Origin: an uncultured Bacteroidota bacterium
GTDB taxonomy: Bacteria; Bacteroidota; Bacteroidia; Chitinophagales; Chitinophagaceae
Length of the DNA: 64,000 bases
NCBI GenBank assembly: GCA_903853805.1
Contig: CAINUN010000100.1
Coordinates: forward strand, 18,650-82,649
Reading direction: 5' to 3'
The position numbers and the translations under genes were made by a program. The notes below the pieces were generated by a model. The model was not told the DNA's origin. It ran no database searches and was given only the letters and a program-made list of their open reading frames with translations. Position 1 is the first letter of the stretch, and each line of letters starts with the position of its first letter. This document shows positions 1 through 64,000 of this stretch, piece after piece.

Positions 1-181
1 ATGTCTTTGTCCAAGCAAGTGGTGAAAACAATTTTCCTTCCTGTCCGGTAAGCATAAAAACAGGTAAAAATGAAGCCACAATAATGATAGTGGAAAAGAA
101 TGCACCCTTGCCAATTTGTTGACAAGCAGCTTCAATGATGTTGAGCCTTTTTTCTTCTTTTATTTGTTGTTCCTGATTCAT
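1..181 (-). pseudogene. CusA/CzcA-type heavy-metal RND pump, downstream fragment (partial, frameshifted)
   Basis: Reading the minus strand from an ATG that overlaps the upstream ORF stop (ATGA) gives 60 residues that run off the window edge. They continue the pump exactly where the upstream ORF breaks off: a short charged loop, then a membrane segment and the family motif [17 protein letters not shown], conserved in CusA/CzcA inner-membrane proton antiporters. Only a single-base shift in an A5 run separates the two frames. Either the pump is frameshifted (by mutation or sequencing error) or it is made as two translationally coupled halves. It is too short for the ORF track because its end lies outside the window. 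Confidence 0.75.
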
Positions 182-1452
182 GATTCTTTTTCGAGTTTTG
201 CATCAGCTAAATGACGATATGCGTTTTCTACCATCACTATACCATCATCTACTATCACACCAATTGCTAAAGCGATTCCAGTGATGGACATAATATTGGA
301 AGAAATACCAAAGGCTTGCAGCAAAATAAAACTTGCAGCCACTGACACCGGAATCTGAATGATAATGATGAATGCGCTGCGCCAATGAAAAAGAAATAGT
401 AATACAATCAATGACACCACAATCATTTCTTCCCAAATGCTTTGTTTTACACTTTGAATGGCTGATTCAATCAATTCACTTCTATCGTAAGCCACTTTTA
501 ATTTCACGCCTTCTGGCAATCCTTTTTCAATGTCTTTGATTTTCTTTTTTACATCCTTTATTACAGCATCCGCATTTTCACCATAACGCATTACTACAAT
601 GCCACCCACTGCTTCGCCTTCACCGTTTTCATCAAAAATGCCTAAGCGTAAGTCTCCTCCCATTTGAACAGTTGCTATGTCCATGATTTTTATTGTGGCA
701 CTCCCTTCCTTGCCCACTGGAATGTTTTTAACATCTTCCATACTCTTGATATAACCAAGTCCACGAACAATGTAGCCAGTGTTGCTCATTTCAAATTTTC
801 TTCCGCCAACATCATTATTATTTGATTTTACAGCTCTTAATACATCCATCATCGTGATGTTGTAATAATTGAGTTTGTGCGGATCAATATTGATTTGATA
901 TTGTTTTTGATAACCACCAAATGAAGCCACTTCACTCACTCCTTTAACTGTTTGCAAACCAAAACGAACATACCAATCTTGTAAGGCTCTTAATTCACCC
1001 AAGTCATAGCCTGGAGCGTCTAATGAGTACCAAAAAATATGACCTACACCTGTTCCATCTGGTCCCAATGTTGGTGTTATACCTTCTGGTAATAAGCGTT
1101 GTGCATAATTTAGTCTTTCTAACACACGTGTTCTTGCCCAATAGATGTCCACATTGTCTTCAAAAACGATATAAACAAAACTCATCCCGAACATGGAAGA
1201 GCCTCGAATGTTTTTGATTTTTGGAATGCCTTGAAGATTAGATACTAATGGGTAGGTGACTTGGTCTTCGATGATTTGCGGACTGCGCCCCATCCATTCC
1301 GTAAACACAATCACTTGGTTTTCAGAAAGATCAGGAATAGCATCAATTGGATTTTGCTTCATAGAAAAAACTCCCCAAGCAAACAAGGCAATTCCCAGCA
1401 GCAAAACCAAGTAACGGTTGCGTAATGAAAATGAAATCAGGTGCCTTACCAT
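178..1452 (-). pseudogene. CusA/CzcA-type heavy-metal efflux RND pump, N-terminal part
   Basis: These 424 residues are the N-terminal part of a heavy-metal RND transporter (normally about 1040 residues), which exports Cu(I)/Ag(I) or divalent cations through a tripartite envelope complex. Visible are the first membrane helix, the periplasmic porter domain (NPIDAIPDLSENQVIV near residue 35, GRSPQIIEDQVTYPL), and helices 2-4 from about residue 340, with the GIALAIGVIVDDGIVMVEN segment near 395. It stops just after helix 4, mid-protein, and the homologous continuation sits in another frame (1..181). It lies 3 bp downstream of an HMA-domain gene, which favours copper as substrate. Family assignment is firm; metal specificity is inferred. 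Confidence 0.88.
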
Positions 1453-1455
1453 AGA

Positions 1456-1818
1456 CTATGATTTGTCTTTAGCTCTTTTATAATGACAGCATTTGTGCAA
1501 TTTATTATAAACCTCATCCTTCGCTTGAATTTCATCGGTGTCATAGCCAACATCTGCAAGCTTTTGTTTGATTTGCGTCAAAGTGATTTTTGATTCATCA
1601 TAAGTCACCGTCAACATTTTGGTTTTCTTGTCCCAGTCTTTTTTAAGTACACCATCTTTCTTTTTTAAAGCACCTTCCATGGTTTCTTTGCACATGTCGC
1701 AGTTGCCATACACTTTAAATACTTCATTTTTTTTGGTGTCTTGAGCCAAGAGTTGTAGGCTGCCAAACAAAAAGCAAAGCAGAAAAGTGAATGCTGAGAT
1801 TCTGATAATTGATTTCAT
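1456..1818 (-). CDS. Secreted heavy-metal-associated (HMA) domain protein
   Basis: A 120-residue protein with a signal peptide ending near LLAQ (residue 26), followed by one ferredoxin-like HMA fold. The usual CxxC metal site appears as GNCDMCKETM near residue 39, and a second cysteine/histidine group (KCCHYKR) lies at the C-terminus. Such proteins bind Cu(I) or similar soft metals in the periplasm and may pass them to an efflux pump. The gene ends 3 bp before the CusA-like ORF, so the two are almost certainly co-transcribed. Export and metal binding are read from motifs; the metal is inferred. Confidence 0.85.
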   Translation of the reverse strand: MKSIIRISAFTFLLCFLFGSLQLLAQDTKKNEVFKVYGNCDMCKETMEGALKKKDGVLKKDWDKKTKMLTVTYDESKITLTQIKQKLADVGYDTDEIQAKDEVYNKLHKCCHYKRAKDKS

Positions 1819-1939
1819 AAATTATTATTGAGTTTTTTTAATAAATTTTGTTAGAAATTAATGATTTTGATTGGAGGAAGCACAACAATGAAAAGTACAT
1901 GGCAATGCCATGCAAATCAATTATTGCAAAAAATAGAAA

Positions 1940-2347
1940 TCAGATTCGGATGTTGCGAAAGAAAATAAAATGTGGGCAATGTTCTAACCGTTCCGGAGGA
2001 GCATGAGCCAAAAACAACTGTTTGCTTGCCTGAACAGAAACAATATTTTTAACGTTAGATAAATAAAATAATGGCTCAGCAACTAATGTTTTAATACAGG
2101 TGAATAAATCAATGTCTAACGTTTTTTGTTGCTCGCTACTTTTATATGTTTTGGATTCATCCTTGCAACAGCCCTTATATTTTTGAATGTCCACAATCAT
2201 GCCGCAACGAGTACATTTGTGTTTGGGTTTAGGTGCATGATGACTAGCGCCTACTAATTTGCCCATGCAATAATGCAAATGAACCGTGGTGCCTGTGGTA
2301 GACAGCAAGAACAAAATGGTTATGATGGCAGTGAGGAAACGTTTCAT
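1940..2347 (-). CDS. HYC_CC_PP family small exported protein
   Basis: A 135-residue protein with an N-terminal hydrophobic segment (residues 5-22) followed at once by HYCMGK, then GCCKDE near residue 74 and APPERLEHCP near the end. These three signatures (HYC, CC, PP) define a small Bacteroidota family commonly found beside copper-efflux genes; its function is unknown. Additional Cys/His residues (KHKCTRCGM) suggest metal contact. It lies upstream of the HMA/CusA pair on the same strand, separated by about 120 bp. The family name is from memory of the motif pattern. Confidence 0.75.
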   Translation of the reverse strand: MKRFLTAIITILFLLSTTGTTVHLHYCMGKLVGASHHAPKPKHKCTRCGMIVDIQKYKGCCKDESKTYKSSEQQKTLDIDLFTCIKTLVAEPLFYLSNVKNIVSVQASKQLFLAHAPPERLEHCPHFIFFRNIRI

Positions 2348-2564
2348 CTCTTAAACAAAAGTAAAGAGTTTTTTGAAATAAGTTTGTATAATGACGGGAA
2401 TCATTATGTGAAGGTCGACTCAACTTCATACTACTTATGAGGGGGGAGATTTGTTACATGTTAACTTGCTTTAAAAAAAAGTTATCTAAAAGTTAAAGGT
2501 GATTTTTTCGCTTTTGAGTCTGTTTAAGTTTTTTACTTTGGTGGTGATAATAAAGAGATGGTAT

Positions 2565-2981
2565 ATGGAGATACTTTACTTCGTAATTTTTGCAGCCTCC
2601 TATAAAGTGCTGCATGCAATGACAAAACTGTTTGTAACAAGCCCAGCTGTGAATGCATTGGTCAACGAACAAAACTTTAATCAAGATTCTAAAAGATTTT
2701 TAACGGCATCAATACCCCTTTTGCCAATAATTTCTTTAGCTGGATTTATGAGCAATAATCTTGTTCGTGAAAACTTATTATTCAATTTAGCAGCCATTTT
2801 ATTATGTCTTTTTTCTGGCGAGTTTTTTATCGTCAACAATACACATAAGGGCAGTGAATTCTGTTTTCACAGTACTTTGATGATTGGAGCAATTCATTTA
2901 TCAATGTTTTTGATGGCGCTCATCAATGTTTATATTCATTATTTTGAGTTTTTATTGAGATTTTTGTTTAGGAATAGTTAA
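2565..2981 (+). CDS. Small polytopic membrane protein of unknown function
   Basis: From the chosen ATG the product is about 138 residues with three or four hydrophobic segments (around ILYFVIFAASY, FLTASIPLLPIISLAGFM, LLFNLAAILLCLF and ALINVYIHYFEFLL). The ORF track starts 22 codons earlier, but the purine-rich stretch aaagagatgg just ahead of this ATG and the absence of support for the longer N-terminus favour the shorter form. No family is recognised. It is divergent from the copper cluster and about 90 bp upstream of the adaptor gene. It could be a lineage-specific membrane protein. Confidence 0.55.
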   Translation: MEILYFVIFAASYKVLHAMTKLFVTSPAVNALVNEQNFNQDSKRFLTASIPLLPIISLAGFMSNNLVRENLLFNLAAILLCLFSGEFFIVNNTHKGSEFCFHSTLMIGAIHLSMFLMALINVYIHYFEFLLRFLFRNS

Positions 2982-3069
2982 TAGTTAATACTGATAGTTT
3001 TTACTAAAATTTCCTCTTGGAGGTTTTAGATAAACATTAATTTTACAACCTAACGCTTAATATTTCTCA

Positions 3070-4392
3070 ATGAAAAAAAAGACCCTTTGGTGGATCATCG
3101 GCGGTTCGGTTGTGTTGCTCATAGTCATTATCATTATTGGTAAAAACCGTGGTAGCGATGAAACCAAAGTAGCGACTGAAAAATCTTCTTTACACACAAT
3201 TACGGAAACAGTAACGGCTAGTGGCAAAATTTATCCAGAAACAGAAGTAAAAATTAGCCCCGAAGTAAGTGGAGAAATTATTGAACTAAATATTGCTGAA
3301 GGTGACAGCGTTCATAAGGGTGAATTGATGGCAAGAATTAACCCTGCAATTTATTCGAGCATAGTGAGCCAAGCAGTTGCTAATGTTGAGCAGAACAAAG
3401 CGCACATGATCAACTCAAAGGAAATGATGGCTCAGGCAAAAGCAAGTTTTGATCAAATAAAAGCGACCTTCGAGCGGAATAAAAAACTGTTTGAAGATAA
3501 AGTTATTTCTGATATGGAATTTGAACAGTCAGAAGCAAATTATCATAGTGGAAAAGCTGCCTATGAAGCAGCTATTGCCAATGTTTCAGGTAGTAACTAT
3601 AGTGTTCAAGGTGCTTCTGCTAGTTTAAATCAACAAAAAGAAAATCTTAGAAAAACAACTATTTTTTCGCCTACATCAGGCGTTGTTTCTGCCTTGAATG
3701 TCAAATTAGGTGAAAGAGTAGTTGGAACTGCTCAAATGGCTGGAACAGAAATGATGACTATCGCCGACTTGAGAAGAATTGAAGTAAGAGTGGAGGTTAG
3801 TGAAACAGATATTGCTAAAGTAAAGTTGGGAGATACTACAATCATAGAAGCAGATGCTTATCGTAATAGAAAGTTCCTTGGGATTGTTTCGAAAATAAGC
3901 GTAAGTAGCAAAAGCACTGGTTTGCAACAAGTGAGTAGCGATCAGGTTACGAATTATACGGTGCGAATTCTTATCTTTCCATCTAGTTATGAAGACCTTG
4001 CAAAATTGTCAAAGTTTCCTTTTAAACCCGGTATGTCAGCAAGTGTAGAAATTCAAACAAGAAAAGAAAGGAACATACTTGCTGTACCAGTGAATGCAGT
4101 AGCTGTAAGAGATTATCCCGATAGTCTTAAAAAGAAAAACGAGGGGTTTGATGCAGTTCGTCAAGTTGTTTTTGTTTATGATGATAAGAAAAAAGAAGTG
4201 AATCTTCGAGATGTAAAAACAGGGGTGCAAGACAATATAAATATTCAAATTTTAGAAGGTTTGAAAGACGGCGAAGAGGTGGTGATTGCTCCATATGGTG
4301 CCGTAGCGCGTATATTGAAAGACAAAACAAAAGTGAAGCCGGTGCCTAAAGATCAATTATTTGAAACCAAGAAAGAAGAAACGAAAGACTAA
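3070..4392 (+). CDS. HlyD/MacA-type periplasmic adaptor of an efflux pump
   Basis: A 440-residue membrane-fusion protein: one N-terminal transmembrane anchor (residues 5-24, WWIIGGSVVLLIVIIIIG), a lipoyl-like half motif (VSGEIIELNIAEGDSVHKGELMA, about 57-79), a long alpha-helical hairpin rich in Q/A/K (about 95-195), the second lipoyl half (TTIFSPTSGVVSALNVKLGERV) and beta-barrel and membrane-proximal domains. Such proteins bridge an inner-membrane ABC or RND transporter and an outer-membrane TolC-like channel. No MacB or TolC partner is adjacent: the next gene, 17 bp on, is gpsA. Substrate cannot be deduced. Confidence 0.85.
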   Translation: MKKKTLWWIIGGSVVLLIVIIIIGKNRGSDETKVATEKSSLHTITETVTASGKIYPETEVKISPEVSGEIIELNIAEGDSVHKGELMARINPAIYSSIVSQAVANVEQNKAHMINSKEMMAQAKASFDQIKATFERNKKLFEDKVISDMEFEQSEANYHSGKAAYEAAIANVSGSNYSVQGASASLNQQKENLRKTTIFSPTSGVVSALNVKLGERVVGTAQMAGTEMMTIADLRRIEVRVEVSETDIAKVKLGDTTIIEADAYRNRKFLGIVSKISVSSKSTGLQQVSSDQVTNYTVRILIFPSSYEDLAKLSKFPFKPGMSASVEIQTRKERNILAVPVNAVAVRDYPDSLKKKNEGFDAVRQVVFVYDDKKKEVNLRDVKTGVQDNINIQILEGLKDGEEVVIAPYGAVARILKDKTKVKPVPKDQLFETKKEETKD

Positions 4393-4409
4393 CTGATAAA
4401 ATCTTCAAG

Positions 4410-5438
4410 TTGAAATCATCGGAACTAGGTAAAATCGGAATTATTGGAAATGGAAGCTGGGGGACTGCACTAGCTAAAATGCTTACAGACAATGGCATAA
4501 AAATCAATTGGTGGTTGCGCAATAATGATGCAGTCCATCATTTAAAAACACGTCATCACAATCCTAATTACCTAACTTCTGTCGCTTTCCATCCTGAAAC
4601 CATTTTTCCTTCAGATGATTTGCTAAAAGTGCTCAAAGAATGCGATACAATTGTATTTGCAGTACCTTCTGCATATGCACAATCGGTGCTTGACTTAGCA
4701 CCAATAGATTTGTGGATGGAGAAAAAAATAATTAGTGCCATCAAAGGAGTTCTTCCAAATGAAAATCTTTTATTGAACGACTATTTTGCTAAGATAGCGC
4801 CCAACAAATTCAACCTTCATGATTATGCTGCAATTACAGGACCTTGTCACGCCGAGGAAGTCGCTATGGAACGACTATCGTATCTCACTTTTTCTGGGCT
4901 CGACGATCGTTTTACTACTGCTGTTGCCCAAGCATTTCATACTTCTTACATCAACACTACACATAATCATGATATTTGGGGCGCACAGTTTGCTGCAGTT
5001 CTCAAAAACATATATGCAATTGGTGCGGGCATGGCTCATGCGCTCGACTATGGAGATAATTTCTTAAGTGTTTACATCACAAATTGCTATCGTGAGATGT
5101 ATCATTTTCTACTGGTGCATTTTGATAAGGTTCATCCTTCCGACGAACATCCCGATTTTCATACAAGTGCTTATCTCGGCGATTTGCTAGTTACTTGTTA
5201 TTCTTTACATAGTCGCAACCGAACTTTTGGAGCGATGCTTGGTAAAGGATACTCTGTTAAAGTAGCTACATTGGAAATGAATATGGTTGCAGAAGGTTAT
5301 TATGCGGCCCGTGGCATGCAATCAATAGCAACTTCTTACGGCATTGATATTCCGCTAGCTACTTGCCTATTTAAAGTAATGTGGCAGGGTAAAAATGCCG
5401 GAGAGACATTTAAACAAATAGAAGGTATGTTGAGTTGA
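4410..5438 (+). CDS. gpsA: NAD(P)H-dependent glycerol-3-phosphate dehydrogenase
   Basis: Reduces dihydroxyacetone phosphate to sn-glycerol 3-phosphate for phospholipid synthesis in the cytoplasm. The 342-residue product starts with the dinucleotide-binding fold (GKIGIIGNGSWGTALAKM, residues 7-24) and carries the family signatures AIKGVLPNE (about 112), ITGPCHAEEVA (about 142), the catalytic-lysine segment AVLKNIYAIGAG (about 197) and LGDLLVTCYSLHSRNRTFG (about 254). The start is TTG at 4410, the only initiator close to the beta strand; the 17-bp gap to the adaptor gene suggests read-through. The MCM gene converges on its 3' end. Confidence 0.93.
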   Translation: MKSSELGKIGIIGNGSWGTALAKMLTDNGIKINWWLRNNDAVHHLKTRHHNPNYLTSVAFHPETIFPSDDLLKVLKECDTIVFAVPSAYAQSVLDLAPIDLWMEKKIISAIKGVLPNENLLLNDYFAKIAPNKFNLHDYAAITGPCHAEEVAMERLSYLTFSGLDDRFTTAVAQAFHTSYINTTHNHDIWGAQFAAVLKNIYAIGAGMAHALDYGDNFLSVYITNCYREMYHFLLVHFDKVHPSDEHPDFHTSAYLGDLLVTCYSLHSRNRTFGAMLGKGYSVKVATLEMNMVAEGYYAARGMQSIATSYGIDIPLATCLFKVMWQGKNAGETFKQIEGMLS

Positions 5439-5482
5439 TTTGCAAATTGTATTTATTAATTACTTCAATTTTTCTCAATTAA

Positions 5483-7036
5483 TCACCCTTGATATTCTCC
5501 CCAAATAGCGCGAAGCGTGTCAGAAATTTCGCCTAGTGTGCAAAGATTTTCAACAGCATCTATCACAAACGGCATCAGGTTTTCGGCGGTGCTTGCTTTT
5601 TCTTTAATGAGGCGGAGACAAGCAGTGGCTTTTTCGTTGTTGCGCTTCGCGCGAAGGGCTTTCAGCTTTTCGCTTTGCACCACCCGAATTGAATCATCAA
5701 TCCTAAACACCGGCGTGGCTTCTGCCTCTTTGGAAGTGAATTTATTGACGCCTACAATGGTTTTACTCTTGTCTTCAATGGCTTTATTGTAAGCATAAGC
5801 CGAGCGGGCAATTTCCTCTTGAATAAACCCTTGTTCGATGGCTTTTACGGCACCGCCCATGGCATCTATTTTATCCATAAGCTTCCAAGCTGCGTCTTCC
5901 ACTTCGTTGGTCAATTCTTCTACAAAGAAAGAACCTGCAAGTGGGTCTGGCGTATCGGTTGCGCCACTTTCGAATGCGATGATTTGCTGAGTGCGCAAGG
6001 CAATGGTTGCTGCTTCTTCAGTAGGCAAAGAAAGCGCTTCGTCGTAGCCATTGGTATGCAAAGATTGGGTGCCACCAAGTACGGCGCCAAGCGCTTGCAA
6101 AGTGACCCGCACAATATTGTTTCTTGGTTGTTGAGCTGTAAGGGTGCTGCCTCCTGTTTGAGTGTGAAAGCGCAACATTTGAGCTTTAGGGTCGGTGGCA
6201 CCTAGCGATTGGGTGATGTGCGCCCACATTCTACGCGCAGCGCGGAACTTGGCAACTTCTTCAAACAAATGATTGTGGGCATTGAAGAAGAAAGAAAGCC
6301 TTTGAGCAAACACATTGATATCCAATCCTTTTTCAAGAGCTGCTTCGAGATAAGCTTTGCCATTGGCAAGCGTAAACGCTAATTCTTGCACCGCAGTTGA
6401 CCCCGCTTCGCGGATATGATAGCCCGAAATGGAAATGGTATTCCACTTAGGCACTTCCTTGCTGCAATATTCAAAGATGTCGGTAATGAGCCGCATAGAT
6501 GGCGCTGGTGGATAAATGTAAGTACCACGAGCAGCATATTCTTTTAAGATATCATTTTGAATAGTACCTGAGATTTTGCGGATGTTAGCACCTTGTTTTT
6601 TAGCAAGAGCAATATAGAAAGCCAATAGAATAAATCCTGTGGCGTTGATGGTCATAGAAGTAGAAATATCTTCAAGTTTGATACCTGCAAAAAGAATTTC
6701 CATGTCCTCGATTGAATCAATAGCAACGCCTACTTTACCCACTTCTCCTTCAGACATAGCATGGTCGGAATCATAACCAATTTGCGTAGGTAAATCGAAA
6801 GCTACGGACAAGCCCATAACCCCTTGACTGAGCAAATAATGATAGCGTTTGTTGCTTTCTTCTGCTGTGCTAAACCCTGCATATTGGCGCATGGTCCACA
6901 TTCTGTCGCGGTACATGCTCGCATGAACACCACGCGTAAAAGGAAAGTTTCCAGGAAGTTCTTTCATAGAAACCGGTTCACAATACACCGGCTTGATTTC
7001 AATACCCGAATCGGTAATAATTTTTTTCTCAGTCAT
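5483..7036 (-). CDS. Methylmalonyl-CoA mutase family, large (catalytic) subunit without B12 domain
   Basis: A 517-residue TIM-barrel subunit that isomerises methylmalonyl-CoA and succinyl-CoA (or a related acyl-CoA) using adenosylcobalamin. Motifs include [14 protein letters not shown] (about 50), [27 protein letters not shown]-like [22 protein letters not shown] and [15 protein letters not shown]. Aligning from memory with P. shermanii MCM, the substrate-defining Tyr89 (RQYAG) and Arg207 ([10 protein letters not shown]) positions are both conserved, which favours methylmalonyl-CoA over isobutyryl-CoA. The C-terminal B12-binding domain is absent, so a separate small subunit must be encoded elsewhere. 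It follows the anchored protein by 19 bp. Confidence 0.9.
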
Positions 7037-7055
7037 TGTAAAAGGTAATTAATAA

Positions 7056-7610
7056 TTAAGCTTGTGATCCGTAAGACAATACCAATCTTGCTTCTTCATT
7101 AATAAGATTCAAAGCCACATCGCTTGGCAATTGGCCATCAACCGTTAAAAGGTAATCAGTTATTTTTTTATGCAGTTCTTTACCAGAGGCTTGCGGGTCT
7201 AATTGCTGGCAAATCATGTGAATCATATTCATTTCTTGTTCTTTAGCACCGCGCACTGAGCTCCAAACCTGTTTGGTAACATACACTTGTTGGCTTACGT
7301 TATGCTCGAACTCCATTTTAATAGTCATGATGAGCATAGCTTGTAAATGCGCCACTGTCATACCACTTTCATAAACCCTTGGAATAAGGTTTCTGGGATG
7401 TATTCTTTCAATATACAAAGTCAACCTTTCATATGCTTGCAAACGCAGCCTAACCGTAGTGTCTTGGTTGTCTTTAAGCAAAGCCAAATGCTTTTCTTTG
7501 AAATCGTTTAATAAAAACTTTTTAACAATAGAAGAACAAGCAATCAACACAATGATGGCTGGCAAAGTGTATTTAAGAATTTCGAGGAAAGCGCTGAGTG
7601 TATTATTCAT
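7056..7610 (-). CDS. Membrane-anchored conserved protein of unknown function (DUF7935-like)
   Basis: A 184-residue protein with one N-terminal membrane helix (about residues 10-28, LKYTLPAIIVLIACSSIV) and a helical cytoplasmic or periplasmic remainder with YERLTLYIERIHPRNLIPRVY. It resembles a conserved Bacteroidota family that I recall as DUF7935; the number is uncertain. It sits between ricT (40 bp upstream) and the methylmalonyl-CoA mutase gene (19 bp downstream), so it belongs to the same transcription unit. No catalytic motif is visible and no function is proposed. Confidence 0.7.
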   Translation of the reverse strand: MNNTLSAFLEILKYTLPAIIVLIACSSIVKKFLLNDFKEKHLALLKDNQDTTVRLRLQAYERLTLYIERIHPRNLIPRVYESGMTVAHLQAMLIMTIKMEFEHNVSQQVYVTKQVWSSVRGAKEQEMNMIHMICQQLDPQASGKELHKKITDYLLTVDGQLPSDVALNLINEEARLVLSYGSQA

Positions 7611-7650
7611 AAGGAAGAAAAAGTTTGTAATAATCTAATCAAAATCAGAA

Positions 7651-9000
7651 TTACTTACCTTGTTTAGGTCGCTTTTGATTTCTGTTATTATTGTTGGTAT
7701 TCTGTTTAGGTAGTTGTTGAGAATTACTTGATGGATTATTTGTTTGACTACTTGTTTGGTTATTGTTTCTTTGTTGGTTTTGATTGTTATTAGGCTGAAC
7801 CTGCTTTTGAGGCTGTGTCTGTTTAGATTGAGGTTGCTGGTTGATAGGTTTATTATTGCCTGAAGATTTGACTTTCTTCTTGCCAGTTTTTTCTAAAGAA
7901 CGTAAAGTGATTTGCCCAACATCATTTATAAAACCCATTTCCACTTTCACGCCAGCTTTTGGCATTTTCGCTTCCAACTCAACTGGTTGTAACTCAGAAG
8001 GCTTTTCCCCTGCTTTATTGAGTCTCTTAATTTCTTTTACACGTTCTATGGTAAGTGGGTATTGTTTACTACTATCTCTATAACAATACCAAAGCAGATT
8101 TTTGAAAATGTCTTTTTTCTGAAGATAGGCTACACCTAGTGTTGTTTCAAGAATATCACAGTCTTCTGGAAATACTTTTAAGGCATCTACGTAAGTATCT
8201 AATTCAAAGTTGAGGCAGCATTTCAATCTGCCGCATTGACCTGAAAGTTTAGTTTGATTAATTGAAAGATTTTGGTAACGCGCAGCGGTGGTATTTACGG
8301 TTCTGAAATCAGAAAGCCAAGTACTGCAACACAATTCTCTTCCACAAGAACCAATGCCGCCAACTTTTCCGCTTTCTTGACGAGCACCAATCTGCTTCAT
8401 CTCTACCTTCACTTTAAATTCAGTAGCATACACTTTAATCAACTCACGAAAATCAACCCGGTTATCAGCAGTATAAAAGAAAGTCGCTTTTTTGCCATCT
8501 GCCTGCATCTCCACTTCACAAATTTTCATTTCTAGTTTCAATTGCTTTGCAATAGCACGGCTTCTAATCATTATTTCTTGTTCACGATTTTTATGATGAT
8601 TGAACAAGCGTAAGTCTTCTTCAGTGGCATAGCGATAAACTTTTTTTAGTTGAGATTCATCTTTAATGCCATACTTTTTCATTTGCAATTTTACAAGCTC
8701 GCCTGTGAGGCTTACCATTCCGATATCAAATCCGCTGATGCCTTCAACAGCAATCATTTCTCCTTTTTCAAAAACAATATTTGAGAGGTTTTTAAAATAA
8801 TCTTTACGGCTTCCTTTGTTGAAAGAAACCTCGATGAAATTTGCAGGTTTTGCACTGTCGTGTAGGGTTAATGAGTTGAGCCAATCAAAAACATTCAGTC
8901 TGTTACAACCAGACGAACTACACCCACCATTATTACTACATCCGTTAGGACTACATCCCATGTTATCTTTTTTTGTTGTGGCAGGGTTATGATTTCTCAA
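7651..9000 (-). CDS. ricT: PSP1/RicT-family regulatory protein with Cys-rich head and Q/N-rich tail
   Basis: A 449-residue protein. Residues about 60-260 form the PSP1/RicT domain, with the diagnostic cysteine-rich core GIGSCGRELCCSTWL and SGQCGRLKCCLNFE; in Bacillus, RicT acts with RicA and RicF as an Fe-S-carrying complex affecting RNA processing. Before it is a short Cys/Gly/Asn head (CSPNGCSNNGGCSSSGC), and after it a 90-residue low-complexity tail built of N, Q, S, P and K. The head and tail vary among homologues. In many Bacteroidota this gene precedes gldH; here a different lipoprotein gene lies upstream. The function in this phylum is not established. Confidence 0.88.
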   Translation of the reverse strand: MRNHNPATTKKDNMGCSPNGCSNNGGCSSSGCNRLNVFDWLNSLTLHDSAKPANFIEVSFNKGSRKDYFKNLSNIVFEKGEMIAVEGISGFDIGMVSLTGELVKLQMKKYGIKDESQLKKVYRYATEEDLRLFNHHKNREQEIMIRSRAIAKQLKLEMKICEVEMQADGKKATFFYTADNRVDFRELIKVYATEFKVKVEMKQIGARQESGKVGGIGSCGRELCCSTWLSDFRTVNTTAARYQNLSINQTKLSGQCGRLKCCLNFELDTYVDALKVFPEDCDILETTLGVAYLQKKDIFKNLLWYCYRDSSKQYPLTIERVKEIKRLNKAGEKPSELQPVELEAKMPKAGVKVEMGFINDVGQITLRSLEKTGKKKVKSSGNNKPINQQPQSKQTQPQKQVQPNNNQNQQRNNNQTSSQTNNPSSNSQQLPKQNTNNNNRNQKRPKQGK

Positions 9001-9090
9001 AAAGAGATAATCTTTTGCCGGTTAAAAAAATAATTCTTAAGCCATTGGCTTACAATACAAACTCAGGAAGAAAATGCTTGAAAGAAAATC

Positions 9091-9603
9091 TTAGTTTCTA
9101 ATTTCAATGTCGTAATGGCCTTTAGTAAACACAGTTTTGGTTTTGCCTGTATCTACTAATACATAGTACAAACGATAACAACCAGGCTCTAACAAGCGTG
9201 CGCGAACGTTGTAAATATTAGCTCGTTGAGAATCAACTGATGGATTCCATGGAATTACCCAACTTTGGTATTGTTCCTGTGATTCTTTTGTTGGCATGTA
9301 CATGTAAAAATCAGCTGGGCGATAAAGCCTAAAAACAAGGTAAGGGTCATAAAACACTTCCCTATTGCGAAGCAGCCTTCCTTTTATGTACATCTGCTTT
9401 ACTACAGAGTCCACTTGGATTCCAGGGACAATCTGATAGTTATTCAGAAACTGAGCATATTCGGCATTTGTAAAACTTTCAAATTTGCCTTCATCAGTTG
9501 TATCAGAGCAGGTTGGCTCACGAAAACCTATGTTTGTATTAGCTTGCTTATCGCAACTGAAAAGGATGAAAGAAAGTATAACAACACTGAGAATTTTCTT
9601 CAT
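9091..9603 (-). CDS. Small lipoprotein with C-terminal CYRLYY/GHYDI motif
   Basis: About 170 residues from the internal ATG at 9603, chosen because AGGAAAAATTTTATG and a lipoprotein signal peptide (MKKILSVVILSFILFSCDK) start there; the ORF-track start 11 codons upstream would bury the signal. Cys16 would be lipidated. The mature part looks beta-rich. Its C-terminus (PGCYRLYYVLVD then KGHYDIEIRN) closely resembles the C-terminus of the lipoprotein at 48035, so the two may be paralogues. It is not recognisably GldH although it occupies the place upstream of ricT where gldH is often found. Function unknown. Confidence 0.7.
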   Translation of the reverse strand: MKKILSVVILSFILFSCDKQANTNIGFREPTCSDTTDEGKFESFTNAEYAQFLNNYQIVPGIQVDSVVKQMYIKGRLLRNREVFYDPYLVFRLYRPADFYMYMPTKESQEQYQSWVIPWNPSVDSQRANIYNVRARLLEPGCYRLYYVLVDTGKTKTVFTKGHYDIEIRN

Positions 9604-9706
9604 AAAATTTTTCCTGAGTAAAAAATATGGGTTCAAGGTAAAAAAAGATTTGCTTTCATGAAAATCTTCTCGGAAAATTTTATGATTGCTGCTTATTATC
9701 TTGTGC

Positions 9707-10351
9707 TTAATAGTAAGAGTATTGTTGTTTTTTGCTTTTGTGTAAAGTAGTCTTCTTGTTTACATTGTGAGGCAATAAAGCCTCTCTTTTTTTGAAGGCA
9801 ACACTATCGTTAATAAAGTTTGGAAAGTTTCTTTTGTAAATCAATTCATCCTCTGCGTATTCTTCAATTTTCATGAGCTTTCCATTTTCAGAGTCATAAT
9901 ATCGCCATTCTCCTTGGCGAAATGAACCATAATAAGCAGGGATTTCTTTATAACTTTCCAATAATGTTTCAGGGTGTGTAATAACAATCGTATCTTTTTC
10001 CTGAGAAGAATTTTTACTCATGTAGGTTCCTTCACAATATAGTTTTCCTTCATCATAATATTTTGCTTCCCCATCTAATAGGTCATTTTTAAAATTTTCA
10101 ATAGAAATCAACTCTCCTTCTCTGGTTATTTTATACCAAGTACCATATTTAAGACCATGTTCATAGTTTCCGAATTCAGTAAATGGTTTTTCGCTTTTTT
10201 TTGCAGGGAAGGTACTTACCCACATTCCATGTTTTTTGCCGTTTTCATCAAGCTTATTCATGTTGTCTCCTTTAGGTTTTTCTATTTGTGAAAAAACAGA
10301 GAGGCTAAATAGGCAACAAAATACTGATAGAAATAAAAAAGGTTTCAACAT
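9707..10351 (-). CDS. Secreted MORN-repeat-like (YwqK-type) protein
   Basis: About 214 residues from the ATG at 10351 (signal peptide MLKPFLFLSVFCCLFSLSVFSQ); the longer track ORF would overlap the Fe-S carrier gene. The mature protein has degenerate MORN-like units of the type GxxxGxWxxY: KKHGMWVSTF, GLKYGTWYKI, LDGEAKYYDEG, RQGEWRYYDSENG. Such repeats form beta-hairpin ladders; database names such as YwqK antitoxin are automatic and not evidence of toxin-antitoxin function. The gene begins 5 bp after the iscA-like gene. Role unknown. Confidence 0.7.
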   Translation of the reverse strand: MLKPFLFLSVFCCLFSLSVFSQIEKPKGDNMNKLDENGKKHGMWVSTFPAKKSEKPFTEFGNYEHGLKYGTWYKITREGELISIENFKNDLLDGEAKYYDEGKLYCEGTYMSKNSSQEKDTIVITHPETLLESYKEIPAYYGSFRQGEWRYYDSENGKLMKIEEYAEDELIYKRNFPNFINDSVAFKKREALLPHNVNKKTTLHKSKKQQYSYY

Positions 10352-10356
10352 GGAGT

Positions 10357-10701
10357 TTATACCGAAAATGATTGTCCACAACCGCAAGTGCTGCTTGCAT
10401 TCGGATTTTGAAAAACAAAACCACGAGCGTTCAGTCCATCTTCAAAATTCACCTGCATGCCAAAAAGGTAAATGCTGTGTGCTTTTTTCATCAATACTTG
10501 AATGCCATCAATGTCATACACTTCGTCATCCGATTCTTTTTTATCGAAGCCTAGCATATAACTCATGCCTGAACAGCCACCACCTTTAACTCCAATTCTT
10601 AAGAGGGTTTCTTTATCAAAATCAGTAGCGTTCATTAAACGTTTTACTTCATTCACTGCGTTTGCAGTAAGGCTAATAGGGCTTTCCAAAATTGTTTCCA
10701 T
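10357..10701 (-). CDS. A-type Fe-S cluster carrier (HesB/IscA/ErpA family)
   Basis: A 114-residue protein with all three conserved cysteines of A-type carriers: KGGGCSGMSY near residue 40 and the C-terminal STCGCGQSF. It receives and delivers [2Fe-2S] or [4Fe-4S] clusters to apo-proteins in the cytoplasm. Length and motif spacing are standard. Whether it corresponds to IscA, SufA or ErpA cannot be decided from sequence alone, and no other suf or isc gene is adjacent. It is divergent from frr and leads the MORN-like gene by 5 bp. Confidence 0.9.
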   Translation of the reverse strand: METILESPISLTANAVNEVKRLMNATDFDKETLLRIGVKGGGCSGMSYMLGFDKKESDDEVYDIDGIQVLMKKAHSIYLFGMQVNFEDGLNARGFVFQNPNASSTCGCGQSFSV

Positions 10702-10822
10702 AAAATATTTTCTAAATGAATAATTGTCACAAAAGTACTGTAGATTGAAGGCTTACCAAAAGTGTTTCTCGATTACTAAATAACTATAACAATTGTTGTC
10801 TTCTATCTTTCGGAACATTCTT

Positions 10823-10830
10823 TACATTTG
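10823..10830 (+). promoter_or_regulatory. Probable -7 box for frr
   Basis: TACATTTG matches the Bacteroidota -7 consensus TAnnTTTG, about 20 bp before the frr start. A TTG lies upstream with about 24 bp spacing, slightly longer than usual, so the -33 element is uncertain. Confidence 0.5.
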
Positions 10831-10849
10831 CGCTCTCAAAACGTAATTT

Positions 10850-11413
10850 ATGAGCGAGGTTTTAGAAAAAATAATTGACAACGCTGGCGATCATATGAAG
10901 AAGGCAATCAGTCACCTTGAAACTGAACTTTCAAAAATCAGGGCTGGTAAAGCTAATCCTGTTATTCTTGACGGTATTCATGTGGATTATTATGGTGCAC
11001 CTACAGCCTTAAGCCAAGTTGCAAATGTCACTGTTGCAGATGCACGCACACTTTCCATTCAGCCTTGGGAGAAAAATATGCTTCACGCTATCGAAAAAGC
11101 AATTATCGCTTCAAATATTGGCTTGAATCCTCAAAATGACGGTAATATTATTCGTCTATTCTTGCCTCCTCTTACCGAAGAGCGTCGTAAAGAGCTTTGT
11201 AAGAAAGTTAATCAAGAAGGAGAGTTCGCAAAAGTTGCTGTTCGCAATATTCGTAGAGACGCTATAGAAAATATCAAGAAAGAACAGAAAGATGGGCTAA
11301 GCGAAGACGAAGCAAAAAGAGGTGAAACAAGAGTTCAAGGTGTAACAGACAAATACATAGTTCTTGTTGACCAACATTGCAAAGACAAGGATAAAGAGAT
11401 TATGACCATTTAA
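10850..11413 (+). CDS. frr: Ribosome recycling factor
   Basis: With EF-G, splits post-termination ribosomes into subunits. The 187-residue product matches family length; characteristic segments are SKIRAGKANP (about 28), VDYYGAPTALSQVANV, IQPWEKNMLHAIEKAI and the C-terminal three-helix bundle with NIRRDAIENIKK. It has its own -7 box and a strong terminator immediately downstream, so it is probably monocistronic. Confidence 0.97.
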   Translation: MSEVLEKIIDNAGDHMKKAISHLETELSKIRAGKANPVILDGIHVDYYGAPTALSQVANVTVADARTLSIQPWEKNMLHAIEKAIIASNIGLNPQNDGNIIRLFLPPLTEERRKELCKKVNQEGEFAKVAVRNIRRDAIENIKKEQKDGLSEDEAKRGETRVQGVTDKYIVLVDQHCKDKDKEIMTI

Positions 11414-11437
11414 TAGTAGGGTTTCATGAAGATAATA

Positions 11438-11475
11438 ACAAGCAGACTGATGAAGATTCAGTCTGCTTGTTTTTT
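11438..11475 (+). terminator. Rho-independent terminator of frr
   Basis: A perfect 13-bp stem (acaagcagactga / tcagtctgcttgt) with a 7-nt loop is followed directly by a run of T. It lies 25 bp after the frr stop. Confidence 0.93.
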
Positions 11476-11491
11476 ATCTCCCCAAAAAAAA

Positions 11492-11522
11492 TTTGCTTGA
11501 AAACAATTATGCCTTACTTTTG
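11492..11522 (+). promoter_or_regulatory. Bacteroidota-type promoter of rpsT
   Basis: TTTG (11492-11495), a 19-bp spacer and TACTTTTG (11515-11522) match the -33/-7 consensus of Bacteroidota primary sigma factor promoters. It sits between the frr terminator and rpsT, about 30 bp from the start codon. Confidence 0.75.
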
Positions 11523-11551
11523 CCATCCTTTTAAAAAATACAAGAGTATAA

Positions 11552-11803
11552 ATGGCAAATCATAAAGCAACCAGAAAAGATGTTCGTCAGAGTGCAAAAC
11601 GTCGTGAGCGTAACCGTTATTATGGTAAAACTACCCGTAACGCTATCCGTAATCTTTTAGCTTCCGATAAAACTGAAGCAGTTGCTTCTTTACCTAAAGT
11701 TATTTCAATGATTGACAAATTAGCTAAGCGTAATGTCATTCATAAAAATAAAGCAAGCAACATTAAATCAGGTATTGTTAAGCGCATTAATGCTCTAGCA
11801 TAA
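11552..11803 (+). CDS. rpsT: 30S ribosomal protein S20 (bS20)
   Basis: An 83-residue basic protein beginning [22 protein letters not shown], with the family-typical [25 protein letters not shown]-terminal helix. It binds 16S rRNA early in 30S assembly. It stands as a single transcription unit with a consensus promoter and a hairpin terminator. Confidence 0.96.
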
Positions 11804-11825
11804 CTAAGATTTCTGAAAATATTAT

Positions 11826-11854
11826 AAACCACCTTCGAAAGAGGTGGTTTTTTT
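11826..11854 (+). terminator. Rho-independent terminator of rpsT
   Basis: A 9-bp stem (aaaccacct / aggtggttt) with a 7-nt loop, followed by a T tract, 22 bp after the rpsT stop. Confidence 0.93.
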
Positions 11855-11916
11855 GCTTCACTTATACTGACTTCTCTAAAAACACTAAAAAATGTGTTTT
11901 GAAAGAATACTCTTTC

Positions 11917-11944
11917 TTGTAAAATCAATTTCATCTTAAATTTG
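11917..11944 (+). promoter_or_regulatory. Bacteroidota-type promoter of the T9SS cargo gene
   Basis: TTG (11917-11919), a 17-bp spacer and TAAATTTG (11937-11944) fit the -33/-7 consensus, about 20 bp before the start codon at 11965. Confidence 0.65.
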
Positions 11945-11964
11945 TCGCCAATTAATAATTATCT

Positions 11965-13617
11965 ATGTTCCCAAGACTAATTTCATTTCTCTTATTGTTT
12001 CCTTCTTGTTTTGCTTTTGCACAAACAAAAATTCTATTTGATGCTACCAAAGCTGAAACTGCTGGACAGGCAGATTGGATTATTGACGCTGACCAATGGA
12101 ATTTAAACTGGAACCCTAATGCTTATACAAACGCAAGTAATTGGCATAGTAATGCTCAAAAAATTCCAATTCCTGCTCAAAGTGGCATAATGGCAACTAC
12201 CAATGAAAATTTTTGGGTTGGTGGCATTTCTGCTTGGGCGGTAGATTGTGCCAAAAAAGGTTATACCGTTGAAACGCTTCCTTGGAATGGGCAAATTACT
12301 TATGGCAATGCCAGCAATCTTCAAGACTTGAGCAATTACAAAGTCTATATTGTTTGCGAACCGAACATAATGTTTTCAGCTGCTGAAAAAACAGCCATCA
12401 TGCAGTTTGTTCAAAATGGGGGAGGGCTATTTATGGTTTCCGACCACACCGTAAGTGATAGAAACGGCGATGGCGATGATTCTCCTGCTATTTGGAATAA
12501 CTTGATGACTAATAATTCAGTGCAAAACAATCCTTTTGGCATCACCTTCGATTTGCAAAATTTCTCAGGGACTTATTCAAACTTAGCCTCTTCGCTTTCT
12601 GCCTCCGATTCTATCCTTCATGGTACTATGGGAAACGTTACCAAAGTGCAGTGGGCTAATGGTACTTCTATGACTTTATCTACTACCAATAATCCTACTG
12701 TAAAAGCAGTGGTTTATAAAACAGGTACAAGTGGAAATACCAATGTGCTCTTTGCTTATGCACGTTATGGCAATGGAAAAGTATGTGCTATTGGCGATAG
12801 TTCACCATGTGATGATGGAACTGGCAATCCGAGTAGCAATCTTACGCTTTACAATGGTTATTTTACCGATGCAGCAGGCAATCATCAAAGACTGTTGATG
12901 AATGCTACTATTTGGTTGGCTACAGCAAATCCTACTTCTGTTACGGCAACGATTACCGCAACAGGAAATACTTCTTTTTGCCAGGGAGGAACAGTATTGT
13001 TAAATGCAAATACAGGAACAGGATATACTTATCAGTGGCGACTCAATGGTACTGTTATTCCCGGTGCTACTAATTCATCTTACACTGTTTCTCAAGCAGG
13101 AAATTACACTGTTACTATTAATAGCACTGCTAACTCTAATGTAATTGCTGTTGTTGTTTTTTCAACACCAACACCAACAGTTGTCAATACTTCCAACACT
13201 TTAAGTGCAAGTGGCGGACCTTATGCTGCTTACGCTTGGTATTTGAATGGAACTGCTATAGCAGGGGCAACAAATGCCACTTATCTTGCTACTCAAAATG
13301 GCACCTACAAAGTAAATGTGACGACCACAGATGGTTGCACGGGTTTTTCGCCCAATTTAAATGTGACTTTGGTGGGTATTGATGATGTGAACGGAAATAA
13401 GATTGCTATTCATCCTAATCCTACAAAAAATCTGATTCAAATTGATGGCTTAGTGCCTGCAACCATAATGGTTTTTTCTTTAGAAGGAAAATTGGTTGCC
13501 GAGGTTCATCAAAAAAACATGGTTTCGCTTGTTGATTTGCCCAATGGCATTTATCAGTTATCCATTTTTGATGCTAATAACAATTTGCTTTTGAACGAAA
13601 AGATTGTGAAAGAATAA
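11965..13617 (+). CDS. Secreted T9SS cargo protein with class-I glutamine-amidotransferase-like domain
   Basis: A 550-residue exported protein: signal peptide (to about CFAFAQ, residue 20); a ThuA/GATase1-like flavodoxin fold (about 25-320) with YKVYIVCEPN, NGGGLFMVSDHT and YGNGKVCAIGDSSPCDDG; two Ig-like modules (about 330-470) with QWRLNGTVIPGATNSSYTV and AWYLNGTAIAGATNATY; and a type A Por sorting domain at the end (IHPNPTKNLIQIDG, NGIYQLSIFD). The sorting domain directs export by the type IX system and surface anchoring. A hydrolase or amidotransferase activity is not shown by motifs. It is flanked by its own promoter and terminator. Confidence 0.85.
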   Translation: MFPRLISFLLLFPSCFAFAQTKILFDATKAETAGQADWIIDADQWNLNWNPNAYTNASNWHSNAQKIPIPAQSGIMATTNENFWVGGISAWAVDCAKKGYTVETLPWNGQITYGNASNLQDLSNYKVYIVCEPNIMFSAAEKTAIMQFVQNGGGLFMVSDHTVSDRNGDGDDSPAIWNNLMTNNSVQNNPFGITFDLQNFSGTYSNLASSLSASDSILHGTMGNVTKVQWANGTSMTLSTTNNPTVKAVVYKTGTSGNTNVLFAYARYGNGKVCAIGDSSPCDDGTGNPSSNLTLYNGYFTDAAGNHQRLLMNATIWLATANPTSVTATITATGNTSFCQGGTVLLNANTGTGYTYQWRLNGTVIPGATNSSYTVSQAGNYTVTINSTANSNVIAVVVFSTPTPTVVNTSNTLSASGGPYAAYAWYLNGTAIAGATNATYLATQNGTYKVNVTTTDGCTGFSPNLNVTLVGIDDVNGNKIAIHPNPTKNLIQIDGLVPATIMVFSLEGKLVAEVHQKNMVSLVDLPNGIYQLSIFDANNNLLLNEKIVKE

Positions 13618-13636
13618 GAAGCAATCAATTTGGGTA

Positions 13637-13680
13637 AAATGGGTAAATGGTTCAATAGGCTGTTTACCCATTTTTCCTTT
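13637..13680 (+). terminator. Terminator of the T9SS cargo gene
   Basis: An 11-bp perfect stem (aaatgggtaaa / tttacccattt) with a 15-nt loop, followed by a T-rich tract, 20 bp after the stop. Confidence 0.85.
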
Positions 13681-13695
13681 AAACCAAAAAACAAA

Positions 13696-13959
13696 TTAAT
13701 AATGTCCTTTGCAAGACACAAGTATGATATGCTCTTCTGTAACTTTATAGATAAGCCTGTGTTCCGAGTCTATTCTTCTGCTCTAATAGCCTTGATAATT
13801 TGATTTGAGTGGTTCAGGTTTGCCAGTTCCCGAAAATGGAGTTCTCGCAGCTTCGTCGGCAAGGTCAAAAATTCTTTGCATTATTTTTCGGTTATTCACC
13901 AACCAAAACTGAAAATCTTCCCAGAACTTTTGCTCAATCAGCAATTTTCTATTTGCCAT
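13696..13959 (-). pseudogene. yoeB: YoeB/Txe-family mRNA interferase toxin, interrupted by an in-frame amber codon
   Basis: Reading through a single TAG at 13783-13785 gives a complete YoeB-like protein of about 87 residues: FWEDFQFW, DEAARTPFSGTGKPEPLKSNYQGY, stop, then SRRIDSEHRLIYKVTEEHIILVSCKGHY. In functional YoeB the interrupted position is a tryptophan (GFWSRRI), so TGG to TAG is the simplest explanation. The part after the stop holds the catalytic Arg, His and C-terminal HY residues, so the truncated product should be inactive. The true start is ATG at 13959, overlapping the antitoxin gene by 11 bp; the track start at 13965 is a TTG. Confidence 0.88.
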
Positions 13960-14155
13960 AAGCAAACTTTTTCAGTTCACTCCATTCCATGGTTCTGAGG
14001 TCGGCAGTACTGCTTTCAATTCTATCCATTGCTGCCTGAATTTTCTCCTGTTCGCTTGCTACTTTTTCTTGTTCTGCTTTTATGCCTAGCACCCTTGCCA
14101 TTTCAAGCAAAAGATTCAATTTGTCATTCGGTACATCATGCAAAACGAGGTTCAT
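13949..14155 (-). CDS. Antitoxin gene paired with the broken YoeB
   Basis: A 68-residue mostly helical, charged protein (DKLNLLLEMARVLGIKAEQEKVASEQEKIQ). It lies directly upstream of and overlaps the YoeB-like gene by 11 bp, the usual arrangement of antitoxin before toxin with translational coupling. It is not an obvious YefM/Phd protein; similar short proteins precede toxins of this class in Bacteroidota. The C-terminus (MEWSELKKFAYGK) would be the toxin-binding part. The function rests mainly on position. Confidence 0.65.
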   Translation of the reverse strand: MNLVLHDVPNDKLNLLLEMARVLGIKAEQEKVASEQEKIQAAMDRIESSTADLRTMEWSELKKFAYGK

Positions 14156-14604
14156 AAATCTTCTTTTTTAGTGCTACAAAAATAAGGTAATTGGTTTAGC
14201 TATTGATCAACTTCCCCACCCCCCAAACTTCCCCATTTTTCCTTTCTGCGCAAGCATTTTTTTTAAGAAAATTTCCCGAATCATGCTAATCGCTAACTAT
14301 GTAAATAGAAATCAATCTAAACTTCCCCATTTTCTTTTTATTCCAAAACAAATAACCGCCAAGCAATGTGCTTTTGCATGATTTTGTTTGAGTATTGTTT
14401 TTGCTTTGCTTCTTATTTTACTAAAATCTAGTAAAACTTTACTAGATTTTAGTAAATACTTTATACATTTTTATAAAACATTATCAATCATTTATAAAGT
14501 TTTGTCTTTAAGGAATAAAAATTTATTCATTTTTAGTAAAATTTTGTTTAAAATTTTATATACTTTGCTTAATTTAGCTAAAGTTTTAATTAAATCAACT
14601 AAAA
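14156..14604. other. Gene-free, very A+T-rich leader region
   Basis: This 449-bp stretch between the antitoxin start and the orphan gene holds no convincing gene. From about 14385 on it is extremely A+T-rich, with recurring TAGTAAA, TTTATAAA and AAAATTTT words, a long perfect palindrome (14417-14456) and a weaker inverted pair ctttata/tataaag. The ORF predicted across it (14388..14786) is K/L/F/I-rich and enters the real gene in the wrong frame. It may be a regulatory leader or a remnant of insertion. Confidence 0.6.
14417..14456. repeat. Perfect inverted repeat with 19-bp arms and 2-bp spacer
   Basis: TTTACTAAAATCTAGTAAA is followed after AC by its exact reverse complement TTTACTAGATTTTAGTAAA. 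There is no T tract on either side as in a terminator, and it lies about 150 bp upstream of the orphan gene at 14605. It could be an operator for a dimeric regulator, a cruciform or a mobile-element end. Confidence 0.9.
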
Positions 14605-15096
14605 ATGGCGCTGAAGAACATCACCAACAATCATATTCCCAACAATGTGCGGGCGCAGGTAACCGATTTGCTACAACAAGCAACCGCTTTGCTAAAACCT
14701 TATTGCGCCAACCTCAACAATGCCGACCGAAAGAAACTGAAGGGCTTGAGTGGCAAGAAAAAACACATGGTGCAGCGCATCATTGACATCCGCAACGGTG
14801 ACCATAGCCTCGGTTGTCCTGATGTGGATTGGGATGAAATGTTGCTTGATTGGAGCGACCGTACTTTTTTGGAAGAAACCGAAATGAAAGCCAACATTGT
14901 TTATAGAATGTGTTCTTCACAACGCATGTTGTCGGATGCGGATTGCTTGAACAATGCACGCACCGATTATCGACACACGGTCTATAAATTCACGAATGGC
15001 GGCAATACCAAGGGATGGGATTTAAAATACAATGAGTTGAAAGAGTTTATGCCGCGCACGGGCATTAAAGGGAAAAAGAAGAAAGAAAGGGAATAG
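14605..15096 (+). CDS. Orphan hypothetical protein downstream of an A+T-rich leader
   Basis: A 163-residue soluble protein starting MALKNITNNHIPNNVRAQVTD, with a basic tail (KGKKKKERE). No signal peptide, membrane segment or known domain is recognised. It is helical in the first half, with GLSGKKKHMVQRIIDIRNG and PDVDWDEMLLDWSDRTF. Base composition rises sharply from the A+T-rich leader to the gene, and it shares no operon with its neighbours. With the broken toxin-antitoxin pair it forms a small accessory patch between core genes. Function unknown. Confidence 0.65.
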   Translation: MALKNITNNHIPNNVRAQVTDLLQQATALLKPYCANLNNADRKKLKGLSGKKKHMVQRIIDIRNGDHSLGCPDVDWDEMLLDWSDRTFLEETEMKANIVYRMCSSQRMLSDADCLNNARTDYRHTVYKFTNGGNTKGWDLKYNELKEFMPRTGIKGKKKKERE

Positions 15097-15244
15097 TAGT
15101 TTTTGCGTGTTGCTGTGTATTTGTTTTTTTAAAAAAAAACCGTAGGAACAAAAAAACACAAAGACCTCTTTACAACTTTGCGCCTTCGCGCCTCTGCTGT
15201 AAAAAAGCTCTGTGTTTTATTGCCACTTAGTAAAAAATGAACCG

Positions 15245-16594
15245 TTATTTTTTTTGCACAACAACCTTTTGAGTTGTTTTAAAATCGCCATTATAAATCT
15301 TGGCGAAGTAAATGCCTTCATGCAATGTTTGTGTATCGAAATAAGCAAGACTACTGCCTTTTGCAAGTGTGGTTTGTGCAACTGTTTTTCCTGTAAGGTC
15401 AATGAGGTCAATGGTCAAATCGTATTGAACAAGGTTGCCCGCTTGAATCAAAATCATATCGCTCGTAGGATTGGGATAAACAGTAAATGATAATTGATTG
15501 AAAGCAGTTTCGTTGATGCCTGTTGGTGTATAAATCGTAGTGGATTCGGTAACTGAAGTTACTTTTCGGTTAGCCCAATTGCCATAAAAAGTTTTGCCAA
15601 CAGCATAAGGATAAGCAGAATTCCAATTGGCATCTACTGTGCAGAAATAGGCATAAGTGCCCGCAGGATATTCGGGCGTTACACAAAAACGTCCGTTATG
15701 AACATCTAAATAATCGCTTTGACCTGTATGAGCAATGAACTCATAATCTTCAATGAAATAACCCAAAGGATAAGTGGTGTTTACGGCAGGACCTGCTGTA
15801 ACGGTATTGCCCGAAGCATCTGTTGTTCTTGCAGTAATGTTTCTCAATTGATAGCTCGATTTGATGCGCACAATGCCACCTGTTCCATCAGCGTTTTTAA
15901 AACCATAAGCACCATAAATAGGATAGCCATCATACGCGAAACCAATAAGCGGCGAATGTTGGTTGCTATCAATCACATAAAGTCCGTTAGCATCATAAGG
16001 ATTACAAACAGTAGAAGTCACATTGATGTCGAATTTAAATGCAGAAGGGTTTTGATGATGATGATAATTGCCGTTTGCAGGATGACCTTTTGAACAATCG
16101 AAACCAGCTTTCTCTGCACGAATAGCATCGCGATTCCAAACCAAATCACCTTGTCCACCAATAGGTCCACCAGCTAAAGCACTTGTAGCGTTTTTCCAAG
16201 ACACACCATCACGGCTATCAAACAAAGCAACGCCGTTTATGAACACACCTATGTTGCCCATTGTTGTGGCTTTAAGCGTTCCCGTATTAGGTGTTGGATT
16301 CAATGGAAAACTGAAAATAGCATTTTGGTTTTGTGCAATAGAAGGATTGCCATCAAGAAAAGGTCCTGTAGGATAAGAAGGAATTCCTTTGGTAGTGACG
16401 TAAACAAAGTTGGTAGAATACTCTACTTTTTGGCAATTGACGAGTGTGTTATTGCTCACAGGCGTTGGGTTGCCATTGACGTAATAAGTGCCAAGCACTG
16501 TTGTGTTTTGCAGCCAAGAAGTGATAGCTGGACTTTGCGCTTGAACTGTTGATGAAAGCAGTAAGCAAGCAATGATTTTTTTTAGTGAGTGCAT
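15245..16594 (-). CDS. Secreted YHYH-domain protein with T9SS sorting domain
   Basis: A 449-residue exported protein: signal peptide (LLLSSTVQAQ), a YHYH domain (about 50-340) and a type A Por sorting domain (VYPNPTSDMILIQAGN, HEGIYFAKIYNG). The family motif appears as GNYHHHQN near residue 177, that is YHHH rather than YHYH, followed by IGFAYDGYPIYGAYG. Such His-rich domains occur in proteins of unknown function often found with copper or haem proteins. It is the last gene of an operon after MbnP and MbnH homologues (33 bp gap), which suggests a shared surface copper-related role. Confidence 0.83.
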   Translation of the reverse strand: MHSLKKIIACLLLSSTVQAQSPAITSWLQNTTVLGTYYVNGNPTPVSNNTLVNCQKVEYSTNFVYVTTKGIPSYPTGPFLDGNPSIAQNQNAIFSFPLNPTPNTGTLKATTMGNIGVFINGVALFDSRDGVSWKNATSALAGGPIGGQGDLVWNRDAIRAEKAGFDCSKGHPANGNYHHHQNPSAFKFDINVTSTVCNPYDANGLYVIDSNQHSPLIGFAYDGYPIYGAYGFKNADGTGGIVRIKSSYQLRNITARTTDASGNTVTAGPAVNTTYPLGYFIEDYEFIAHTGQSDYLDVHNGRFCVTPEYPAGTYAYFCTVDANWNSAYPYAVGKTFYGNWANRKVTSVTESTTIYTPTGINETAFNQLSFTVYPNPTSDMILIQAGNLVQYDLTIDLIDLTGKTVAQTTLAKGSSLAYFDTQTLHEGIYFAKIYNGDFKTTQKVVVQKK

Positions 16595-16627
16595 AAGTGG
16601 TGTTTTAAAATGGTTATAAATTAATGG

Positions 16628-17644
16628 TTAGAAAAATTCTTTAGGAAATTGATGATGAGTGTTGAAAACAAAACTAGAGTCGTTGAGCGTCATCAAAAAA
16701 GCTATAAGATCTGCCTTATCATCCGAGGATAAATGAATGCCGTTTTTTAGCTCTTTTGAAAGATTGGGATGAGGCTGAATGTTGTTGGTGTAATGATTTA
16801 AAACTTGTCCGAGTTTTTTAAACCTACCGTCGTGCATGTAAGGAAAAGTGTAACGCAAATTTCTCAAGGAAGGTACTTTGAATACTAAACTATCCACCGA
16901 AAGATGTGTAATTCTATTCTTGCCAAAATCATTTAAAGTAGTATCAACAGACAAACCATTACACTCAAATTGCTCATTGGTAAAAAGAGGCTCGGTATGA
17001 CAAGCATTGCAATTTTGAAGAAACAACTGATAACCCTTATTTTCTTGTTCTGAAAAACTGTTTTTTCCTTGCCTTACCTCATCATACTTTGAATGATTGC
17101 TCACCAACGTCAACTGAAATTGCGCCAATGCTTTTAATAAATTTTCACCAGTAATTGCACTGTCTTTAAATGCTTTGAAAAATAAAGATGGATATCGAGA
17201 ACTGCTTTGTAGTTTTTCAACTAAATGATTAATGTTTTCTCCCATTTCTTTTGGGTGACTGATGGGTGCCAATGCTTGCACATCCAAATGATTGATGGCA
17301 CCATCCCACATAAAATCATGTTGCCAAGCAAGGTTAAATAATGCAGGGGCATTGCGATTGCCTATGGAATCGAAAATTCCATGACTGAGTGAATGGTCGG
17401 TATGAGCAAATGCATTGTAGGGTGAATGACAAGAGGCGCAAGAAACTTTTCCATCAATAGAAAGTAAAGGATCGAAAAACAACACTCTTCCTAGCAAAAC
17501 CTTTTCCTTAGTCAATGGGTTTTTTTTGAAATCGTAAGAAGGCTTAGGGAAATAATTAGGCGCATGAAATAGCGATTGAACTTCATTGTTAAATGCAGTC
17601 AACAAGACAAAAGCAAAAAGCAATATCAACAAATGCTTCATCAT
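16628..17644 (-). CDS. Di-haem cytochrome c peroxidase/MauG family protein (MbnH-like)
   Basis: A 338-residue exported protein with two c-type haem sites, CASCHSPYNAFAH (about 80) and CNACHTEPLF (about 215), and other family segments (KVLLGRVLFFDPLLS, FMWDGAINHLDVQALAPISHPKEMG, VPSLRNLRYTFPYMHDGRF). Its ATG overlaps the stop of the MbnP-like gene (ATGA). In other bacteria MbnH is a MauG-type enzyme that oxidises a Trp of MbnP to kynurenine, making a copper site. By analogy this protein may modify its neighbour; classical H2O2-detoxifying CcpA activity is the alternative. Confidence 0.85.
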   Translation of the reverse strand: MMKHLLILLFAFVLLTAFNNEVQSLFHAPNYFPKPSYDFKKNPLTKEKVLLGRVLFFDPLLSIDGKVSCASCHSPYNAFAHTDHSLSHGIFDSIGNRNAPALFNLAWQHDFMWDGAINHLDVQALAPISHPKEMGENINHLVEKLQSSSRYPSLFFKAFKDSAITGENLLKALAQFQLTLVSNHSKYDEVRQGKNSFSEQENKGYQLFLQNCNACHTEPLFTNEQFECNGLSVDTTLNDFGKNRITHLSVDSLVFKVPSLRNLRYTFPYMHDGRFKKLGQVLNHYTNNIQPHPNLSKELKNGIHLSSDDKADLIAFLMTLNDSSFVFNTHHQFPKEFF

Positions 17645-18357
17645 GGTGCAATAGAAAAACAGGTTTTGAAAATAGATGAAAGGTGAACCGCTTGTTTACT
17701 TGGCGACATTACTTCAGGATGTTCAACCAAACTTGATTGTTCCAATAGTTCTTTTAAATCGACAACAACTACAATGTCCTTTTTAGTAGTGCATCGCAAT
17801 TTGATTTCTTGAATCGTAGTATTCGGATATTTATAGCCGCCAATATGCCATTGAAAAGCATGATTACGTGTTTTGCAGATGGGACTTGTTCCCTCTATTT
17901 TAAAATTGATATAGCCACTTTGCCAAGTCCAATACATGCCTTTTGTTGGGTCTAAGTCACCTCCAAATGCACCCGAAACATTGGTTGCACTATCAATGCC
18001 TATACTAAACCCAACTTCATCAAATTCATTTTTCACAGAAACATGAAAAGACATTTTTTCATCCCAATCCATCAAATGGAAACTGTTGGTTTCTTCAAAA
18101 ACTTTCTTTCCGCTCTTGTAAAAATAAATTTTGCTTACATAAAATTTTAAGGTGCTAATACTGATGTTTTCGTGTGCATTTTCAGCATATTGTGAACTGT
18201 CTTTAATTATACGTTCATTTTCTAAATAAGGTAAAAATGAAATTGTTTTTACCTGAGCCCCTAATGAAACTGAAATAACTTGCAGTATCATTAACAAGGC
18301 GACGGAATTTGCTTTTTTACTAAAAGCATTAATGTGATGTGATAATAATGAATGCAA
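17641..18357 (-). CDS. MbnP-family copper-binding protein
   Basis: A 238-residue exported protein with an N-terminal hydrophobic segment (ALLMILQVISVSLGAQ). The diagnostic MbnP stretch is GDLDPTKGMYWTWQSGYINF (about 132-151), including the WTW in which one Trp is converted to kynurenine in characterised MbnP. Cysteines occur at PICKTRNH and LRCTTKK. It is the first gene of a three-gene operon with the MauG-like enzyme (4-bp overlap) and the YHYH protein. Family assignment is strong; Trp modification and copper binding here are inferred. Confidence 0.85.
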   Translation of the reverse strand: MHSLLSHHINAFSKKANSVALLMILQVISVSLGAQVKTISFLPYLENERIIKDSSQYAENAHENISISTLKFYVSKIYFYKSGKKVFEETNSFHLMDWDEKMSFHVSVKNEFDEVGFSIGIDSATNVSGAFGGDLDPTKGMYWTWQSGYINFKIEGTSPICKTRNHAFQWHIGGYKYPNTTIQEIKLRCTTKKDIVVVVDLKELLEQSSLVEHPEVMSPSKQAVHLSSIFKTCFSIAP

Positions 18358-19053
18358 ACGAGTGAGTGGTTGTTGACTCTAAGGTAAATTCTAATGTTAA
18401 TATTGATGAGTAAAAAACGATAAACGAGTAGTATTATGCTTATAATGCGTATTGTTATATTTGAATAGAACGCAAAATGTCGCTTTAAGGATTCATTGAG
18501 TTATGCTCATTCCAGCTTTTTTCGAGTTGCTTTTTCCATTAAATATTCCTAGAATCCTTTTTTCTTTGATAATAAATGATAATCAGTTCGAGTTTATTAG
18601 TCGATAATTTTTGTTTTATTTGAAGTTTGGGATTGTTGTGTTTAATATATTCAGTATTAACCTTCACTTAAATAGTTATAGAACAGCTAAGAAGCAATTG
18701 TTTCTTATCAAAATATTGATAATTGAAACATAGACTACATGCAAATGGCTTGTTAACAATATGTAAATCAGTTGTTAACGAACGATGTTTTTTTGTAAGT
18801 AAAACACGTCATTAACATCTTGCATTAGATTTCAATAACGAAGTCATAACATTCGTCTCCATTCTCTCCTTATATACAGAAAAGAGCCCTATTCTTAGGG
18901 CTTTTTTTGCGTCCATTACTTTTCTCTCTTAAACTATACTTGTTGTTATGCTTGTTTGATGTTTTTATTATTTTCATCGAGTTTCTCTTTGCAGAAATTT
19001 TCCTTTCTCAAGACCTGAGAACGATTATTTTTGTTTCTTATTAAAAACTAGCT
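18358..19053. other. Gene-free 696-bp region with an orphan terminator
   Basis: No ORF here has coding character; the longest ATG-started frame I traced gives 34 residues and no family. The region is A+T-rich and separates divergent transcription units. Its only clear structure is the hairpin at 18885-18908, which has no annotated gene upstream on its strand, so an unannotated small RNA ending there is possible. Confidence 0.6.
18885..18908 (+). terminator. Orphan Rho-independent terminator
   Basis: A 7-bp stem agcccta / tagggct with a 4-nt loop is followed by seven T. The nearest plus-strand gene upstream ends at 15096, and the neighbouring upstream gene runs on the other strand, so it does not terminate any annotated gene. 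Confidence 0.8.
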
Positions 19054-21540
19054 ATGCAATCTTTTGATTTTAAGAAATATCTGCCGCATGTATATGTCAT
19101 TCTTGCTTTTGCACTTATTTCCATTGTTTATTGCCTGCCCGCTTTTCAAGGAAAAGTATTGAGTCAAGGAGATGTAAACAGTTGGAAAGGAATGTACCAC
19201 GAAACAGAAACTTGGCACGAGAAAACCGGAGAAAACCCACTGTGGACCAACAGCATGTTTGGCGGGATGCCTACCTACACTATCGGTATTCCTGAAAGCA
19301 GTAACTTGCTCGGACCGATTTTGAAAGTGGTGACCACTATTATGGTGAAACCCGCTTATTTCTTTTTCCTAGCCATGTTGTTCTTCTACATCCTCATGCT
19401 TGCTATGCGGGTAGATAAGTGGTTAGGTGCCATAGGCGCATTGGCTTTTGCATTTGCTTCCTACAACCCGGGAATCATTATTGCCGGTCATGATACCAAG
19501 ATGATGGCAATTGCCTTTATGCCCGGTGTCTTGGCAGGATTAATTGTCTTGTATCGTAACAATTTGTGGGGTGGGGCTGCACTCTTGGGTATTTCCCTAG
19601 CCTTGCTTGTAGGCGCCAATCACTTTCAGGTTGATTTTTATACCCTTATCATTGTTGCTTTTTATATCCTTACCACGTTTATCTCTTACCTTATTGATAA
19701 AAAACCATTAGCCGATTTCTTTAAAGCATCTATTGTTGGACTTGTGGTGGCATCTGTCAGCGTGGGTCCGTCTATGGCTTCTATACTCTCTACAAAAGAA
19801 TATACCAAGATGACGATGCGCGGCGGCGAAAGTGAGTTGACTTTAAACAAGAAAACTCATGACCTCAATAAAGCCAATGGTGGATTGGACAAAGATTATG
19901 CTTTCCGTTGGAGCAATGGACTTGGCGAAACCTTTTGCATTTTAGTACCTTATTTATATGGTGGTAGTTCGAGCGAACCAATTGCCAAAGCACCGGAATC
20001 AGAAGCATTAGTAGGAGGACAAGCCGATAGGTTGCCGCTTTATTGGGGACCTCAACCCTTCCTTTCAGGACCTATTTATTTTGGTGCTATCGTTTGTTTC
20101 CTTTTTGTTTTGGGCATGATGGTGGTGAAAAGCCGTCATAAATGGTGGATTCTAGCAGCATCTATACTTGGCATCATGATGTCTTGGGGCGATCATCTTC
20201 CCGAGTTGAACTACTTCCTGTTCGATCATCTTCCGATGTACAATAAATTCCGTACCCCAACTATGACCATGATTATTCCTCAATTCCTGTTCCCAATGTT
20301 GGGCATATGGGGTTTATCGGAAATTATCAATGGAAAAACTTCTAAAGAGGAATTGTGGAAAAACATAAAAATAGCAGCAGGCATTACGGCAGGTCTTGCG
20401 ATTTTATTGGGTGTGGGTGGCAGTATGTTCTTTAATTGGACATCTATTTCTGACGCGCAACTTCCTGAACAGTTGTTACCTGCATTGAAAAACGACCGTC
20501 AGGCTTTGGCTATGCACAGCGGATTGACAAGTGCGGTGTACATTCTTCTTGCTACCGGTTTGCTTTGGGCATTCGTCAAAGACAGAATTAATAAAACTAT
20601 TTTGATAGTGGGCATTGGTGCACTCACTGCTATTGATTTGTTTGTGGTAGCAAATAACTACCTCAATGAAAATAGCTATGTGGATGAATCTGATTATCAA
20701 AACATGTTTACTCCACGTCCTGTTGACCAAGAAATCATGAAAGACACCGACCCTTATTATCGTGTGCTCGACCTTTCAAAAGATACCTACAACGATGCCA
20801 TTCAGTGTTATTTCCACAAATGTGTGGGTGGTTATTCCCCTGCTAAAATGGAAATTTACCAAGACCTGATTGACATGCATATGGGTGGTCAACAATCGCA
20901 GGGTAAATTCAATAGTCAGGTGATGAACATGTTGAATACAAAGTACATCATCTTCAATGGTCCGCAAAAGCAAGCCGTGTGTCAACCCAACCCAACTGCC
21001 AACGGCAATGCCTGGTTTGTGAGCGAAGCCAAAGTGGTGAAAACAGCCGACGAAGAAATGCTAGCCATGAAGGCACAAAACTTAGGCGATACTGCAGAGG
21101 TAGTCAATGCATGGGAAAGCAAGAATACCGCTATCATTCGCGAAGGAGATGCCAAACAAATTCAAGGCTATCAGTTTGGAAAAGACAGTGCCGCAAGCAT
21201 TAAGTTGAGCAAATACGGTCTGAATGATTTGAGCTTTACGGCTAACAATAGCAAGAATGGTTTAGCTGTATTTTCAGATATCTATTACCCATATGGTTGG
21301 GAAGCAACTGTGGATGGGAAACCAGCGCCTATCCTCCGCGTGAATTATGTGCTTCGTGCCTTAAAGATAGATGCAGGAAAACATGAGATTAAATTTGTGT
21401 TCCGCCCTTCATCTTACTTAACAGGCGATAAGATTGCTTTGTTCTCTAGTATTGCCTTGATTTTGTTGGTGGCAGTTAGTCTTTGGTTCACTATGAAAAA
21501 GAAAGAAGACACTACAGATAATGATGTAGTGGCGATATAA
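19054..21540 (+). CDS. YfhO-family large integral membrane protein
   Basis: An 828-residue protein with an N-terminal helix, an external loop with GDVNSWKGMYHETETWH, then about a dozen transmembrane segments to about residue 540, and a soluble C-terminal beta domain (about 560-790) before a last helix (IALFSSIALILLVAVSLWF). FSDIYYPYGWEATVDGKPAPILRVNYVLRAL is the characteristic end of YfhO proteins. Family members resemble GT-C glycosyltransferases, and Firmicute YfhO is involved in glycosylating lipoteichoic acid; the Bacteroidota substrate is unknown. A terminator follows, and a second GT-C-like gene lies next to it. Confidence 0.83.
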   Translation: MQSFDFKKYLPHVYVILAFALISIVYCLPAFQGKVLSQGDVNSWKGMYHETETWHEKTGENPLWTNSMFGGMPTYTIGIPESSNLLGPILKVVTTIMVKPAYFFFLAMLFFYILMLAMRVDKWLGAIGALAFAFASYNPGIIIAGHDTKMMAIAFMPGVLAGLIVLYRNNLWGGAALLGISLALLVGANHFQVDFYTLIIVAFYILTTFISYLIDKKPLADFFKASIVGLVVASVSVGPSMASILSTKEYTKMTMRGGESELTLNKKTHDLNKANGGLDKDYAFRWSNGLGETFCILVPYLYGGSSSEPIAKAPESEALVGGQADRLPLYWGPQPFLSGPIYFGAIVCFLFVLGMMVVKSRHKWWILAASILGIMMSWGDHLPELNYFLFDHLPMYNKFRTPTMTMIIPQFLFPMLGIWGLSEIINGKTSKEELWKNIKIAAGITAGLAILLGVGGSMFFNWTSISDAQLPEQLLPALKNDRQALAMHSGLTSAVYILLATGLLWAFVKDRINKTILIVGIGALTAIDLFVVANNYLNENSYVDESDYQNMFTPRPVDQEIMKDTDPYYRVLDLSKDTYNDAIQCYFHKCVGGYSPAKMEIYQDLIDMHMGGQQSQGKFNSQVMNMLNTKYIIFNGPQKQAVCQPNPTANGNAWFVSEAKVVKTADEEMLAMKAQNLGDTAEVVNAWESKNTAIIREGDAKQIQGYQFGKDSAASIKLSKYGLNDLSFTANNSKNGLAVFSDIYYPYGWEATVDGKPAPILRVNYVLRALKIDAGKHEIKFVFRPSSYLTGDKIALFSSIALILLVAVSLWFTMKKKEDTTDNDVVAI

Positions 21541-21558
21541 TTAGTTCAAAACTTATTT

Positions 21559-21597
21559 AAACGGAGTAGGACTATTGGTGCTACTCCGTTTCTTTTT
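21559..21597 (+). terminator. Terminator of the YfhO-family gene
   Basis: An 11-bp perfect stem (aaacggagtag / ctactccgttt) with an 11-nt loop, then cttttttat. Confidence 0.9.
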
Positions 21598-21636
21598 TAT
21601 TTTGTTCAGCCTAAGACTTTTTATTTTTTTTACATC

Positions 21637-23175
21637 ATGTCCGAGCAAAATGTTTTTAGAATACTAAAGGTTTCAACAATAGCTATTGTTGTCTATTTGC
21701 TTTGTTTTGGTGCAGCAATGGCATTCTTTCCCATTCGTCCTTTTTGGAATGATGAGTGGCGATTGATTTACAACATAAAGTTCAAGAGCATTCCACAGCT
21801 TTGGGGAAGACTTGATTTATTACAAGAGTGCCCAAGGGTTTATTTATCTATTCTAAAACTCATTTCTTCTTGTTTTGACTATAACTATATTTCGTTAAGA
21901 TTACCTCCATTCATCATTGGGTTATGCAGTGTTTTCTTTGTGTTTTCTTTGATGAAAAGGTTTTTTAAGCAGCAGTCTGTTTTTAATTTTCTTTTTGTAC
22001 TGATTCTTATTTCTTCTCAAACTTTTACAGATTACTTAACCCAAGTGAAGCATTATGAAATGGATATTTTCCTTTGCTTGCTTACGCTGTGGCAATTCGA
22101 TTTGTTGATGAAAATATCGGCTGCTGAAAGGATTGCTAACTCTTCTTGGCTGTTGCTATATGCCACCATGTTGTTTGTTCCATTTTTCAGCTATACCTAT
22201 CCCATTACCATAGCGCCTGTTTTTGTTATTTATCTGCTTCTGTTTTTTCAAAAAGGAAATAATAGCAATGAACATTCGCTTCATGTGCCTTTCCCTTTAA
22301 TCCTTGTAGCCTTGAGCATAGTTGTGTTTTATAGGGTTGATATTAGGCATGTATTGGCAGATAAGAGTATGTATGTTTCTTACAAAAAATCTTATTACAA
22401 AGGTGGCGATGAAACCATTTTCCAAGACTTTTGGAATCTGTTTGCGCTAGTAGGTTCAGGCTTTTTGTTCGAAATCATTTTTGGGGTTTTGGGAATTACT
22501 GCGTTCGGGTATGGTCTCTCAAGATTAGTACAGTCGAAACTAAAACTGACTTCAACCAACGATTATTTAAGGCTCTATGCAATTCTCTTATTGTTGTTGG
22601 TTATTGTGCTAATTGGTGCGGGTAAAATCATTGGTGGCGTAGCAAGACTTACTGCTTACACCGTTCCTTCAATTGCTCTTTTAATCATTTTTTTGTTGGA
22701 AGATTTGAAACAAAAGTTCAACCAATCTAAAGTAGCTTATGGAATTGCTGCTATCCTTTTTCTTGGTTTGTTTGGCAATATTATTTCTACATGCATCAAC
22801 TCCTTTACTTATGAAGATTACCACAACCGAATGACCACATATTGGAACACTTCTAAGGCTTTGGAGGAGGCAAGACAAAGCAAAATACCTTTTCTCATTT
22901 CCGATGGAGTTTGTGGCGACCCTTATATTGTTCCTGCACTCATTCCTGGGAAAATTAAAACGAATACTATTGACCAAAAACAAATCTTAGGTGCCGATAC
23001 GCTTTGTGCCGAAGCCATCACTAAGGTCAATCCTGAGTATAAAGTTTGGGACACAATCTCCATTTATTACATGCCCGATTCTAAATGGATGAAGGACTAT
23101 TTTGCTCAACTCCCACCCAATGTTCATGAAGCAATAGTGGGCGATGGCATTCATTTTATGCACTTGAAAAAATAG
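21637..23175 (+). CDS. GT-C-fold polytopic membrane glycosyltransferase-like protein
   Basis: A 512-residue protein with about ten transmembrane segments. The first extracytoplasmic loop contains FWNDEWRLIY near residue 30, matching the acidic catalytic position (DE) in the first loop of family 39-type GT-C enzymes, which transfer sugars from polyprenyl-phosphate donors on the outer membrane face. A soluble C-terminal part of about 100 residues follows the last helix. Donor and acceptor are unknown. It lies between the YfhO terminator and a tandem-repeat array. Confidence 0.65.
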   Translation: MSEQNVFRILKVSTIAIVVYLLCFGAAMAFFPIRPFWNDEWRLIYNIKFKSIPQLWGRLDLLQECPRVYLSILKLISSCFDYNYISLRLPPFIIGLCSVFFVFSLMKRFFKQQSVFNFLFVLILISSQTFTDYLTQVKHYEMDIFLCLLTLWQFDLLMKISAAERIANSSWLLLYATMLFVPFFSYTYPITIAPVFVIYLLLFFQKGNNSNEHSLHVPFPLILVALSIVVFYRVDIRHVLADKSMYVSYKKSYYKGGDETIFQDFWNLFALVGSGFLFEIIFGVLGITAFGYGLSRLVQSKLKLTSTNDYLRLYAILLLLLVIVLIGAGKIIGGVARLTAYTVPSIALLIIFLLEDLKQKFNQSKVAYGIAAILFLGLFGNIISTCINSFTYEDYHNRMTTYWNTSKALEEARQSKIPFLISDGVCGDPYIVPALIPGKIKTNTIDQKQILGADTLCAEAITKVNPEYKVWDTISIYYMPDSKWMKDYFAQLPPNVHEAIVGDGIHFMHLKK

Positions 23176-23202
23176 ATAAGTGCTATTTTGTATAGAAACA
23201 GC

Positions 23203-23328
23203 ACTGCCGAAGACGGCAACCCAATCAAAAGATTTATTTATGGTACTGCCGAAGACGGCAACCAAATAAATAAGTTAGGGGATAATACTGCCGAGGTTGG
23301 CACCCCAATAAATAAATATTTGGATTGT
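23203..23328. repeat. Three tandem 42-bp repeats with TGCCG-NNNN-CGGCA hairpins
   Basis: Units start at 23203, 23245 and 23287, exactly 42 bp apart. The first two share actgccgaagacggcaacc and the third has actgccgaggttggcaccc; each has a small inverted repeat (tgccg/cggca or tgcc/ggca). Read as protein, all three stay in one frame as 14-residue units TAEDGNPIKRFIYG, TAEDGNQINKLGDN and TAEVGTPINKYLDC. The array lies between the GT-C gene and the terminator of the convergent peptidase gene. Function unknown. Confidence 0.85.
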
Positions 23329-23337
23329 ATTACTGAA

Positions 23338-23373
23338 AATAAAAATGCCGTTTCTGGATTTAGAAACGGCATT
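23338..23373 (-). terminator. Terminator of the M13 peptidase gene
   Basis: A perfect 12-bp stem (aatgccgtttct / agaaacggcatt, 23344-23373) with a 6-nt loop. On the minus strand it is followed by TTTATTTT, 19 bp after the peptidase stop. Confidence 0.87.
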
Positions 23374-23391
23374 GAACAAATCAAAGTACGA

Positions 23392-25431
23392 TTACCAAAG
23401 TCTTACACGCAAGCTATCGGGCAAATACATTTTGTTGCCGGGCTTTACATTGAAGGCTTCATAAAACTCAGGTACATTTGGGAATGGGCCGTTAACGCGG
23501 AATTTTGCAGGCGAGTGAACATCGGTCAATACACGATTTGCCAATTCTTCTTGACGAACTGTGTATAACCATCCTAAAGCATAACCGAGGAAATAGCGTT
23601 GCAATGGAGTAAAGCCATTGAGTTTTTCATTCTTTTTATAAGTTTCTGTTTGTTTGAAAGCATCTAAGCCAATGAGGATGCCACCAAGGTCGGCAAGATT
23701 TTCGCCAAGGGTTTGTTTGCCTTTGATGTGAAGCGTGTCAACCACCACCATTTTATTGAATTGTTGTACCAATACATCAGCACGTTTGTTGAATTCCACA
23801 CCGTCTTCTTTAGTCCACCAATCCACCATGTTTCCTTTTTCATCAAACTGACGACCTTCATCATCAAAGCCATGTGTTATTTCATGACCAATAGTTGAAG
23901 CTGCAGAATAGCCATACACCAATGCATCATCCAACTCTTCGTCTCTAAAACCAGGAACAGTAAAGATGCCTGCAGGCAATACAATTTCATTGTTCGATGG
24001 GTTGTAATAAGCGTTGTAAGTCTGTGGTGTCATATCCCATTCGGTGCGGTCAACAGGCTTGCCTAGTTTGTTCATTTCATAATTGTTCCACCAAGTGTTG
24101 GCACTGATGATGTTGCTCACGTAAGCACCTTTCTTTATTTCCATAGAAGAAAAGTCTTTCCACTTATCAGGGTAGCCTACTTTCTTGGTAATAGCTGCTA
24201 ATTTCTTCATGGCTTTTTGACGAGTGCTATCATTCATCCAAGTCAATTTTTCCATTCTTACTTTGTAGGCATTGCGCACATTTTCCACCATGTCTTCATA
24301 ACGTTTCTTTGCTTTTTCGTTGAAGAATTCTTTAGCAAACAATTGTCCAAGTGCCTCGCCCATTACGCCTTCTTCATGATCAATAATACGTTTCCATCTT
24401 GGTTTTTGGTCTTTAGCACCACGAATCATTTTACTATAGAAATTGAAGTTGGCATTCACAAATGCCTTTGGCAAATAAGCAGCAAATGTTTTTACCAAAT
24501 GGAAATCCATGTAGTCTTTAAGGGTTTGAATGTTCTCAGTAGTCACCAATTTATCCATAGCCTTATAAAACTCTGGTTGACCAACAATCACTGTGTCAAT
24601 ATGGTTGGCACCCATTGCAGTCAATAGTTTAGTCCATTGTAAGGAAGGGGAGATTTTTTGGAAAGCGGCCACCGACATTTTGTTGTAGTTAGCATGTGGG
24701 TCGCGCAATGCTTCGAGGGTGCGACAAGACTTTGCCAATTTTGTTTCGAGTGCAATAACAGCCGCTGCTTTTGTTTTTGCAGTGTTGCTATCATTACCCA
24801 TCAATTGAAATATGGTAGCCACATAGCTTGGATAAGCATTGCGAATCTTTACGGTTCTTTCATCGGTATTGAAATAATAATCGCGGTTAGGTAAGCCCAA
24901 CCCACCTTGATAAAGATGGTAAGACATCACCTCACTATTCATCTCATCTTGCGAAGGTCCATCGGAAAACAAAGCGCCAACACCTATCGTGTGTAAGTGC
25001 GCAACTACATTCATCAACTCTTGGGCGTTTTGTGCATTGTTGATTAAATCAATTTCCGGGCGAAGTGGAGTCAAGCCTACTTGTTCAATAGCGTTGGTAT
25101 CCATGCCACTTAGCCAAAAAGCAGCAATCTTTTGATCAATGCCAGAAGTGGCATTTTTCTTAGCGGCATTTTCGTTGATGATTTGTAGGCGCTTATATAA
25201 TTCTTCTTGAACCAAAGGACCGATGCCCCAACTTGTTTGATCGCCAGGAATTGGGTTTTTTGCAACCCAACCACCTGTGGCATATTGGAAGAAATCGTCA
25301 GCAGGGTTTGCTGTCGTATCAAGGTTTGCCCTAAGAACATCTTCCTTTTTTGCATTACTATCGTTTGAAACGTTGGAACATGAACTAAGCAGTGCAAAGA
25401 CTGCTATAATTGCAGATAACTTTTTGAACAT
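23392..25431 (-). CDS. M13 family zinc metallopeptidase, lipoprotein (neprilysin/PepO-like)
   Basis: About 679 residues from the internal ATG at 25431, chosen because a lipoprotein signal (MFKKLSAIIAVFALLSSCSN) begins there and a promoter lies just upstream; the 65 extra codons of the track ORF are non-coding. The M13 N-terminal region starts at NPADDFFQYATGGWV. The zinc site GHEITHGFDDEGRQFD lies near residue 515 and GENLADLGG, with the third zinc ligand, about 60 residues later; the C-terminal W is also typical. It probably degrades peptides in the periplasm or at the cell surface. It is monocistronic. Confidence 0.93.
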   Translation of the reverse strand: MFKKLSAIIAVFALLSSCSNVSNDSNAKKEDVLRANLDTTANPADDFFQYATGGWVAKNPIPGDQTSWGIGPLVQEELYKRLQIINENAAKKNATSGIDQKIAAFWLSGMDTNAIEQVGLTPLRPEIDLINNAQNAQELMNVVAHLHTIGVGALFSDGPSQDEMNSEVMSYHLYQGGLGLPNRDYYFNTDERTVKIRNAYPSYVATIFQLMGNDSNTAKTKAAAVIALETKLAKSCRTLEALRDPHANYNKMSVAAFQKISPSLQWTKLLTAMGANHIDTVIVGQPEFYKAMDKLVTTENIQTLKDYMDFHLVKTFAAYLPKAFVNANFNFYSKMIRGAKDQKPRWKRIIDHEEGVMGEALGQLFAKEFFNEKAKKRYEDMVENVRNAYKVRMEKLTWMNDSTRQKAMKKLAAITKKVGYPDKWKDFSSMEIKKGAYVSNIISANTWWNNYEMNKLGKPVDRTEWDMTPQTYNAYYNPSNNEIVLPAGIFTVPGFRDEELDDALVYGYSAASTIGHEITHGFDDEGRQFDEKGNMVDWWTKEDGVEFNKRADVLVQQFNKMVVVDTLHIKGKQTLGENLADLGGILIGLDAFKQTETYKKNEKLNGFTPLQRYFLGYALGWLYTVRQEELANRVLTDVHSPAKFRVNGPFPNVPEFYEAFNVKPGNKMYLPDSLRVRLW

Positions 25432-25448
25432 AAATAAATTTTGTGGCG

Positions 25449-25477
25449 CAAAGTTAATGGGAATGTTTTGAATCCAA
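25449..25477 (-). promoter_or_regulatory. Bacteroidota-type promoter of the M13 peptidase gene
   Basis: On the minus strand TTG (25477-25475), an 18-bp spacer and TAACTTTG (25456-25449) match the -33/-7 consensus. It lies 18 bp upstream of the internal ATG and supports that start. Confidence 0.68.
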
Positions 25478-25632
25478 TGTATACAGGAACACAAGCTTAT
25501 AAAGACGCAGAATAGGCAAGGATAGTAATGCCTAACTAATACAATTATAGCGCTGTGAAACATACAGTTTATTAGGGCTTGGTCGATGAAATTACCCTCC
25601 TTAGCTTGCACTGAAATCATTGACAAACAATG

Positions 25633-25677
25633 TTTAAAAGAAAAAGCCCCGCATGTTGCAGGGCTTTTTCTTTTAAA
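25633..25677 (-). terminator. Strong terminator of the DUF1761 gene
   Basis: A 17-bp stem (tttaaaagaaaaagccc / gggctttttcttttaaa) with an 11-nt loop. The A and T tracts in the arms would allow function on both strands; the gene ending nearby is on the minus strand. Confidence 0.9.
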
Positions 25678-25690
25678 TAATTAGGCTAAA

Positions 25691-26203
25691 TCAATAAGCC
25701 ACTATAAATCCGCAAAGAACACCACCCATGAGGGCAAGTGTAAGTATCCAATAACCGGTATGAATGGCTACATACTTAAAAGTTCTTCTTTCAAATAAGG
25801 CATTGATGGCAATGATAGGCATTGCACCCATTAAACCGAAAATGATTCCATGAAAAGCACCATGCTTGAAGGTGCGAAAGTTTTGACCGTATTTGGTCAT
25901 AAAGTCGGCAATGAGTTTTCCTGTTACTGAGTTGGGGTCACGCATTGTAGGGTCATTGGCAAAAATGGAATAGAGTGCAAATTGATGAATGACTACATTC
26001 ATTAGAATAAAAGAAAGGAAAAGGCTAAACAAATAAGTAAGTCCAAGAACCATTGCCATTTTTCTTTTGCCAAGGTGTTCTTCGGTGAGCCCTGCTTCTT
26101 TCATCCAAGCATTGGCAAAAAGTGATTTGCTGTACCAAATAAAACCAATAAACAAAGGGATGAGTGCGGTTACAAATAGTAACCAATAATTGTGCTGTTG
26201 CAT
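25691..26203 (-). CDS. DUF1761 family membrane protein
   Basis: A 170-residue protein with four transmembrane segments (near residues 7-24, 52-72, 112-135, 145-168). The start WLLFVTALIPLFIGFIWYSKSLFANAWMKEAG with the conserved WY and W residues is typical of DUF1761. The family is of unknown function. It is followed by a strong terminator and is separated by 60 bp from the sugar-transferase gene on the same strand. Confidence 0.8.
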   Translation of the reverse strand: MQQHNYWLLFVTALIPLFIGFIWYSKSLFANAWMKEAGLTEEHLGKRKMAMVLGLTYLFSLFLSFILMNVVIHQFALYSIFANDPTMRDPNSVTGKLIADFMTKYGQNFRTFKHGAFHGIIFGLMGAMPIIAINALFERRTFKYVAIHTGYWILTLALMGGVLCGFIVAY

Positions 26204-26263
26204 AGTAGAATGAAAATTTTAGTGTAGGTGAAAATTAGGGATGTTTTTGGAAACCCAACAAAC

Positions 26264-27688
26264 TTATTTGCCCCTTCCTTGAAAAATAACCCTAAGAGTA
26301 TAGACCATAATTTTCACATCAAGAGCTAATGAGCAGTTTTCGATGTAAAGAAGGTCATACTTCATGCGGTCAATCATTTCGTTCACATTGGTGGCATATC
26401 CATATTGCACCATTCCCCAACTTGTAAGCCCAGGTTTTACTTTGTGTAGAAATTTGTAGTGAGGATGTGTGTGGCTAATGATGTCAATAAAATGCTGTCG
26501 TTCAGGACGTGGACCTACCAACGACATGTCGCCTATGAGAATATTATAGAATTGAGGAAGTTCATCAATTCGCCATTTGCGCATCACTTTTCCCCAAGGT
26601 GTAATTCTTGGGTCTTCGTCACTAGATAATGAGGGTCCATTTTCTTCTGCATTAGTCACCATTGATCGAAACTTGTAAATGGAAAATGGTTTTCCCCAAC
26701 GCCCAATTCTTTTCTGTTTGTAGATGATCGCTCCGGGTGATGAAAGTTTTACCTTGATAGCAGCGAATAGAAAAATTGGGGAGTAAATAATGAGCGCCAT
26801 TAATGAGGCTATAATATCAATGGTTCTTTTACAAACACGCTGCCAGTCGGGCATCAATTCAGGATAAATATGAATAAGCACAGCGTCATAAACATTGCTT
26901 GTTTTTACCGAACCAGAAATGATGTCGTATAAATCGGGAAGCACTTTTACAACTACCGGGCGATAACTGAGGCGCGTAATAATGTTTTCAAGCAAGTGGT
27001 GTTCAGAAGAATCAATGGCAAGGATGACTTCTTCTATTTCGTGTTGGTCGATAATTTTTTCGAGATCATTTAAATGCCCTAATTGTGGAAGGTAATGACT
27101 CATGCCATTTGAGGCTTCTTTATTGGAATAAATAAAGCCCACAAACTTGTTGCCCAATACAACTTTGCTATCGTTGATTTGTTTGTAAAGCTCAATTGCT
27201 TTGCTATTTCCGCCAACAATCAAAGTATTGAAAACAACTTTTCGGTTAATTAACCTATTCTTGATATTGTTCAACATCAGCATTCTGAAAACAATGGTGA
27301 CGAAGCTATGGATGAGAAAATATCTTGCTGTTGTTTTGATGAAATAAGAATAATTGCTCGAATCGTCGGCAAAGAAAATAAGCGAGATAAAAATACTGCC
27401 GAGAATACAGGAAACAAGAGTTCTATTGATCTCGTGCAATCTCGATTTTCTATAAAGATTGAAGTAAGTGCCTGAAAGGAGATAAAGAAATAGCCATCCT
27501 GCAGGAATAATTAAAACACCAGAGATAAAATCAATACTATGAAGGTTGTTCCATGATTGAATCATTTCCGATTTCCCCAATAAATCTTGCCTATAACCCC
27601 AAAATAGAAACCAAGCAAACGTTGCCGTGAAGTAATCTAACACTGCATACCTTTGAATAGCTCTTCTTTTTAAAGGGGATAAAGCCAT
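26264..27688 (-). CDS. Polyprenyl-phosphate sugar-1-phosphate transferase (exopolysaccharide initiation)
   Basis: A 474-residue protein of the WcaJ/WbaP type: four N-terminal transmembrane segments, a Rossmann-like central region (NTLIVGGNSKAIELYKQI, about 150), a fifth hydrophobic segment (IDIIASLMALIIYSPIFLF) and the catalytic bacterial sugar transferase domain with KRIGRWGKPFSIYKFRSMV, WRIDELPQFYNILIGDMSLVGPRP and KPGLTSWGMVQYGYA. It moves a sugar phosphate onto undecaprenyl phosphate to start repeat-unit synthesis. It follows a lipoprotein gene by 2 bp. No other polysaccharide-cluster genes apart from the oxidoreductase are adjacent. Confidence 0.92.
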   Translation of the reverse strand: MALSPLKRRAIQRYAVLDYFTATFAWFLFWGYRQDLLGKSEMIQSWNNLHSIDFISGVLIIPAGWLFLYLLSGTYFNLYRKSRLHEINRTLVSCILGSIFISLIFFADDSSNYSYFIKTTARYFLIHSFVTIVFRMLMLNNIKNRLINRKVVFNTLIVGGNSKAIELYKQINDSKVVLGNKFVGFIYSNKEASNGMSHYLPQLGHLNDLEKIIDQHEIEEVILAIDSSEHHLLENIITRLSYRPVVVKVLPDLYDIISGSVKTSNVYDAVLIHIYPELMPDWQRVCKRTIDIIASLMALIIYSPIFLFAAIKVKLSSPGAIIYKQKRIGRWGKPFSIYKFRSMVTNAEENGPSLSSDEDPRITPWGKVMRKWRIDELPQFYNILIGDMSLVGPRPERQHFIDIISHTHPHYKFLHKVKPGLTSWGMVQYGYATNVNEMIDRMKYDLLYIENCSLALDVKIMVYTLRVIFQGRGK

Positions 27689-27690
27689 AA

Positions 27691-28536
27691 TTATTTTACA
27701 GAAAGAATTTTGACATTGTCTAAAGCAACATAACCTTGAGTGTTACTTGAATTATAGGCTCTGATAACTAAGAAATATTGCTTGTTTGGATATTGATTGA
27801 CAAAGTCAACCAAACTAACATACACTTTGTTCCATTCTGATTTTGGATTGAATCCGGCTAAATATTGAAGTACGATTTGTCCTTGAGCATTTGTGGTTTG
27901 AAGCCCAACAACAAAAGGAATTGTGTTTTTATAGTTGATTTCAACGAATGGATTGAATTTAGTTGTAAAACCAGTTTGTAATAGATTGACTGCAAATTGT
28001 TGACTATCCAATGTTAGTAGTCCAGAATAATTCCCTTCATAAACATAATTGGATTGGGAAGTTACCAATATCCCAGTATCACCATCAACTTTTTGAAAAG
28101 GATTACCTGATTCGAAATCCTGATTGACTATGTTGAGTAGGGTGTCAGCTATATAACTTGTTTTTGGTTGGAAATTGATGGTTTCACTTGGTTTTGCAGG
28201 AATTGTTATTGTGTCATTGTTGTATTGAAAATATGGGCTTTGAATATCAGCAACCCCATCAACAGTAATTCCTGGACGAACCATTAAAAGCCCTGACTTT
28301 GAAGTGATAATAGGCACATTACAAGGCAAAGGAAATGCACCTATTGTTTTCCCTTCATAATAAACCCAAACGCTGGTAATTTTGTGTGATGAAGTTCCAA
28401 TATTAGGCGTTTGTTGAAAAGAAAAAGAGTCAATATGAACGTATGTAGCTATTGGCTCAGCTGGGTTTACAATATTACAGCTCTGGAAAGCGTAGGTTCC
28501 TATAAGAAAAAGAATAAGTAATCGTATTAATTTCAT
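27691..28536 (-). CDS. Hypothetical lipoprotein
   Basis: A 281-residue exported protein with a lipobox (LIGTYAFQSCN, Cys20). The mature part is beta-rich, with a C-terminal jelly-roll-like portion (FESGNPFQKVDGDTG, then SEWNKVYVSLVDFVNQYPNKQYFLVIRAY) resembling carbohydrate-binding folds. It lies 2 bp upstream of the sugar transferase and 24 bp after the Gfo/Idh/MocA gene, so a role in surface polysaccharide biology is possible. No specific family is recognised. Confidence 0.7.
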   Translation of the reverse strand: MKLIRLLILFLIGTYAFQSCNIVNPAEPIATYVHIDSFSFQQTPNIGTSSHKITSVWVYYEGKTIGAFPLPCNVPIITSKSGLLMVRPGITVDGVADIQSPYFQYNNDTITIPAKPSETINFQPKTSYIADTLLNIVNQDFESGNPFQKVDGDTGILVTSQSNYVYEGNYSGLLTLDSQQFAVNLLQTGFTTKFNPFVEINYKNTIPFVVGLQTTNAQGQIVLQYLAGFNPKSEWNKVYVSLVDFVNQYPNKQYFLVIRAYNSSNTQGYVALDNVKILSVK

Positions 28537-28560
28537 GTGCTTATCGCCTTTCGTCTTCTA

Positions 28561-29547
28561 TTAAACGTTATGTTGTTCATTATGTTGTCCCATTTTCTTA
28601 ATAATTTCATGGGCAACTTCCATTGCCGTCAAACCATCTTGAATACTCACGCGTGTTGGTTTTCCGGATAGGATACTTTCACTAAACTCCGAAAGTTCCA
28701 TTTTTATTGCGTTGGTGTTGATAACATCAGGCATTTGAACCGAAATGATTTTAGTTTCTCCATGACCAATATCAACCGGAAAATCCATCATTCCTTTTAC
28801 AGCATCCGGCGCTTTCAGTTTGATTACTTCTGCTTTTTTATCTAAAAAATCAATGCCTATGTATGCGTCTCTTTGAAAAATACGCATCTTCCTCATTTTC
28901 TTAAGCGAAATGCGACTTGCTGTAAGATTGGCAACACAACCATTATCAAATTCAATCCTTGCGTTAGCAATATCTGCTGTTTCGCTAATGACAGAAACAC
29001 CACTAGCTGATACTCTACGAACTGGGGAATTTACGAGATGTAAAATGATGTCTATGTCATGAATCATTAAGTCCAACACCACAGCTACATCTGTTCCTCG
29101 AGGGTTGAATTGAGCCAAACGATGTGCCTCGATGAACATGGGCTGAACTTTAAGGTCGCCCAAAGCTAGGAAAGCAGGATTGTATCTTTCTACATGACCA
29201 ACTTGACATTTAATATTGGCTTCTTCCGCCAACTTCACCAATTCTCTTGCTTCGTCAAGTGTGTTTGCAAGTGGTTTTTCAACAAAAAGGTGTTTGCCAT
29301 TTAAGATGCAGGCTTTTGCCAAATCGAAATGAGCTGTTGTAGGTGCCACAATATCCACTGCATCCACGCTGTGTATGAGTTGCTCCATATCGCTATATCT
29401 CGGAACCTGATATTGTGCAATTGTTGATGCCGCTTGTTCATCATTCGGGTCAAAAAAGCCCACTAATTCAACTCCGTCAATTTCTTTCCATTGTTGAATG
29501 TGAATTTTACCCAAATGTCCTGCGCCGAATATTCCTACCTTGAGCAT
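28561..29547 (-). CDS. Gfo/Idh/MocA-family oxidoreductase
   Basis: About 328 residues from the ATG at 29547, where the Rossmann fold begins (MLKVGIFGAGHLGKIHIQQW); the track start 7 codons upstream adds residues not expected in the family. EKPLANTLDEA (about 95) holds the conserved EKP lysine, and GHVERYNPAFLAL (about 122) and LMIHDIDIILHLV (about 165) the substrate-side residues. Such enzymes oxidise or reduce sugars or sugar nucleotides with NAD(P). Its operon with a sugar transferase suggests sugar-precursor formation, but the substrate is not identified. Confidence 0.9.
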   Translation of the reverse strand: MLKVGIFGAGHLGKIHIQQWKEIDGVELVGFFDPNDEQAASTIAQYQVPRYSDMEQLIHSVDAVDIVAPTTAHFDLAKACILNGKHLFVEKPLANTLDEARELVKLAEEANIKCQVGHVERYNPAFLALGDLKVQPMFIEAHRLAQFNPRGTDVAVVLDLMIHDIDIILHLVNSPVRRVSASGVSVISETADIANARIEFDNGCVANLTASRISLKKMRKMRIFQRDAYIGIDFLDKKAEVIKLKAPDAVKGMMDFPVDIGHGETKIISVQMPDVINTNAIKMELSEFSESILSGKPTRVSIQDGLTAMEVAHEIIKKMGQHNEQHNV

Positions 29548-29686
29548 AAGCTTTAAAAAGTGGTGCAAGTTAGGATTTTGCCATTTGCTTTGAACAGTTC
29601 CTTTTATTTTAGCATTTTATATTACAGCCTTAGAAAAAAAGGTTTTCTTTATCTTCGCCGTTCCTAAAAAAAACTTACCGACACAC

Positions 29687-30670
29687 ATGCGTACAATACC
29701 TTTCCGTCAAGCATTGCGCGAAGCCATGGAAGAAGAAATGAGAAGAGACAGCCGCGTTTTCCTAATGGGAGAAGAAGTGGCTCAATACAATGGTGCTTAT
29801 AAAGTGAGCCAAGGTATGTTGGATGAGTTTGGACCCAAAAGAGTTTTAGATACTCCAATTGCAGAGCTTGGTTTTGCTGCTATAGGTGTTGGTGCTGCTG
29901 CAAATGGCACACGTCCAATTATTGAATTTATGACTTGGAACTTTGCAGTGTTAGCACTTGACCAAATTTTGAATCATGCTGCCAAAATGCTCTCCATGAG
30001 TGGTGGACATTTTAGTTGCCCTATCGTTTTTCGTGGACCCAATGGTTCTGCTGGTCAATTAGGTGCACAGCACTCACAAGCTTTCGAAAGTTGGTTTGCC
30101 AATATTCCAGGAATAAAAGTCATTTCTGTTTCTAATCCTTATGATGCTAAAGGGTTGCTCAAAGCAGCTATTCGTGATGAAGACCCTGTTGTGTTTATGG
30201 AAAGTGAGGTGATGTATGGCGATGTGGGAGAAGTGCCTGAAGAAGAATACATCCTTCCAATTGGTAAAGCCGATGTGAAACGCGAAGGAACAGATGTTAC
30301 TATCGTTTCGTTTAATAAAATGATGAAGGTAGCCTTAGGTGCAGCTGAAGAATTGGCTAAAGAAGGAATTAGCGCCGAAGTCATTGATTTGCGTACCATT
30401 CGCCCGCTCGATTGGCAAACTATCGTGACCTCTGTTCGTAAAACCAATCGTTTAGTAATAGTGGAAGAACAATGGCCATTCAGTAGTATTTCTTCTGAAA
30501 TATCTTATCGCATTCAAAAAGAAGCATTCGATTATTTAGATGCTCCTATTCGCCGAATTTGTTCGGCTGATGCCAATATGCACTACGCACCAAACCTTGT
30601 TGCCGCATTTTTACCCGATATTTCAAAGACCGTGAAATTGGTGAAAGATGTGATGTATCAGATTAAATAA
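29687..30670 (+). CDS. pdhB: Pyruvate dehydrogenase E1 component, beta subunit
   Basis: A 327-residue E1-beta subunit of a 2-oxoacid dehydrogenase complex, forming an alpha2beta2 thiamine-diphosphate enzyme. Motifs: RQALREAMEEEM, GEEVAQYNGAYKVSQGM, DTPIAELGFAAIGVGAA with the ThDP-activating Glu, FRGPNGSAGQLGAQHSQ, ADVKREGTDVTIVSF and EVIDLRTIRPLDW. It is closer in motif content to pyruvate than to branched-chain enzymes, a judgement from memory. The alpha subunit is not adjacent, as is common in Bacteroidota. Confidence 0.92.
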   Translation: MRTIPFRQALREAMEEEMRRDSRVFLMGEEVAQYNGAYKVSQGMLDEFGPKRVLDTPIAELGFAAIGVGAAANGTRPIIEFMTWNFAVLALDQILNHAAKMLSMSGGHFSCPIVFRGPNGSAGQLGAQHSQAFESWFANIPGIKVISVSNPYDAKGLLKAAIRDEDPVVFMESEVMYGDVGEVPEEEYILPIGKADVKREGTDVTIVSFNKMMKVALGAAEELAKEGISAEVIDLRTIRPLDWQTIVTSVRKTNRLVIVEEQWPFSSISSEISYRIQKEAFDYLDAPIRRICSADANMHYAPNLVAAFLPDISKTVKLVKDVMYQIK

Positions 30671-31000
30671 CATAAGTCGATTTTTTTCTCCTTATTTAGT
30701 GAAATAATAGATTATCAGTTAAGTTTTGAAATGGAACTATGGAAATTAATAGTGTCATTTTTGTTTATGAATGTGACACTTCGAAAATGAATGCTCAGCC
30801 ACTAGGTTTATGAATAGCACTTCAAAAAATGGATGTACAGTCCCTAAGTTTAGGGGTGGCGCTTCGAAAAGTCAAAACATGATTTATGTGGTATGAAATG
30901 ATTTTTGGAAATCTAAATGCCCATAAATCATTTTCTTTATTTTATTATGAATGAAAAATGAATCGTTTTTCAATAGATTGCAACCCTTATTTCCTGCAGC
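30671..31000. other. Intergenic region between pdhB and miaE with a degenerate repeat array
   Basis: No gene is seen in these 330 bp. The first part is unremarkable; from 30764 to about 30880 it holds three degenerate units spaced 43 and 42 bp apart. No convincing terminator for pdhB was found. Confidence 0.65.
30764..30880. repeat. Three degenerate 42/43-bp tandem repeats
   Basis: Units begin with TTTATGAAT (30764), TTTATGAAT (30807) and TTTAGGGGT (30849). Each then has a CACTTCGAAAA, CACTTCAAAAA or CGCTTCGAAAA core, and the first two continue with related GAATGCTCAGCCACTAGG and GGATGTACAGTCCCTAAG tails. The second and third units read through in one frame as IALQKMDVQSLSLG and VALRKVKT. 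The sequence differs from the 42-bp array at 23203. Confidence 0.75.
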
Positions 31001-31603
31001 ATGAGTACCGCAGATAATTCTATCCTTGGTTTAAAATTACCTACTGACCCTCGTTGGGTTGACCTTGCATCAATTTCATTAAAAGAAATCCTTACCGACC
31101 ATGCATTTTGTGAACAAAAAGCAGCCACACATTGCATATCGCTTATTCAACTATTTCCCGACAAGCAAGATATTGTTAATGCAATTGCACCTATCGTAAC
31201 AGAAGAATGGGGGCATTTTAGAATGGTATGGGCAGAGATGAAAAAACGTGGTTTTGAATTGAGCAAACAGCGAAAAGACGACTATGTCAACCTCTTGTTG
31301 CAAAACACACCTAAAGGCATTCCATCTGAAGATAAACTGTTGCACAAACTCATGATATGCGCCATGATTGAGGCAAGAAGTTGTGAGCGTTTTCGTTTAC
31401 TTTCTGAAAATTTAGAGGAAGAAAGCCTGCGAAAATTCTATTACAAGTTCATGGTTTCGGAAGCTGGTCATTATCGTTTGTTCATTGACCTTGCCGAAAA
31501 ATATTATCCTGAAGAAAAAGTGAAAAACACTTGGCAACAATGGTTGAAAATAGAAGAGCAAGTATTGCATCATTTAGCGCCTCGTGGCGATAGGATGCAT
31601 TGA
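31001..31603 (+). CDS. miaE: tRNA-(ms2io6A)-hydroxylase, MiaE family
   Basis: A 200-residue non-haem di-iron ferritin-like enzyme that hydroxylates the isopentenyl chain of ms2i6A37 in tRNA. The iron ligands appear as EQKAATH (about 38), EEWGHFRMV (about 67), EARSCERF (about 122) and SEAGHYRLF (about 151). Length and motifs agree with the Pseudomonas and Bacteroidota enzymes. It appears to be a single gene. Confidence 0.9.
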   Translation: MSTADNSILGLKLPTDPRWVDLASISLKEILTDHAFCEQKAATHCISLIQLFPDKQDIVNAIAPIVTEEWGHFRMVWAEMKKRGFELSKQRKDDYVNLLLQNTPKGIPSEDKLLHKLMICAMIEARSCERFRLLSENLEEESLRKFYYKFMVSEAGHYRLFIDLAEKYYPEEKVKNTWQQWLKIEEQVLHHLAPRGDRMH

Positions 31604-31634
31604 TAAATTAGTAGCTCGAATAAATTGCTACTAA

Positions 31635-32852
31635 TCAAGTTGCTATTTTTCGTGTATCAATTTTATCTAAAAACCTAAATCCAATTCCTGAAAGCATAGA
31701 AATAGCGCCAATTATCCACCAAAGGCATTTAAATCCAAAGATGTCAGCAATATGAGCTCCCATTCCTGGTCCAATTACTTGTGCCACACTCCATGCTACC
31801 GTATATAATCCTGCATATTGTCCACGGTTTTGGTCATTGGTTCTGCCAATCCAATAAGTATTCATAAAGGGCATAGAAAGCATTTCACCAAGAGTCATCA
31901 TCAATACAGAAATCAATGCCACCCATTTTGCGCATGGAAAAACATTGTATACAGAAAAACTACAACCAATAAGAATGGTGCCAATAAGAATGTACCATAG
32001 AAAATTCTTTTTTCCTTCGAGCTGGTGCACTACAACCATTTCAAACAGTGCAATCAAAATGCCATTCAACGACATGATAGCACCAATAAAAGTTTCATCA
32101 AAATTCATTTCTCTACGGTAATAAACGGGTAGGGTAGTGAAAAGCTGAAAAAAACCCAAAGCAAATAAAACAGTGCAAAGAAAAAACAAACGATAGGCTT
32201 TATCACAATAAGCAGACTGCCCAACTAATGGTTTTGCTGTTACTTTCTTTTGAATGGTAGCTTTGTTTTTTGAAGGAGCTAACAACAACCATAGCATTAT
32301 TGCTGCACCAATATTGGTAAACCCATCAATCCAAAATAGCAAAGTGTAATTTTTAGAAGCAATAAAACCACCAAGTGCACCACCAACAGCCCAACCCATA
32401 TTTATGGCAAGCCTATTAAGTGAAAAAGATCTTGTTCTGTTTTCTTCTTTGCTATAATGTGCTATTGCTGCCGAATTAGCTGGTCGAAACATGTCGTTTA
32501 TGAAACTCAATAAAAACGCCATCAAGCAAATGAGCGGATAACTTCGCATTTGCCCGAGAATTAAAAACATGATACCACCACCTATGAGGGTAATAATTTG
32601 TACATAATAAAATCCAAGCCTATCAACCAATTTACCACCCATAAATCCTCCACCTACTGCACCCAAACCAAATAATACCATCACCCATCCTGCCTGTGAA
32701 ATGCTATAGCCCAATTTTTGAGTCATATACAGCGTCATGAAAGGGAATACCATGGTTCCACTACGGTTAATGAGCATCACAAGGCTTAGCCACCAAGTAG
32801 AAGGTGCTAATCCTTTGTAAGCATTTTTATAGTTTTCAATAATCCATTTCAT
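31635..32852 (-). CDS. Major facilitator superfamily transporter
   Basis: A 405-residue protein with about twelve membrane segments. A typical MFS loop 2-3 signature, GGFMGGKLVDRLGFYYV, lies near residue 70, and the second-half equivalent (MNTYWIGRTNDQNRGQYAGLY) lies near 320. Duplicated six-helix halves are separated by a basic loop (SKNKATIQKKVTAKP). Substrate unknown; the general drug-efflux MFS group is likeliest. Confidence 0.88.
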   Translation of the reverse strand: MKWIIENYKNAYKGLAPSTWWLSLVMLINRSGTMVFPFMTLYMTQKLGYSISQAGWVMVLFGLGAVGGGFMGGKLVDRLGFYYVQIITLIGGGIMFLILGQMRSYPLICLMAFLLSFINDMFRPANSAAIAHYSKEENRTRSFSLNRLAINMGWAVGGALGGFIASKNYTLLFWIDGFTNIGAAIMLWLLLAPSKNKATIQKKVTAKPLVGQSAYCDKAYRLFFLCTVLFALGFFQLFTTLPVYYRREMNFDETFIGAIMSLNGILIALFEMVVVHQLEGKKNFLWYILIGTILIGCSFSVYNVFPCAKWVALISVLMMTLGEMLSMPFMNTYWIGRTNDQNRGQYAGLYTVAWSVAQVIGPGMGAHIADIFGFKCLWWIIGAISMLSGIGFRFLDKIDTRKIAT

Positions 32853-32927
32853 GGTCAGTAAATGTATTTCAATATGGCAGAGTGTTTGTAAATTATGTAA
32901 ACAATAGTTTTATTGGGTTATCAAAAA

Positions 32928-32957
32928 TAAAAAACCCGAAGGTTTTGAACCTCCGGG
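32928..32957 (-). terminator. Terminator of the rimM-trmD-rplS operon
   Basis: On the minus strand a 10-bp stem (cccggaggtt / aaccttcggg, one wobble pair) with a 3-nt loop is followed by TTTTTTATTTTT. It lies 25 bp after the rplS stop. Confidence 0.9.
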
Positions 32958-32982
32958 CGATATCTTAAAACGTTGACTAGTA

Positions 32983-33342
32983 TTAATGTCGTACAACGTG
33001 TTTCTTTTCTTTGATTCTAGCAGATTTACCGCTTCTTTCACGGAGGTAAAATAATTTAGCGCGACGAACTCGTCCTTCTTTATGAACAATGATAGAATCA
33101 ATATTCGGAGAAAAAAGAGGGAATAAACGTTCAACACCAATGCCATCGGATATTTTACGTACAGTGAAAGTCTTAGTTGCACCATTACCTTGACGCTTAA
33201 TTACATCTCCTTTGAAGGACTGAATACGTTCTTTGTTTCCTTCTACAATTTTATAGTTTACGGTAATGTTATCTCCTGCTTTAAATTTAGGAAATTCTTT
33301 TTTACCTGACATTTGTTCGTGTACAAAAGCTACAGCGTTCAT
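32983..33342 (-). CDS. rplS: 50S ribosomal protein L19 (bL19)
   Basis: About 119 residues from the ATG at 33342 ([11 protein letters not shown]); the track start 18 codons earlier reads into non-conserved sequence. [61 protein letters not shown] and [20 protein letters not shown] are family-standard. It lies at the 30S-50S interface. It is last in the rimM-trmD-rplS operon. Confidence 0.95.
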
Positions 33343-33405
33343 GTTATTACTTAGTTTTTGGGTTGGCGAAGGTAATGGGATTATTTTTTTTAGCAAAAAT
33401 ATTTT

Positions 33406-34086
33406 TCAAGAATCTTTTAATAAGTCTGGACGACGGTCTTGAGTTCTTGTGATTGACATTTCATGTCGCCATTCGTCAATTTTTTTATGATTACCAGAAA
33501 GTAATACTTCCGGCACTTTCATTCCCCGAAAATCTTCAGGTCTAGTGTAAACTGGTGGAGCCAATAATCCATCTTGAAAAGAATCGAATAGGGCAGAGGT
33601 TTCATCATTTAATACGCCAGGTATTATTCTGCCGATAGCATCAACAACAATAGCTGCTGGTAATTCACCTCCACTCAATACAAAATCCCCAATAGTCGAC
33701 TCCAAAGTAATGTATTGTTCGCGGATACGTTCATCAATCCCTTTATAATGACCACAAACAATAATCAGATTTTCTTTTAAAGAAAGTTTATTAGCCGTTT
33801 TCTGATTAAAGGTAATTCCATCCGGAGTCATGTAAATAATTTCATCGTACTTCCTTTCGTTCATCAGTTTATCTAAAACAATGGCTAATGGTTCGGGCAT
33901 AATAACCATGCCAGCTCCTCCTCCAAACTGATAATCGTCCACTTGTGCCTGACGGTAAGGTGTGTAATCACGCAGATTATGAATCACCACTTCAAGCAGC
34001 CCTTTTTCTTGGGCACGTTTCATGATGGAATGGTTCAACGGGCTTTCCAGTAATTGTGGCTGAACAGAAATAATGTCAATTCTCAT
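33406..34086 (-). CDS. trmD: tRNA (guanine-37-N1)-methyltransferase
   Basis: A 226-residue SPOUT enzyme that methylates G37 in tRNAs to prevent frameshifting. Motifs: [14 protein letters not shown] (about 54), [14 protein letters not shown] (about 109), [25 protein letters not shown] (about 132) and the C-terminal [24 protein letters not shown], which contribute the trefoil-knot AdoMet pocket. It starts 11 bp after rimM and precedes rplS. Confidence 0.96.
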
Positions 34087-34097
34087 GTGCTTCTTCT

Positions 34098-34598
34098 TTA
34101 TAAATTCAATAATCCTTCGGGTAAATCCATACGAATGAATTTGTTACGTGTATTGATATCTAAAATCATGGGTTCAATTAAAGGAATGAGCACTTCATGA
34201 CCTTCGTAATTAATTTTTGCAAGCCATTGATGACTTGTTTGAAATACATCTTCTATGGTGCCAATGGAGCCTAATATACTATCCACGATATTGAACCCCA
34301 ACCACATCAATGGTGAGTTTTTCATTGCATCTTTCAAACGGTCATCTTGAATGTAAACATGCTTGCTTACTAATTTTTTGGCACTTTCAACTGAGCCTAC
34401 ATCTTCTAAGTTGATGAGATATTCTTCGTCATTTACTACTTTTTCGGAGGATACAAAAAATGGAATAAAACTTCCTTTATTAAGTTCTAAGAATAGCACA
34501 TCACCAATTTTTAACCAGTTTTTGCTATTAGCAATATGCACGAAAACTACTGTTCCATTTAAGCCATGTGTGGCAACAATTTTCCCAATTCGAATCAT
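34098..34598 (-). CDS. rimM: Ribosome maturation factor RimM
   Basis: A 166-residue 16S rRNA processing factor that assists 30S head assembly. The N-terminal RimM domain starts [20 protein letters not shown], and the C-terminal PRC-barrel includes [20 protein letters not shown] and [13 protein letters not shown]. It is first in an operon with trmD and rplS, with a TATCTTTG -7 box 8 bp upstream. rpsP, which usually leads this operon, is missing here. Confidence 0.92.
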
Positions 34599-34605
34599 AA
34601 ACCGT

Positions 34606-34613
34606 CAAAGATA
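34606..34613 (-). promoter_or_regulatory. Probable -7 box of the rimM operon
   Basis: TATCTTTG on the minus strand fits TAnnTTTG and lies only 7 bp from the rimM ATG, so the transcript would be nearly leaderless. No clear -33 TTG was found. Confidence 0.45.
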
Positions 34614-34674
34614 AGGTGAGATTGAACTCATTGAATAATTGATAAGGAAAATCAAGAAACAGACTATTAGTGTA

Positions 34675-35940
34675 CTATGTCTTTCTTGGTTTTTTCTTGG
34701 CGGCAGGAAAGAGCACATTGTTCAATATCAACCGAAAACCTGGAGAAGTGGGATGCAAACTTAAATCGGTGGGCGGGTCGCCAATTTGGTGCTGATAATC
34801 TTCGGGGTCATGACCGCCATAATAACTCCAAGTGCCTTTGCCATATTCGCCATGAATGTAGCGGGCTTCGTTGGCTGGTTTATAATCGCCCATGACGAGG
34901 ACATTGGTTTTTAAAACTTCTTTGCGAAATGAGGTAGTTTGCCCCATAAAACCTTTGATGGTGGTGGTGTGATTTTGGCAAAGCATGGACGGCACTGGGT
35001 CGAATTTTGCAGAGAAGGTGAAGAGTGTGAAATAGTCTACATCCATCATCACATGGCGGAAGTTGGTGTTGTCGATGTTGGAATATTCATACTCGTATGG
35101 GTTGGTAGAAATTTTAAAATCCTTGAAAGCAAGCCCTTGTGTAAAGTCTAATTTGTCTTGTGCTTTAGGGTCCATAGCATCGCCGTCGAAAGGCACATCG
35201 CAAATGTCGGTATTGAGGGCATCGAGGGTAATATCGTAGCTATCGGTGGCACTGCACATGGCAAAGAGAAAGCCCCCACCCGATACAAATTCGCGGATTT
35301 TTTGAACCACTGCCAATTTAAGTTGTGATACTTTTTTAAAACCATGTTTGGCAGCCATGGCTTCATTGAGTTTTTGGTCGTTTTGGTACCATTCTGTGTT
35401 GCGATATCCTGCCCAAAACTTGCCATATTGCCCGGTGAAATCTTCGTGGTGAAGGTGTAGCCAATCATATTCTAACAGCTTTCCGTCGAGGACTTCATTG
35501 TCGTACACTTTTTCAAAAGGAATTTCGGCATATGTTAATACTAAGGTTACGGCATCATCCCAAGGCTGTTTGCCATCGGGGGTATAAACGGCAATCTTAG
35601 GCGGTTTTTCCAGTTTCACTACATCGCCATTAAAGTCGGGGTTCATCACTTCTTGAACAATGCCAAGGTATTGTGCATCGGAGATGACTTCATAGTTAAC
35701 ACCGCGAATCTTGCACATGCGTTCAATAGCATCTGTTTGGTCGATAGCAAAGCTGCCACCTTTATAATTGAGCAACCAATCGGCTTCGATGCCTAGCTTT
35801 AAGGCTGCATAGGTGATGCCATAGGCTTTGAGGTGATTGGTTTGGGTTTCGGCATCCATAGGAATAAATATCTTGGCTGCCTTTGCCTGAATGGAAAGGA
35901 AAACGATGAGGGTTAGTAGGGAAAAAATTCTTGTTTTCAT
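34675..35940 (-). CDS. Secreted GATase-like protein (annotated as asparagine synthetase B in relatives)
   Basis: A 421-residue exported protein (signal peptide to about IQAKA). It starts AAKIFIPMDAETQTNHLKAYGITY and contains a class I glutamine-amidotransferase-like region (GGGFLFAMCSATDSYDI, about 222). I recall similar Bacteroidota proteins carrying the automatic name asparagine synthetase B, but neither an N-terminal Ntn glutaminase Cys nor an ATP-pyrophosphatase domain is visible, so that name is doubtful. The C-terminus (YGKGTWSYYGGHDPEDYQH) is well structured, with a basic tail. True function unknown. Confidence 0.75.
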   Translation of the reverse strand: MKTRIFSLLTLIVFLSIQAKAAKIFIPMDAETQTNHLKAYGITYAALKLGIEADWLLNYKGGSFAIDQTDAIERMCKIRGVNYEVISDAQYLGIVQEVMNPDFNGDVVKLEKPPKIAVYTPDGKQPWDDAVTLVLTYAEIPFEKVYDNEVLDGKLLEYDWLHLHHEDFTGQYGKFWAGYRNTEWYQNDQKLNEAMAAKHGFKKVSQLKLAVVQKIREFVSGGGFLFAMCSATDSYDITLDALNTDICDVPFDGDAMDPKAQDKLDFTQGLAFKDFKISTNPYEYEYSNIDNTNFRHVMMDVDYFTLFTFSAKFDPVPSMLCQNHTTTIKGFMGQTTSFRKEVLKTNVLVMGDYKPANEARYIHGEYGKGTWSYYGGHDPEDYQHQIGDPPTDLSLHPTSPGFRLILNNVLFPAAKKKPRKT

Positions 35941-35956
35941 TCTTGCTCAAAGTAAA

Positions 35957-36015
35957 AGAATTAAAAGGCAGAAAATGAGTTCGTTTATTATTTTAACGAA
36001 AACAATTTCTGCCTT
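35957..36015 (-). terminator. Terminator of the T9SS protein gene at 36041
   Basis: An interrupted hairpin: outer arms aaggcagaaa / tttctgcctt (35965-35974 and 36006-36015) and inner arms ttcgtt / aacgaa. On the minus strand it is followed by TTAATTCTTTT. Confidence 0.7.
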
Positions 36016-36040
36016 AAACTATTTTAAAAAAAAAGAGATA

Positions 36041-37105
36041 TTATCTTTCAATAACTGCCAATCCCATTTGACTACCACTAATTACACGAACAAAATAAGT
36101 TCCTTTGGCAAAAGCAGTTACATCTAAGTGATTAGTGTTTAGTTGTAGTTGCAACATTTTTCCAGCGACATCATAAATGGAAACCACAAATTGGCTCCAA
36201 TTTTCAGGTATTTCTATTGTAGCTCTTCCATTGTCAGTTGGATTTGGGTAAACATTGAGCTTAGTGATATTTCCATGAACATTGGCAATGCCTGTTAATT
36301 GACGATATTGATCTTTGTAACGAATAGAAGAAACAACTTCATTTCCCAATAATGAATTTGCTGTAACAAATAATGCAGGGTAGTGATTTCCAGTAGTCAA
36401 CCACTTATATTCAACTGTAGTTCTTGGAATTCCGAAAGCTGTACCGTTGTACGTAATTGAGTCTATTTCATCTATTACACTTCTTAATCGAATACAGTTT
36501 ACAGGCGTAGTAAAGTAAGGTGTAATAATTGTACCCCATCCATCCACATCTGTAATTCTTGTACCAGTAATTTTAATATCAGCTAAGTTAGGAATAGATT
36601 GAGCAAGTGCAAAAGAGGAACTATCATGATGAGAATAAGCAAGTGGCAAGTAATACATTTCATCCTCATCAGAATAAGCAAGTGGCAAAGTAGTCCCACT
36701 TAAAGTAGCGCCATAACCTCTGCCAACATAACGTCCTGGTGAAGTTCTTTTTTGGTAAAAGAAATAAATATCTGTAACAGGAATTGGCAAACTAATGCCG
36801 CCTGTCAAACCACTAATGTCTGTTCTGATTCCATAGGCAGAAGCATAAGAAAATGCAAGTAAAGGGCTAACAGATAGTGCTGATTTATAAGAGTCAATAG
36901 TTTGACTAATAGGTGCTAATGAGGAAAAGTCCCAATTGACATTTACACCAGTAGTGTTCAAGTCAACTGCAGATGTAGGGTCAGCATCGCTAAAACGTAA
37001 GGTGTCACCAGAAACAGGGACGTCACTTGCCGTGATAGAAATTTGTGCTTGTGAAGTGGTTATACTTACAAAGAAAATTAACAGTAAAAGTGCACTTTTT
37101 TTCAT
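36041..37105 (-). CDS. Secreted T9SS sorting-domain protein of unknown function
   Basis: About 354 residues from the internal ATG at 37105, where the signal peptide begins (MKKSALLLLIFFVSITTSQAQ); the 22 codons before it are hydrophilic and not a signal. The mature region is beta-rich, with a duplicated LPLAYS segment near 150-170, and ends in a type A Por sorting domain (VYPNPTDNGRATIEIP, KGTYFVRVISG). It is probably exported by the type IX system to the cell surface. No catalytic motif is visible. Confidence 0.8.
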   Translation of the reverse strand: MKKSALLLLIFFVSITTSQAQISITASDVPVSGDTLRFSDADPTSAVDLNTTGVNVNWDFSSLAPISQTIDSYKSALSVSPLLAFSYASAYGIRTDISGLTGGISLPIPVTDIYFFYQKRTSPGRYVGRGYGATLSGTTLPLAYSDEDEMYYLPLAYSHHDSSSFALAQSIPNLADIKITGTRITDVDGWGTIITPYFTTPVNCIRLRSVIDEIDSITYNGTAFGIPRTTVEYKWLTTGNHYPALFVTANSLLGNEVVSSIRYKDQYRQLTGIANVHGNITKLNVYPNPTDNGRATIEIPENWSQFVVSIYDVAGKMLQLQLNTNHLDVTAFAKGTYFVRVISGSQMGLAVIER

Positions 37106-37193
37106 TTTTTTGGATGTTTTTAGAGTTGTAAAAATACAGATGCAATCTACATTAAACTGCAATGAAATCATAAAAGTCTGAATAGCTAATTAT

Positions 37194-37448
37194 ATGGAAC
37201 GAAAAATAAGCACTACGGTCAAAAAATTTTCCATCATTTTACTTTCCATCATTACACTTCTATTAATGTGGGTATTTGAAGACATGACCGACTATAGCTA
37301 TGGTGGACATTTGATGTTATTGCTTACAGGAATTGGTTGGTACTATACGATGAGATTTATCTGGCAATATGGAAGCCGCCACAAAAAGAAAAAACACCCG
37401 TTCATTCAGGCTTTGAAAATTGTCAATAAAATGAATAAGAATCATTAA
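37194..37448 (+). CDS. Small membrane protein of unknown function
   Basis: An 84-residue protein with two hydrophobic segments (FSIILLSIITLLLMWVF and GGHLMLLLTGIGWYYTMRFIW) and a basic C-terminus (GSRHKKKKHP). It lies between the divergent T9SS gene and the convergent Rieske gene. No family is recognised; coding character is suggested by an even two-helix hairpin with positive-inside charge. Confidence 0.55.
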   Translation: MERKISTTVKKFSIILLSIITLLLMWVFEDMTDYSYGGHLMLLLTGIGWYYTMRFIWQYGSRHKKKKHPFIQALKIVNKMNKNH

Positions 37449-37453
37449 TTGTC

Positions 37454-37879
37454 TCACAAAACAATTTCTACATAACCTTCTTTCAGAACTACATCAAAAT
37501 GCTGCAAATCTTTTTCAGCAGGACCTTTCTTCACTTTTCCTTCCTTGTTAAATTCACTGCCATGCATGTTGCATCTAAAACCTTCAAATGATGGATGTAG
37601 TTGATTGTCCATGTGGGTGCATTTCATCAACACAGCATCAAAGCCTTTTATTGTTTTTAAAACAGCAATATTATACATCCAACCTTTAGGACGAATAAGT
37701 TGAATCGTTTCTTTTTCAAACAAAGAAATGGATACGGAAATTTTTCCTTTCTCAATAGGAAGAGTAATAGAAAGAGATTGCAAATTGCCACAAGACGTAA
37801 TGACTTGTGGCAATGCGATTCCTGCAGCGCCTAGTGCACAAAGTTTGCAAGTGGTTTTTAGGAAAGCTCTACGCTCCAT
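37454..37879 (-). CDS. Rieske [2Fe-2S] domain lipoprotein with Tat-like signal
   Basis: A 141-residue protein starting with a twin-arginine-type signal (MERRAFLKTT) and a lipobox (VITSCGN, Cys30). The Rieske centre has both motifs, KCTHMDNQL (about 96) and FRCNMHGSEF (about 114), though the classical CTHLGC is reduced to CTHM, so it is of the ferredoxin-like rather than the disulfide-linked cytochrome bc1 type. It carries electrons at the periplasmic or outer membrane face. It begins 5 bp after the porin gene and must be co-transcribed with it. Confidence 0.87.
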   Translation of the reverse strand: MERRAFLKTTCKLCALGAAGIALPQVITSCGNLQSLSITLPIEKGKISVSISLFEKETIQLIRPKGWMYNIAVLKTIKGFDAVLMKCTHMDNQLHPSFEGFRCNMHGSEFNKEGKVKKGPAEKDLQHFDVVLKEGYVEIVL

Positions 37880-37884
37880 GTTTT

Positions 37885-39114
37885 TTAAAAAGAATAGCCT
37901 ATGCCAATATTAATAAATGAATTATTGGGTTTGTAAGACAATCCGTTCGGGAGTGGGTTTTGAACAAGTAGTGGGTTTTCTTCACCTGTTTGCATCAACC
38001 GAACATCAGCCTTTATCACCACATTTGGGATGGGAAGATAGGTAAAGCCGGCAATTAAATGTGATTGTTTTAGTGTGCCATCATAATTTGGATCTTCATC
38101 CTCAGTACCTGCATTCAGGTCAAGCATTTCATAACGAGCAAAGGCAATGAGTTGTGCTTGTTTTTGTTTTTTGTGAAATAAATCATAGCCCACTTCTCCA
38201 TAAGTGCCATACATGCTTTTTGATACATTAGTGCCATAAACTGCATTGATTTTATTGGCGTCAGTTAATGAAATAAAAGTGGCTAAAGCTTTTGCAGCGA
38301 AACCATTATTATTATTAAATTGGACATTGGCTTCTCCTAAGAAAACAGGCATTGCAAATGCACCGCTTTTTAAGTTTAAACTATCGGCTACATTCTTGGC
38401 TAAACCATTGGTTCCACCCATGTATCCTGAAATTTGATACTTAAAGTTTCCCGAAAAATATTGCAATGAACCCAAAATAGCAAGATTATTTGCAGTAGCC
38501 ATACTGCCTTCTGCTCTTCCTTCACGAATGCCATTTTCATGAGCAAATTTTGCTTGATTGAGTCCATTTACTAAGCCAAGAGAATAATTTATAGGGAAAC
38601 GATTGCTGTTGCCATAAAGACAAACACCTAACTCTCGCCAAGTGGCAGGAATAACTAGCGACTCTACCAAAGGTCTTTCCACACCATTGAAATTTACTGG
38701 CAAATGATTTTCGTTTAAGAGTCCAATGCGGGGCACAAACAAACCAGCAACTATATATTTATTAGGGGAAATATTGAATTTCAAGAAAGCTTGTTCCATG
38801 GCAACCTCGCCTTCGCCTTCTCCACCTTCTACTTTGGCATTTTCAATTTCTAATTCAGAAAAGAAACTAATGCGGTCGTTGAATTGATGACCTACAAAAA
38901 GAACGGCACGTTCTAAAGTGGTGGTTGCTTGTTGTGCATTATTGTCGCGTTGATAAAAAGCACTTCCATATCCTGAAATGACAGTTTGTTGCTGGGTCAA
39001 ACCTTGATGAAGCGAATCTTCTTTTGTTATTAATTTTTGTGCTGGGGTTTTGTATTGAGCTTGCAGTGTGCTCATTGAAATTGTTGCTAATAGCGTTAGT
39101 GTAAGTTGTTTCAT
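37885..39114 (-). CDS. Outer-membrane porin-like beta-barrel protein
   Basis: About 409 residues from the ATG at 39114, which opens a signal peptide (MKQLTLTLLATISMSTLQAQ); the 30 codons before it in the track are F-rich non-coding sequence. The mature protein is built of alternating amphipathic strands and ends in an aromatic residue (INIGIGYSF), as barrel proteins do. ERAVLFVGHQFNDRISFFSELEIENAKV and MEQAFLKFNISPNKYIVAGLFVPRIG resemble phosphate-selective porin-like proteins. It is paired with a Rieske lipoprotein. The transported compound is unknown. Confidence 0.82.
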   Translation of the reverse strand: MKQLTLTLLATISMSTLQAQYKTPAQKLITKEDSLHQGLTQQQTVISGYGSAFYQRDNNAQQATTTLERAVLFVGHQFNDRISFFSELEIENAKVEGGEGEGEVAMEQAFLKFNISPNKYIVAGLFVPRIGLLNENHLPVNFNGVERPLVESLVIPATWRELGVCLYGNSNRFPINYSLGLVNGLNQAKFAHENGIREGRAEGSMATANNLAILGSLQYFSGNFKYQISGYMGGTNGLAKNVADSLNLKSGAFAMPVFLGEANVQFNNNNGFAAKALATFISLTDANKINAVYGTNVSKSMYGTYGEVGYDLFHKKQKQAQLIAFARYEMLDLNAGTEDEDPNYDGTLKQSHLIAGFTYLPIPNVVIKADVRLMQTGEENPLLVQNPLPNGLSYKPNNSFINIGIGYSF

Positions 39115-39317
39115 GAAATTTAATTTGATGCAGCAAAGATGAAATGAACCAACAAAAATGATTTTAAAGAAAAGGAAAAAGAAAAATTCCCAAAAATAAA
39201 ACACTGATGAGCAAGGTCATTGTTTCTTAAAAACGATTGAATAACCTTTGCTGTATCTAAACTTTATTGACAAGCAATCCTATCATTTAAGTGTCATAGA
39301 ATATTTGTTTTATTGGT

Positions 39318-39345
39318 AAAACCGGCTGTTTCTTCAGCTGGTTTT
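39318..39345 (-). terminator. Terminator of metG
   Basis: An 11-bp stem (aaaaccggctg / cagctggtttt, one wobble pair) with a 6-nt loop, 12 bp after the metG stop. T tracts occur on both sides. Confidence 0.75.
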
Positions 39346-39356
39346 TTCTTTATATC

Positions 39357-41444
39357 CTACTTTACTTCAGCACCTTCATCAGCCTTTTCAATCGGCGAAG
39401 CAAAAATCAACTTGCCATCTTTGTTTTCAGCCATAAGAATCATGCCATTGCTTTCGATGCCACGCATTTTTCTCGGGGCAAGATTGGCTACTACCGTTAC
39501 TTGTTTGCCAATAATATCTTCTGGATTGAAATGAAGTGCAATACCTGATACAATCGTGCGTTTTTCGTAGCCTAAATCAATTTCCAACTTTAGCAATTTA
39601 TCTGCTTTCTGCACTTTCTCTGCATGAAGAATTGTGCCTACACGCAACTCTATTTTCGCGAAGTCATCATATTGAATCTCCGCTTTCTTTTCTACTGCTT
39701 TAGGGGCTTCTTCTTGTTTAGCCGGTGTTGTTTCCACTTTTGATTTAACCAAATTGGCATTGAGTTTTTCCACTTGTGCTGCCACTTGTGTGTCTTCAAT
39801 TTTAGGGAATAAAATCTCAGGAGTTCTTAGTGGGTAATTGACTTTAAGTAAATCCACTCTTCCTGCATTTTCCCAATCCAGCATTCTTTCTACGACCTTC
39901 ATCATGCTACACATTTTCTTAGCTGTGAATGGTAAAATAGGATTGATGAGAATGGCAAGATTGGCACACAATTGCAAGGAGAGATGAATGCTGTTGTCAA
40001 TGCGTTTTTGATTGTCGGGAGTATCGGCAAGTGTCTTCACCAAATTCCAAGGTTCGTTCACTTGCAAGTATTTATTTCCCTTTGCCGAAAGTGCCATGAT
40101 TTCACTCAAAGCATCACGGAACTTATAGTTTTCAATTGCTGATTCTACTAAGGTTTTGGCATTAGCAATGTCAGTAATCAAAGCCTTGTCGATGTCGTTG
40201 ATGATGTCATTGTGAAATACAGGAACTCTGCCATTGCATAATTTGTGCATCATCACAAACGCACGATTCACGAAGTTGCCAAAGTTGCCAGAAAGCTCGC
40301 TATTCACTCTTGTTTGAAAGTCTTTCCAAGTGAAATCGTTGTCTTTGGTTTCGGGTGCATTGGCACACAAAACATAACGCAACAAATCTTGCTGCTCCGG
40401 AAAATCTTTGATGTATTCATGCACCCACACTGCCCAATTGCGCGAGGTACTTACCTTATCCCCTTCGATATTTAAAAACTCGTTGGCAGGCACATTTTCA
40501 GGCAATACATAACTGCCATGTGCTTTGAGCATTGCAGGGAAGATGATGCAGTGAAAAACAATATTGTCTTTGCCAATGAAGTGCACCAACTTGGTATCTT
40601 CTTTTTGCCAGTAATCGCTCCACATAGGCGTCAATTCCTTGGTGGCAGAAATGTAGCCAATCGGCGCATCAAACCAAACGTACAATACTTTTCCTTCGGC
40701 ATTGGGCAACGGAACAGGAACGCCCCAATTGCTATCACGGGTCATGGCGCGGGGTTGCAAACCGCTATCTAGCCAGCTTTTACACTGACCATACACATTG
40801 CTTTTCCATTCGTTTTTCTTGCCTTCTACAATCCATTCTTTCAAAAAGTCTTCGTACTTGTTTAACGGGAAATACCAATGCTGTGTTTTCTTTTTTACCG
40901 GAATCGCATTGCTCAACGCACTATGCGGATTAATCAATTGTTCGGGAGAAAGCGTAGAGCCACATTTTTCGCATTGATCGCCATATGCATTGTCGTTACT
41001 ACAAACCGGACAAGTACCTACAATGTATCTATCGGCAAGAAACATTTGTTTTTCCTCATCAAAATATTGCTCCGATTCGTGTACTTCAAAGGCGCCATCA
41101 TTAAACAATTTTGTAAAAAAAGCCTGCGAAGTTTCGTGGTGAATTTTATTGGAAGTGCGCGAATAAATGTCGAAGGAAATACCCATTTGCTCAAAGCTTT
41201 CTTTGATGATGGCATGGTATTTATCCACCACTTGCTGTGGCGTAATGCCTTCCTTCATCGCGCGAATAGTGATAGGCACACCATGTTCATCGCTGCCGCA
41301 CACAAACTTTACATCCCGTTTTTGCGCACGCTGATAACGCACATAAATATCGGCAGGCAAATAGCAACCGGCAAGATGTCCGATATGAACAGGACCATTG
41401 GCATAGGGTAGGGCGGCAGTAATGAGGTAGCGATTGAAAGACAT
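39357..41444 (-). CDS. metG: Methionyl-tRNA synthetase
   Basis: A 695-residue class I synthetase. The HIGH motif appears as [11 protein letters not shown] (about 15-25), the zinc knuckle as [17 protein letters not shown] (about 145-161) and the KMSKS loop as [12 protein letters not shown] (about 329). The anticodon-binding helical domain follows, then after an A/E/P-rich linker a C-terminal tRNA-binding OB fold ([31 protein letters not shown], about 590), typical of dimeric MetRS. It has its own promoter and terminator. Confidence 0.96.
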
Positions 41445-41467
41445 ATTGGAGCGACAGTATTAGCCGA

Positions 41468-41498
41468 CGAAGATAAACTCAATTAATCAATGGCACAA
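41468..41498 (-). promoter_or_regulatory. Probable promoter of metG
   Basis: On the minus strand TTG (41498-41496), a 20-bp spacer and TATCTTCG (41475-41468), one base off the -7 consensus. It is 23 bp upstream of the start codon. Confidence 0.5.
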
Positions 41499-41543
41499 TT
41501 CACAGCATTAATAATGAAGAGTATTTCAATTACTTTATAAAAT

Positions 41544-41576
41544 CAAAAAAGCCCGCATCACTTGCAGGCTTTTTGT
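41544..41576 (-). terminator. Terminator of the small protein gene at 41601
   Basis: An 8-bp outer stem (aaaaagcc / ggcttttt) extended by gca / tgc past one mismatch. T tracts on both sides; the gene ending next to it is on the minus strand. Confidence 0.85.
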
Positions 41577-41600
41577 TTGAAAACTTCTTGAAAGAAACAA

Positions 41601-41975
41601 TTACGGTTTTTTCTTTGCTGCTTTTTTCACCACATCATTCACCACAAAACCCCATGCGCCCATTTGCTTAGGATTTTTTGAGAATGCACCCAATAAAATA
41701 TCTCTGCTTGCGCGAATTGCTTTTTCTACGTCAACCATTTCTAAATCTCTTTTTTTGTAAAATTCTTCTGCTTTTTTAATGTACTCTTCTGCTGTGTTAT
41801 GATAGCCCTGTGCTACCGAAATTTGCGGACCAGCAGATTCCCATTTCACATCTTGCATTGCATTCAACGGGCTTTTGACAGCATCCGTTTTGTGTTTCTC
41901 ATAAATTTTGTTTGCTAAGCTTAGCTTATCTTCTTTGTTTGTTGGAATGACAACTTTTACTGAACTGTTTGCCAT
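41601..41975 (-). CDS. Conserved small cytoplasmic protein of unknown function
   Basis: About 124 residues from the ATG at 41975 (MANSSVKVVIPTNKEDKLSLANKIY), preferred because a TAAATTTG -7 box lies just upstream, within the longer track ORF. It is helical and lysine-rich, with EEYIKKAEEFYKKRDLEMVDVEKAIRASRDILLG and the C-terminal NPKQMGAWGFVVNDVVKKAAKKKP. No domain is recognised. It is monocistronic with a strong terminator. Confidence 0.7.
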   Translation of the reverse strand: MANSSVKVVIPTNKEDKLSLANKIYEKHKTDAVKSPLNAMQDVKWESAGPQISVAQGYHNTAEEYIKKAEEFYKKRDLEMVDVEKAIRASRDILLGAFSKNPKQMGAWGFVVNDVVKKAAKKKP

Positions 41976-42145
41976 AATTTTAATTTTAAAAGGTTTAACA
42001 ATACCCAAATTTATACATCTATTTTTTGAAAAAAAAGCATTTGCCTTCAAAAAAGTCTAAAATTCATTTTTAGAAAGATAATTTTTTGGTTCAGTAGCTA
42101 CAAGTTTAAACTGAAACCTCAGGCGTGTAGGCATAAAAACATAAT

Positions 42146-42250
42146 ATTTCAGTTTCATACAGCCTTATTCAAACTGAAATTTCATAAATTTCAGTTCGAA
42201 AACACAAAATTTCAGTTCAGAAATACAAAATTTCAGTTCAAAAACACTGA
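42146..42250. repeat. 21-bp tandem repeat array (ATTTCAGTT units)
   Basis: ATTTCAGTT occurs at 42146, 42188, 42209 and 42230, with a degenerate copy at 42167, so all five sites lie on a 21-bp grid. The last three units are nearly identical (atttcagttcgaaaacacaaa type). The array also contains a perfect hairpin AACTGAAATTT/AAATTTCAGTT (42172-42196) formed by one inverted copy. In one frame it reads FQFENTK FQFRNTK FQFKNTE. It lies between two minus-strand genes. Confidence 0.85.
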
Positions 42251-42314
42251 ATTAGAAATTAGGAATTAGGATTTCATGCTTAGAAATTAGGATTTTGTTC
42301 TTCTATTTCCTCTT

Positions 42315-43295
42315 TTATTCATAAACCAAGGTGCCACTAAACTGCTGTGCGGTGGTTTGGAAGAAAATGGTGTAATGATAAATGCCCCGTGGAATGTCTT
42401 GTAGATTGATGCTTGGACTAAGCGGCAGTGTTTTTATCCTTTGCCCAAAGACATTGAAAATCTCCACCGTGCCTTTTACATAATGCTGCGGATAATCGAT
42501 ATTAAAAATGCCATTGCTGCTTGGGTTGGGGTAGATGTTGGCCGATTGGAATAGGTGGTCGTTAACAATGCCGCCGAAAAATTCAGGAGTTTTCAACGTT
42601 ATGTCGTCAATCATCCAACCAGGTTTGTTAGTTTGAATAGAATCTGAATGAAATAGGAAACGAAATCCAAAAGGTCTTGAAATAGGTTGTCCTTTTACGC
42701 CAGGAATTGCTTCACAAATACATTCTTTTACCCAGCCATTACTTTTCCCGCTCCAATAGAGAACAGGAAAATAAATCGGTATTGAATCATAATGATTTAA
42801 GGAACCATAGTAAAGTCCGTATGTATTACTACCCCAGTTATCCATAATATCATTCTTCCAAGTTTTTCCACTATCTGTGGTCATTTGCAAAATACAGGAA
42901 TCAGAAAGCGTATCGGTATCATAATAATGCCAAAAGCAGAGTGAGAAATTATTTCCACTACCAACCCAGCTATTCATTGTGTTTGTATCGGCATACACAA
43001 TTGCTGCTGATTCATTGTTAACAGGATAATTATTTAGGGTGTCAGTTTGTAATGCAGTAATGCCTGAATATGCATTATTGAAACCAGGTTTTTGAACTGC
43101 GCCAATTTGCCAAATATTGTTAGTATAGGTTGTGTCAATTACAATTTTGCCCAAATTATTCATGTTGTTCTCAAAAGAGAATGAATCAATTGAAATAACA
43201 GGGTAAATACCGCCCCAACAAAAATTATAATTGAACTGTGCCTCCGCACTACCAAAGCAAAAGAACAAAGAGAGTAATAACAATAGCTTTTTCAT
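42315..43295 (-). CDS. Secreted T9SS sorting-domain protein of unknown function
   Basis: About 326 residues from the ATG at 43295, where the signal peptide starts (MKKLLLLLSLFFCFGSAEAQ). The mature part resembles a jelly-roll or MAM-like module: FNNAYSGITALQTDTLNNYP, SLCFWHYYDTDTLSDSCIL, SDSGKTW-like TDSGKTWKN, GFRFLFHSDS and PGWMIDDITLK. It ends in a type A Por sorting domain (IYPNPSSNGIFNIDYP, RGIYHYTIFF). A surface glycan- or protein-binding role is possible. Confidence 0.8.
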   Translation of the reverse strand: MKKLLLLLSLFFCFGSAEAQFNYNFCWGGIYPVISIDSFSFENNMNNLGKIVIDTTYTNNIWQIGAVQKPGFNNAYSGITALQTDTLNNYPVNNESAAIVYADTNTMNSWVGSGNNFSLCFWHYYDTDTLSDSCILQMTTDSGKTWKNDIMDNWGSNTYGLYYGSLNHYDSIPIYFPVLYWSGKSNGWVKECICEAIPGVKGQPISRPFGFRFLFHSDSIQTNKPGWMIDDITLKTPEFFGGIVNDHLFQSANIYPNPSSNGIFNIDYPQHYVKGTVEIFNVFGQRIKTLPLSPSINLQDIPRGIYHYTIFFQTTAQQFSGTLVYE

Positions 43296-43447
43296 ACTAC
43301 CCGAATTTTTATAAAGATAAAGAAATAATGAGCTCATTCATAAGCATAGCATTGTCTGCTTCTTGTTTAGATGTTTAAAAAAAACGGTTTTCCTTGTTTT
43401 TTTGCAAAGAGGTTTGCGTCAGAAAATAATAAGCTTAAATTTAGGGT

Positions 43448-44950
43448 ATGAAAATATTTTCAGCAGCTCAAATCAAAGCCTGCGACAGCTACACTATCAA
43501 AGCTGCCAATATTCAATCGAGCGAATTAATGGAAAATGCAGCGCTTAAGTGCACGCAATGGCTTACTAAAAATCTACCTTCCGAAAGCGTTTATCTTGTG
43601 CTTTGCGGTGGCGGCAATAATGGTGGAGATGGATTGGCAATTGCTCGCATGTTGCATCATTTTGGTTATGGAGTAAAAGCTTTTTTATTACAGCATACTT
43701 CCGATTATTCAAAAGATAACCTCCACAATTTTGAAAATCTAAAACACATTGATAACGATTTAGTAGAGCTTGTTCCGCTCGATACTTTCATCACCGATAT
43801 TCCCGAACACTTCATTATTATAGATGCCATTTTAGGCACTGGCTTAAATCGTCCGGCAGAAGGATGGGTGGCACAGTTCATTCAGCACATCAATCATCTT
43901 CCAAATAGAAAAGTAGCAATAGACATTCCAAGTGGTTTGCCCGCCGATAATATTCCTCATGAAGATGCCGTGATATTGCGTGCCGATGACACACTGAGTT
44001 TTCAGTTTTACAAACGTTCTTTCCTACATCCCGAAACAGGCATTTATACCGGCGAAGTTCATTTGCTTGACATTGGTCTGAACCAATATTTTATTGACAA
44101 TACACCCTCTATTTACAACACCATTGACAAAACTTCACTTCAACATTTTTTCAAGAAAAGAAAACCATTTACACACAAAGGAAATTACGGAACGGCTTTA
44201 ATCATTGGAGGTAGTTATGGAATGATGGGCGCAGTTGCTCTCAGTTCTAAAGCTGCTTTAAGAGCAGGAGTTGGAAAACTAAAAGCATTGATACCTACCT
44301 GTGGTTATCCAATCTTTCAAACCCTTGTTCCAGAAGCAATGTGCTTGACCAATGGAGAACAGGCTATTCAACACATCAGGCTCAATGAACCATTCGAAGC
44401 CATAGCCATTGGACCAGGTATGGGAACGAGTGAAAAAACAGGAGATGCACTTGCATCATTTCTTGAAACTTGTAAACAACCTTTAATACTCGATGCAGAT
44501 GCGTTGAACATGCTATCAAAAAGAAAAGAACTTCATCATTTAATTCCTCCTTATAGTGTACTTACGCCACACCCAAAAGAATATGAACGTTTATTTGGCA
44601 GCTCAGTAAATAGCATGCTTCGCTTAGAACATGCTCGTGCTGAAGCCATTCGACTCAATATCACTATAGTTTTAAAAGATCATCACAGCATTGTTGTTTC
44701 TCCCGAAGGTGAATGTTGGTATAACACTTCAGGAAATGCAGGATTGGCAACAGGAGGTTCAGGTGACGTGTTGACTGGAATTATTACAGGATTGATGGCT
44801 CAAGGATACCATGGTATTGAAGCTGCTATGATGGGTGTTTGGCTTCATGGTGTGGCAGCAGATATTTCGCTGGAAAATCAATCAGAAGAGTCATTGATTG
44901 CTGGCGATATTCTAGATTATATAGGAAAGGCTTTTAAAGAAATTTATTAG
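43448..44950 (+). CDS. nnr: Bifunctional NAD(P)H-hydrate epimerase / ADP-dependent dehydratase
   Basis: A 500-residue repair enzyme for damaged NAD(P)H hydrates. The N-terminal YjeF-N epimerase domain (about 1-215) has ELMENAALKC, CGGGNNGGDGLAIARML and DAILGTGLNRP; the C-terminal ribokinase-like dehydratase domain (about 225-500) has GTALIIGGSYGMMGAVALSSKAALRAGVG, LTPHPKEYERLFG and the phosphate-binding TSGNAGLATGGSGDVLTGI. Domain order and length are standard for bacterial Nnr. It is followed 6 bp later by a membrane protein gene. Confidence 0.95.
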   Translation: MKIFSAAQIKACDSYTIKAANIQSSELMENAALKCTQWLTKNLPSESVYLVLCGGGNNGGDGLAIARMLHHFGYGVKAFLLQHTSDYSKDNLHNFENLKHIDNDLVELVPLDTFITDIPEHFIIIDAILGTGLNRPAEGWVAQFIQHINHLPNRKVAIDIPSGLPADNIPHEDAVILRADDTLSFQFYKRSFLHPETGIYTGEVHLLDIGLNQYFIDNTPSIYNTIDKTSLQHFFKKRKPFTHKGNYGTALIIGGSYGMMGAVALSSKAALRAGVGKLKALIPTCGYPIFQTLVPEAMCLTNGEQAIQHIRLNEPFEAIAIGPGMGTSEKTGDALASFLETCKQPLILDADALNMLSKRKELHHLIPPYSVLTPHPKEYERLFGSSVNSMLRLEHARAEAIRLNITIVLKDHHSIVVSPEGECWYNTSGNAGLATGGSGDVLTGIITGLMAQGYHGIEAAMMGVWLHGVAADISLENQSEESLIAGDILDYIGKAFKEIY

Positions 44951-44956
44951 CAAAGA

Positions 44957-46678
44957 ATGAAACATCGTTACTCACTAGTAGTTTGTTGTTTTGTTTTTTT
45001 GGCACTTGTTTTTACACGAACTGCAATTCCAAAATACACATCCCACAAACAACTTCAAGTGACAACATGGGATGCTTTCGGGTACTACATGTATTTACCT
45101 TCCATCTTCATTTACCACGATTATAAAAAACTAAACTGGCTAAAAGAAAAAGACAAACTGTATGAATTAACAGGTGGTAATGGATGGCAAGCTATTCAAG
45201 AAACAAATGGTAATTACGTGTTTAAATATCTTGGTGGAGTAGCCATTTTAGAAATGCCTTTCTTTTTTGTAGGTCATTTTGCAGCAAAGGTTTTCAATTA
45301 TCCACAAGACAGTTTTTCCCTTCCTTATCAGTATTCACTAGCCTACGGAATTTTGATTTATTGCTTCCTTGCTTTATTGCTTTTACGAAAAATATTGCTT
45401 CAATATTTCACTGATTTAGTAACGGCATTCACACTATTGAATCTGTGTTTGGTTACCAATTTCATTCAATATGCAGCAGTTGATAACGCACTAAGTCATG
45501 CTTATATTTTTCTGCTTTATTGCGCTTTGCTATTTTCAACAGTCAAATGGCATGAACAACCTAAAATTATTTGGGCAGCATTGATAGGATGGCTTATAGG
45601 TGAGGCTGTAATTTGTCGACCAACAGAAGCCATCATGTTGTTGATCCCTATGTTCTGGAATACACAAAACAAAATGGCATCGTTGGAAAAATGGCATCTG
45701 GTTCTAAAAAATAAAGCACATGTTTTCATTGCTTTTGTTTTTGGTATACTTGGCATCTTACCACAATTGATTTACTGGAAACTGACTACAGGTAGTTTTG
45801 TTTATGATGTAGGTAGCAAGTGGCAATTTTTCAACCCTTGGTTTCGAGTGTTGTTTGGTTTTGAGAAAGGTTGGTTTGTTTATACGCCTATTACCTTGTT
45901 TTTTATTCTCGGTCTCTTCTTTTTGAAAAAATTTCCTTTTAAAAAATCGGTGCTTTGGTTTTGTTTGCTCAACATTTGGATAGTTATCTCTTGGAGCGAT
46001 TGGTACTATGGAGGCAGTTATTCTACAAGGGCGTTGGTGCAGTGTTATCCTGTCTTTGCATTACCATTTGCTGCTTGTGTTGAAATGGTAAATAAATCAA
46101 AATGGAAAATTGGTTTTTATCTAATTGTAGGGTTATTGTTTTTTGTCAATTGCTTTCAAATTTGGCAATACAATAAAGGAATTCTTCTTTATGATGGTAT
46201 GAATAAAACGTACTACCGTCATATTTTCCTCAACCCTAAACCATCTGCTTCGGAATTTAGTTTGATAGATCATCAAGAATTTATTTCTTGTGAACAAGAC
46301 TATTTTAAGCAAATACTATCCAACAATTTTCAATCTACTTCGTTTCAAAGCAGTCAGCCATTTATCGAGCAAGCATTTATCCTCGAACCAAAGAAAGAAT
46401 ATTGGTTGAAAGTGGAAACAAGAATGGTTGCGCCCAATCATTTATGGAATAATTTCTTGAAAGCAACTGTAACCAATGGAAAGAATACTAAGGAAGTCAA
46501 TTTTCGCTTGTTTCGTCCGATGATTAAGGAAGAGCAAGCTAATGAATATGCATTTTACTTGAAACTGCCCAAGCATTTTGTAGACAAAACAATATTGACT
46601 TTGTTTGTAAACAGCAAGGATGATTTTAGAGGTAACATCCGAAGTTGCAAAATTCAGTTGCTTAAAATAAAGGAATGA
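44957..46678 (+). CDS. Polytopic membrane protein, possibly GT-C-like
   Basis: A 573-residue protein with about ten membrane segments and a soluble C-terminal beta domain of some 150 residues. The first loop holds TTWDAFGYYMYLPSIFIY, and a later one RPTEAIMLLIPMFWN; this layout resembles GT-C glycosyltransferases, but a clear catalytic DE or DxD was not seen. It begins 6 bp after nnr and converges on xth with an 8-bp gap. Function not assigned. Confidence 0.6.
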   Translation: MKHRYSLVVCCFVFLALVFTRTAIPKYTSHKQLQVTTWDAFGYYMYLPSIFIYHDYKKLNWLKEKDKLYELTGGNGWQAIQETNGNYVFKYLGGVAILEMPFFFVGHFAAKVFNYPQDSFSLPYQYSLAYGILIYCFLALLLLRKILLQYFTDLVTAFTLLNLCLVTNFIQYAAVDNALSHAYIFLLYCALLFSTVKWHEQPKIIWAALIGWLIGEAVICRPTEAIMLLIPMFWNTQNKMASLEKWHLVLKNKAHVFIAFVFGILGILPQLIYWKLTTGSFVYDVGSKWQFFNPWFRVLFGFEKGWFVYTPITLFFILGLFFLKKFPFKKSVLWFCLLNIWIVISWSDWYYGGSYSTRALVQCYPVFALPFAACVEMVNKSKWKIGFYLIVGLLFFVNCFQIWQYNKGILLYDGMNKTYYRHIFLNPKPSASEFSLIDHQEFISCEQDYFKQILSNNFQSTSFQSSQPFIEQAFILEPKKEYWLKVETRMVAPNHLWNNFLKATVTNGKNTKEVNFRLFRPMIKEEQANEYAFYLKLPKHFVDKTILTLFVNSKDDFRGNIRSCKIQLLKIKE

Positions 46679-46685
46679 TTAAGTC

Positions 46686-47456
46686 TTATTTCAAATCAAG
46701 TTCAAGATAAATAGGGCAATGATCTGAGTGTTTCACATCAGGGTATATAGCTGCAGATTTTAGATTGTTTTGAAGTGATTCAGTAACTGAAAAATAATCA
46801 ATGCGCCAACCTTTATTTTCTAATCTCACAGAAGGAAAACGTTGGCTCCACCAAGTGTAATGATGTGGCTCTTTATGAAAATGACGAAAAGTATCAATGA
46901 AACCGCTTTCTAAAAATTTATCCATCCATGCACGCTCATCAGGAAGAAAACCACTTGAGTTTTTGTTGCCTACAGGATTGTGAATATCTATGGCTTTGTT
47001 TGCAATATTGTAGTCGCCACAAAGAATAATATTGGCTCTCTCCTTTCTCAAATCATTGATGTATTCAAAAAAATCATCGAGCCATTTGTACTTGTAAGTT
47101 TGCCTTTCATCGCCAGATGTTCCACTTGGAAAGTAGGCATTTATTAAAGTTGTCTTTCCAAAATCGGTGCGTATAATTCTCCCTTCAAAATCGCTTTGCA
47201 TGTTACCGTTTCCATAAAACACGGCATCGGGTTTTTGTTTGCTAAAAATGGCAACACCACTATAACCTTTTTTCTCAGCTGGAAACCAATAAGCATGAAA
47301 TCCTAGCGATTCTATAGCTTTTAAATCAACATCTTTTTCGGTTGCTTTTATTTCTTGAAAACAAATAACATCGGCAGGGTCGGTTGCAAGCCAATCGAGT
47401 AACCCTTTCTTAATTGCAGCACGAATTCCATTTAGGTTGTATGAAATCAGTCTCAT
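46686..47456 (-). CDS. xth: Exodeoxyribonuclease III (AP endonuclease)
   Basis: A 256-residue Mg2+-dependent exonuclease/AP endonuclease for base excision repair. Conserved parts: MRLISYNLNGIRAAIKKG, VICFQEIKA with the metal-binding Glu (about 35), YSGVAIFSK, NAYFPSG (about 107), GDYNIANKAIDIHNP (about 146), WRIDYFSV and the final SDHCPIYLE with the catalytic His. It begins immediately after the haem-binding protein gene (adjacent stop and start), so they form an operon. Confidence 0.95.
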   Translation of the reverse strand: MRLISYNLNGIRAAIKKGLLDWLATDPADVICFQEIKATEKDVDLKAIESLGFHAYWFPAEKKGYSGVAIFSKQKPDAVFYGNGNMQSDFEGRIIRTDFGKTTLINAYFPSGTSGDERQTYKYKWLDDFFEYINDLRKERANIILCGDYNIANKAIDIHNPVGNKNSSGFLPDERAWMDKFLESGFIDTFRHFHKEPHHYTWWSQRFPSVRLENKGWRIDYFSVTESLQNNLKSAAIYPDVKHSDHCPIYLELDLK

Positions 47457-47933
47457 TTAATCACGTTCTTCTTTTTCGGTTTGGTTTGGATTAATTTGGT
47501 GTGATAAACTTTTAGCCCAATTGATTAAAGCATTTTTTTCTTCCTTGGTCAAAATAGCTTCTTTATGAATGAGCGTATAGCTACTCAAAGGCATTTCCTC
47601 CTCTTCGATTATTTCAGCTACTTCATGCAATTTATGCGCTTGTCTTTTCAAAGAATAGGTTGCAAAAACACTGAAATTCAAATGGTTCTTACCTTCATTA
47701 ATATGGTCTTGTAGCCACCAAGCAACTGGTTGAAAATTACTATACCAAGGATAGTTAGTGCTATTACTGTGGCAATCATTGCAAGCCTTTTCGAGTATTT
47801 TCTTAATAGTATCTGATACTGGATAAACGTTTGCTATATCCTTTGTATAGTCTTTAGAATCATTTTTTGCAGGGTGAAAAAACTGAATAATCACCAAAAC
47901 TGCGAACAAAAAGAACATAACCTTACGAAGCAT
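47457..47933 (-). CDS. Haem-binding domain protein, c-type cytochrome-like
   Basis: A 158-residue protein with an N-terminal membrane anchor (MFFLFAVLVIIQFF) and one c-type haem site, KACNDCHSNSTNYPWYSNFQPVAWWLQDHI, the signature of the Haem_bd family. A later EMPLSSYTLIHKEA contributes the distal Met. It is probably a periplasmic electron-transfer or haem-sensing protein tethered to the inner membrane. It is joined to xth without a gap; that pairing has no obvious functional logic. Confidence 0.87.
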   Translation of the reverse strand: MLRKVMFFLFAVLVIIQFFHPAKNDSKDYTKDIANVYPVSDTIKKILEKACNDCHSNSTNYPWYSNFQPVAWWLQDHINEGKNHLNFSVFATYSLKRQAHKLHEVAEIIEEEEMPLSSYTLIHKEAILTKEEKNALINWAKSLSHQINPNQTEKEERD

Positions 47934-48034
47934 AAAATAGTTTTCTGCAATCTAAGAAAATGATTTCAAAAAGAAATTTTCTACTTCATTGGATAAAAAG
48001 AAATGGAAATTCTATATTGCATTAAATTTTTGAC

Positions 48035-48565
48035 ATGAAGCGCATACTTGCAGTTTGTTTAATAGCACTTGCTTTCACTTCTAGCTGCGATAAAAAGAAA
48101 ACCTTGGGACCATCAGCAAGCAATCTTGATTTCACTTGCATTAGGCAATACGATATTAATCACAACTTTCTTGGCAGCATTGGTGATGTTAGTGATGAAT
48201 ATACACAAGAAGATTGGCCTAACTGGGTTTATGATTTATTGGCTCCTTTAGATTCTGTAGATCTTACAGGATACGATAAAGCTGATGTGAGCATTACTGC
48301 ACTTTATCCAAATCCTTGCGCTGACACACAGGCTATTCGACTGTTTGCTTCTAAGCCAGAGAACTTCAAAATGGTGATTATTGATAAGAACAAAAACGTT
48401 TTTTACTTAAAATCTATGCACCTTTTCCTCGGTGATCAGTTCAAGCACTTTGATTATTCAGGCTTGAACATGTCTCCTGGTTATTACCGTATGTATTACT
48501 CTGCTTCAGCTCATAATAATCCACATTATTACCGTGGGCATATTGATATTTGGAAACAGTACTAG
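48035..48565 (+). CDS. Small lipoprotein with C-terminal YYRMYY/GHIDI motif
   Basis: A 176-residue exported protein with lipobox ALAFTSSCDKK (Cys18). The mature protein looks beta-rich (VSITALYPNPCADTQAIRLF, MVIIDKNKNVFYLKSMHLF) and ends SPGYYRMYYSASAH then RGHIDIWKQY. That ending matches the lipoprotein at 9091 (PGCYRLYY ... KGHYDIEIRN), pointing to a shared family of envelope lipoproteins. The YPNP segment recalls Por sorting domains, but the protein lacks the rest of one. Function unknown. A terminator follows. Confidence 0.7.
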   Translation: MKRILAVCLIALAFTSSCDKKKTLGPSASNLDFTCIRQYDINHNFLGSIGDVSDEYTQEDWPNWVYDLLAPLDSVDLTGYDKADVSITALYPNPCADTQAIRLFASKPENFKMVIIDKNKNVFYLKSMHLFLGDQFKHFDYSGLNMSPGYYRMYYSASAHNNPHYYRGHIDIWKQY

Positions 48566-48598
48566 AATTTAGTTATTAATGCCTTCTACAAGAACGTC

Positions 48599-48621
48599 AA
48601 GCCCCTTTATTGGGGCTTTTT
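48599..48621 (+). terminator. Terminator of the lipoprotein gene at 48035
   Basis: A 7-bp stem (aagcccc / ggggctt) with loop tttatt, followed by a T tract, 33 bp after the stop. Confidence 0.85.
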
Positions 48622-48793
48622 ACATTGATAAATCATTATTTTCCCGCTTTTTGATTTGGTAATGGTTCTTAATTACTACAAAAAACTAAAATACATTTCA
48701 TCACTACTTATTAAAATATTGTTTCAGACCTTTTTTTAATCAATAAGAAGTAATAATTGTTTACCTTCATGCCAACGAAGATATATTATTGAA

Positions 48794-49237
48794 ATGTTGA
48801 GAAGAATAACTCCACAAAAACAAAGGTTTGATATCGTAGAAGAAGTGTTGGAAAGTACTTTGGAAGCGTTTCCTTTATCCTCTTTAATAATTGGTTATTT
48901 TAAACAATATAACCAGCGAGGATTTTTAACTAAAAAACAAATTATAGGATTATTAGCTAAGGCAAAACAGGCTAATAATATACCTACCTCTAAACTGGCA
49001 ACGATTGAGGCGTTAATTAAAAAAATGCCTGATCGTATTAAATCTTCATTACCAGAAAAGACTCCCGTGTTTCAAAGAGACCCCGAAGTAAAACCTTTAT
49101 TAGATGAAATTTTACTAAAATTTCCTGAGCATAAAAGAGCACTTTTTCTACAATCAAAATACATGAACAATGAAGTAATCATTCCTCAGGAAATGCAAGA
49201 ATTAAGACAATTTCAAAAAGTAGCAGCTAAAAAATAA
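48794..49237 (+). CDS. Conserved hypothetical protein
   Basis: A 147-residue, mainly helical, basic soluble protein starting MLRRITPQKQRFDIVEEVLESTLEAFPLSSLI. It has no signal peptide, membrane helix or known motif. The pattern LTKKQIIGLLAKAKQ and KFPEHKRALFLQSKYMNN suggests helical repeats, possibly nucleic-acid or ribosome binding given its charge. It converges on rpsA and shares a bidirectional terminator with it. Confidence 0.65.
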   Translation: MLRRITPQKQRFDIVEEVLESTLEAFPLSSLIIGYFKQYNQRGFLTKKQIIGLLAKAKQANNIPTSKLATIEALIKKMPDRIKSSLPEKTPVFQRDPEVKPLLDEILLKFPEHKRALFLQSKYMNNEVIIPQEMQELRQFQKVAAKK

Positions 49238-49258
49238 TTTTAAATGAAGGTTTTAAAT

Positions 49259-49290
49259 AAAAAAGCCACCTCAATTGAGGTGGCTTTTTT
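49259..49290. terminator. Bidirectional terminator between the conserved hypothetical gene and rpsA
   Basis: A perfect 16-bp-arm palindrome, aaaaaagccacctcaa / ttgaggtggctttttt, lies between two convergent genes and ends in T tracts on both strands. Confidence 0.95.
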
Positions 49291-49306
49291 ATGATATTTC
49301 TGAATA

Positions 49307-51211
49307 TTAGCCTTCGGCTTCTGCTTCGTCGTCAGCTTTCTTCATTTTTGCTTTTATAGCAGCCAATGCGCCAAGATCTCCAAGCGTAGGTTTTTCAACC
49401 TTATTCTGAACGTTTTTCACAGCTTTCTTAGTATTATCGTCATCAGCTTTTGCAGCTTTACGGGCAGCATCTTTTTCTTCTACTTTTGTTTGTTCCCAAA
49501 CGCGGGTATGAGAAACCATGATGCGCTTATCATTGCGGTCGAATTCGATAATCATGAAAGGAATGGTCTCGTCCATTGTCACGTTACTGCCATCTTCTTT
49601 GCGAAGATGACGAGCAGGTGAATAAGCTTCTAATCCATATTGTAATTGAACTGTAGCGCCTTTGTCATCTTTTTTAGTCACATGACCTTCGTGCAAAGAA
49701 CCCATTGGGAAAACAGACTCAAATGTATTCCAAGGATCTTCTTCCAATTGTTTATGACCTAATGAGAGTTTGCGATTTTCTTTATCAATACCAAGAATCA
49801 TTACTTCAATCTCAGCGCCATTCTTAGTGAATTCGCCTGGGTGATTGAAACGTTTAATCCAACTTAGATCACTGATGTGTATCATTCCACCTATACCTGA
49901 TTCTAGTTCAACAAACACACCATAAGGAGTAATGTTTTTCACAGTACCATTATGACGGCTATCAACAGGATACTTATCTTCAATAGTTTCCCAAGGATCA
50001 TTGCTAAGTTGCTTGATAGAAAGGCTCATCTTGCGTTCGCTTTTATCAAGCGACACTACTAATGCTTCATGCTCTTCTCCCATTTTGAAGAATTCTTTAG
50101 CATTGATTGGTTGAGAAGACCACGTGATTTCAGACACGTGAACCAATCCTTCAACACCTGGAAGAATTTCGAGGAATGCTCCGTAATCTTCAATGTTCAC
50201 CACTTTACCTTTTACTTTAGATCCTTCAACAACTTCATCATTGAAATTATCCCAAGGATGTGGCGTTAATTGTTTCAAGCCAAGGCTGATACGCTTTTTC
50301 TCATCATCATAATCGAGAACGGCAACATTAAGTTTTTGACCGTTTTCAAGAACCTCTGATGGATGATTGATGCGACCCCAGCTAATATCTGTGATGTACA
50401 ACAAGCCATCAACCCCACCAAGGTCAATAAATGCACCGAAGTCGGTAACATTCTTAACAGTACCTTCAAGTACCTGACCTTTTTCGAGTTTACCAATGAT
50501 GGCACTACGTTGCTGCTCAATGTCACTTTCAATAAGTGCCTTATGAGATACAACTGCGTTACGGATGGCTTCGTTGATTTTCACCACTTTAAAATCCATC
50601 GTTTTACCAACATACTGATCGTAGTCGGTAACTGGTTTCACATCAATTTGTGAACCTGGTAAGAAGGTTTCCAAACCATGAACATCCACAATAAGACCGC
50701 CTTTAGTTTTAGAGGTAATAGTACCTGTAACCACTTCGCCGGTTTTGTAGAATTCAACGATTTGTTGCCAAGAACGAGCTGCTCTTGCCATTTTACGGCT
50801 GAGGTGAAGATGACCATGTTTGTCTTCTTTTTCCACTACCATAACTTCAATCTCATCACCGATTTTGATATCCTGCATGTCGCGGAATTCGTTTAGTGAA
50901 ATGAGACCGTCCGACTTAAAGCCAATGTTTACAATGGCATCAGTCTTTGTAAGACCTACCAATGTTCCCAACAACAATTCAGAGTCGGAGACTTCTTTAA
51001 AGGTGCTGTCATACACCTTATCCATTTGTTCGCGCGTGTCTTGGTTATAAGATGCAACGTTACGCTTGTCAACGCTCCAGTCGAAATCATCGTGCGATGT
51101 AGTATCAACTGTGACAAAAATTTTAGGGGCAGTAGCCACCTGAGCGTCCTGATTTTGGTTTTCAGATTCAGTTAACTGATTTTGGTCGTTAATTAATTGA
51201 TTTTGTTCCAA
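49307..51211 (-). CDS. rpsA: 30S ribosomal protein S1
   Basis: A 634-residue protein with six S1 OB-fold repeats from about residue 80 to 590 (GTLVGLTKTDAIVNIGFKSDGL; VVTGTITSKTKGGLIVDV; VLEGTVKNVTDFGAFIDLGG; KVKGKVVNIEDYGAFLEI; HNGTVKNITPYGVFVELE; HEGHVTKKDDKGATVQL) and a charged tail. It recruits mRNA to the small subunit, an important function where Shine-Dalgarno pairing is little used. The start must be the TTG at 51211: the codon two before it is TAA, and GGGAGG lies 9 nt upstream. No in-frame ATG precedes the conserved region. Confidence 0.95.
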   Translation of the reverse strand: MEQNQLINDQNQLTESENQNQDAQVATAPKIFVTVDTTSHDDFDWSVDKRNVASYNQDTREQMDKVYDSTFKEVSDSELLLGTLVGLTKTDAIVNIGFKSDGLISLNEFRDMQDIKIGDEIEVMVVEKEDKHGHLHLSRKMARAARSWQQIVEFYKTGEVVTGTITSKTKGGLIVDVHGLETFLPGSQIDVKPVTDYDQYVGKTMDFKVVKINEAIRNAVVSHKALIESDIEQQRSAIIGKLEKGQVLEGTVKNVTDFGAFIDLGGVDGLLYITDISWGRINHPSEVLENGQKLNVAVLDYDDEKKRISLGLKQLTPHPWDNFNDEVVEGSKVKGKVVNIEDYGAFLEILPGVEGLVHVSEITWSSQPINAKEFFKMGEEHEALVVSLDKSERKMSLSIKQLSNDPWETIEDKYPVDSRHNGTVKNITPYGVFVELESGIGGMIHISDLSWIKRFNHPGEFTKNGAEIEVMILGIDKENRKLSLGHKQLEEDPWNTFESVFPMGSLHEGHVTKKDDKGATVQLQYGLEAYSPARHLRKEDGSNVTMDETIPFMIIEFDRNDKRIMVSHTRVWEQTKVEEKDAARKAAKADDDNTKKAVKNVQNKVEKPTLGDLGALAAIKAKMKKADDEAEAEG

Positions 51212-51220
51212 ATTTTAGGT

Positions 51221-51226
51221 CCTCCC
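51221..51226 (-). promoter_or_regulatory. Strong Shine-Dalgarno sequence of rpsA
   Basis: GGGAGG on the minus strand is 9 nt upstream of the TTG start of rpsA. Most genes here have no recognisable Shine-Dalgarno, so this one decides the start and may indicate special translational control. Confidence 0.75.
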
Positions 51227-51248
51227 TTTGAGTAGATTTTTGGGAGTG

Positions 51249-51256
51249 CAAATATA
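51249..51256 (-). promoter_or_regulatory. Probable -7 box of rpsA
   Basis: TATATTTG on the minus strand matches TAnnTTTG, 37 bp upstream of the rpsA start. No -33 TTG at the expected distance. Confidence 0.5.
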
Positions 51257-51377
51257 GGGGTTGAAACTTAAAATCATGAAAAATATTTTAAAAAGTAGTT
51301 TGGAGTTATTGGTAGCATCAAAAACTTGAAATGTGGTCGGTGTCTTTTTCTTAGTTTCGTCCTTCCAAATAGATACC

Positions 51378-52037
51378 ATGAACATTGCATCTTACATTGA
51401 CCATACTATTCTTAAGCCGACTACTACCATTAAAGATGTTGAACAATTGTGCAAAGATGCTATCGCCTATTGTTTAGCGGCTGTTTGTGTGCCTCCTTGT
51501 TACGTTCACATTGCCAAAGAACTTACTAAGGAAAGCTCTGTAAAAGTGGCAACTGTGATAGGCTTTCCTTTTGGTTATAGCAGCACAGTTTCTAAAGGAC
51601 AAGAAATTGTGAATGCCTTAGAAAATGGCGCTGATGAATTAGATATGGTGCATAACATAGCTGCTTTAAAAAATGAGGATTGGGGATTTCTTGAAGAAGA
51701 AATGAAAGCATGCATTGAATTGGTTCATGAAAAGGGCAAGAAATTAAAAGTCATTGTAGAAAGTGGTTTACTAACCGATGATGAAATCATCAAATGCTGC
51801 GAAATTTATACGCCACTTGGCATTGATTTTATGAAAACTTCCACTGGTTATGCTGAGGTTGGAGCAACAGTTCATGCAGTTGAATTGATGCGAAAACATT
51901 TACCTGAAAATATTGAAATCAAAGCCTCAGGTGGCATTCGCAATTATACTTTTGCAAAAGAACTTGTAGATGCTGGTGCTGCTCGCTTAGGTTGTAGCGC
52001 AAGTATTGCTATTGTTGAAGAAAGTCATAAGTCGTAA
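51378..52037 (+). CDS. deoC: Deoxyribose-phosphate aldolase
   Basis: About 219 residues from the ATG at 51378 (MNIASYIDHTILKPTTTIKDVEQLC); the track start 15 codons earlier lies in the leader. DeoC cleaves 2-deoxyribose 5-phosphate to glyceraldehyde 3-phosphate and acetaldehyde. Motifs: AAVCVPPCYV, TVIGFPFGYSST, ELDMVHNIAALK, LKVIVESGLLTDDEI with the Schiff-base Lys nearby, DFMKTSTGYAEVGATVHAVELM and KASGGIRNY. It starts an apparent operon with a SPOR protein and an amidohydrolase. Confidence 0.95.
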   Translation: MNIASYIDHTILKPTTTIKDVEQLCKDAIAYCLAAVCVPPCYVHIAKELTKESSVKVATVIGFPFGYSSTVSKGQEIVNALENGADELDMVHNIAALKNEDWGFLEEEMKACIELVHEKGKKLKVIVESGLLTDDEIIKCCEIYTPLGIDFMKTSTGYAEVGATVHAVELMRKHLPENIEIKASGGIRNYTFAKELVDAGAARLGCSASIAIVEESHKS

Positions 52038-52040
52038 ATA

Positions 52041-52499
52041 GTGATTGTAAAAAGAATTTTGTTTGTGTGTTCATTTTTATTGTGTTGCTTGTCCTTACCT
52101 GCACAAATAAAAGTGTATGAACAAGACCAACAAAGCGTTGTCATTCATGCTGATCCGAAATTGGAAATTCTCACAGCATATCTAAAATCAAAACCAAGAG
52201 CAATAGCCACTAATCCACAAATAAAATCAGGTGTAATTCGCTCAGGGAAAGGGTTTAGAGTGCAGATATATAATGGTAATGAGCGCGAAGAAGCCAATCG
52301 ACTTAAAGTAGATTTTGTAAAAAAATTCCCCAATATCAAAACCTATCTTACCTATATCCAACCACAATATCGAGTGAAAATTGGTGACTACACAAATCGT
52401 GCTGATGCCCAAAAATTTGCTAACCAAATAAGCAAAGAATTTTCACCCGTGATTGTTGTGCCGGATATTATTGAAATAAACACGTTTAAAAATGATTAA
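52041..52499 (+). CDS. Secreted SPOR-domain protein
   Basis: A 152-residue exported protein with signal peptide (LFVCSFLLCCLSLPAQ) and a C-terminal SPOR domain (about 73-140: GFRVQIYNGNEREEANRLKVDF, then QYRVKIGDYTNRADAQKFANQI). SPOR domains bind denuded septal peptidoglycan. It starts with GTG at 52041, 3 bp after deoC, and its last 8 bp overlap the amidohydrolase start, so the three are translationally linked. Role in division or wall sensing is inferred. Confidence 0.83.
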   Translation: MIVKRILFVCSFLLCCLSLPAQIKVYEQDQQSVVIHADPKLEILTAYLKSKPRAIATNPQIKSGVIRSGKGFRVQIYNGNEREEANRLKVDFVKKFPNIKTYLTYIQPQYRVKIGDYTNRADAQKFANQISKEFSPVIVVPDIIEINTFKND

Positions 52500-53673
52500 C
52501 CAAATCAAAGAAAAAGCCGCTCAATACTTCAACGAAGTATGTGCAATTCGCCATCATATTCATGCCAACCCTGAGCTTTCTTTTCAGGAGTTTAATACGG
52601 CTGCGTTTATTTCTTCTAAATTGAAAGAATATGGCATTGAACATGAAACAGGAGTTGCTGGCACTGGTATTGTCGCTTTGATAAAAGGAAAAAATCAAGA
52701 AAAAAAATGTATTGCCCTTCGTGCAGATTTAGACGCCTTGCCTATTCTTGAAGCCAATGAAATTGACTACAAATCAAATAATGAAGGTGTGATGCACGCT
52801 TGTGGTCATGATGTACATGCTTCTTGTTTGTTGGTTGCTGCTAAAATTCTGAATGAAATCAGAGATGAAATAGAAGGCACAATCAAACTCATTTTTCAAC
52901 CTGGAGAAGAAAAACATCCTGGTGGTGCCAGCCTCATGATTAAAGAAGGAGTGCTTGAGAATCCAAAGCCAGAAGCCATTTTTGCACTTCATGTCTATCC
53001 ACATTTACCAAGTGGCACGGTAGGTTTTCGTGCGGGACAGTATATGGCTAGTGCCGATGAAATTTACATCACTATTGAAGGAAAAGGTGGTCATGCAGCA
53101 TTACCACATCAAACCATTGACCCCATTACGATAGCCGCGCAAGTCATTACAGCATTACAACAAGTTATTTCGCGCAAAGGCAATCCATTGATTCCTTCGG
53201 TGTTGAGCTTTGGAAAAATTGCTGGTGGCAATGCCACCAATGTCATTCCAGATAAGGTTGAAATCTTAGGCACACTGCGCACAATGGATGAAACTTGGCG
53301 TCATGAAGCCCATTGTTGGATAAAAGATATTACCGAACAAATTTGTGCTTCTTTTGGTGCAAAAGCAATCGTAGAAATCCCTGTTGGTTATCCTTCTTTA
53401 TTCAACGATCCACACCTAACTATAGAGACAGAAAACCTTGCCCGTGAATTTATGGGCGCTCAAAATGTGCATACACTCAATATGCGCATGGCTGCCGAAG
53501 ATTTTAGCTTTTATACCCATCATGTTCCCGGTTGTTTCTTTCGCATAGGCACCAATAAAAACAATAAAACATTCACCGCGCCCGTTCATAATGCACATTT
53601 CAATATTGACGAAACGGCAATGCAAACCGGCGTAGGTATGTTATGTTGGGTGGCGTTTAAGAGTTTGAGTTAA
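52492..53673 (+). CDS. M20 family amidohydrolase/N-acyl-amino-acid deacylase
   Basis: A 393-residue cytoplasmic metallo-amidohydrolase of the hippurate/IAA-amino acid hydrolase group. Metal-binding residues occur in MHACGHDVHAS (about 99), FQPGEEKHPGGA (about 138, catalytic Glu pair), HVYPHLPSG (about 165) and MAAEDFSFY (about 334); the small dimerisation domain carries KGGHAALPHQTIDPI. It hydrolyses N-acyl amino acids or similar amides; the true substrate is unknown. The gene overlaps the SPOR gene by 8 bp. Confidence 0.9.
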   Translation: MINQIKEKAAQYFNEVCAIRHHIHANPELSFQEFNTAAFISSKLKEYGIEHETGVAGTGIVALIKGKNQEKKCIALRADLDALPILEANEIDYKSNNEGVMHACGHDVHASCLLVAAKILNEIRDEIEGTIKLIFQPGEEKHPGGASLMIKEGVLENPKPEAIFALHVYPHLPSGTVGFRAGQYMASADEIYITIEGKGGHAALPHQTIDPITIAAQVITALQQVISRKGNPLIPSVLSFGKIAGGNATNVIPDKVEILGTLRTMDETWRHEAHCWIKDITEQICASFGAKAIVEIPVGYPSLFNDPHLTIETENLAREFMGAQNVHTLNMRMAAEDFSFYTHHVPGCFFRIGTNKNNKTFTAPVHNAHFNIDETAMQTGVGMLCWVAFKSLS

Positions 53674-53738
53674 TTATGTTTTTGGGCACACTTATTGAAA
53701 ATGAAAAATCAATTGTGTGTCACTTTACTGTATATTAG

Positions 53739-55367
53739 TTATACTTGAAACACCCCGCTTTTCCATTCTTTTGTAATTGGCGACTGGTTTGCTGCTTTGA
53801 TGCCATCAGAAATACGTTTGCGAGTGTCTACGGGATCTATTATTTCATCTACCCAAAGACGTGCAGCAGCATAGTATGGCGAAGTTTGTTTGGTGTATCT
53901 CTCAGTTATTTCTTTCAACAATGCCGTTTCTTTATCAGGTTCAATGATTTCCCCCTTTGCTTTCAATGCTGCTACTTGTATTTGTAGTAAGGTCTTAGCA
54001 GCTTGCTCTCCACCCATTACTGCAATTCGGGCATTTGGCCATGCATATATAAACCTTGGATCATAGGCTTTGCCACACATAGCATAATTGCCAGCACCAT
54101 AAGAATTGCCAGTGATAATGGTGATTTTAGGAACTACACTATTCGCAACGGCATTCACCAATTTGGCTCCGTCTTTTATTATGCCAGCATGTTCACTACG
54201 ACTGCCCACCATAAAGCCAGTTACATCTTGCAGGAATAACAAAGGAATTTTCTTTTGATTGCAATTTTGAATGAATCGAGCGGCTTTATCGGCGCTGTCG
54301 TAATAAATAACGCCGCCCATTTGCATTTCTCCTTTACCACTTTTCACAATTTTTCTTTGATTGGCTACTATACCCACAGCCCATCCGTCAACGCGTGCAT
54401 ACCCACAGACTATCGTTTTGCCATAATCTTTCTTAAACTGATCAAACTCACTATTGTCCACTATGCGTTCAATGATTTCTACCACATCATAAGGCTTACT
54501 ATTGTCGGTAGTAATCATGCCGTAAATTTCAGTAGCATCTTTCTTCGGCAATTCCGGTTTGATTCTATCAAAACCTGCATGTTCTTTTTCGCCTAATTTA
54601 TCCATAATGCGACGCACTTGGTCAAGGCAATCTTGCTCTGTGTCAAATTTATAATCGGCAATGCCACTGATTTCATTGTGCGTTTTCGCACCACCCAATG
54701 TTTGAATATCAATCTCCTCTCCAATAGCAGCTTTAACAAGATAAGGTCCTGCAAGGAATATAGAACCATTGCCTTCTACCATTAAGGTTTCGTCGCTCAT
54801 GATTGGTAGGTAAGCACCGCCTGCTACACAACTTCCCATGACTGCAGCAATTTGCGAAATGCCCATGGCACTCATTTGTGCATTGTTGCGAAAGATTCTT
54901 CCAAAATGTTCTCTGTCAGGGAAAATTTCATCTTGCAATGGAAGATATACACCTGCACTATCAACAATATAAATCACCGGCAAACGATTTTCCATTGCTA
55001 TCTCTTGCATGCGTAGGTTTTTCTTTCCTGTAATAGGAAACCATGCACCTGCTTTCACCGTATTATCGTTAGCCACAATCATACATTGCCTTCCAGAAAC
55101 GATGCCAATCCCAGAAACTGTGCCACCTGCAGGGCAACCGCCATGTTCTTCATACATTTCCCAACCCGCAAATGAACCAAGCTCCATAAACTCCGAATTT
55201 TTATCGATAAGGTATTGAATCCTTTCGCGTGGCGACATTTTACCACGCTCTTTTGCTTTTTCAATAGCTTTCTTTCCACCACCAAGTGACACTTGTGCAT
55301 GGCGTTGTTTGAGTTGGCTGATAGCAAGGCGCATCGCGTCATCGTTCTTATTGAATTCGAGACTCAT
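53739..55367 (-). CDS. Acyl-CoA carboxylase beta subunit, methylcrotonoyl-CoA carboxylase type
   Basis: A 542-residue carboxyltransferase subunit of a biotin-dependent acyl-CoA carboxylase. Two crotonase-like halves are visible: the N-terminal half with KMSPRERIQYLID, CPAGGTVSGIGIVSGRQCM and SAGVYLPLQDEIFPDREHFGRIFRN, and the C-terminal half with LFLQDVTGFMVGSRSEHAGI and ITGNSYGAGNYAMCGKAYDPRFIYAWPNARIAVMGGEQAA. The LPLQDEIFPDREHFGRIF segment resembles methylcrotonyl-CoA carboxylase (leucine degradation) more than propionyl-CoA carboxylase. The biotin subunit is not adjacent. Confidence 0.88.
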   Translation of the reverse strand: MSLEFNKNDDAMRLAISQLKQRHAQVSLGGGKKAIEKAKERGKMSPRERIQYLIDKNSEFMELGSFAGWEMYEEHGGCPAGGTVSGIGIVSGRQCMIVANDNTVKAGAWFPITGKKNLRMQEIAMENRLPVIYIVDSAGVYLPLQDEIFPDREHFGRIFRNNAQMSAMGISQIAAVMGSCVAGGAYLPIMSDETLMVEGNGSIFLAGPYLVKAAIGEEIDIQTLGGAKTHNEISGIADYKFDTEQDCLDQVRRIMDKLGEKEHAGFDRIKPELPKKDATEIYGMITTDNSKPYDVVEIIERIVDNSEFDQFKKDYGKTIVCGYARVDGWAVGIVANQRKIVKSGKGEMQMGGVIYYDSADKAARFIQNCNQKKIPLLFLQDVTGFMVGSRSEHAGIIKDGAKLVNAVANSVVPKITIITGNSYGAGNYAMCGKAYDPRFIYAWPNARIAVMGGEQAAKTLLQIQVAALKAKGEIIEPDKETALLKEITERYTKQTSPYYAAARLWVDEIIDPVDTRKRISDGIKAANQSPITKEWKSGVFQV

Positions 55368-55389
55368 TTAGTTGAAAAAATTTAGGAGG

Positions 55390-55397
55390 CAAAGATA
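55390..55397 (-). promoter_or_regulatory. Probable -7 box of the carboxylase gene
   Basis: TATCTTTG on the minus strand, 22 bp upstream of the start, matches TAnnTTTG. A -33 element is not obvious. Confidence 0.45.
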
Positions 55398-55468
55398 GAG
55401 TTTGGATATTGAAGTTGAGAATGAAGTTGAGAATTATCCTTGTTCGTATTTATGATTAATTATTGAAT

Positions 55469-55503
55469 TAAAAAAAGGAGGCTACTTATTAAAGCAGCCT
55501 CCT
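55469..55503 (-). terminator. Terminator of fusA
   Basis: An 8-bp stem (aggaggct / agcctcct on the minus strand) with a 12-nt loop, followed by TTTTTTT, 29 bp after the fusA stop. Confidence 0.9.
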
Positions 55504-55532
55504 AAAAACACAAATGAACAACTAAACAGCCT

Positions 55533-57677
55533 TTATTTATCCGAAGCTTTTCCTCTTGCTTTTGAAACTACTTCTTCTTCAATATTACGTGGAGCTTGTG
55601 CATAATGGCTGAACTCCATAGTAGATGAAGCACGTCCTGAAGACAAAGAACGAAGTTGAGTTACATAACCAAACATTTCGCTCAAGGGTACTTTAGCTTT
55701 GATAACCTGAGCGCCAGCGCGAGTGTCCATACCTTCAAGCATTGCTCGACGACGATTCAAGTCGCCAGTTACATCACCCATGTATTGGTCAGGAGTAATA
55801 ACCTCTACTTTCATGATTGGCTCAAGAATAACAGGTTTTGCTTTTTTACCAGCATCGCGAAAACCAGACTTAGCACATAATTCAAAAGACATAGAATCCG
55901 AGTCAACAGCATGGAAAGAACCATCAAAAATACGAATACGCATATTCTCTACCGGGAAACCAGCCAAAGGACCCGTAGTCATCGAAGCCTCAAAACCTTT
56001 TTGAATAGCAGGGAAAAATTCACGAGGAATAGAGCCCCCAAAAATATCGTTGATGAACTGATAAGTTCCTTTTCCTTCTTTCAAGAATTCTTCATCAGCA
56101 GGGCCAATTTCAAATTGAATATCAGCAAACTTACCTCTACCACCCGATTGTTTTTTATAAACCTCGCGATGCGTAACCATTTGGTTAAAAGCCTCTTTAT
56201 AAGCAACCTGAGGAGCACCTTGATTCACTTCCACCTTAAATTCACGACGCATACGGTCAATAATGATTTCAAGATGAAGTTCACCCATACCACGAAGAAT
56301 AGTTTGACCTGTATCCTCATCAGTATTCACACGAAGTGTAGGATCTTCTTCCACTAGTTTGGCAATTGCCATTCCCATTTTATCAACATCTACTTGGGTT
56401 TTTGGCTCAATAGCAATGGCAATAACAGGTTCAGGAATGAACATGTTTTCAAGTACGATTGGATTTTTTTCATCACAAAGCGTATCCCCTGTTTTAATAT
56501 CTTTAAAACCAACTGCTGCGCCAATATCACCAGCTTCGATAAAATCAATTGGATTTTGCTTGTTGGCGTGCATTTGCATGATGCGGCTGATACGCTCGTT
56601 TTTACCAGAACGTACATTAAATACATACGAACCAGAGTTTAAACGACCAGAATATGCACGGAAGAATGCTAAACGACCCACAAATGGATCAGTCATGATT
56701 TTAAAAGCCAAGGCTGCAAAAGGTTCTTTAGCATTTGGTTGACGAATAATTTCTTCACCAGTTTCAGGATTAAGTCCTTTTATAGCTTCTACATCAAGCG
56801 GACTAGGCAAGTAACGAATAACACCATCAAGAGCAACTTGAACTCCTTTATTCTTATAAGCAGAACCACACATCATCGGAACGATACTCAAGTCAATACA
56901 AGCCTTACGAACTGCTTCATGAATCTCATCTTCAGAAATACTGTTAGGGTCTTCAAAGAATTTCTCCATTAAAGTATCATCATATTCAGCAACGGCTTCA
57001 ACAAGGTGTGCACGCCAAAAATCAGCTTCTTCCTTCATGTCATCAGGAATAGGAGTTTCAGCATAAGTCATTCCTTGAGTCGCGTCATCCCAAATAATCC
57101 CTTTCATGGTTATTAGGTCAACAACTCCTTTAAAGTGGTCTTCAGCACCAATTGGTAATTGAAGTGGAACAGCCTTAGCGCCCAACATTTCTTTTACCTG
57201 TTGAACAACCATCAAGAAGTCGGCACCTACACGATCCATTTTATTTACAAAACCTATACGAGGTACCCTATAACGATTAGCTTGACGCCATACCGTTTCT
57301 GATTGTGGCTCAACGCCATCTACAGCTGAAAAAAGAGCAACAAGACCATCTAAAACACGCAACGAACGCTCTACCTCAATAGTAAAGTCCACGTGACCTG
57401 GAGTGTCAATGATATTGAATTTATAGTTTTTACTTTCTGGTAATTTTTTACCTTGAGTAGTTGGGAAATTCCAAAAACATGTGGTTGCTGCGGAAGTGAT
57501 GGTAATTCCACGTTCTTGTTCTTGGGCCATCCAATCCATAGTAGCGGCACCTTCATGCACCTCTCCAATTTTATGGTTTACACCAGTGTAGTAAAGAATG
57601 CGTTCTGTGGTTGTGGTTTTACCGGCATCAATGTGCGCTGCAATACCAAAGTTGCGCTGTAAGCGTAAGTCTGCCAT
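55533..57677 (-). CDS. fusA: Elongation factor G
   Basis: A 714-residue translational GTPase driving ribosomal translocation, and recycling with RRF. G1 is [20 protein letters not shown] (about 13), the switch II region [23 protein letters not shown] (about 89), G4 [11 protein letters not shown]. Domains II-V follow, with [18 protein letters not shown] and [22 protein letters not shown] short insertion ([16 protein letters not shown]) before switch II is typical of Bacteroidota EF-G. It is not linked to rpsL/rpsG/tuf here and stands as a single gene. Confidence 0.95.
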
Positions 57678-58087
57678 TGTTATTTTTATTAATTACTTTT
57701 CAAAAATGAGGTGCAAAGGTACGGGTTGATGTTTAAATTTCGTGCTTGTGATAAGATTTTTTTTAAGAGATCATAGAATGCATGATTATACTATTGCAAT
57801 TAGTTAATCAGAATTCAAGCACATTATTGGTGTAAATTCTCTGAATGTGAGGGACTTGATTGAAGTCTAATAATAACAGCAAGTTAATACTCCAAATGTT
57901 TAGTGTTATAGGTTTCATTATGAATTTGAAACCCTTTTTTAGATAAACTGGTTTACTTTCTTTAATGGCGTGAAGTTCAAAAGCACAAACAAAACTCTCA
58001 TATTCAGTTGCAACCAATCGACTTAAGTTTTTTTAACTAAGAGTTTAGAGTGAATTATAGTGTCTGTGTCTGCAAACAAAACTATGT
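57678..58087. other. Gene-free 410-bp region upstream of fusA
   Basis: It contains the -7 box of fusA and one weak TTG-started frame (57808..58017, 69 codons) without family similarity. No terminator of the NlpC/P60 gene was seen. Otherwise nothing is recognised. Confidence 0.55.
57715..57722 (-). promoter_or_regulatory. Probable -7 box of fusA
   Basis: TACCTTTG on the minus strand fits TAnnTTTG and lies 37 bp upstream of the fusA start; no -33 TTG at standard spacing. Confidence 0.5.
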
Positions 58088-58798
58088 TTAGTAGCAAATT
58101 GTTTTTCCCGCACCAGCGAACATCCTTTTCCAATAAGGTTCGTTAAGACTACTAATAGTTACACCTTGAGAAGTGGAGGCATGTACAAAGAAATTGTTTG
58201 ATAAATAAACACCTACATGTGAAATGCGAGTTCTTTTTTTCTTTCTTCTACCATAAGTGTGTTGGAAGAAAACAAGATCGCCTTCCTTTAAATTGTTATG
58301 GTCTATTATTTTATCGCAACTTTTGAATTGCTCTACGGAACTTCTTAGCAAAGATGTGCCAAACACTTGTTCATAAAGTTTTTGTGCAAAAGCAGAACAA
58401 TCAATTCCATTTTTATCGTGACCACCAAGACGGTAGCGAACGCCATACCATTCGTCAATGAAATTATACAAAGCAACATTGGTAGTTGCTGTTGTTCCAA
58501 TCCCCTGAAGTGTGTAAGTTTTTATTGTGGCTTCCTCTTTTTTTTCTTCAGGGGTCACTTCAGCTTCGACTTTTGCTATTTCAGGGATATCATAGCGATT
58601 GATTAATTGTGGCTCAGGTACTGACTCTGTTACCACCATCTTGCCATAAGAACGTTTGGGTGGCAAAGATAGATTGTCAATAAAATGTGGGTCAGAATTC
58701 GGCATAGTGTTGCTAATTTCCTGAGCAAAAGTTGCAATAGAAAATCCTTGAGTCAATAATACACAAGTCAAAAAGTTCTTGAAAATATTCCGAATCAT
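58088..58798 (-). CDS. NlpC/P60 (C40) peptidoglycan endopeptidase
   Basis: A 236-residue exported protein (signal peptide to about SIATFAQ). A Pro/Glu-rich linker leads to the NlpC/P60 domain (about 115-236): YRLGGHDKNGIDCSAFAQKLY with the catalytic Cys, LKEGDLVFFQ and ISHVGVYLSNNFFVHAST with the catalytic His. Such enzymes cleave stem peptides of peptidoglycan. It lies 21 bp after the small cytochrome gene on the same strand; the link to that operon may be only transcriptional. Confidence 0.9.
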   Translation of the reverse strand: MIRNIFKNFLTCVLLTQGFSIATFAQEISNTMPNSDPHFIDNLSLPPKRSYGKMVVTESVPEPQLINRYDIPEIAKVEAEVTPEEKKEEATIKTYTLQGIGTTATTNVALYNFIDEWYGVRYRLGGHDKNGIDCSAFAQKLYEQVFGTSLLRSSVEQFKSCDKIIDHNNLKEGDLVFFQHTYGRRKKKRTRISHVGVYLSNNFFVHASTSQGVTISSLNEPYWKRMFAGAGKTICY

Positions 58799-58819
58799 TT
58801 GGTGAAAACAACGGCAAAT

Positions 58820-59089
58820 TTAGTTTCCTGACTTCAAAAATTCAACAATCTTTTCCTCCTCATCATCAGTTATAGCTAGTTTAGATGCCATGTGAGTAGT
58901 TATGACACCCCATTGCATATCACCAAAAGCATCTGGAGGAGGGTTATTATGACAACGTTGACAGTTTTCAGCCCAAAGTTGAGCACCAGATTTTTCAGTA
59001 ATTTTTGATGGAGCTGCGCAAGCGAATAAAATAAATGAGCTTAAAGCCACAAATAGTGTAAAGACTGAGATTTGGTTAATTCTGTTCAT
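58820..59089 (-). CDS. Small monohaem c-type cytochrome lipoprotein
   Basis: An 89-residue protein with lipobox FILFACAAP (Cys24) and one haem c site, AENCQRCHNNPPPDAF. The later MASKLAITDDEEEKIVEFLKSGN supplies a possible Met ligand (THMASKL) and the C-terminal helix. It would sit on a periplasmic membrane face and pass single electrons. It follows the barrel protein gene by 24 bp and is part of a cytochrome-barrel-cytochrome operon. Confidence 0.83.
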   Translation of the reverse strand: MNRINQISVFTLFVALSSFILFACAAPSKITEKSGAQLWAENCQRCHNNPPPDAFGDMQWGVITTHMASKLAITDDEEEKIVEFLKSGN

Positions 59090-59113
59090 GTTTATTGTTT
59101 TTTATTCTGTGTA

Positions 59114-60262
59114 TTAAAATCCAAAGCCCCATTGCAAAAACAATTTGCTAGATTGTTCTTTATTGTATTCGTTTTCATTGGTTTGATAATTTAGTTTTAT
59201 CACAGAGCGCCAAGAATACCAGTAATTTAATCCAAAAGTTACTTGACTTACATGGTTTGCCCATGCAGCAGTTTCTGGAAGTTCAATATGTGAATACCGC
59301 CAATTCAATTCCAAACGACTCAAAAAATCATTTTCTACAAAAGAAGGTCTCAGAGAAGCTTGAATAAAATAGGCAGTACTATTGCTAGTGAAATTAGAGT
59401 CAACCCCCGTCATTGAAGTGTCGACCATGTAAACTGTTTTATCAACATTAATAGTATTGTACTGAGCTTTCAATTCAAAATTACTTTTGATGAAGTTGAG
59501 TTTGTGATTAAAAGATAAATCAATTGCTGAAAGGCTTGCACCAACATTTCGGTATGTTTCATTTTCTTTATCTCCAACTTTTGCTATTTGTTGAGATAAG
59601 CCAATTTCAAAACAAGAATTGGAAAATGGTAGAAAACCAATTCGACCACCTAGTGCTTTATTGTCGTTATTGTCGGGGATGTTTTCAAACATCAACATTC
59701 CGTTCATCATTGGGTCGTTTGTAACCAAGGATGGTCCATTTGTAGCATAAACTACATAATTAACTTTCGAAGGACCGAATTGTAATGCGCCCTCAGCTTC
59801 AAATCCAAATTCGGTCATAGGACCTGCAAGAAATTCAGCGTCATGGCTAAATCCTAAAGGATTATCAGCAAATTTATTCACCCAAGATGGATGTATTCTT
59901 TCAGAAAAAATGCCAAATGGACTTAAAAATTTCCCTGCACCTAATTCCAGTCCTTTGCAAATTTTATAATGAAAAACTGCAAATTCTACTTCTAGAGAAG
60001 TTTTTCCATTCATTCTTTCCAAAGAAAGTTCTTCTTCAAAAAAGAAACGGTCTTTCTTCCAAAGTATTATCGGGTGAATCCCAATATAGGTCATGGCTTC
60101 ATCGGACTTATCTTCTTTTGAAACTTCAGTAAAACCAAATCCTGATAAAAGGAATGAAGCCTCTTTTTTATCTTTAGTGTTTGGCTCTGAATTAATGGGT
60201 TCTTGTGCTTTTAGCATATTGGCTGTAAGTAGAAAAACTAGAGCAATTAATGATTTTTTCAT
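59114..60262 (-). CDS. Outer-membrane beta-barrel protein between two cytochrome genes
   Basis: A 382-residue protein with signal peptide (MKKSLIALVFLLTANMLKAQ) and alternating amphipathic strands, ending in an aromatic residue (LFLQWGFGF) as outer-membrane barrels do. GLELGAGKFLSPFGIFSERIHPSWVNKFADNPLGF resembles porin-type barrels of iron and denitrification loci. It starts 5 bp after a cytochrome c gene and is followed by another, so it may be the conduit or binding partner for redox proteins, though a simple porin is equally possible. Confidence 0.75.
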   Translation of the reverse strand: MKKSLIALVFLLTANMLKAQEPINSEPNTKDKKEASFLLSGFGFTEVSKEDKSDEAMTYIGIHPIILWKKDRFFFEEELSLERMNGKTSLEVEFAVFHYKICKGLELGAGKFLSPFGIFSERIHPSWVNKFADNPLGFSHDAEFLAGPMTEFGFEAEGALQFGPSKVNYVVYATNGPSLVTNDPMMNGMLMFENIPDNNDNKALGGRIGFLPFSNSCFEIGLSQQIAKVGDKENETYRNVGASLSAIDLSFNHKLNFIKSNFELKAQYNTINVDKTVYMVDTSMTGVDSNFTSNSTAYFIQASLRPSFVENDFLSRLELNWRYSHIELPETAAWANHVSQVTFGLNYWYSWRSVIKLNYQTNENEYNKEQSSKLFLQWGFGF

Positions 60263-60267
60263 AATCT

Positions 60268-60651
60268 TTATTTTTTACCTAAAAAACGTATGTAATTCAC
60301 CATTTGCCATCGCTGAATTGGTGTAAGTGTTTTTTGAAATGAAACCATTGCACCACGCCCTGTTGATAGTTTCCAAAATAATGCTCCATCACTTTGGTTT
60401 TGAATAAAATCGGAAGTGAAATTGGCTGGTTTGGGTTTTAGTTGAGCACTCGCAATGCCATCTCCTTTTCCTTTTTCTCCATGGCAAACAAAGCAAATGG
60501 ACATGAACACTTTTTTGCCATTTTGGGGGTTGTCATTTACTAGAGGATTTTGAAGAGTATCAGCAAATGTTGGCGCTTTCCAAGGGGCTGGATTTTGAGC
60601 ATTTGCTTTAAATACAAATGTCACAAATAGCAACATCATCAAAAACTTCAC
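60268..60651 (-). CDS. Monohaem c-type cytochrome
   Basis: About 127 residues when begun at the GTG at 60651, which gives a proper signal peptide (MKFLMMLLFVTFVFKANAQ); the track start 54 codons earlier gives no signal. One haem site, SICFVCHGEKGKGDGIASAQLKPKPANF, and a downstream GALFWKLSTGRGAMVSF with the Met ligand are typical of cytochrome c class I domains that accept electrons in the periplasm. It is first in an operon with a barrel protein (5-bp gap). The start choice is moderately certain. Confidence 0.8.
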   Translation of the reverse strand: MKFLMMLLFVTFVFKANAQNPAPWKAPTFADTLQNPLVNDNPQNGKKVFMSICFVCHGEKGKGDGIASAQLKPKPANFTSDFIQNQSDGALFWKLSTGRGAMVSFQKTLTPIQRWQMVNYIRFLGKK

Positions 60652-60913
60652 AAGAATTAATTTGCTGCAAAAGTATTTTTGGTGTGTGGTATTTTTAATG
60701 ATTGCCGTCATTATACAGTGCAAATCTGAATTTGATTCCATCTTGTTTCTGAAAATCAGTTTTTTGGGGATTTTTAATTTAAGGTAGAATTTTATGTTTT
60801 TTAAAGAAAGCAAATTCTCTATTTGGACTTGATAATTTAGTTTTTTGAAACTGACTTGAATACCATTGAATTTAATTGTTGATAATTTGATAACTTTAGT
60901 ACAAGTTTTTTGT

Positions 60914-60921
60914 TACATTTG
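60914..60921 (+). promoter_or_regulatory. Probable -7 box of the giant adhesin gene
   Basis: TACATTTG matches TAnnTTTG; a TTTG lies 24 bp further upstream, a little beyond the usual spacing. It would give a leader of about 110 nt before 61036. Confidence 0.45.
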
Positions 60922-61035
60922 CATTTTAAAAGCTTGTTAAGTGATTGTTAACCGTTAACAATTTGAAATTAACAAATGCTGACCAACTATTTTTAACCAT
61001 TATTCCTAATTTCTTTAACCAAGAAAACATCTTTT

Positions 61036-64000
61036 ATGAGGAACTTGAGAGTTTTGCAAACAGGATTAATATGCCTTTTTGTAGTGTTTTGTACCCTAAC
61101 AACCGCTTTTGGTCAGTCAGGGTCAGTTTTACATTTCGATGGTACAGATGATTTTATTGATATTCCTGCTTCAATAACAGCTGACAACGAAAGTCAAACT
61201 GTTGAGTTTTACTTTAAATACTCAACTTTGCCGCTAGTAAATTCGCCAATCGTAATTAGAGGTGATGATAATTTTGGTGGATGGAGTATTGAACTTCAGC
61301 TTCGCACAGATGGTAAACTAGGCAGTTACAAATGTTGTATGACAGCAATTTCTCACCCTGTTGGTAATACAACTTTGAGTGCTAATACTTGGTATCATTT
61401 AGCTATGGTTCATGATGCATCAAATGGTAATACTAGAGTATACATCAACGGGTCATTAGAAATGACTGGTTTATACAATACAAATTTGGACTTAAGGTCA
61501 TCCAGTGTTGGTTATCGATTTGGACGTGAGAATATGGCTTACACCTATGGTGGTACAACCACTGGTTTTATAAATGAGTATATTGACGAAATTCAGATAT
61601 GGAATACTGCTAGATCTGCTTCTGAAATTTCAACTGATATGGGTGGTTATAGTGGATCTTATTCTTCAAATTTGAAGTTTTATGCTCAACTAAATGAGGG
61701 TACTGCAAACGCTAATAATACAGGTATTTCTTCTACTTTAGTGGATGCAACAGGTAACTCTAGTGCTACCATGTATAATTTTGCTAAGACTGGTAATACG
61801 AGTAATTGGATTTCCCCTACATTTTCCACAGATGCTAATTTATCAAATTTTACACTTAGTTCAGGTACTTTATCACCTAGTTTTTCATCAGGAACAATAT
61901 CTTATACGGCAAGTGTTTCAAGTGCCACATCATCAGTTACCGTAACTCCAACCGCAGCTGACGGAAATGCTACAATTCAAGCAAGGGTTAATGGTAGTTC
62001 TTATACAAGTGTGACTAGCGGAAATGCATCTTCAGCACTTTCTCTAAACTTTGGAACAAATACAATAGATGTAAAAGTAACAGCAGAAGATGGTAGTACT
62101 ATTAAAACCTACACCACTACTGTTACTAGAAGTAATTATTCAGCTAATTCAAATGGAGATTGGAATACAGCATCTACTTGGGTTGGAAATGCTGTTCCAC
62201 TGAGTAATTCAGAGGTTGACATTAATGCTAATGTAACAATTAATTCAGGTACAATAACAGTCAATAATCTTATAATAAATAATGGTTATTCATTAACTCT
62301 TGCCTCTGGAGCGTCAATACTAGTAAATGGTACTACTACATTAAATGGCAATGGAAAATTAATTGTTCCAACAGGTGCTTTTTTAACCCAAACAGTGAGT
62401 GGTTCACCGGTTACTTTTCCATTAGTACCAAATTCTGGAAGTTCAAATATTCCATTGTCTATTTCAAATGGTGGTGGTGTTTCCTTTAGTGTTGGTACAT
62501 CTGCTACAGGTCCTTTTTCAGGTGTAAATGGTAACTTGTCTGCTTATTCCGCTGCAAAATCAGTATCAAGACAGTTTGATATTACGCCAAGTTCACAACC
62601 TGGAAGTGCTACTATCAGTTTTCAATTTGTTGCATCCGATTTACCTGCTGGTGTTTCACCAACAAGTACTAAAGCACTTTTTCACTATAATGGGTCTGGT
62701 TGGGATCAAGTGGCAACAGCTACCCCAACTGGTTCTGGGCCATATAATGTAAGTTTTAATTACTCTGGTTCTTTCTCTCCATTTTCATTTGGAAATCCAC
62801 CAACTACAAACGCTGATTTAGACAATTTGACATTAACTAGTCCGTCAACTACCATAAGTCCTTCTTTTGCAGCAGGTACCTATTCATATCAAGCATGTAT
62901 TTCAAGTGCATTAGCTAGTATTTCTGTTACCCCTACTGTAGCTTCAGGTTATGGCGGAATTGTAGAATATCAGCTTAATGGTGGTGGGTATTCATCGACA
63001 CCTGATGCAACCCCAATTATTTTGTCTTTAATTGCTGGTACAAATACAGTAGATATTAAAGTGACATCACAAGATGCTACCAATACAAATACTTATACTG
63101 TTACTTTATATAGAAACCCTACCGCATTATTTACCTTAAATGATAACACACAATGTTTGACGGGAAACTCTATAGTCATGACGGATGCATCATCAAACGG
63201 AAGTGGAACAATTAATACATGGGCATGGAGTGTAGCAGGTGGCACACCAAATACTTTTGCAGTACAAGGTCCTAATACTACTTCTTATGCAGCTTCAGGT
63301 AATAAAACCATTAACCTAACTGTTACCGATAACAATGGTTGTAGTAACGCAACCGCATACAGCAACAACGTTACAATATATGCAATGCCAACCGCATCAT
63401 TTACCTTAAATGATAACACACAATGTTTGACAGGTAACTCTGTAGTTATGACGGATGCATCATCAAATGGAAGTGGAACAATTAATACATGGGCATGGAG
63501 TGTAGCAGGTGGCACACCAAATACTTTTGCAGTACAAGGGCCTAATACTACTTCTTATGCAACTTCAGGTAATAAAACCATTAACCTAACAGTTACCGAT
63601 GATAATGGTTGTAGTAATTCAACTGCATACAGCAACAACGTTACAATATATGCACAACCAACCGCATCATTTACCTTAAACGATAACACACAATGTTTGA
63701 CTGGTAACTCTGTTGTCATGACGGATGCTTCATCAAACGGAAGTGGAACTATTAATACATGGGCATGGAGTGTAGCAGGCGGTTCACCGAATACTTTTGC
63801 GGTGCAAGGTCCAAACACTACTTCTTATGCAACTTCTGGTAATAAGACTATTAATTTAACTGTTACAGATAACAATGGCTGTAGTAATTCAACTGCTTAC
63901 AGCAATAACGTTACGATATATGCAATGCCAACTGCAGCCTTTACTTTAAATGATAACACACAATGTTTGATAGGTAATTCTGTTGTCATGACGGATGCAT
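61036..64000 (+). CDS. Giant secreted adhesin-like protein: LamG-like, cadherin-like and PKD-type repeats (partial)
   Basis: An open frame of 988 codons that leaves the window and is absent from the ORF track. From MRNLRVLQTGLICLFVV: signal peptide (to TTAFGQ, residue 27); a LamG/concanavalin-like domain (about 29-235: VLHFDGTDDFIDIP, WYHLAMVHD, EYIDEIQIWNTARSASEI); a cadherin-like beta-sandwich repeat (about 265-375); a region beginning SANSNGDWNTASTWVGNAVP; a second cadherin-like repeat (about 591-690); then 90-residue PKD-type repeats (from 695) with NTWAWSVAGGTPNTF and NKTINLTVTDNNGCSN. It is probably surface-exposed; a T9SS sorting domain is expected beyond the edge. Its frame is continuous across three full repeats. 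Confidence 0.88.
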   Translation, partial: MRNLRVLQTGLICLFVVFCTLTTAFGQSGSVLHFDGTDDFIDIPASITADNESQTVEFYFKYSTLPLVNSPIVIRGDDNFGGWSIELQLRTDGKLGSYKCCMTAISHPVGNTTLSANTWYHLAMVHDASNGNTRVYINGSLEMTGLYNTNLDLRSSSVGYRFGRENMAYTYGGTTTGFINEYIDEIQIWNTARSASEISTDMGGYSGSYSSNLKFYAQLNEGTANANNTGISSTLVDATGNSSATMYNFAKTGNTSNWISPTFSTDANLSNFTLSSGTLSPSFSSGTISYTASVSSATSSVTVTPTAADGNATIQARVNGSSYTSVTSGNASSALSLNFGTNTIDVKVTAEDGSTIKTYTTTVTRSNYSANSNGDWNTASTWVGNAVPLSNSEVDINANVTINSGTITVNNLIINNGYSLTLASGASILVNGTTTLNGNGKLIVPTGAFLTQTVSGSPVTFPLVPNSGSSNIPLSISNGGGVSFSVGTSATGPFSGVNGNLSAYSAAKSVSRQFDITPSSQPGSATISFQFVASDLPAGVSPTSTKALFHYNGSGWDQVATATPTGSGPYNVSFNYSGSFSPFSFGNPPTTNADLDNLTLTSPSTTISPSFAAGTYSYQACISSALASISVTPTVASGYGGIVEYQLNGGGYSSTPDATPIILSLIAGTNTVDIKVTSQDATNTNTYTVTLYRNPTALFTLNDNTQCLTGNSIVMTDASSNGSGTINTWAWSVAGGTPNTFAVQGPNTTSYAASGNKTINLTVTDNNGCSNATAYSNNVTIYAMPTASFTLNDNTQCLTGNSVVMTDASSNGSGTINTWAWSVAGGTPNTFAVQGPNTTSYATSGNKTINLTVTDDNGCSNSTAYSNNVTIYAQPTASFTLNDNTQCLTGNSVVMTDASSNGSGTINTWAWSVAGGSPNTFAVQGPNTTSYATSGNKTINLTVTDNNGCSNSTAYSNNVTIYAMPTAAFTLNDNTQCLIGNSVVMTDA
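63118..64000 (+). repeat. Tandem 270-bp PKD-type repeats
   Basis: Units begin at 63121, 63391, 63661 and 63931, each exactly 270 bp apart (90 codons), all in frame. Adjacent units are nearly identical at DNA level, differing mainly at synonymous sites; the fourth is cut by the window edge. Such similarity implies recent duplication or ongoing homogenisation. Confidence 0.95.

Follow-up and report, generated by a model that had tools for sequence, protein, structure and literature searches.

Pairs of MbnP and MbnH proteins are known in copper settings. In a 64-kb stretch of Chitinophagaceae DNA (hereafter called the window), three open reading frames on the minus strand (positions 15,245–18,357) are transcribed in the order MbnP-like protein, MbnH/MauG-like di-haem enzyme, and YHYH protein, the last of which carries a type 9 secretion system (T9SS) sorting signal. 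This arrangement raises the question of whether the three genes belong together and, if so, what a surface protein would contribute to an MbnP/MbnH pair. Our analysis of the window and of related loci points to an answer that we consider fairly probable, namely that the trio represents a conserved, regulated Bacteroidota operon for extracytoplasmic copper handling, combining an MbnP with a kynurenine site and a YHYH protein at the cell surface.

The three genes and their products

The features identified in the window are listed in Table 1. The initial annotation described an MbnP-like gene with a WTW motif and a MauG-type gene that overlap by 4 bp, followed by a third gene for a His-rich YHYH-type protein with a T9SS sorting signal. 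The coordinates, the Pfam assignments, and the shared ATGA bear out the gene pair and its overlap, and the third gene is confirmed by matches to PF14240 (196.4 bits; gathering cut-off, 25) and, in its tail, to the Por_Secre_tail family PF18962 (54.2 bits; cut-off, 27) and TIGR04183 (46.9 bits; cut-off, 23). The term 'His-rich' fits mainly the YHHH cluster, along with a small number of further conserved histidines. The overlap makes translational coupling of MbnP and MbnH likely, and MbnH is separated from the YHYH gene by 33 nt. Scans of the window for sigma-70 promoters and terminators yielded signals no higher than those of shuffled sequences.

Table 1. Positions of genes, motifs, and candidate functional residues in the window. 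Fractions refer to the 85 MbnP–MbnH–YHYH loci (trios) described below
Feature	Position	Strand	Remarks
MbnP-like periplasmic protein	17641..18357	-	238 aa, TTG start, PF20243
WTW (Trp143-Thr144-Trp145, WxW)	17923..17931	-	Trp143 and Trp145 invariant (85/85 trio MbnPs); aligned to MAWNW of 7l6g
Met141, candidate copper ligand	17935..17937	-	Invariant (85/85); aligned to Met of GMAWNW in 7l6g
His171, candidate copper ligand	17845..17847	-	Invariant (85/85); aligned to HVG of 7l6g
ATGA shared by MbnP stop and MbnH start	17641..17644	-	Sequence
MbnH/MauG-like di-haem enzyme	16628..17644	-	338 aa, PF03150
Haem motif 1, CASCH	17426..17440	-	Cys69, Cys72, and His73 invariant in trio alignment
Haem motif 2, CNACH	16997..17011	-	Cys212, Cys215, and His216 invariant in trio alignment
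Tyr285, axial haem ligand position	16790..16792	-	Tyr in 85/85
T9SS-tailed YHYH protein	15245..16594	-	449 aa, PF14240 and PF18962
YHYH domain	15620..16315	-	Conserved H171, H178, H180, H213, and D222
YHHH (YHYH-motif cluster)	16055..16066	-	Each residue in 83 or 84 of 85
T9SS type A C-terminal sorting domain	15257..15481	-	PF18962 and TIGR04183

The MbnP-like protein begins with a signal peptide (...SVSLGAQ). It scored 131.4 bits against PF20243 (gathering cut-off, 27) and 31.9 bits against the NCBIfam equivalog TIGR04052 (cut-off, 140), whose four-Cys motif is lacking here, none of the conserved columns of the trio MbnP alignment being a Cys. The di-haem enzyme scored 201.4 bits against TIGR04039 (cut-off, 362.85) and equally well, with 202 bits, against the MauG model TIGR03791 (cut-off, 443.85). 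Since both proteins fall below the NCBIfam equivalog cut-offs, the '-like' label is appropriate, and the two genes are treated here as an MbnPH-like pair rather than as equivalog members.

The AlphaFold model of the MbnP-like protein (pLDDT 90) was matched by Foldseek to all six chains of 7l6g, the MbnP structure of Methylosinus trichosporium (best E-value 2.2e-8, probability 1.00, TM-score 0.62 by query length), no other structure being matched significantly. PDB searches with the single MbnP sequence or with a profile returned nothing relevant, and a broader profile reached 7l6g at an E-value of 0.68, at which the alignment of the motif residues is weak by itself; it is therefore the fold match that carries the structural claim for MbnP. 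In M. trichosporium MbnP, the first Trp of the WxW motif is reportedly converted to kynurenine, with Cu(I) located near His, Met, and the kynurenine. Trp143, which we take to be the position of this modified Trp, is the expected kynurenine site, and the search for a substitution at this position, by which the initial annotation could have been contradicted, found none in the trio MbnPs. Identity to the window protein ranges from 25 to 44% in a subset of 50 trio sequences.

The MbnH-like enzyme matches CCP_MauG (PF03150) with 177 bits, contains two CxxCH motifs, and is related to the M. trichosporium di-heme enzyme 6e1c (E-value 3.6e-33). Tyr285 aligns with a Met residue of 3o5c and 1iqc and coincides in position with the Tyr of the 6e1c motif DIYSEGG; this axial position is occupied by Tyr in MbnH and MauG and by Met in bCcP, which assigns the window enzyme to the MbnH/MauG type. 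In the trio alignment, Trp107, Pro127, and Glu133 are present in 85/85 enzymes and Gln123 in 84/85. In terms of the MauG numbering, Trp107 corresponds to the inter-haem Trp, and Gln123, Pro127, and Glu133 correspond to the distal Gln, Pro, and Glu at MauG spacing. Retention of these residues, along with the haem motifs and Tyr285, makes Trp oxidation chemistry plausible for this enzyme.

The YHYH protein has the GHP, YHxH, and DGxPxYG motifs in common with the PF14240 family, and it resembles YHYH proteins of phages and giant viruses. Unlike the phage-tail members, it is a T9SS cargo encoded in a copper-type operon, and its second His motif is changed from HGH...YHYH to HNG...YAYF. The YHYH domains in phage tails have been predicted to be hydrolases with a zinc site made up of three His and an Asp (PMC7824862); in the window protein, His171, His178, His180, His213, and Asp222 are candidates for metal-site residues. 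The AlphaFold model (pLDDT 88.5) and the sequence have no relatives in the PDB beyond the T9SS tail, and no match to a known hydrolase fold was obtained. A T9SS tail is present in 59 of 60 YHYH homologues and the host genome encodes the T9SS protein SprA (TIGR04189, 2573 bits), both of which support the predicted export of the YHYH protein to the cell surface.

Linkage of the three genes in Bacteroidota

Scanning one genome per species, with the YHYH protein as query, yielded 80 loci, nearly all from Bacteroidota, to which loci from related genomes were added. The same-strand order MbnP–MbnH–YHYH was found in 85 loci, including the window, from several Bacteroidota classes, and −4 is the commonest MbnP/MbnH spacing among these trios. 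In a further group of loci, the order is YHYH–MbnP–MbnH. A less biased count was started from the 57 full-length PF14240 matches present in 200 relatives, 54 of which are of the T9SS type. Both MbnP and MbnH are located within 4 kb of the T9SS-type gene in 35 cases and MbnH only in 3, whereas neither is nearby in the remaining 16, a few of which lie at contig ends. The chance expectation for the 35/54 linkage is well under 1%, i.e. well under one locus. Co-occurrence of the three genes in other genomes, proposed as a check in the initial annotation, is thus established by the 85 trios and by the linkage of 35 of the 54 T9SS-type YHYH genes.

On the MbnP tree, the trio label requires 3 changes vs about 32 (31.9) for shuffled labels. 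The trio MbnPs therefore cluster, indicating that the MbnP–MbnH–YHYH association is old. No description of the trio was found in the literature searched, most subscription papers being outside the reach of this search.

Likely regulatory and copper-related neighbours

Upstream sequence of 1.5 kb or more was available for 65 trios, and in 37 of these a module of ECF sigma factor and CnrX/Spy-like sensor directly precedes MbnP. The sigma gene is followed, nearly always, by a gene for a small membrane protein and then by one for a membrane-anchored protein of 150–170 aa, in which one His is invariant and a second His and a Cys are nearly invariant. One of these anchored proteins passes the Metal_resist Pfam cut-off. 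In the PDB, the sensor profile matched Spy (E-value 1.4e-4) and, weakly, ZraP, which is a closer fit to an envelope-stress protein (Spy) than to a metal sensor. The same type of module adjoins three types of YHYH genes. It is not located beside the operon of the window, and the host genome carries it at another locus, ahead of a different YHYH protein. When the regions ahead of the sigma genes were searched for a common ECF promoter motif, no dyad rose above the background of shuffled sequence.

In the CnrYXH system of Cupriavidus metallidurans, the sigma factor CnrH is released once CnrX has bound metal (PMC7689651). The module resembles this system in its ECF sigma factor, small membrane protein, anchored helical sensor (periplasmic and with His conserved), and adjoining metal-handling genes, and differs from it in that the sensor match in the relatives is diverged and Metal_resist/Spy-like and that the module is absent at the window operon. 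In many relatives, a small anti-sigma protein in the membrane and a CnrX/Spy-like periplasmic sensor would restrain the ECF sigma factor that controls the operon, and an operon under such control is probably metal-induced.

A gene for a T9SS multicopper oxidase is inserted between MbnH and YHYH in three loci (L145, L167, and L123) and lies beside a YHYH gene in three others (L188, L078, and L195), the background being about 0.6 such genes per related genome. Several apparent tandem YHYH genes (L123 and L167) turned out to be multicopper oxidases matched via their T9SS tails. In addition, genes for short YHYH lipoproteins have SCO1 close by on the same strand in 20/20 Bacteroidota loci examined, 12 of which had been picked by YHYH type alone, when their neighbours were not yet known. 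The short YHYH, MORN, and SCO1 genes constitute a conserved operon, and a sigma–sensor module is present in front of several of its copies. The two operon types are joined in Neolewinella agarilytica, in the order sigma, Y, X, short YHYH, MORN-type protein, SCO1, MbnP, a further YHYH, MbnH, and T9SS-YHYH. The presence of multicopper oxidase, SCO1, and the CnrX-like module as neighbours further supports a copper role. Methanobactin genes were not seen in the neighbourhoods examined.

Proposed role and alternative explanations

In the mechanism that we propose, MbnP, once exported, would encounter the di-haem MbnH-like enzyme in the periplasm and have Trp143, the first Trp of the WxW motif, oxidised by it to kynurenine, which would complete a Cu(I) site with Met141 and His171. 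The YHYH protein would cross the outer membrane via the T9SS and, as a metal protein on the cell surface, would most likely bind, oxidise, or store copper, and the operon would be expressed in response to copper. At low confidence, copper tolerance or storage is favoured over uptake, given the CnrX-like regulator and the nearby oxidase and SCO1 genes. Counting against the proposed operon are the 16 T9SS-type YHYH genes near neither partner, the loci that keep MbnH–YHYH but lack a nearby MbnP, the YHYH genes outside copper contexts, the absence of the sigma–sensor module beside the window's copy, and the better match of the sensor profile to Spy. We also put forward, more tentatively, the view that the Bacteroidota YHYH proteins are unrecognised extracytoplasmic copper proteins and belong to a regulon that extends over several operon types and also includes SCO1, multicopper oxidase, MbnP/MbnH, and the ECF/CnrX-like sensor; in its MbnH-linked form, a periplasmic kynurenine copper site would be combined with a T9SS-exported surface copper protein. 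With this operon type, MbnP/MbnH pairs outside methanotrophs would gain a partner and a place in the cell, and probably also a regulator. Copper handling is the first functional hypothesis for the Bacteroidota members of YHYH, a family for which a zinc-hydrolase role predicted from phage tails had been the only earlier proposal, and the occurrence of the extended SCO1-containing operon in named Neolewinella strains makes the idea directly testable.

The trio resembles the M. trichosporium MbnP/MbnH system (7l6g and 6e1c; TIGR04052 and TIGR04039) in the MbnP fold, the WxW, Met, and His residues, the Tyr ligand position, and the overlapping genes. It differs in the lack of the four-Cys motif, in scores below both equivalog cut-offs, in the third, T9SS-exported gene, and, in relatives, in the ECF/CnrX-like regulators upstream. 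The initial annotation regarded such a surface module as not described for the methanobactin loci, which holds for YHYH as a separate member and for the way it is regulated but not for surface kynurenine-copper proteins paired with di-haem enzymes, which are known in methanotrophs (PMC3912023). Both MopE/SACCP of Methylococcus capsulatus and CorA/CorB of Methylomicrobium album comprise a surface-associated Cu(I) protein with kynurenine at the copper site and a di-haem peroxidase-like partner (PMC3912023, PMC3621798). The kynurenine belongs to the surface protein in these systems. In the trio, by contrast, it is expected in the periplasmic MbnP, and an unrelated protein, YHYH, is the one predicted at the surface; no Pfam or PDB sequence match pointed to MopE or CorA. 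The general idea therefore has precedent; what is new is that a T9SS-exported YHYH protein is present as a separate member, that a regulator goes with it, and that the YHYH family is linked to copper.

An alternative role for the third protein, in keeping with the published prediction, is that of a secreted zinc-dependent hydrolase that shares the operon and a metal-stress regulator by chance, copper being handled by MbnP only. The core His and Asp residues of the predicted site (PMC7824862) are kept here, and YHYH proteins also occur outside copper contexts, in phages, giant viruses, and proteobacterial plasmids, where no adjoining copper genes were found in the stretches read. Some operons have other secreted hydrolases, such as sulfatases, downstream. 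We nevertheless consider a hydrolase role unlikely, given the SCO1 neighbours of the short YHYH lipoproteins (20/20), the recurrence of multicopper oxidases in or beside the operons, the single type of sigma–sensor module adjoining three YHYH types, and a YHYH fold that matches no known hydrolase. These operon contexts in Bacteroidota favour copper for the YHYH protein over the zinc-hydrolase prediction.

MauG-type enzymes are known to act on proteins of more than one kind, and the YHYH protein may itself be a substrate of MbnH, a conserved Trp (e.g. Trp153) being oxidised before export to create a second modified metal site on the surface. We regard this as quite improbable: folded T9SS cargo would need to meet the periplasmic MbnH before export, and Trp153 is also present in T9SS-type YHYH proteins without MbnH in the examined stretch (such as L079, L087, L109, and L110), weakening it as a marker of MbnH linkage. 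In favour of such a modification are the adjacency of MbnH and YHYH without a nearby MbnP in four loci (L165, L178, L179, and L183) and the distribution of Trp153, which is found in 84/85 trio YHYH proteins (the remaining row being a split gene) and is absent from the short and C32-type proteins. Finally, the YHYH gene could be a bystander, i.e. a surface-protein gene of unshared function downstream of an ordinary MbnP–MbnH copy, as might be expected from the presence of MbnP in 161 of the 200 genomes vs any YHYH in 71 and from the fact that most MbnP genes in them have no YHYH neighbour. This is very hard to reconcile with a gene order and spacing that are kept across Bacteroidota classes at 25–44% MbnP identity and with a linkage (35/54) far from the chance level, both of which accord with the copper-handling operon proposed above. 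In one locus (L091), moreover, the sigma–sensor module directly precedes a YHYH gene without MbnPH, suggesting that YHYH itself is a likely target of the regulator.

Additional genes at the operon

Adjoining the usual YHYH gene, extra YHYH genes or genes for long fused YHYH proteins (546-1819 aa) were found in loci L118, L150, L152, L174, L188, and L190. Sulfatase (L083, L090, and L144), arylsulfotransferase (L131, L166, and L193), and CotH-kinase-type genes (L156, L166, and L176) are located downstream of or within the operon and recur as additional genes in subsets of lineages.

MbnH without MbnP

In L064-L067, an MbnH gene scoring at or near the cut-off of TIGR04039, the MbnH equivalog model, adjoins a gene for a protein of ~480-500 aa (KLVDWHVNYSGTDGFGYSDAVGCP), which is a different partner of MbnH; no MbnP gene is present nearby. 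MbnH and YHYH are still paired in L165, L178, L179, and L183, where no MbnP was detectable in the surrounding stretch.

Related genes in the same genome and other YHYH contexts

The MbnP of the further pair (see the table) is a lipoprotein with W-P-S-S at the expected WxW position (NMEWPSSMGGGYHFMKMEGYW), and thus only the first Trp is retained. The second metal-type operon encodes an ECF sigma factor, a 99-aa protein, a Metal_resist sensor (the single PF13801 match in this genome), a 535-aa T9SS YHYH-like protein, a HupE/UreJ-like membrane protein, and an Lcl-domain T9SS protein. Modules resembling this operon were observed in L225-L229.

Features in the window and elsewhere in its genome
Feature	Location	Strand	Remarks
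T9SS-tailed protein with PKD/Ig-like repeats	window 11965-13617	+	weak N-terminal GldG/DUF2194-like match
Further MbnP-MbnH pair	L002 / L224, contig C16		
Second metal-type operon	L223:6621-11538, contig C32		

On a Loktanella salsilacus plasmid (L231), two PEBP-family genes are flanked by two YHYH genes, and this stretch contains no copper genes. A conserved operon comprising genes for a short YHYH lipoprotein, a MORN-repeat protein, and SCO1 was present in all 20 distinct loci examined (L214-L221 and L234-L253).
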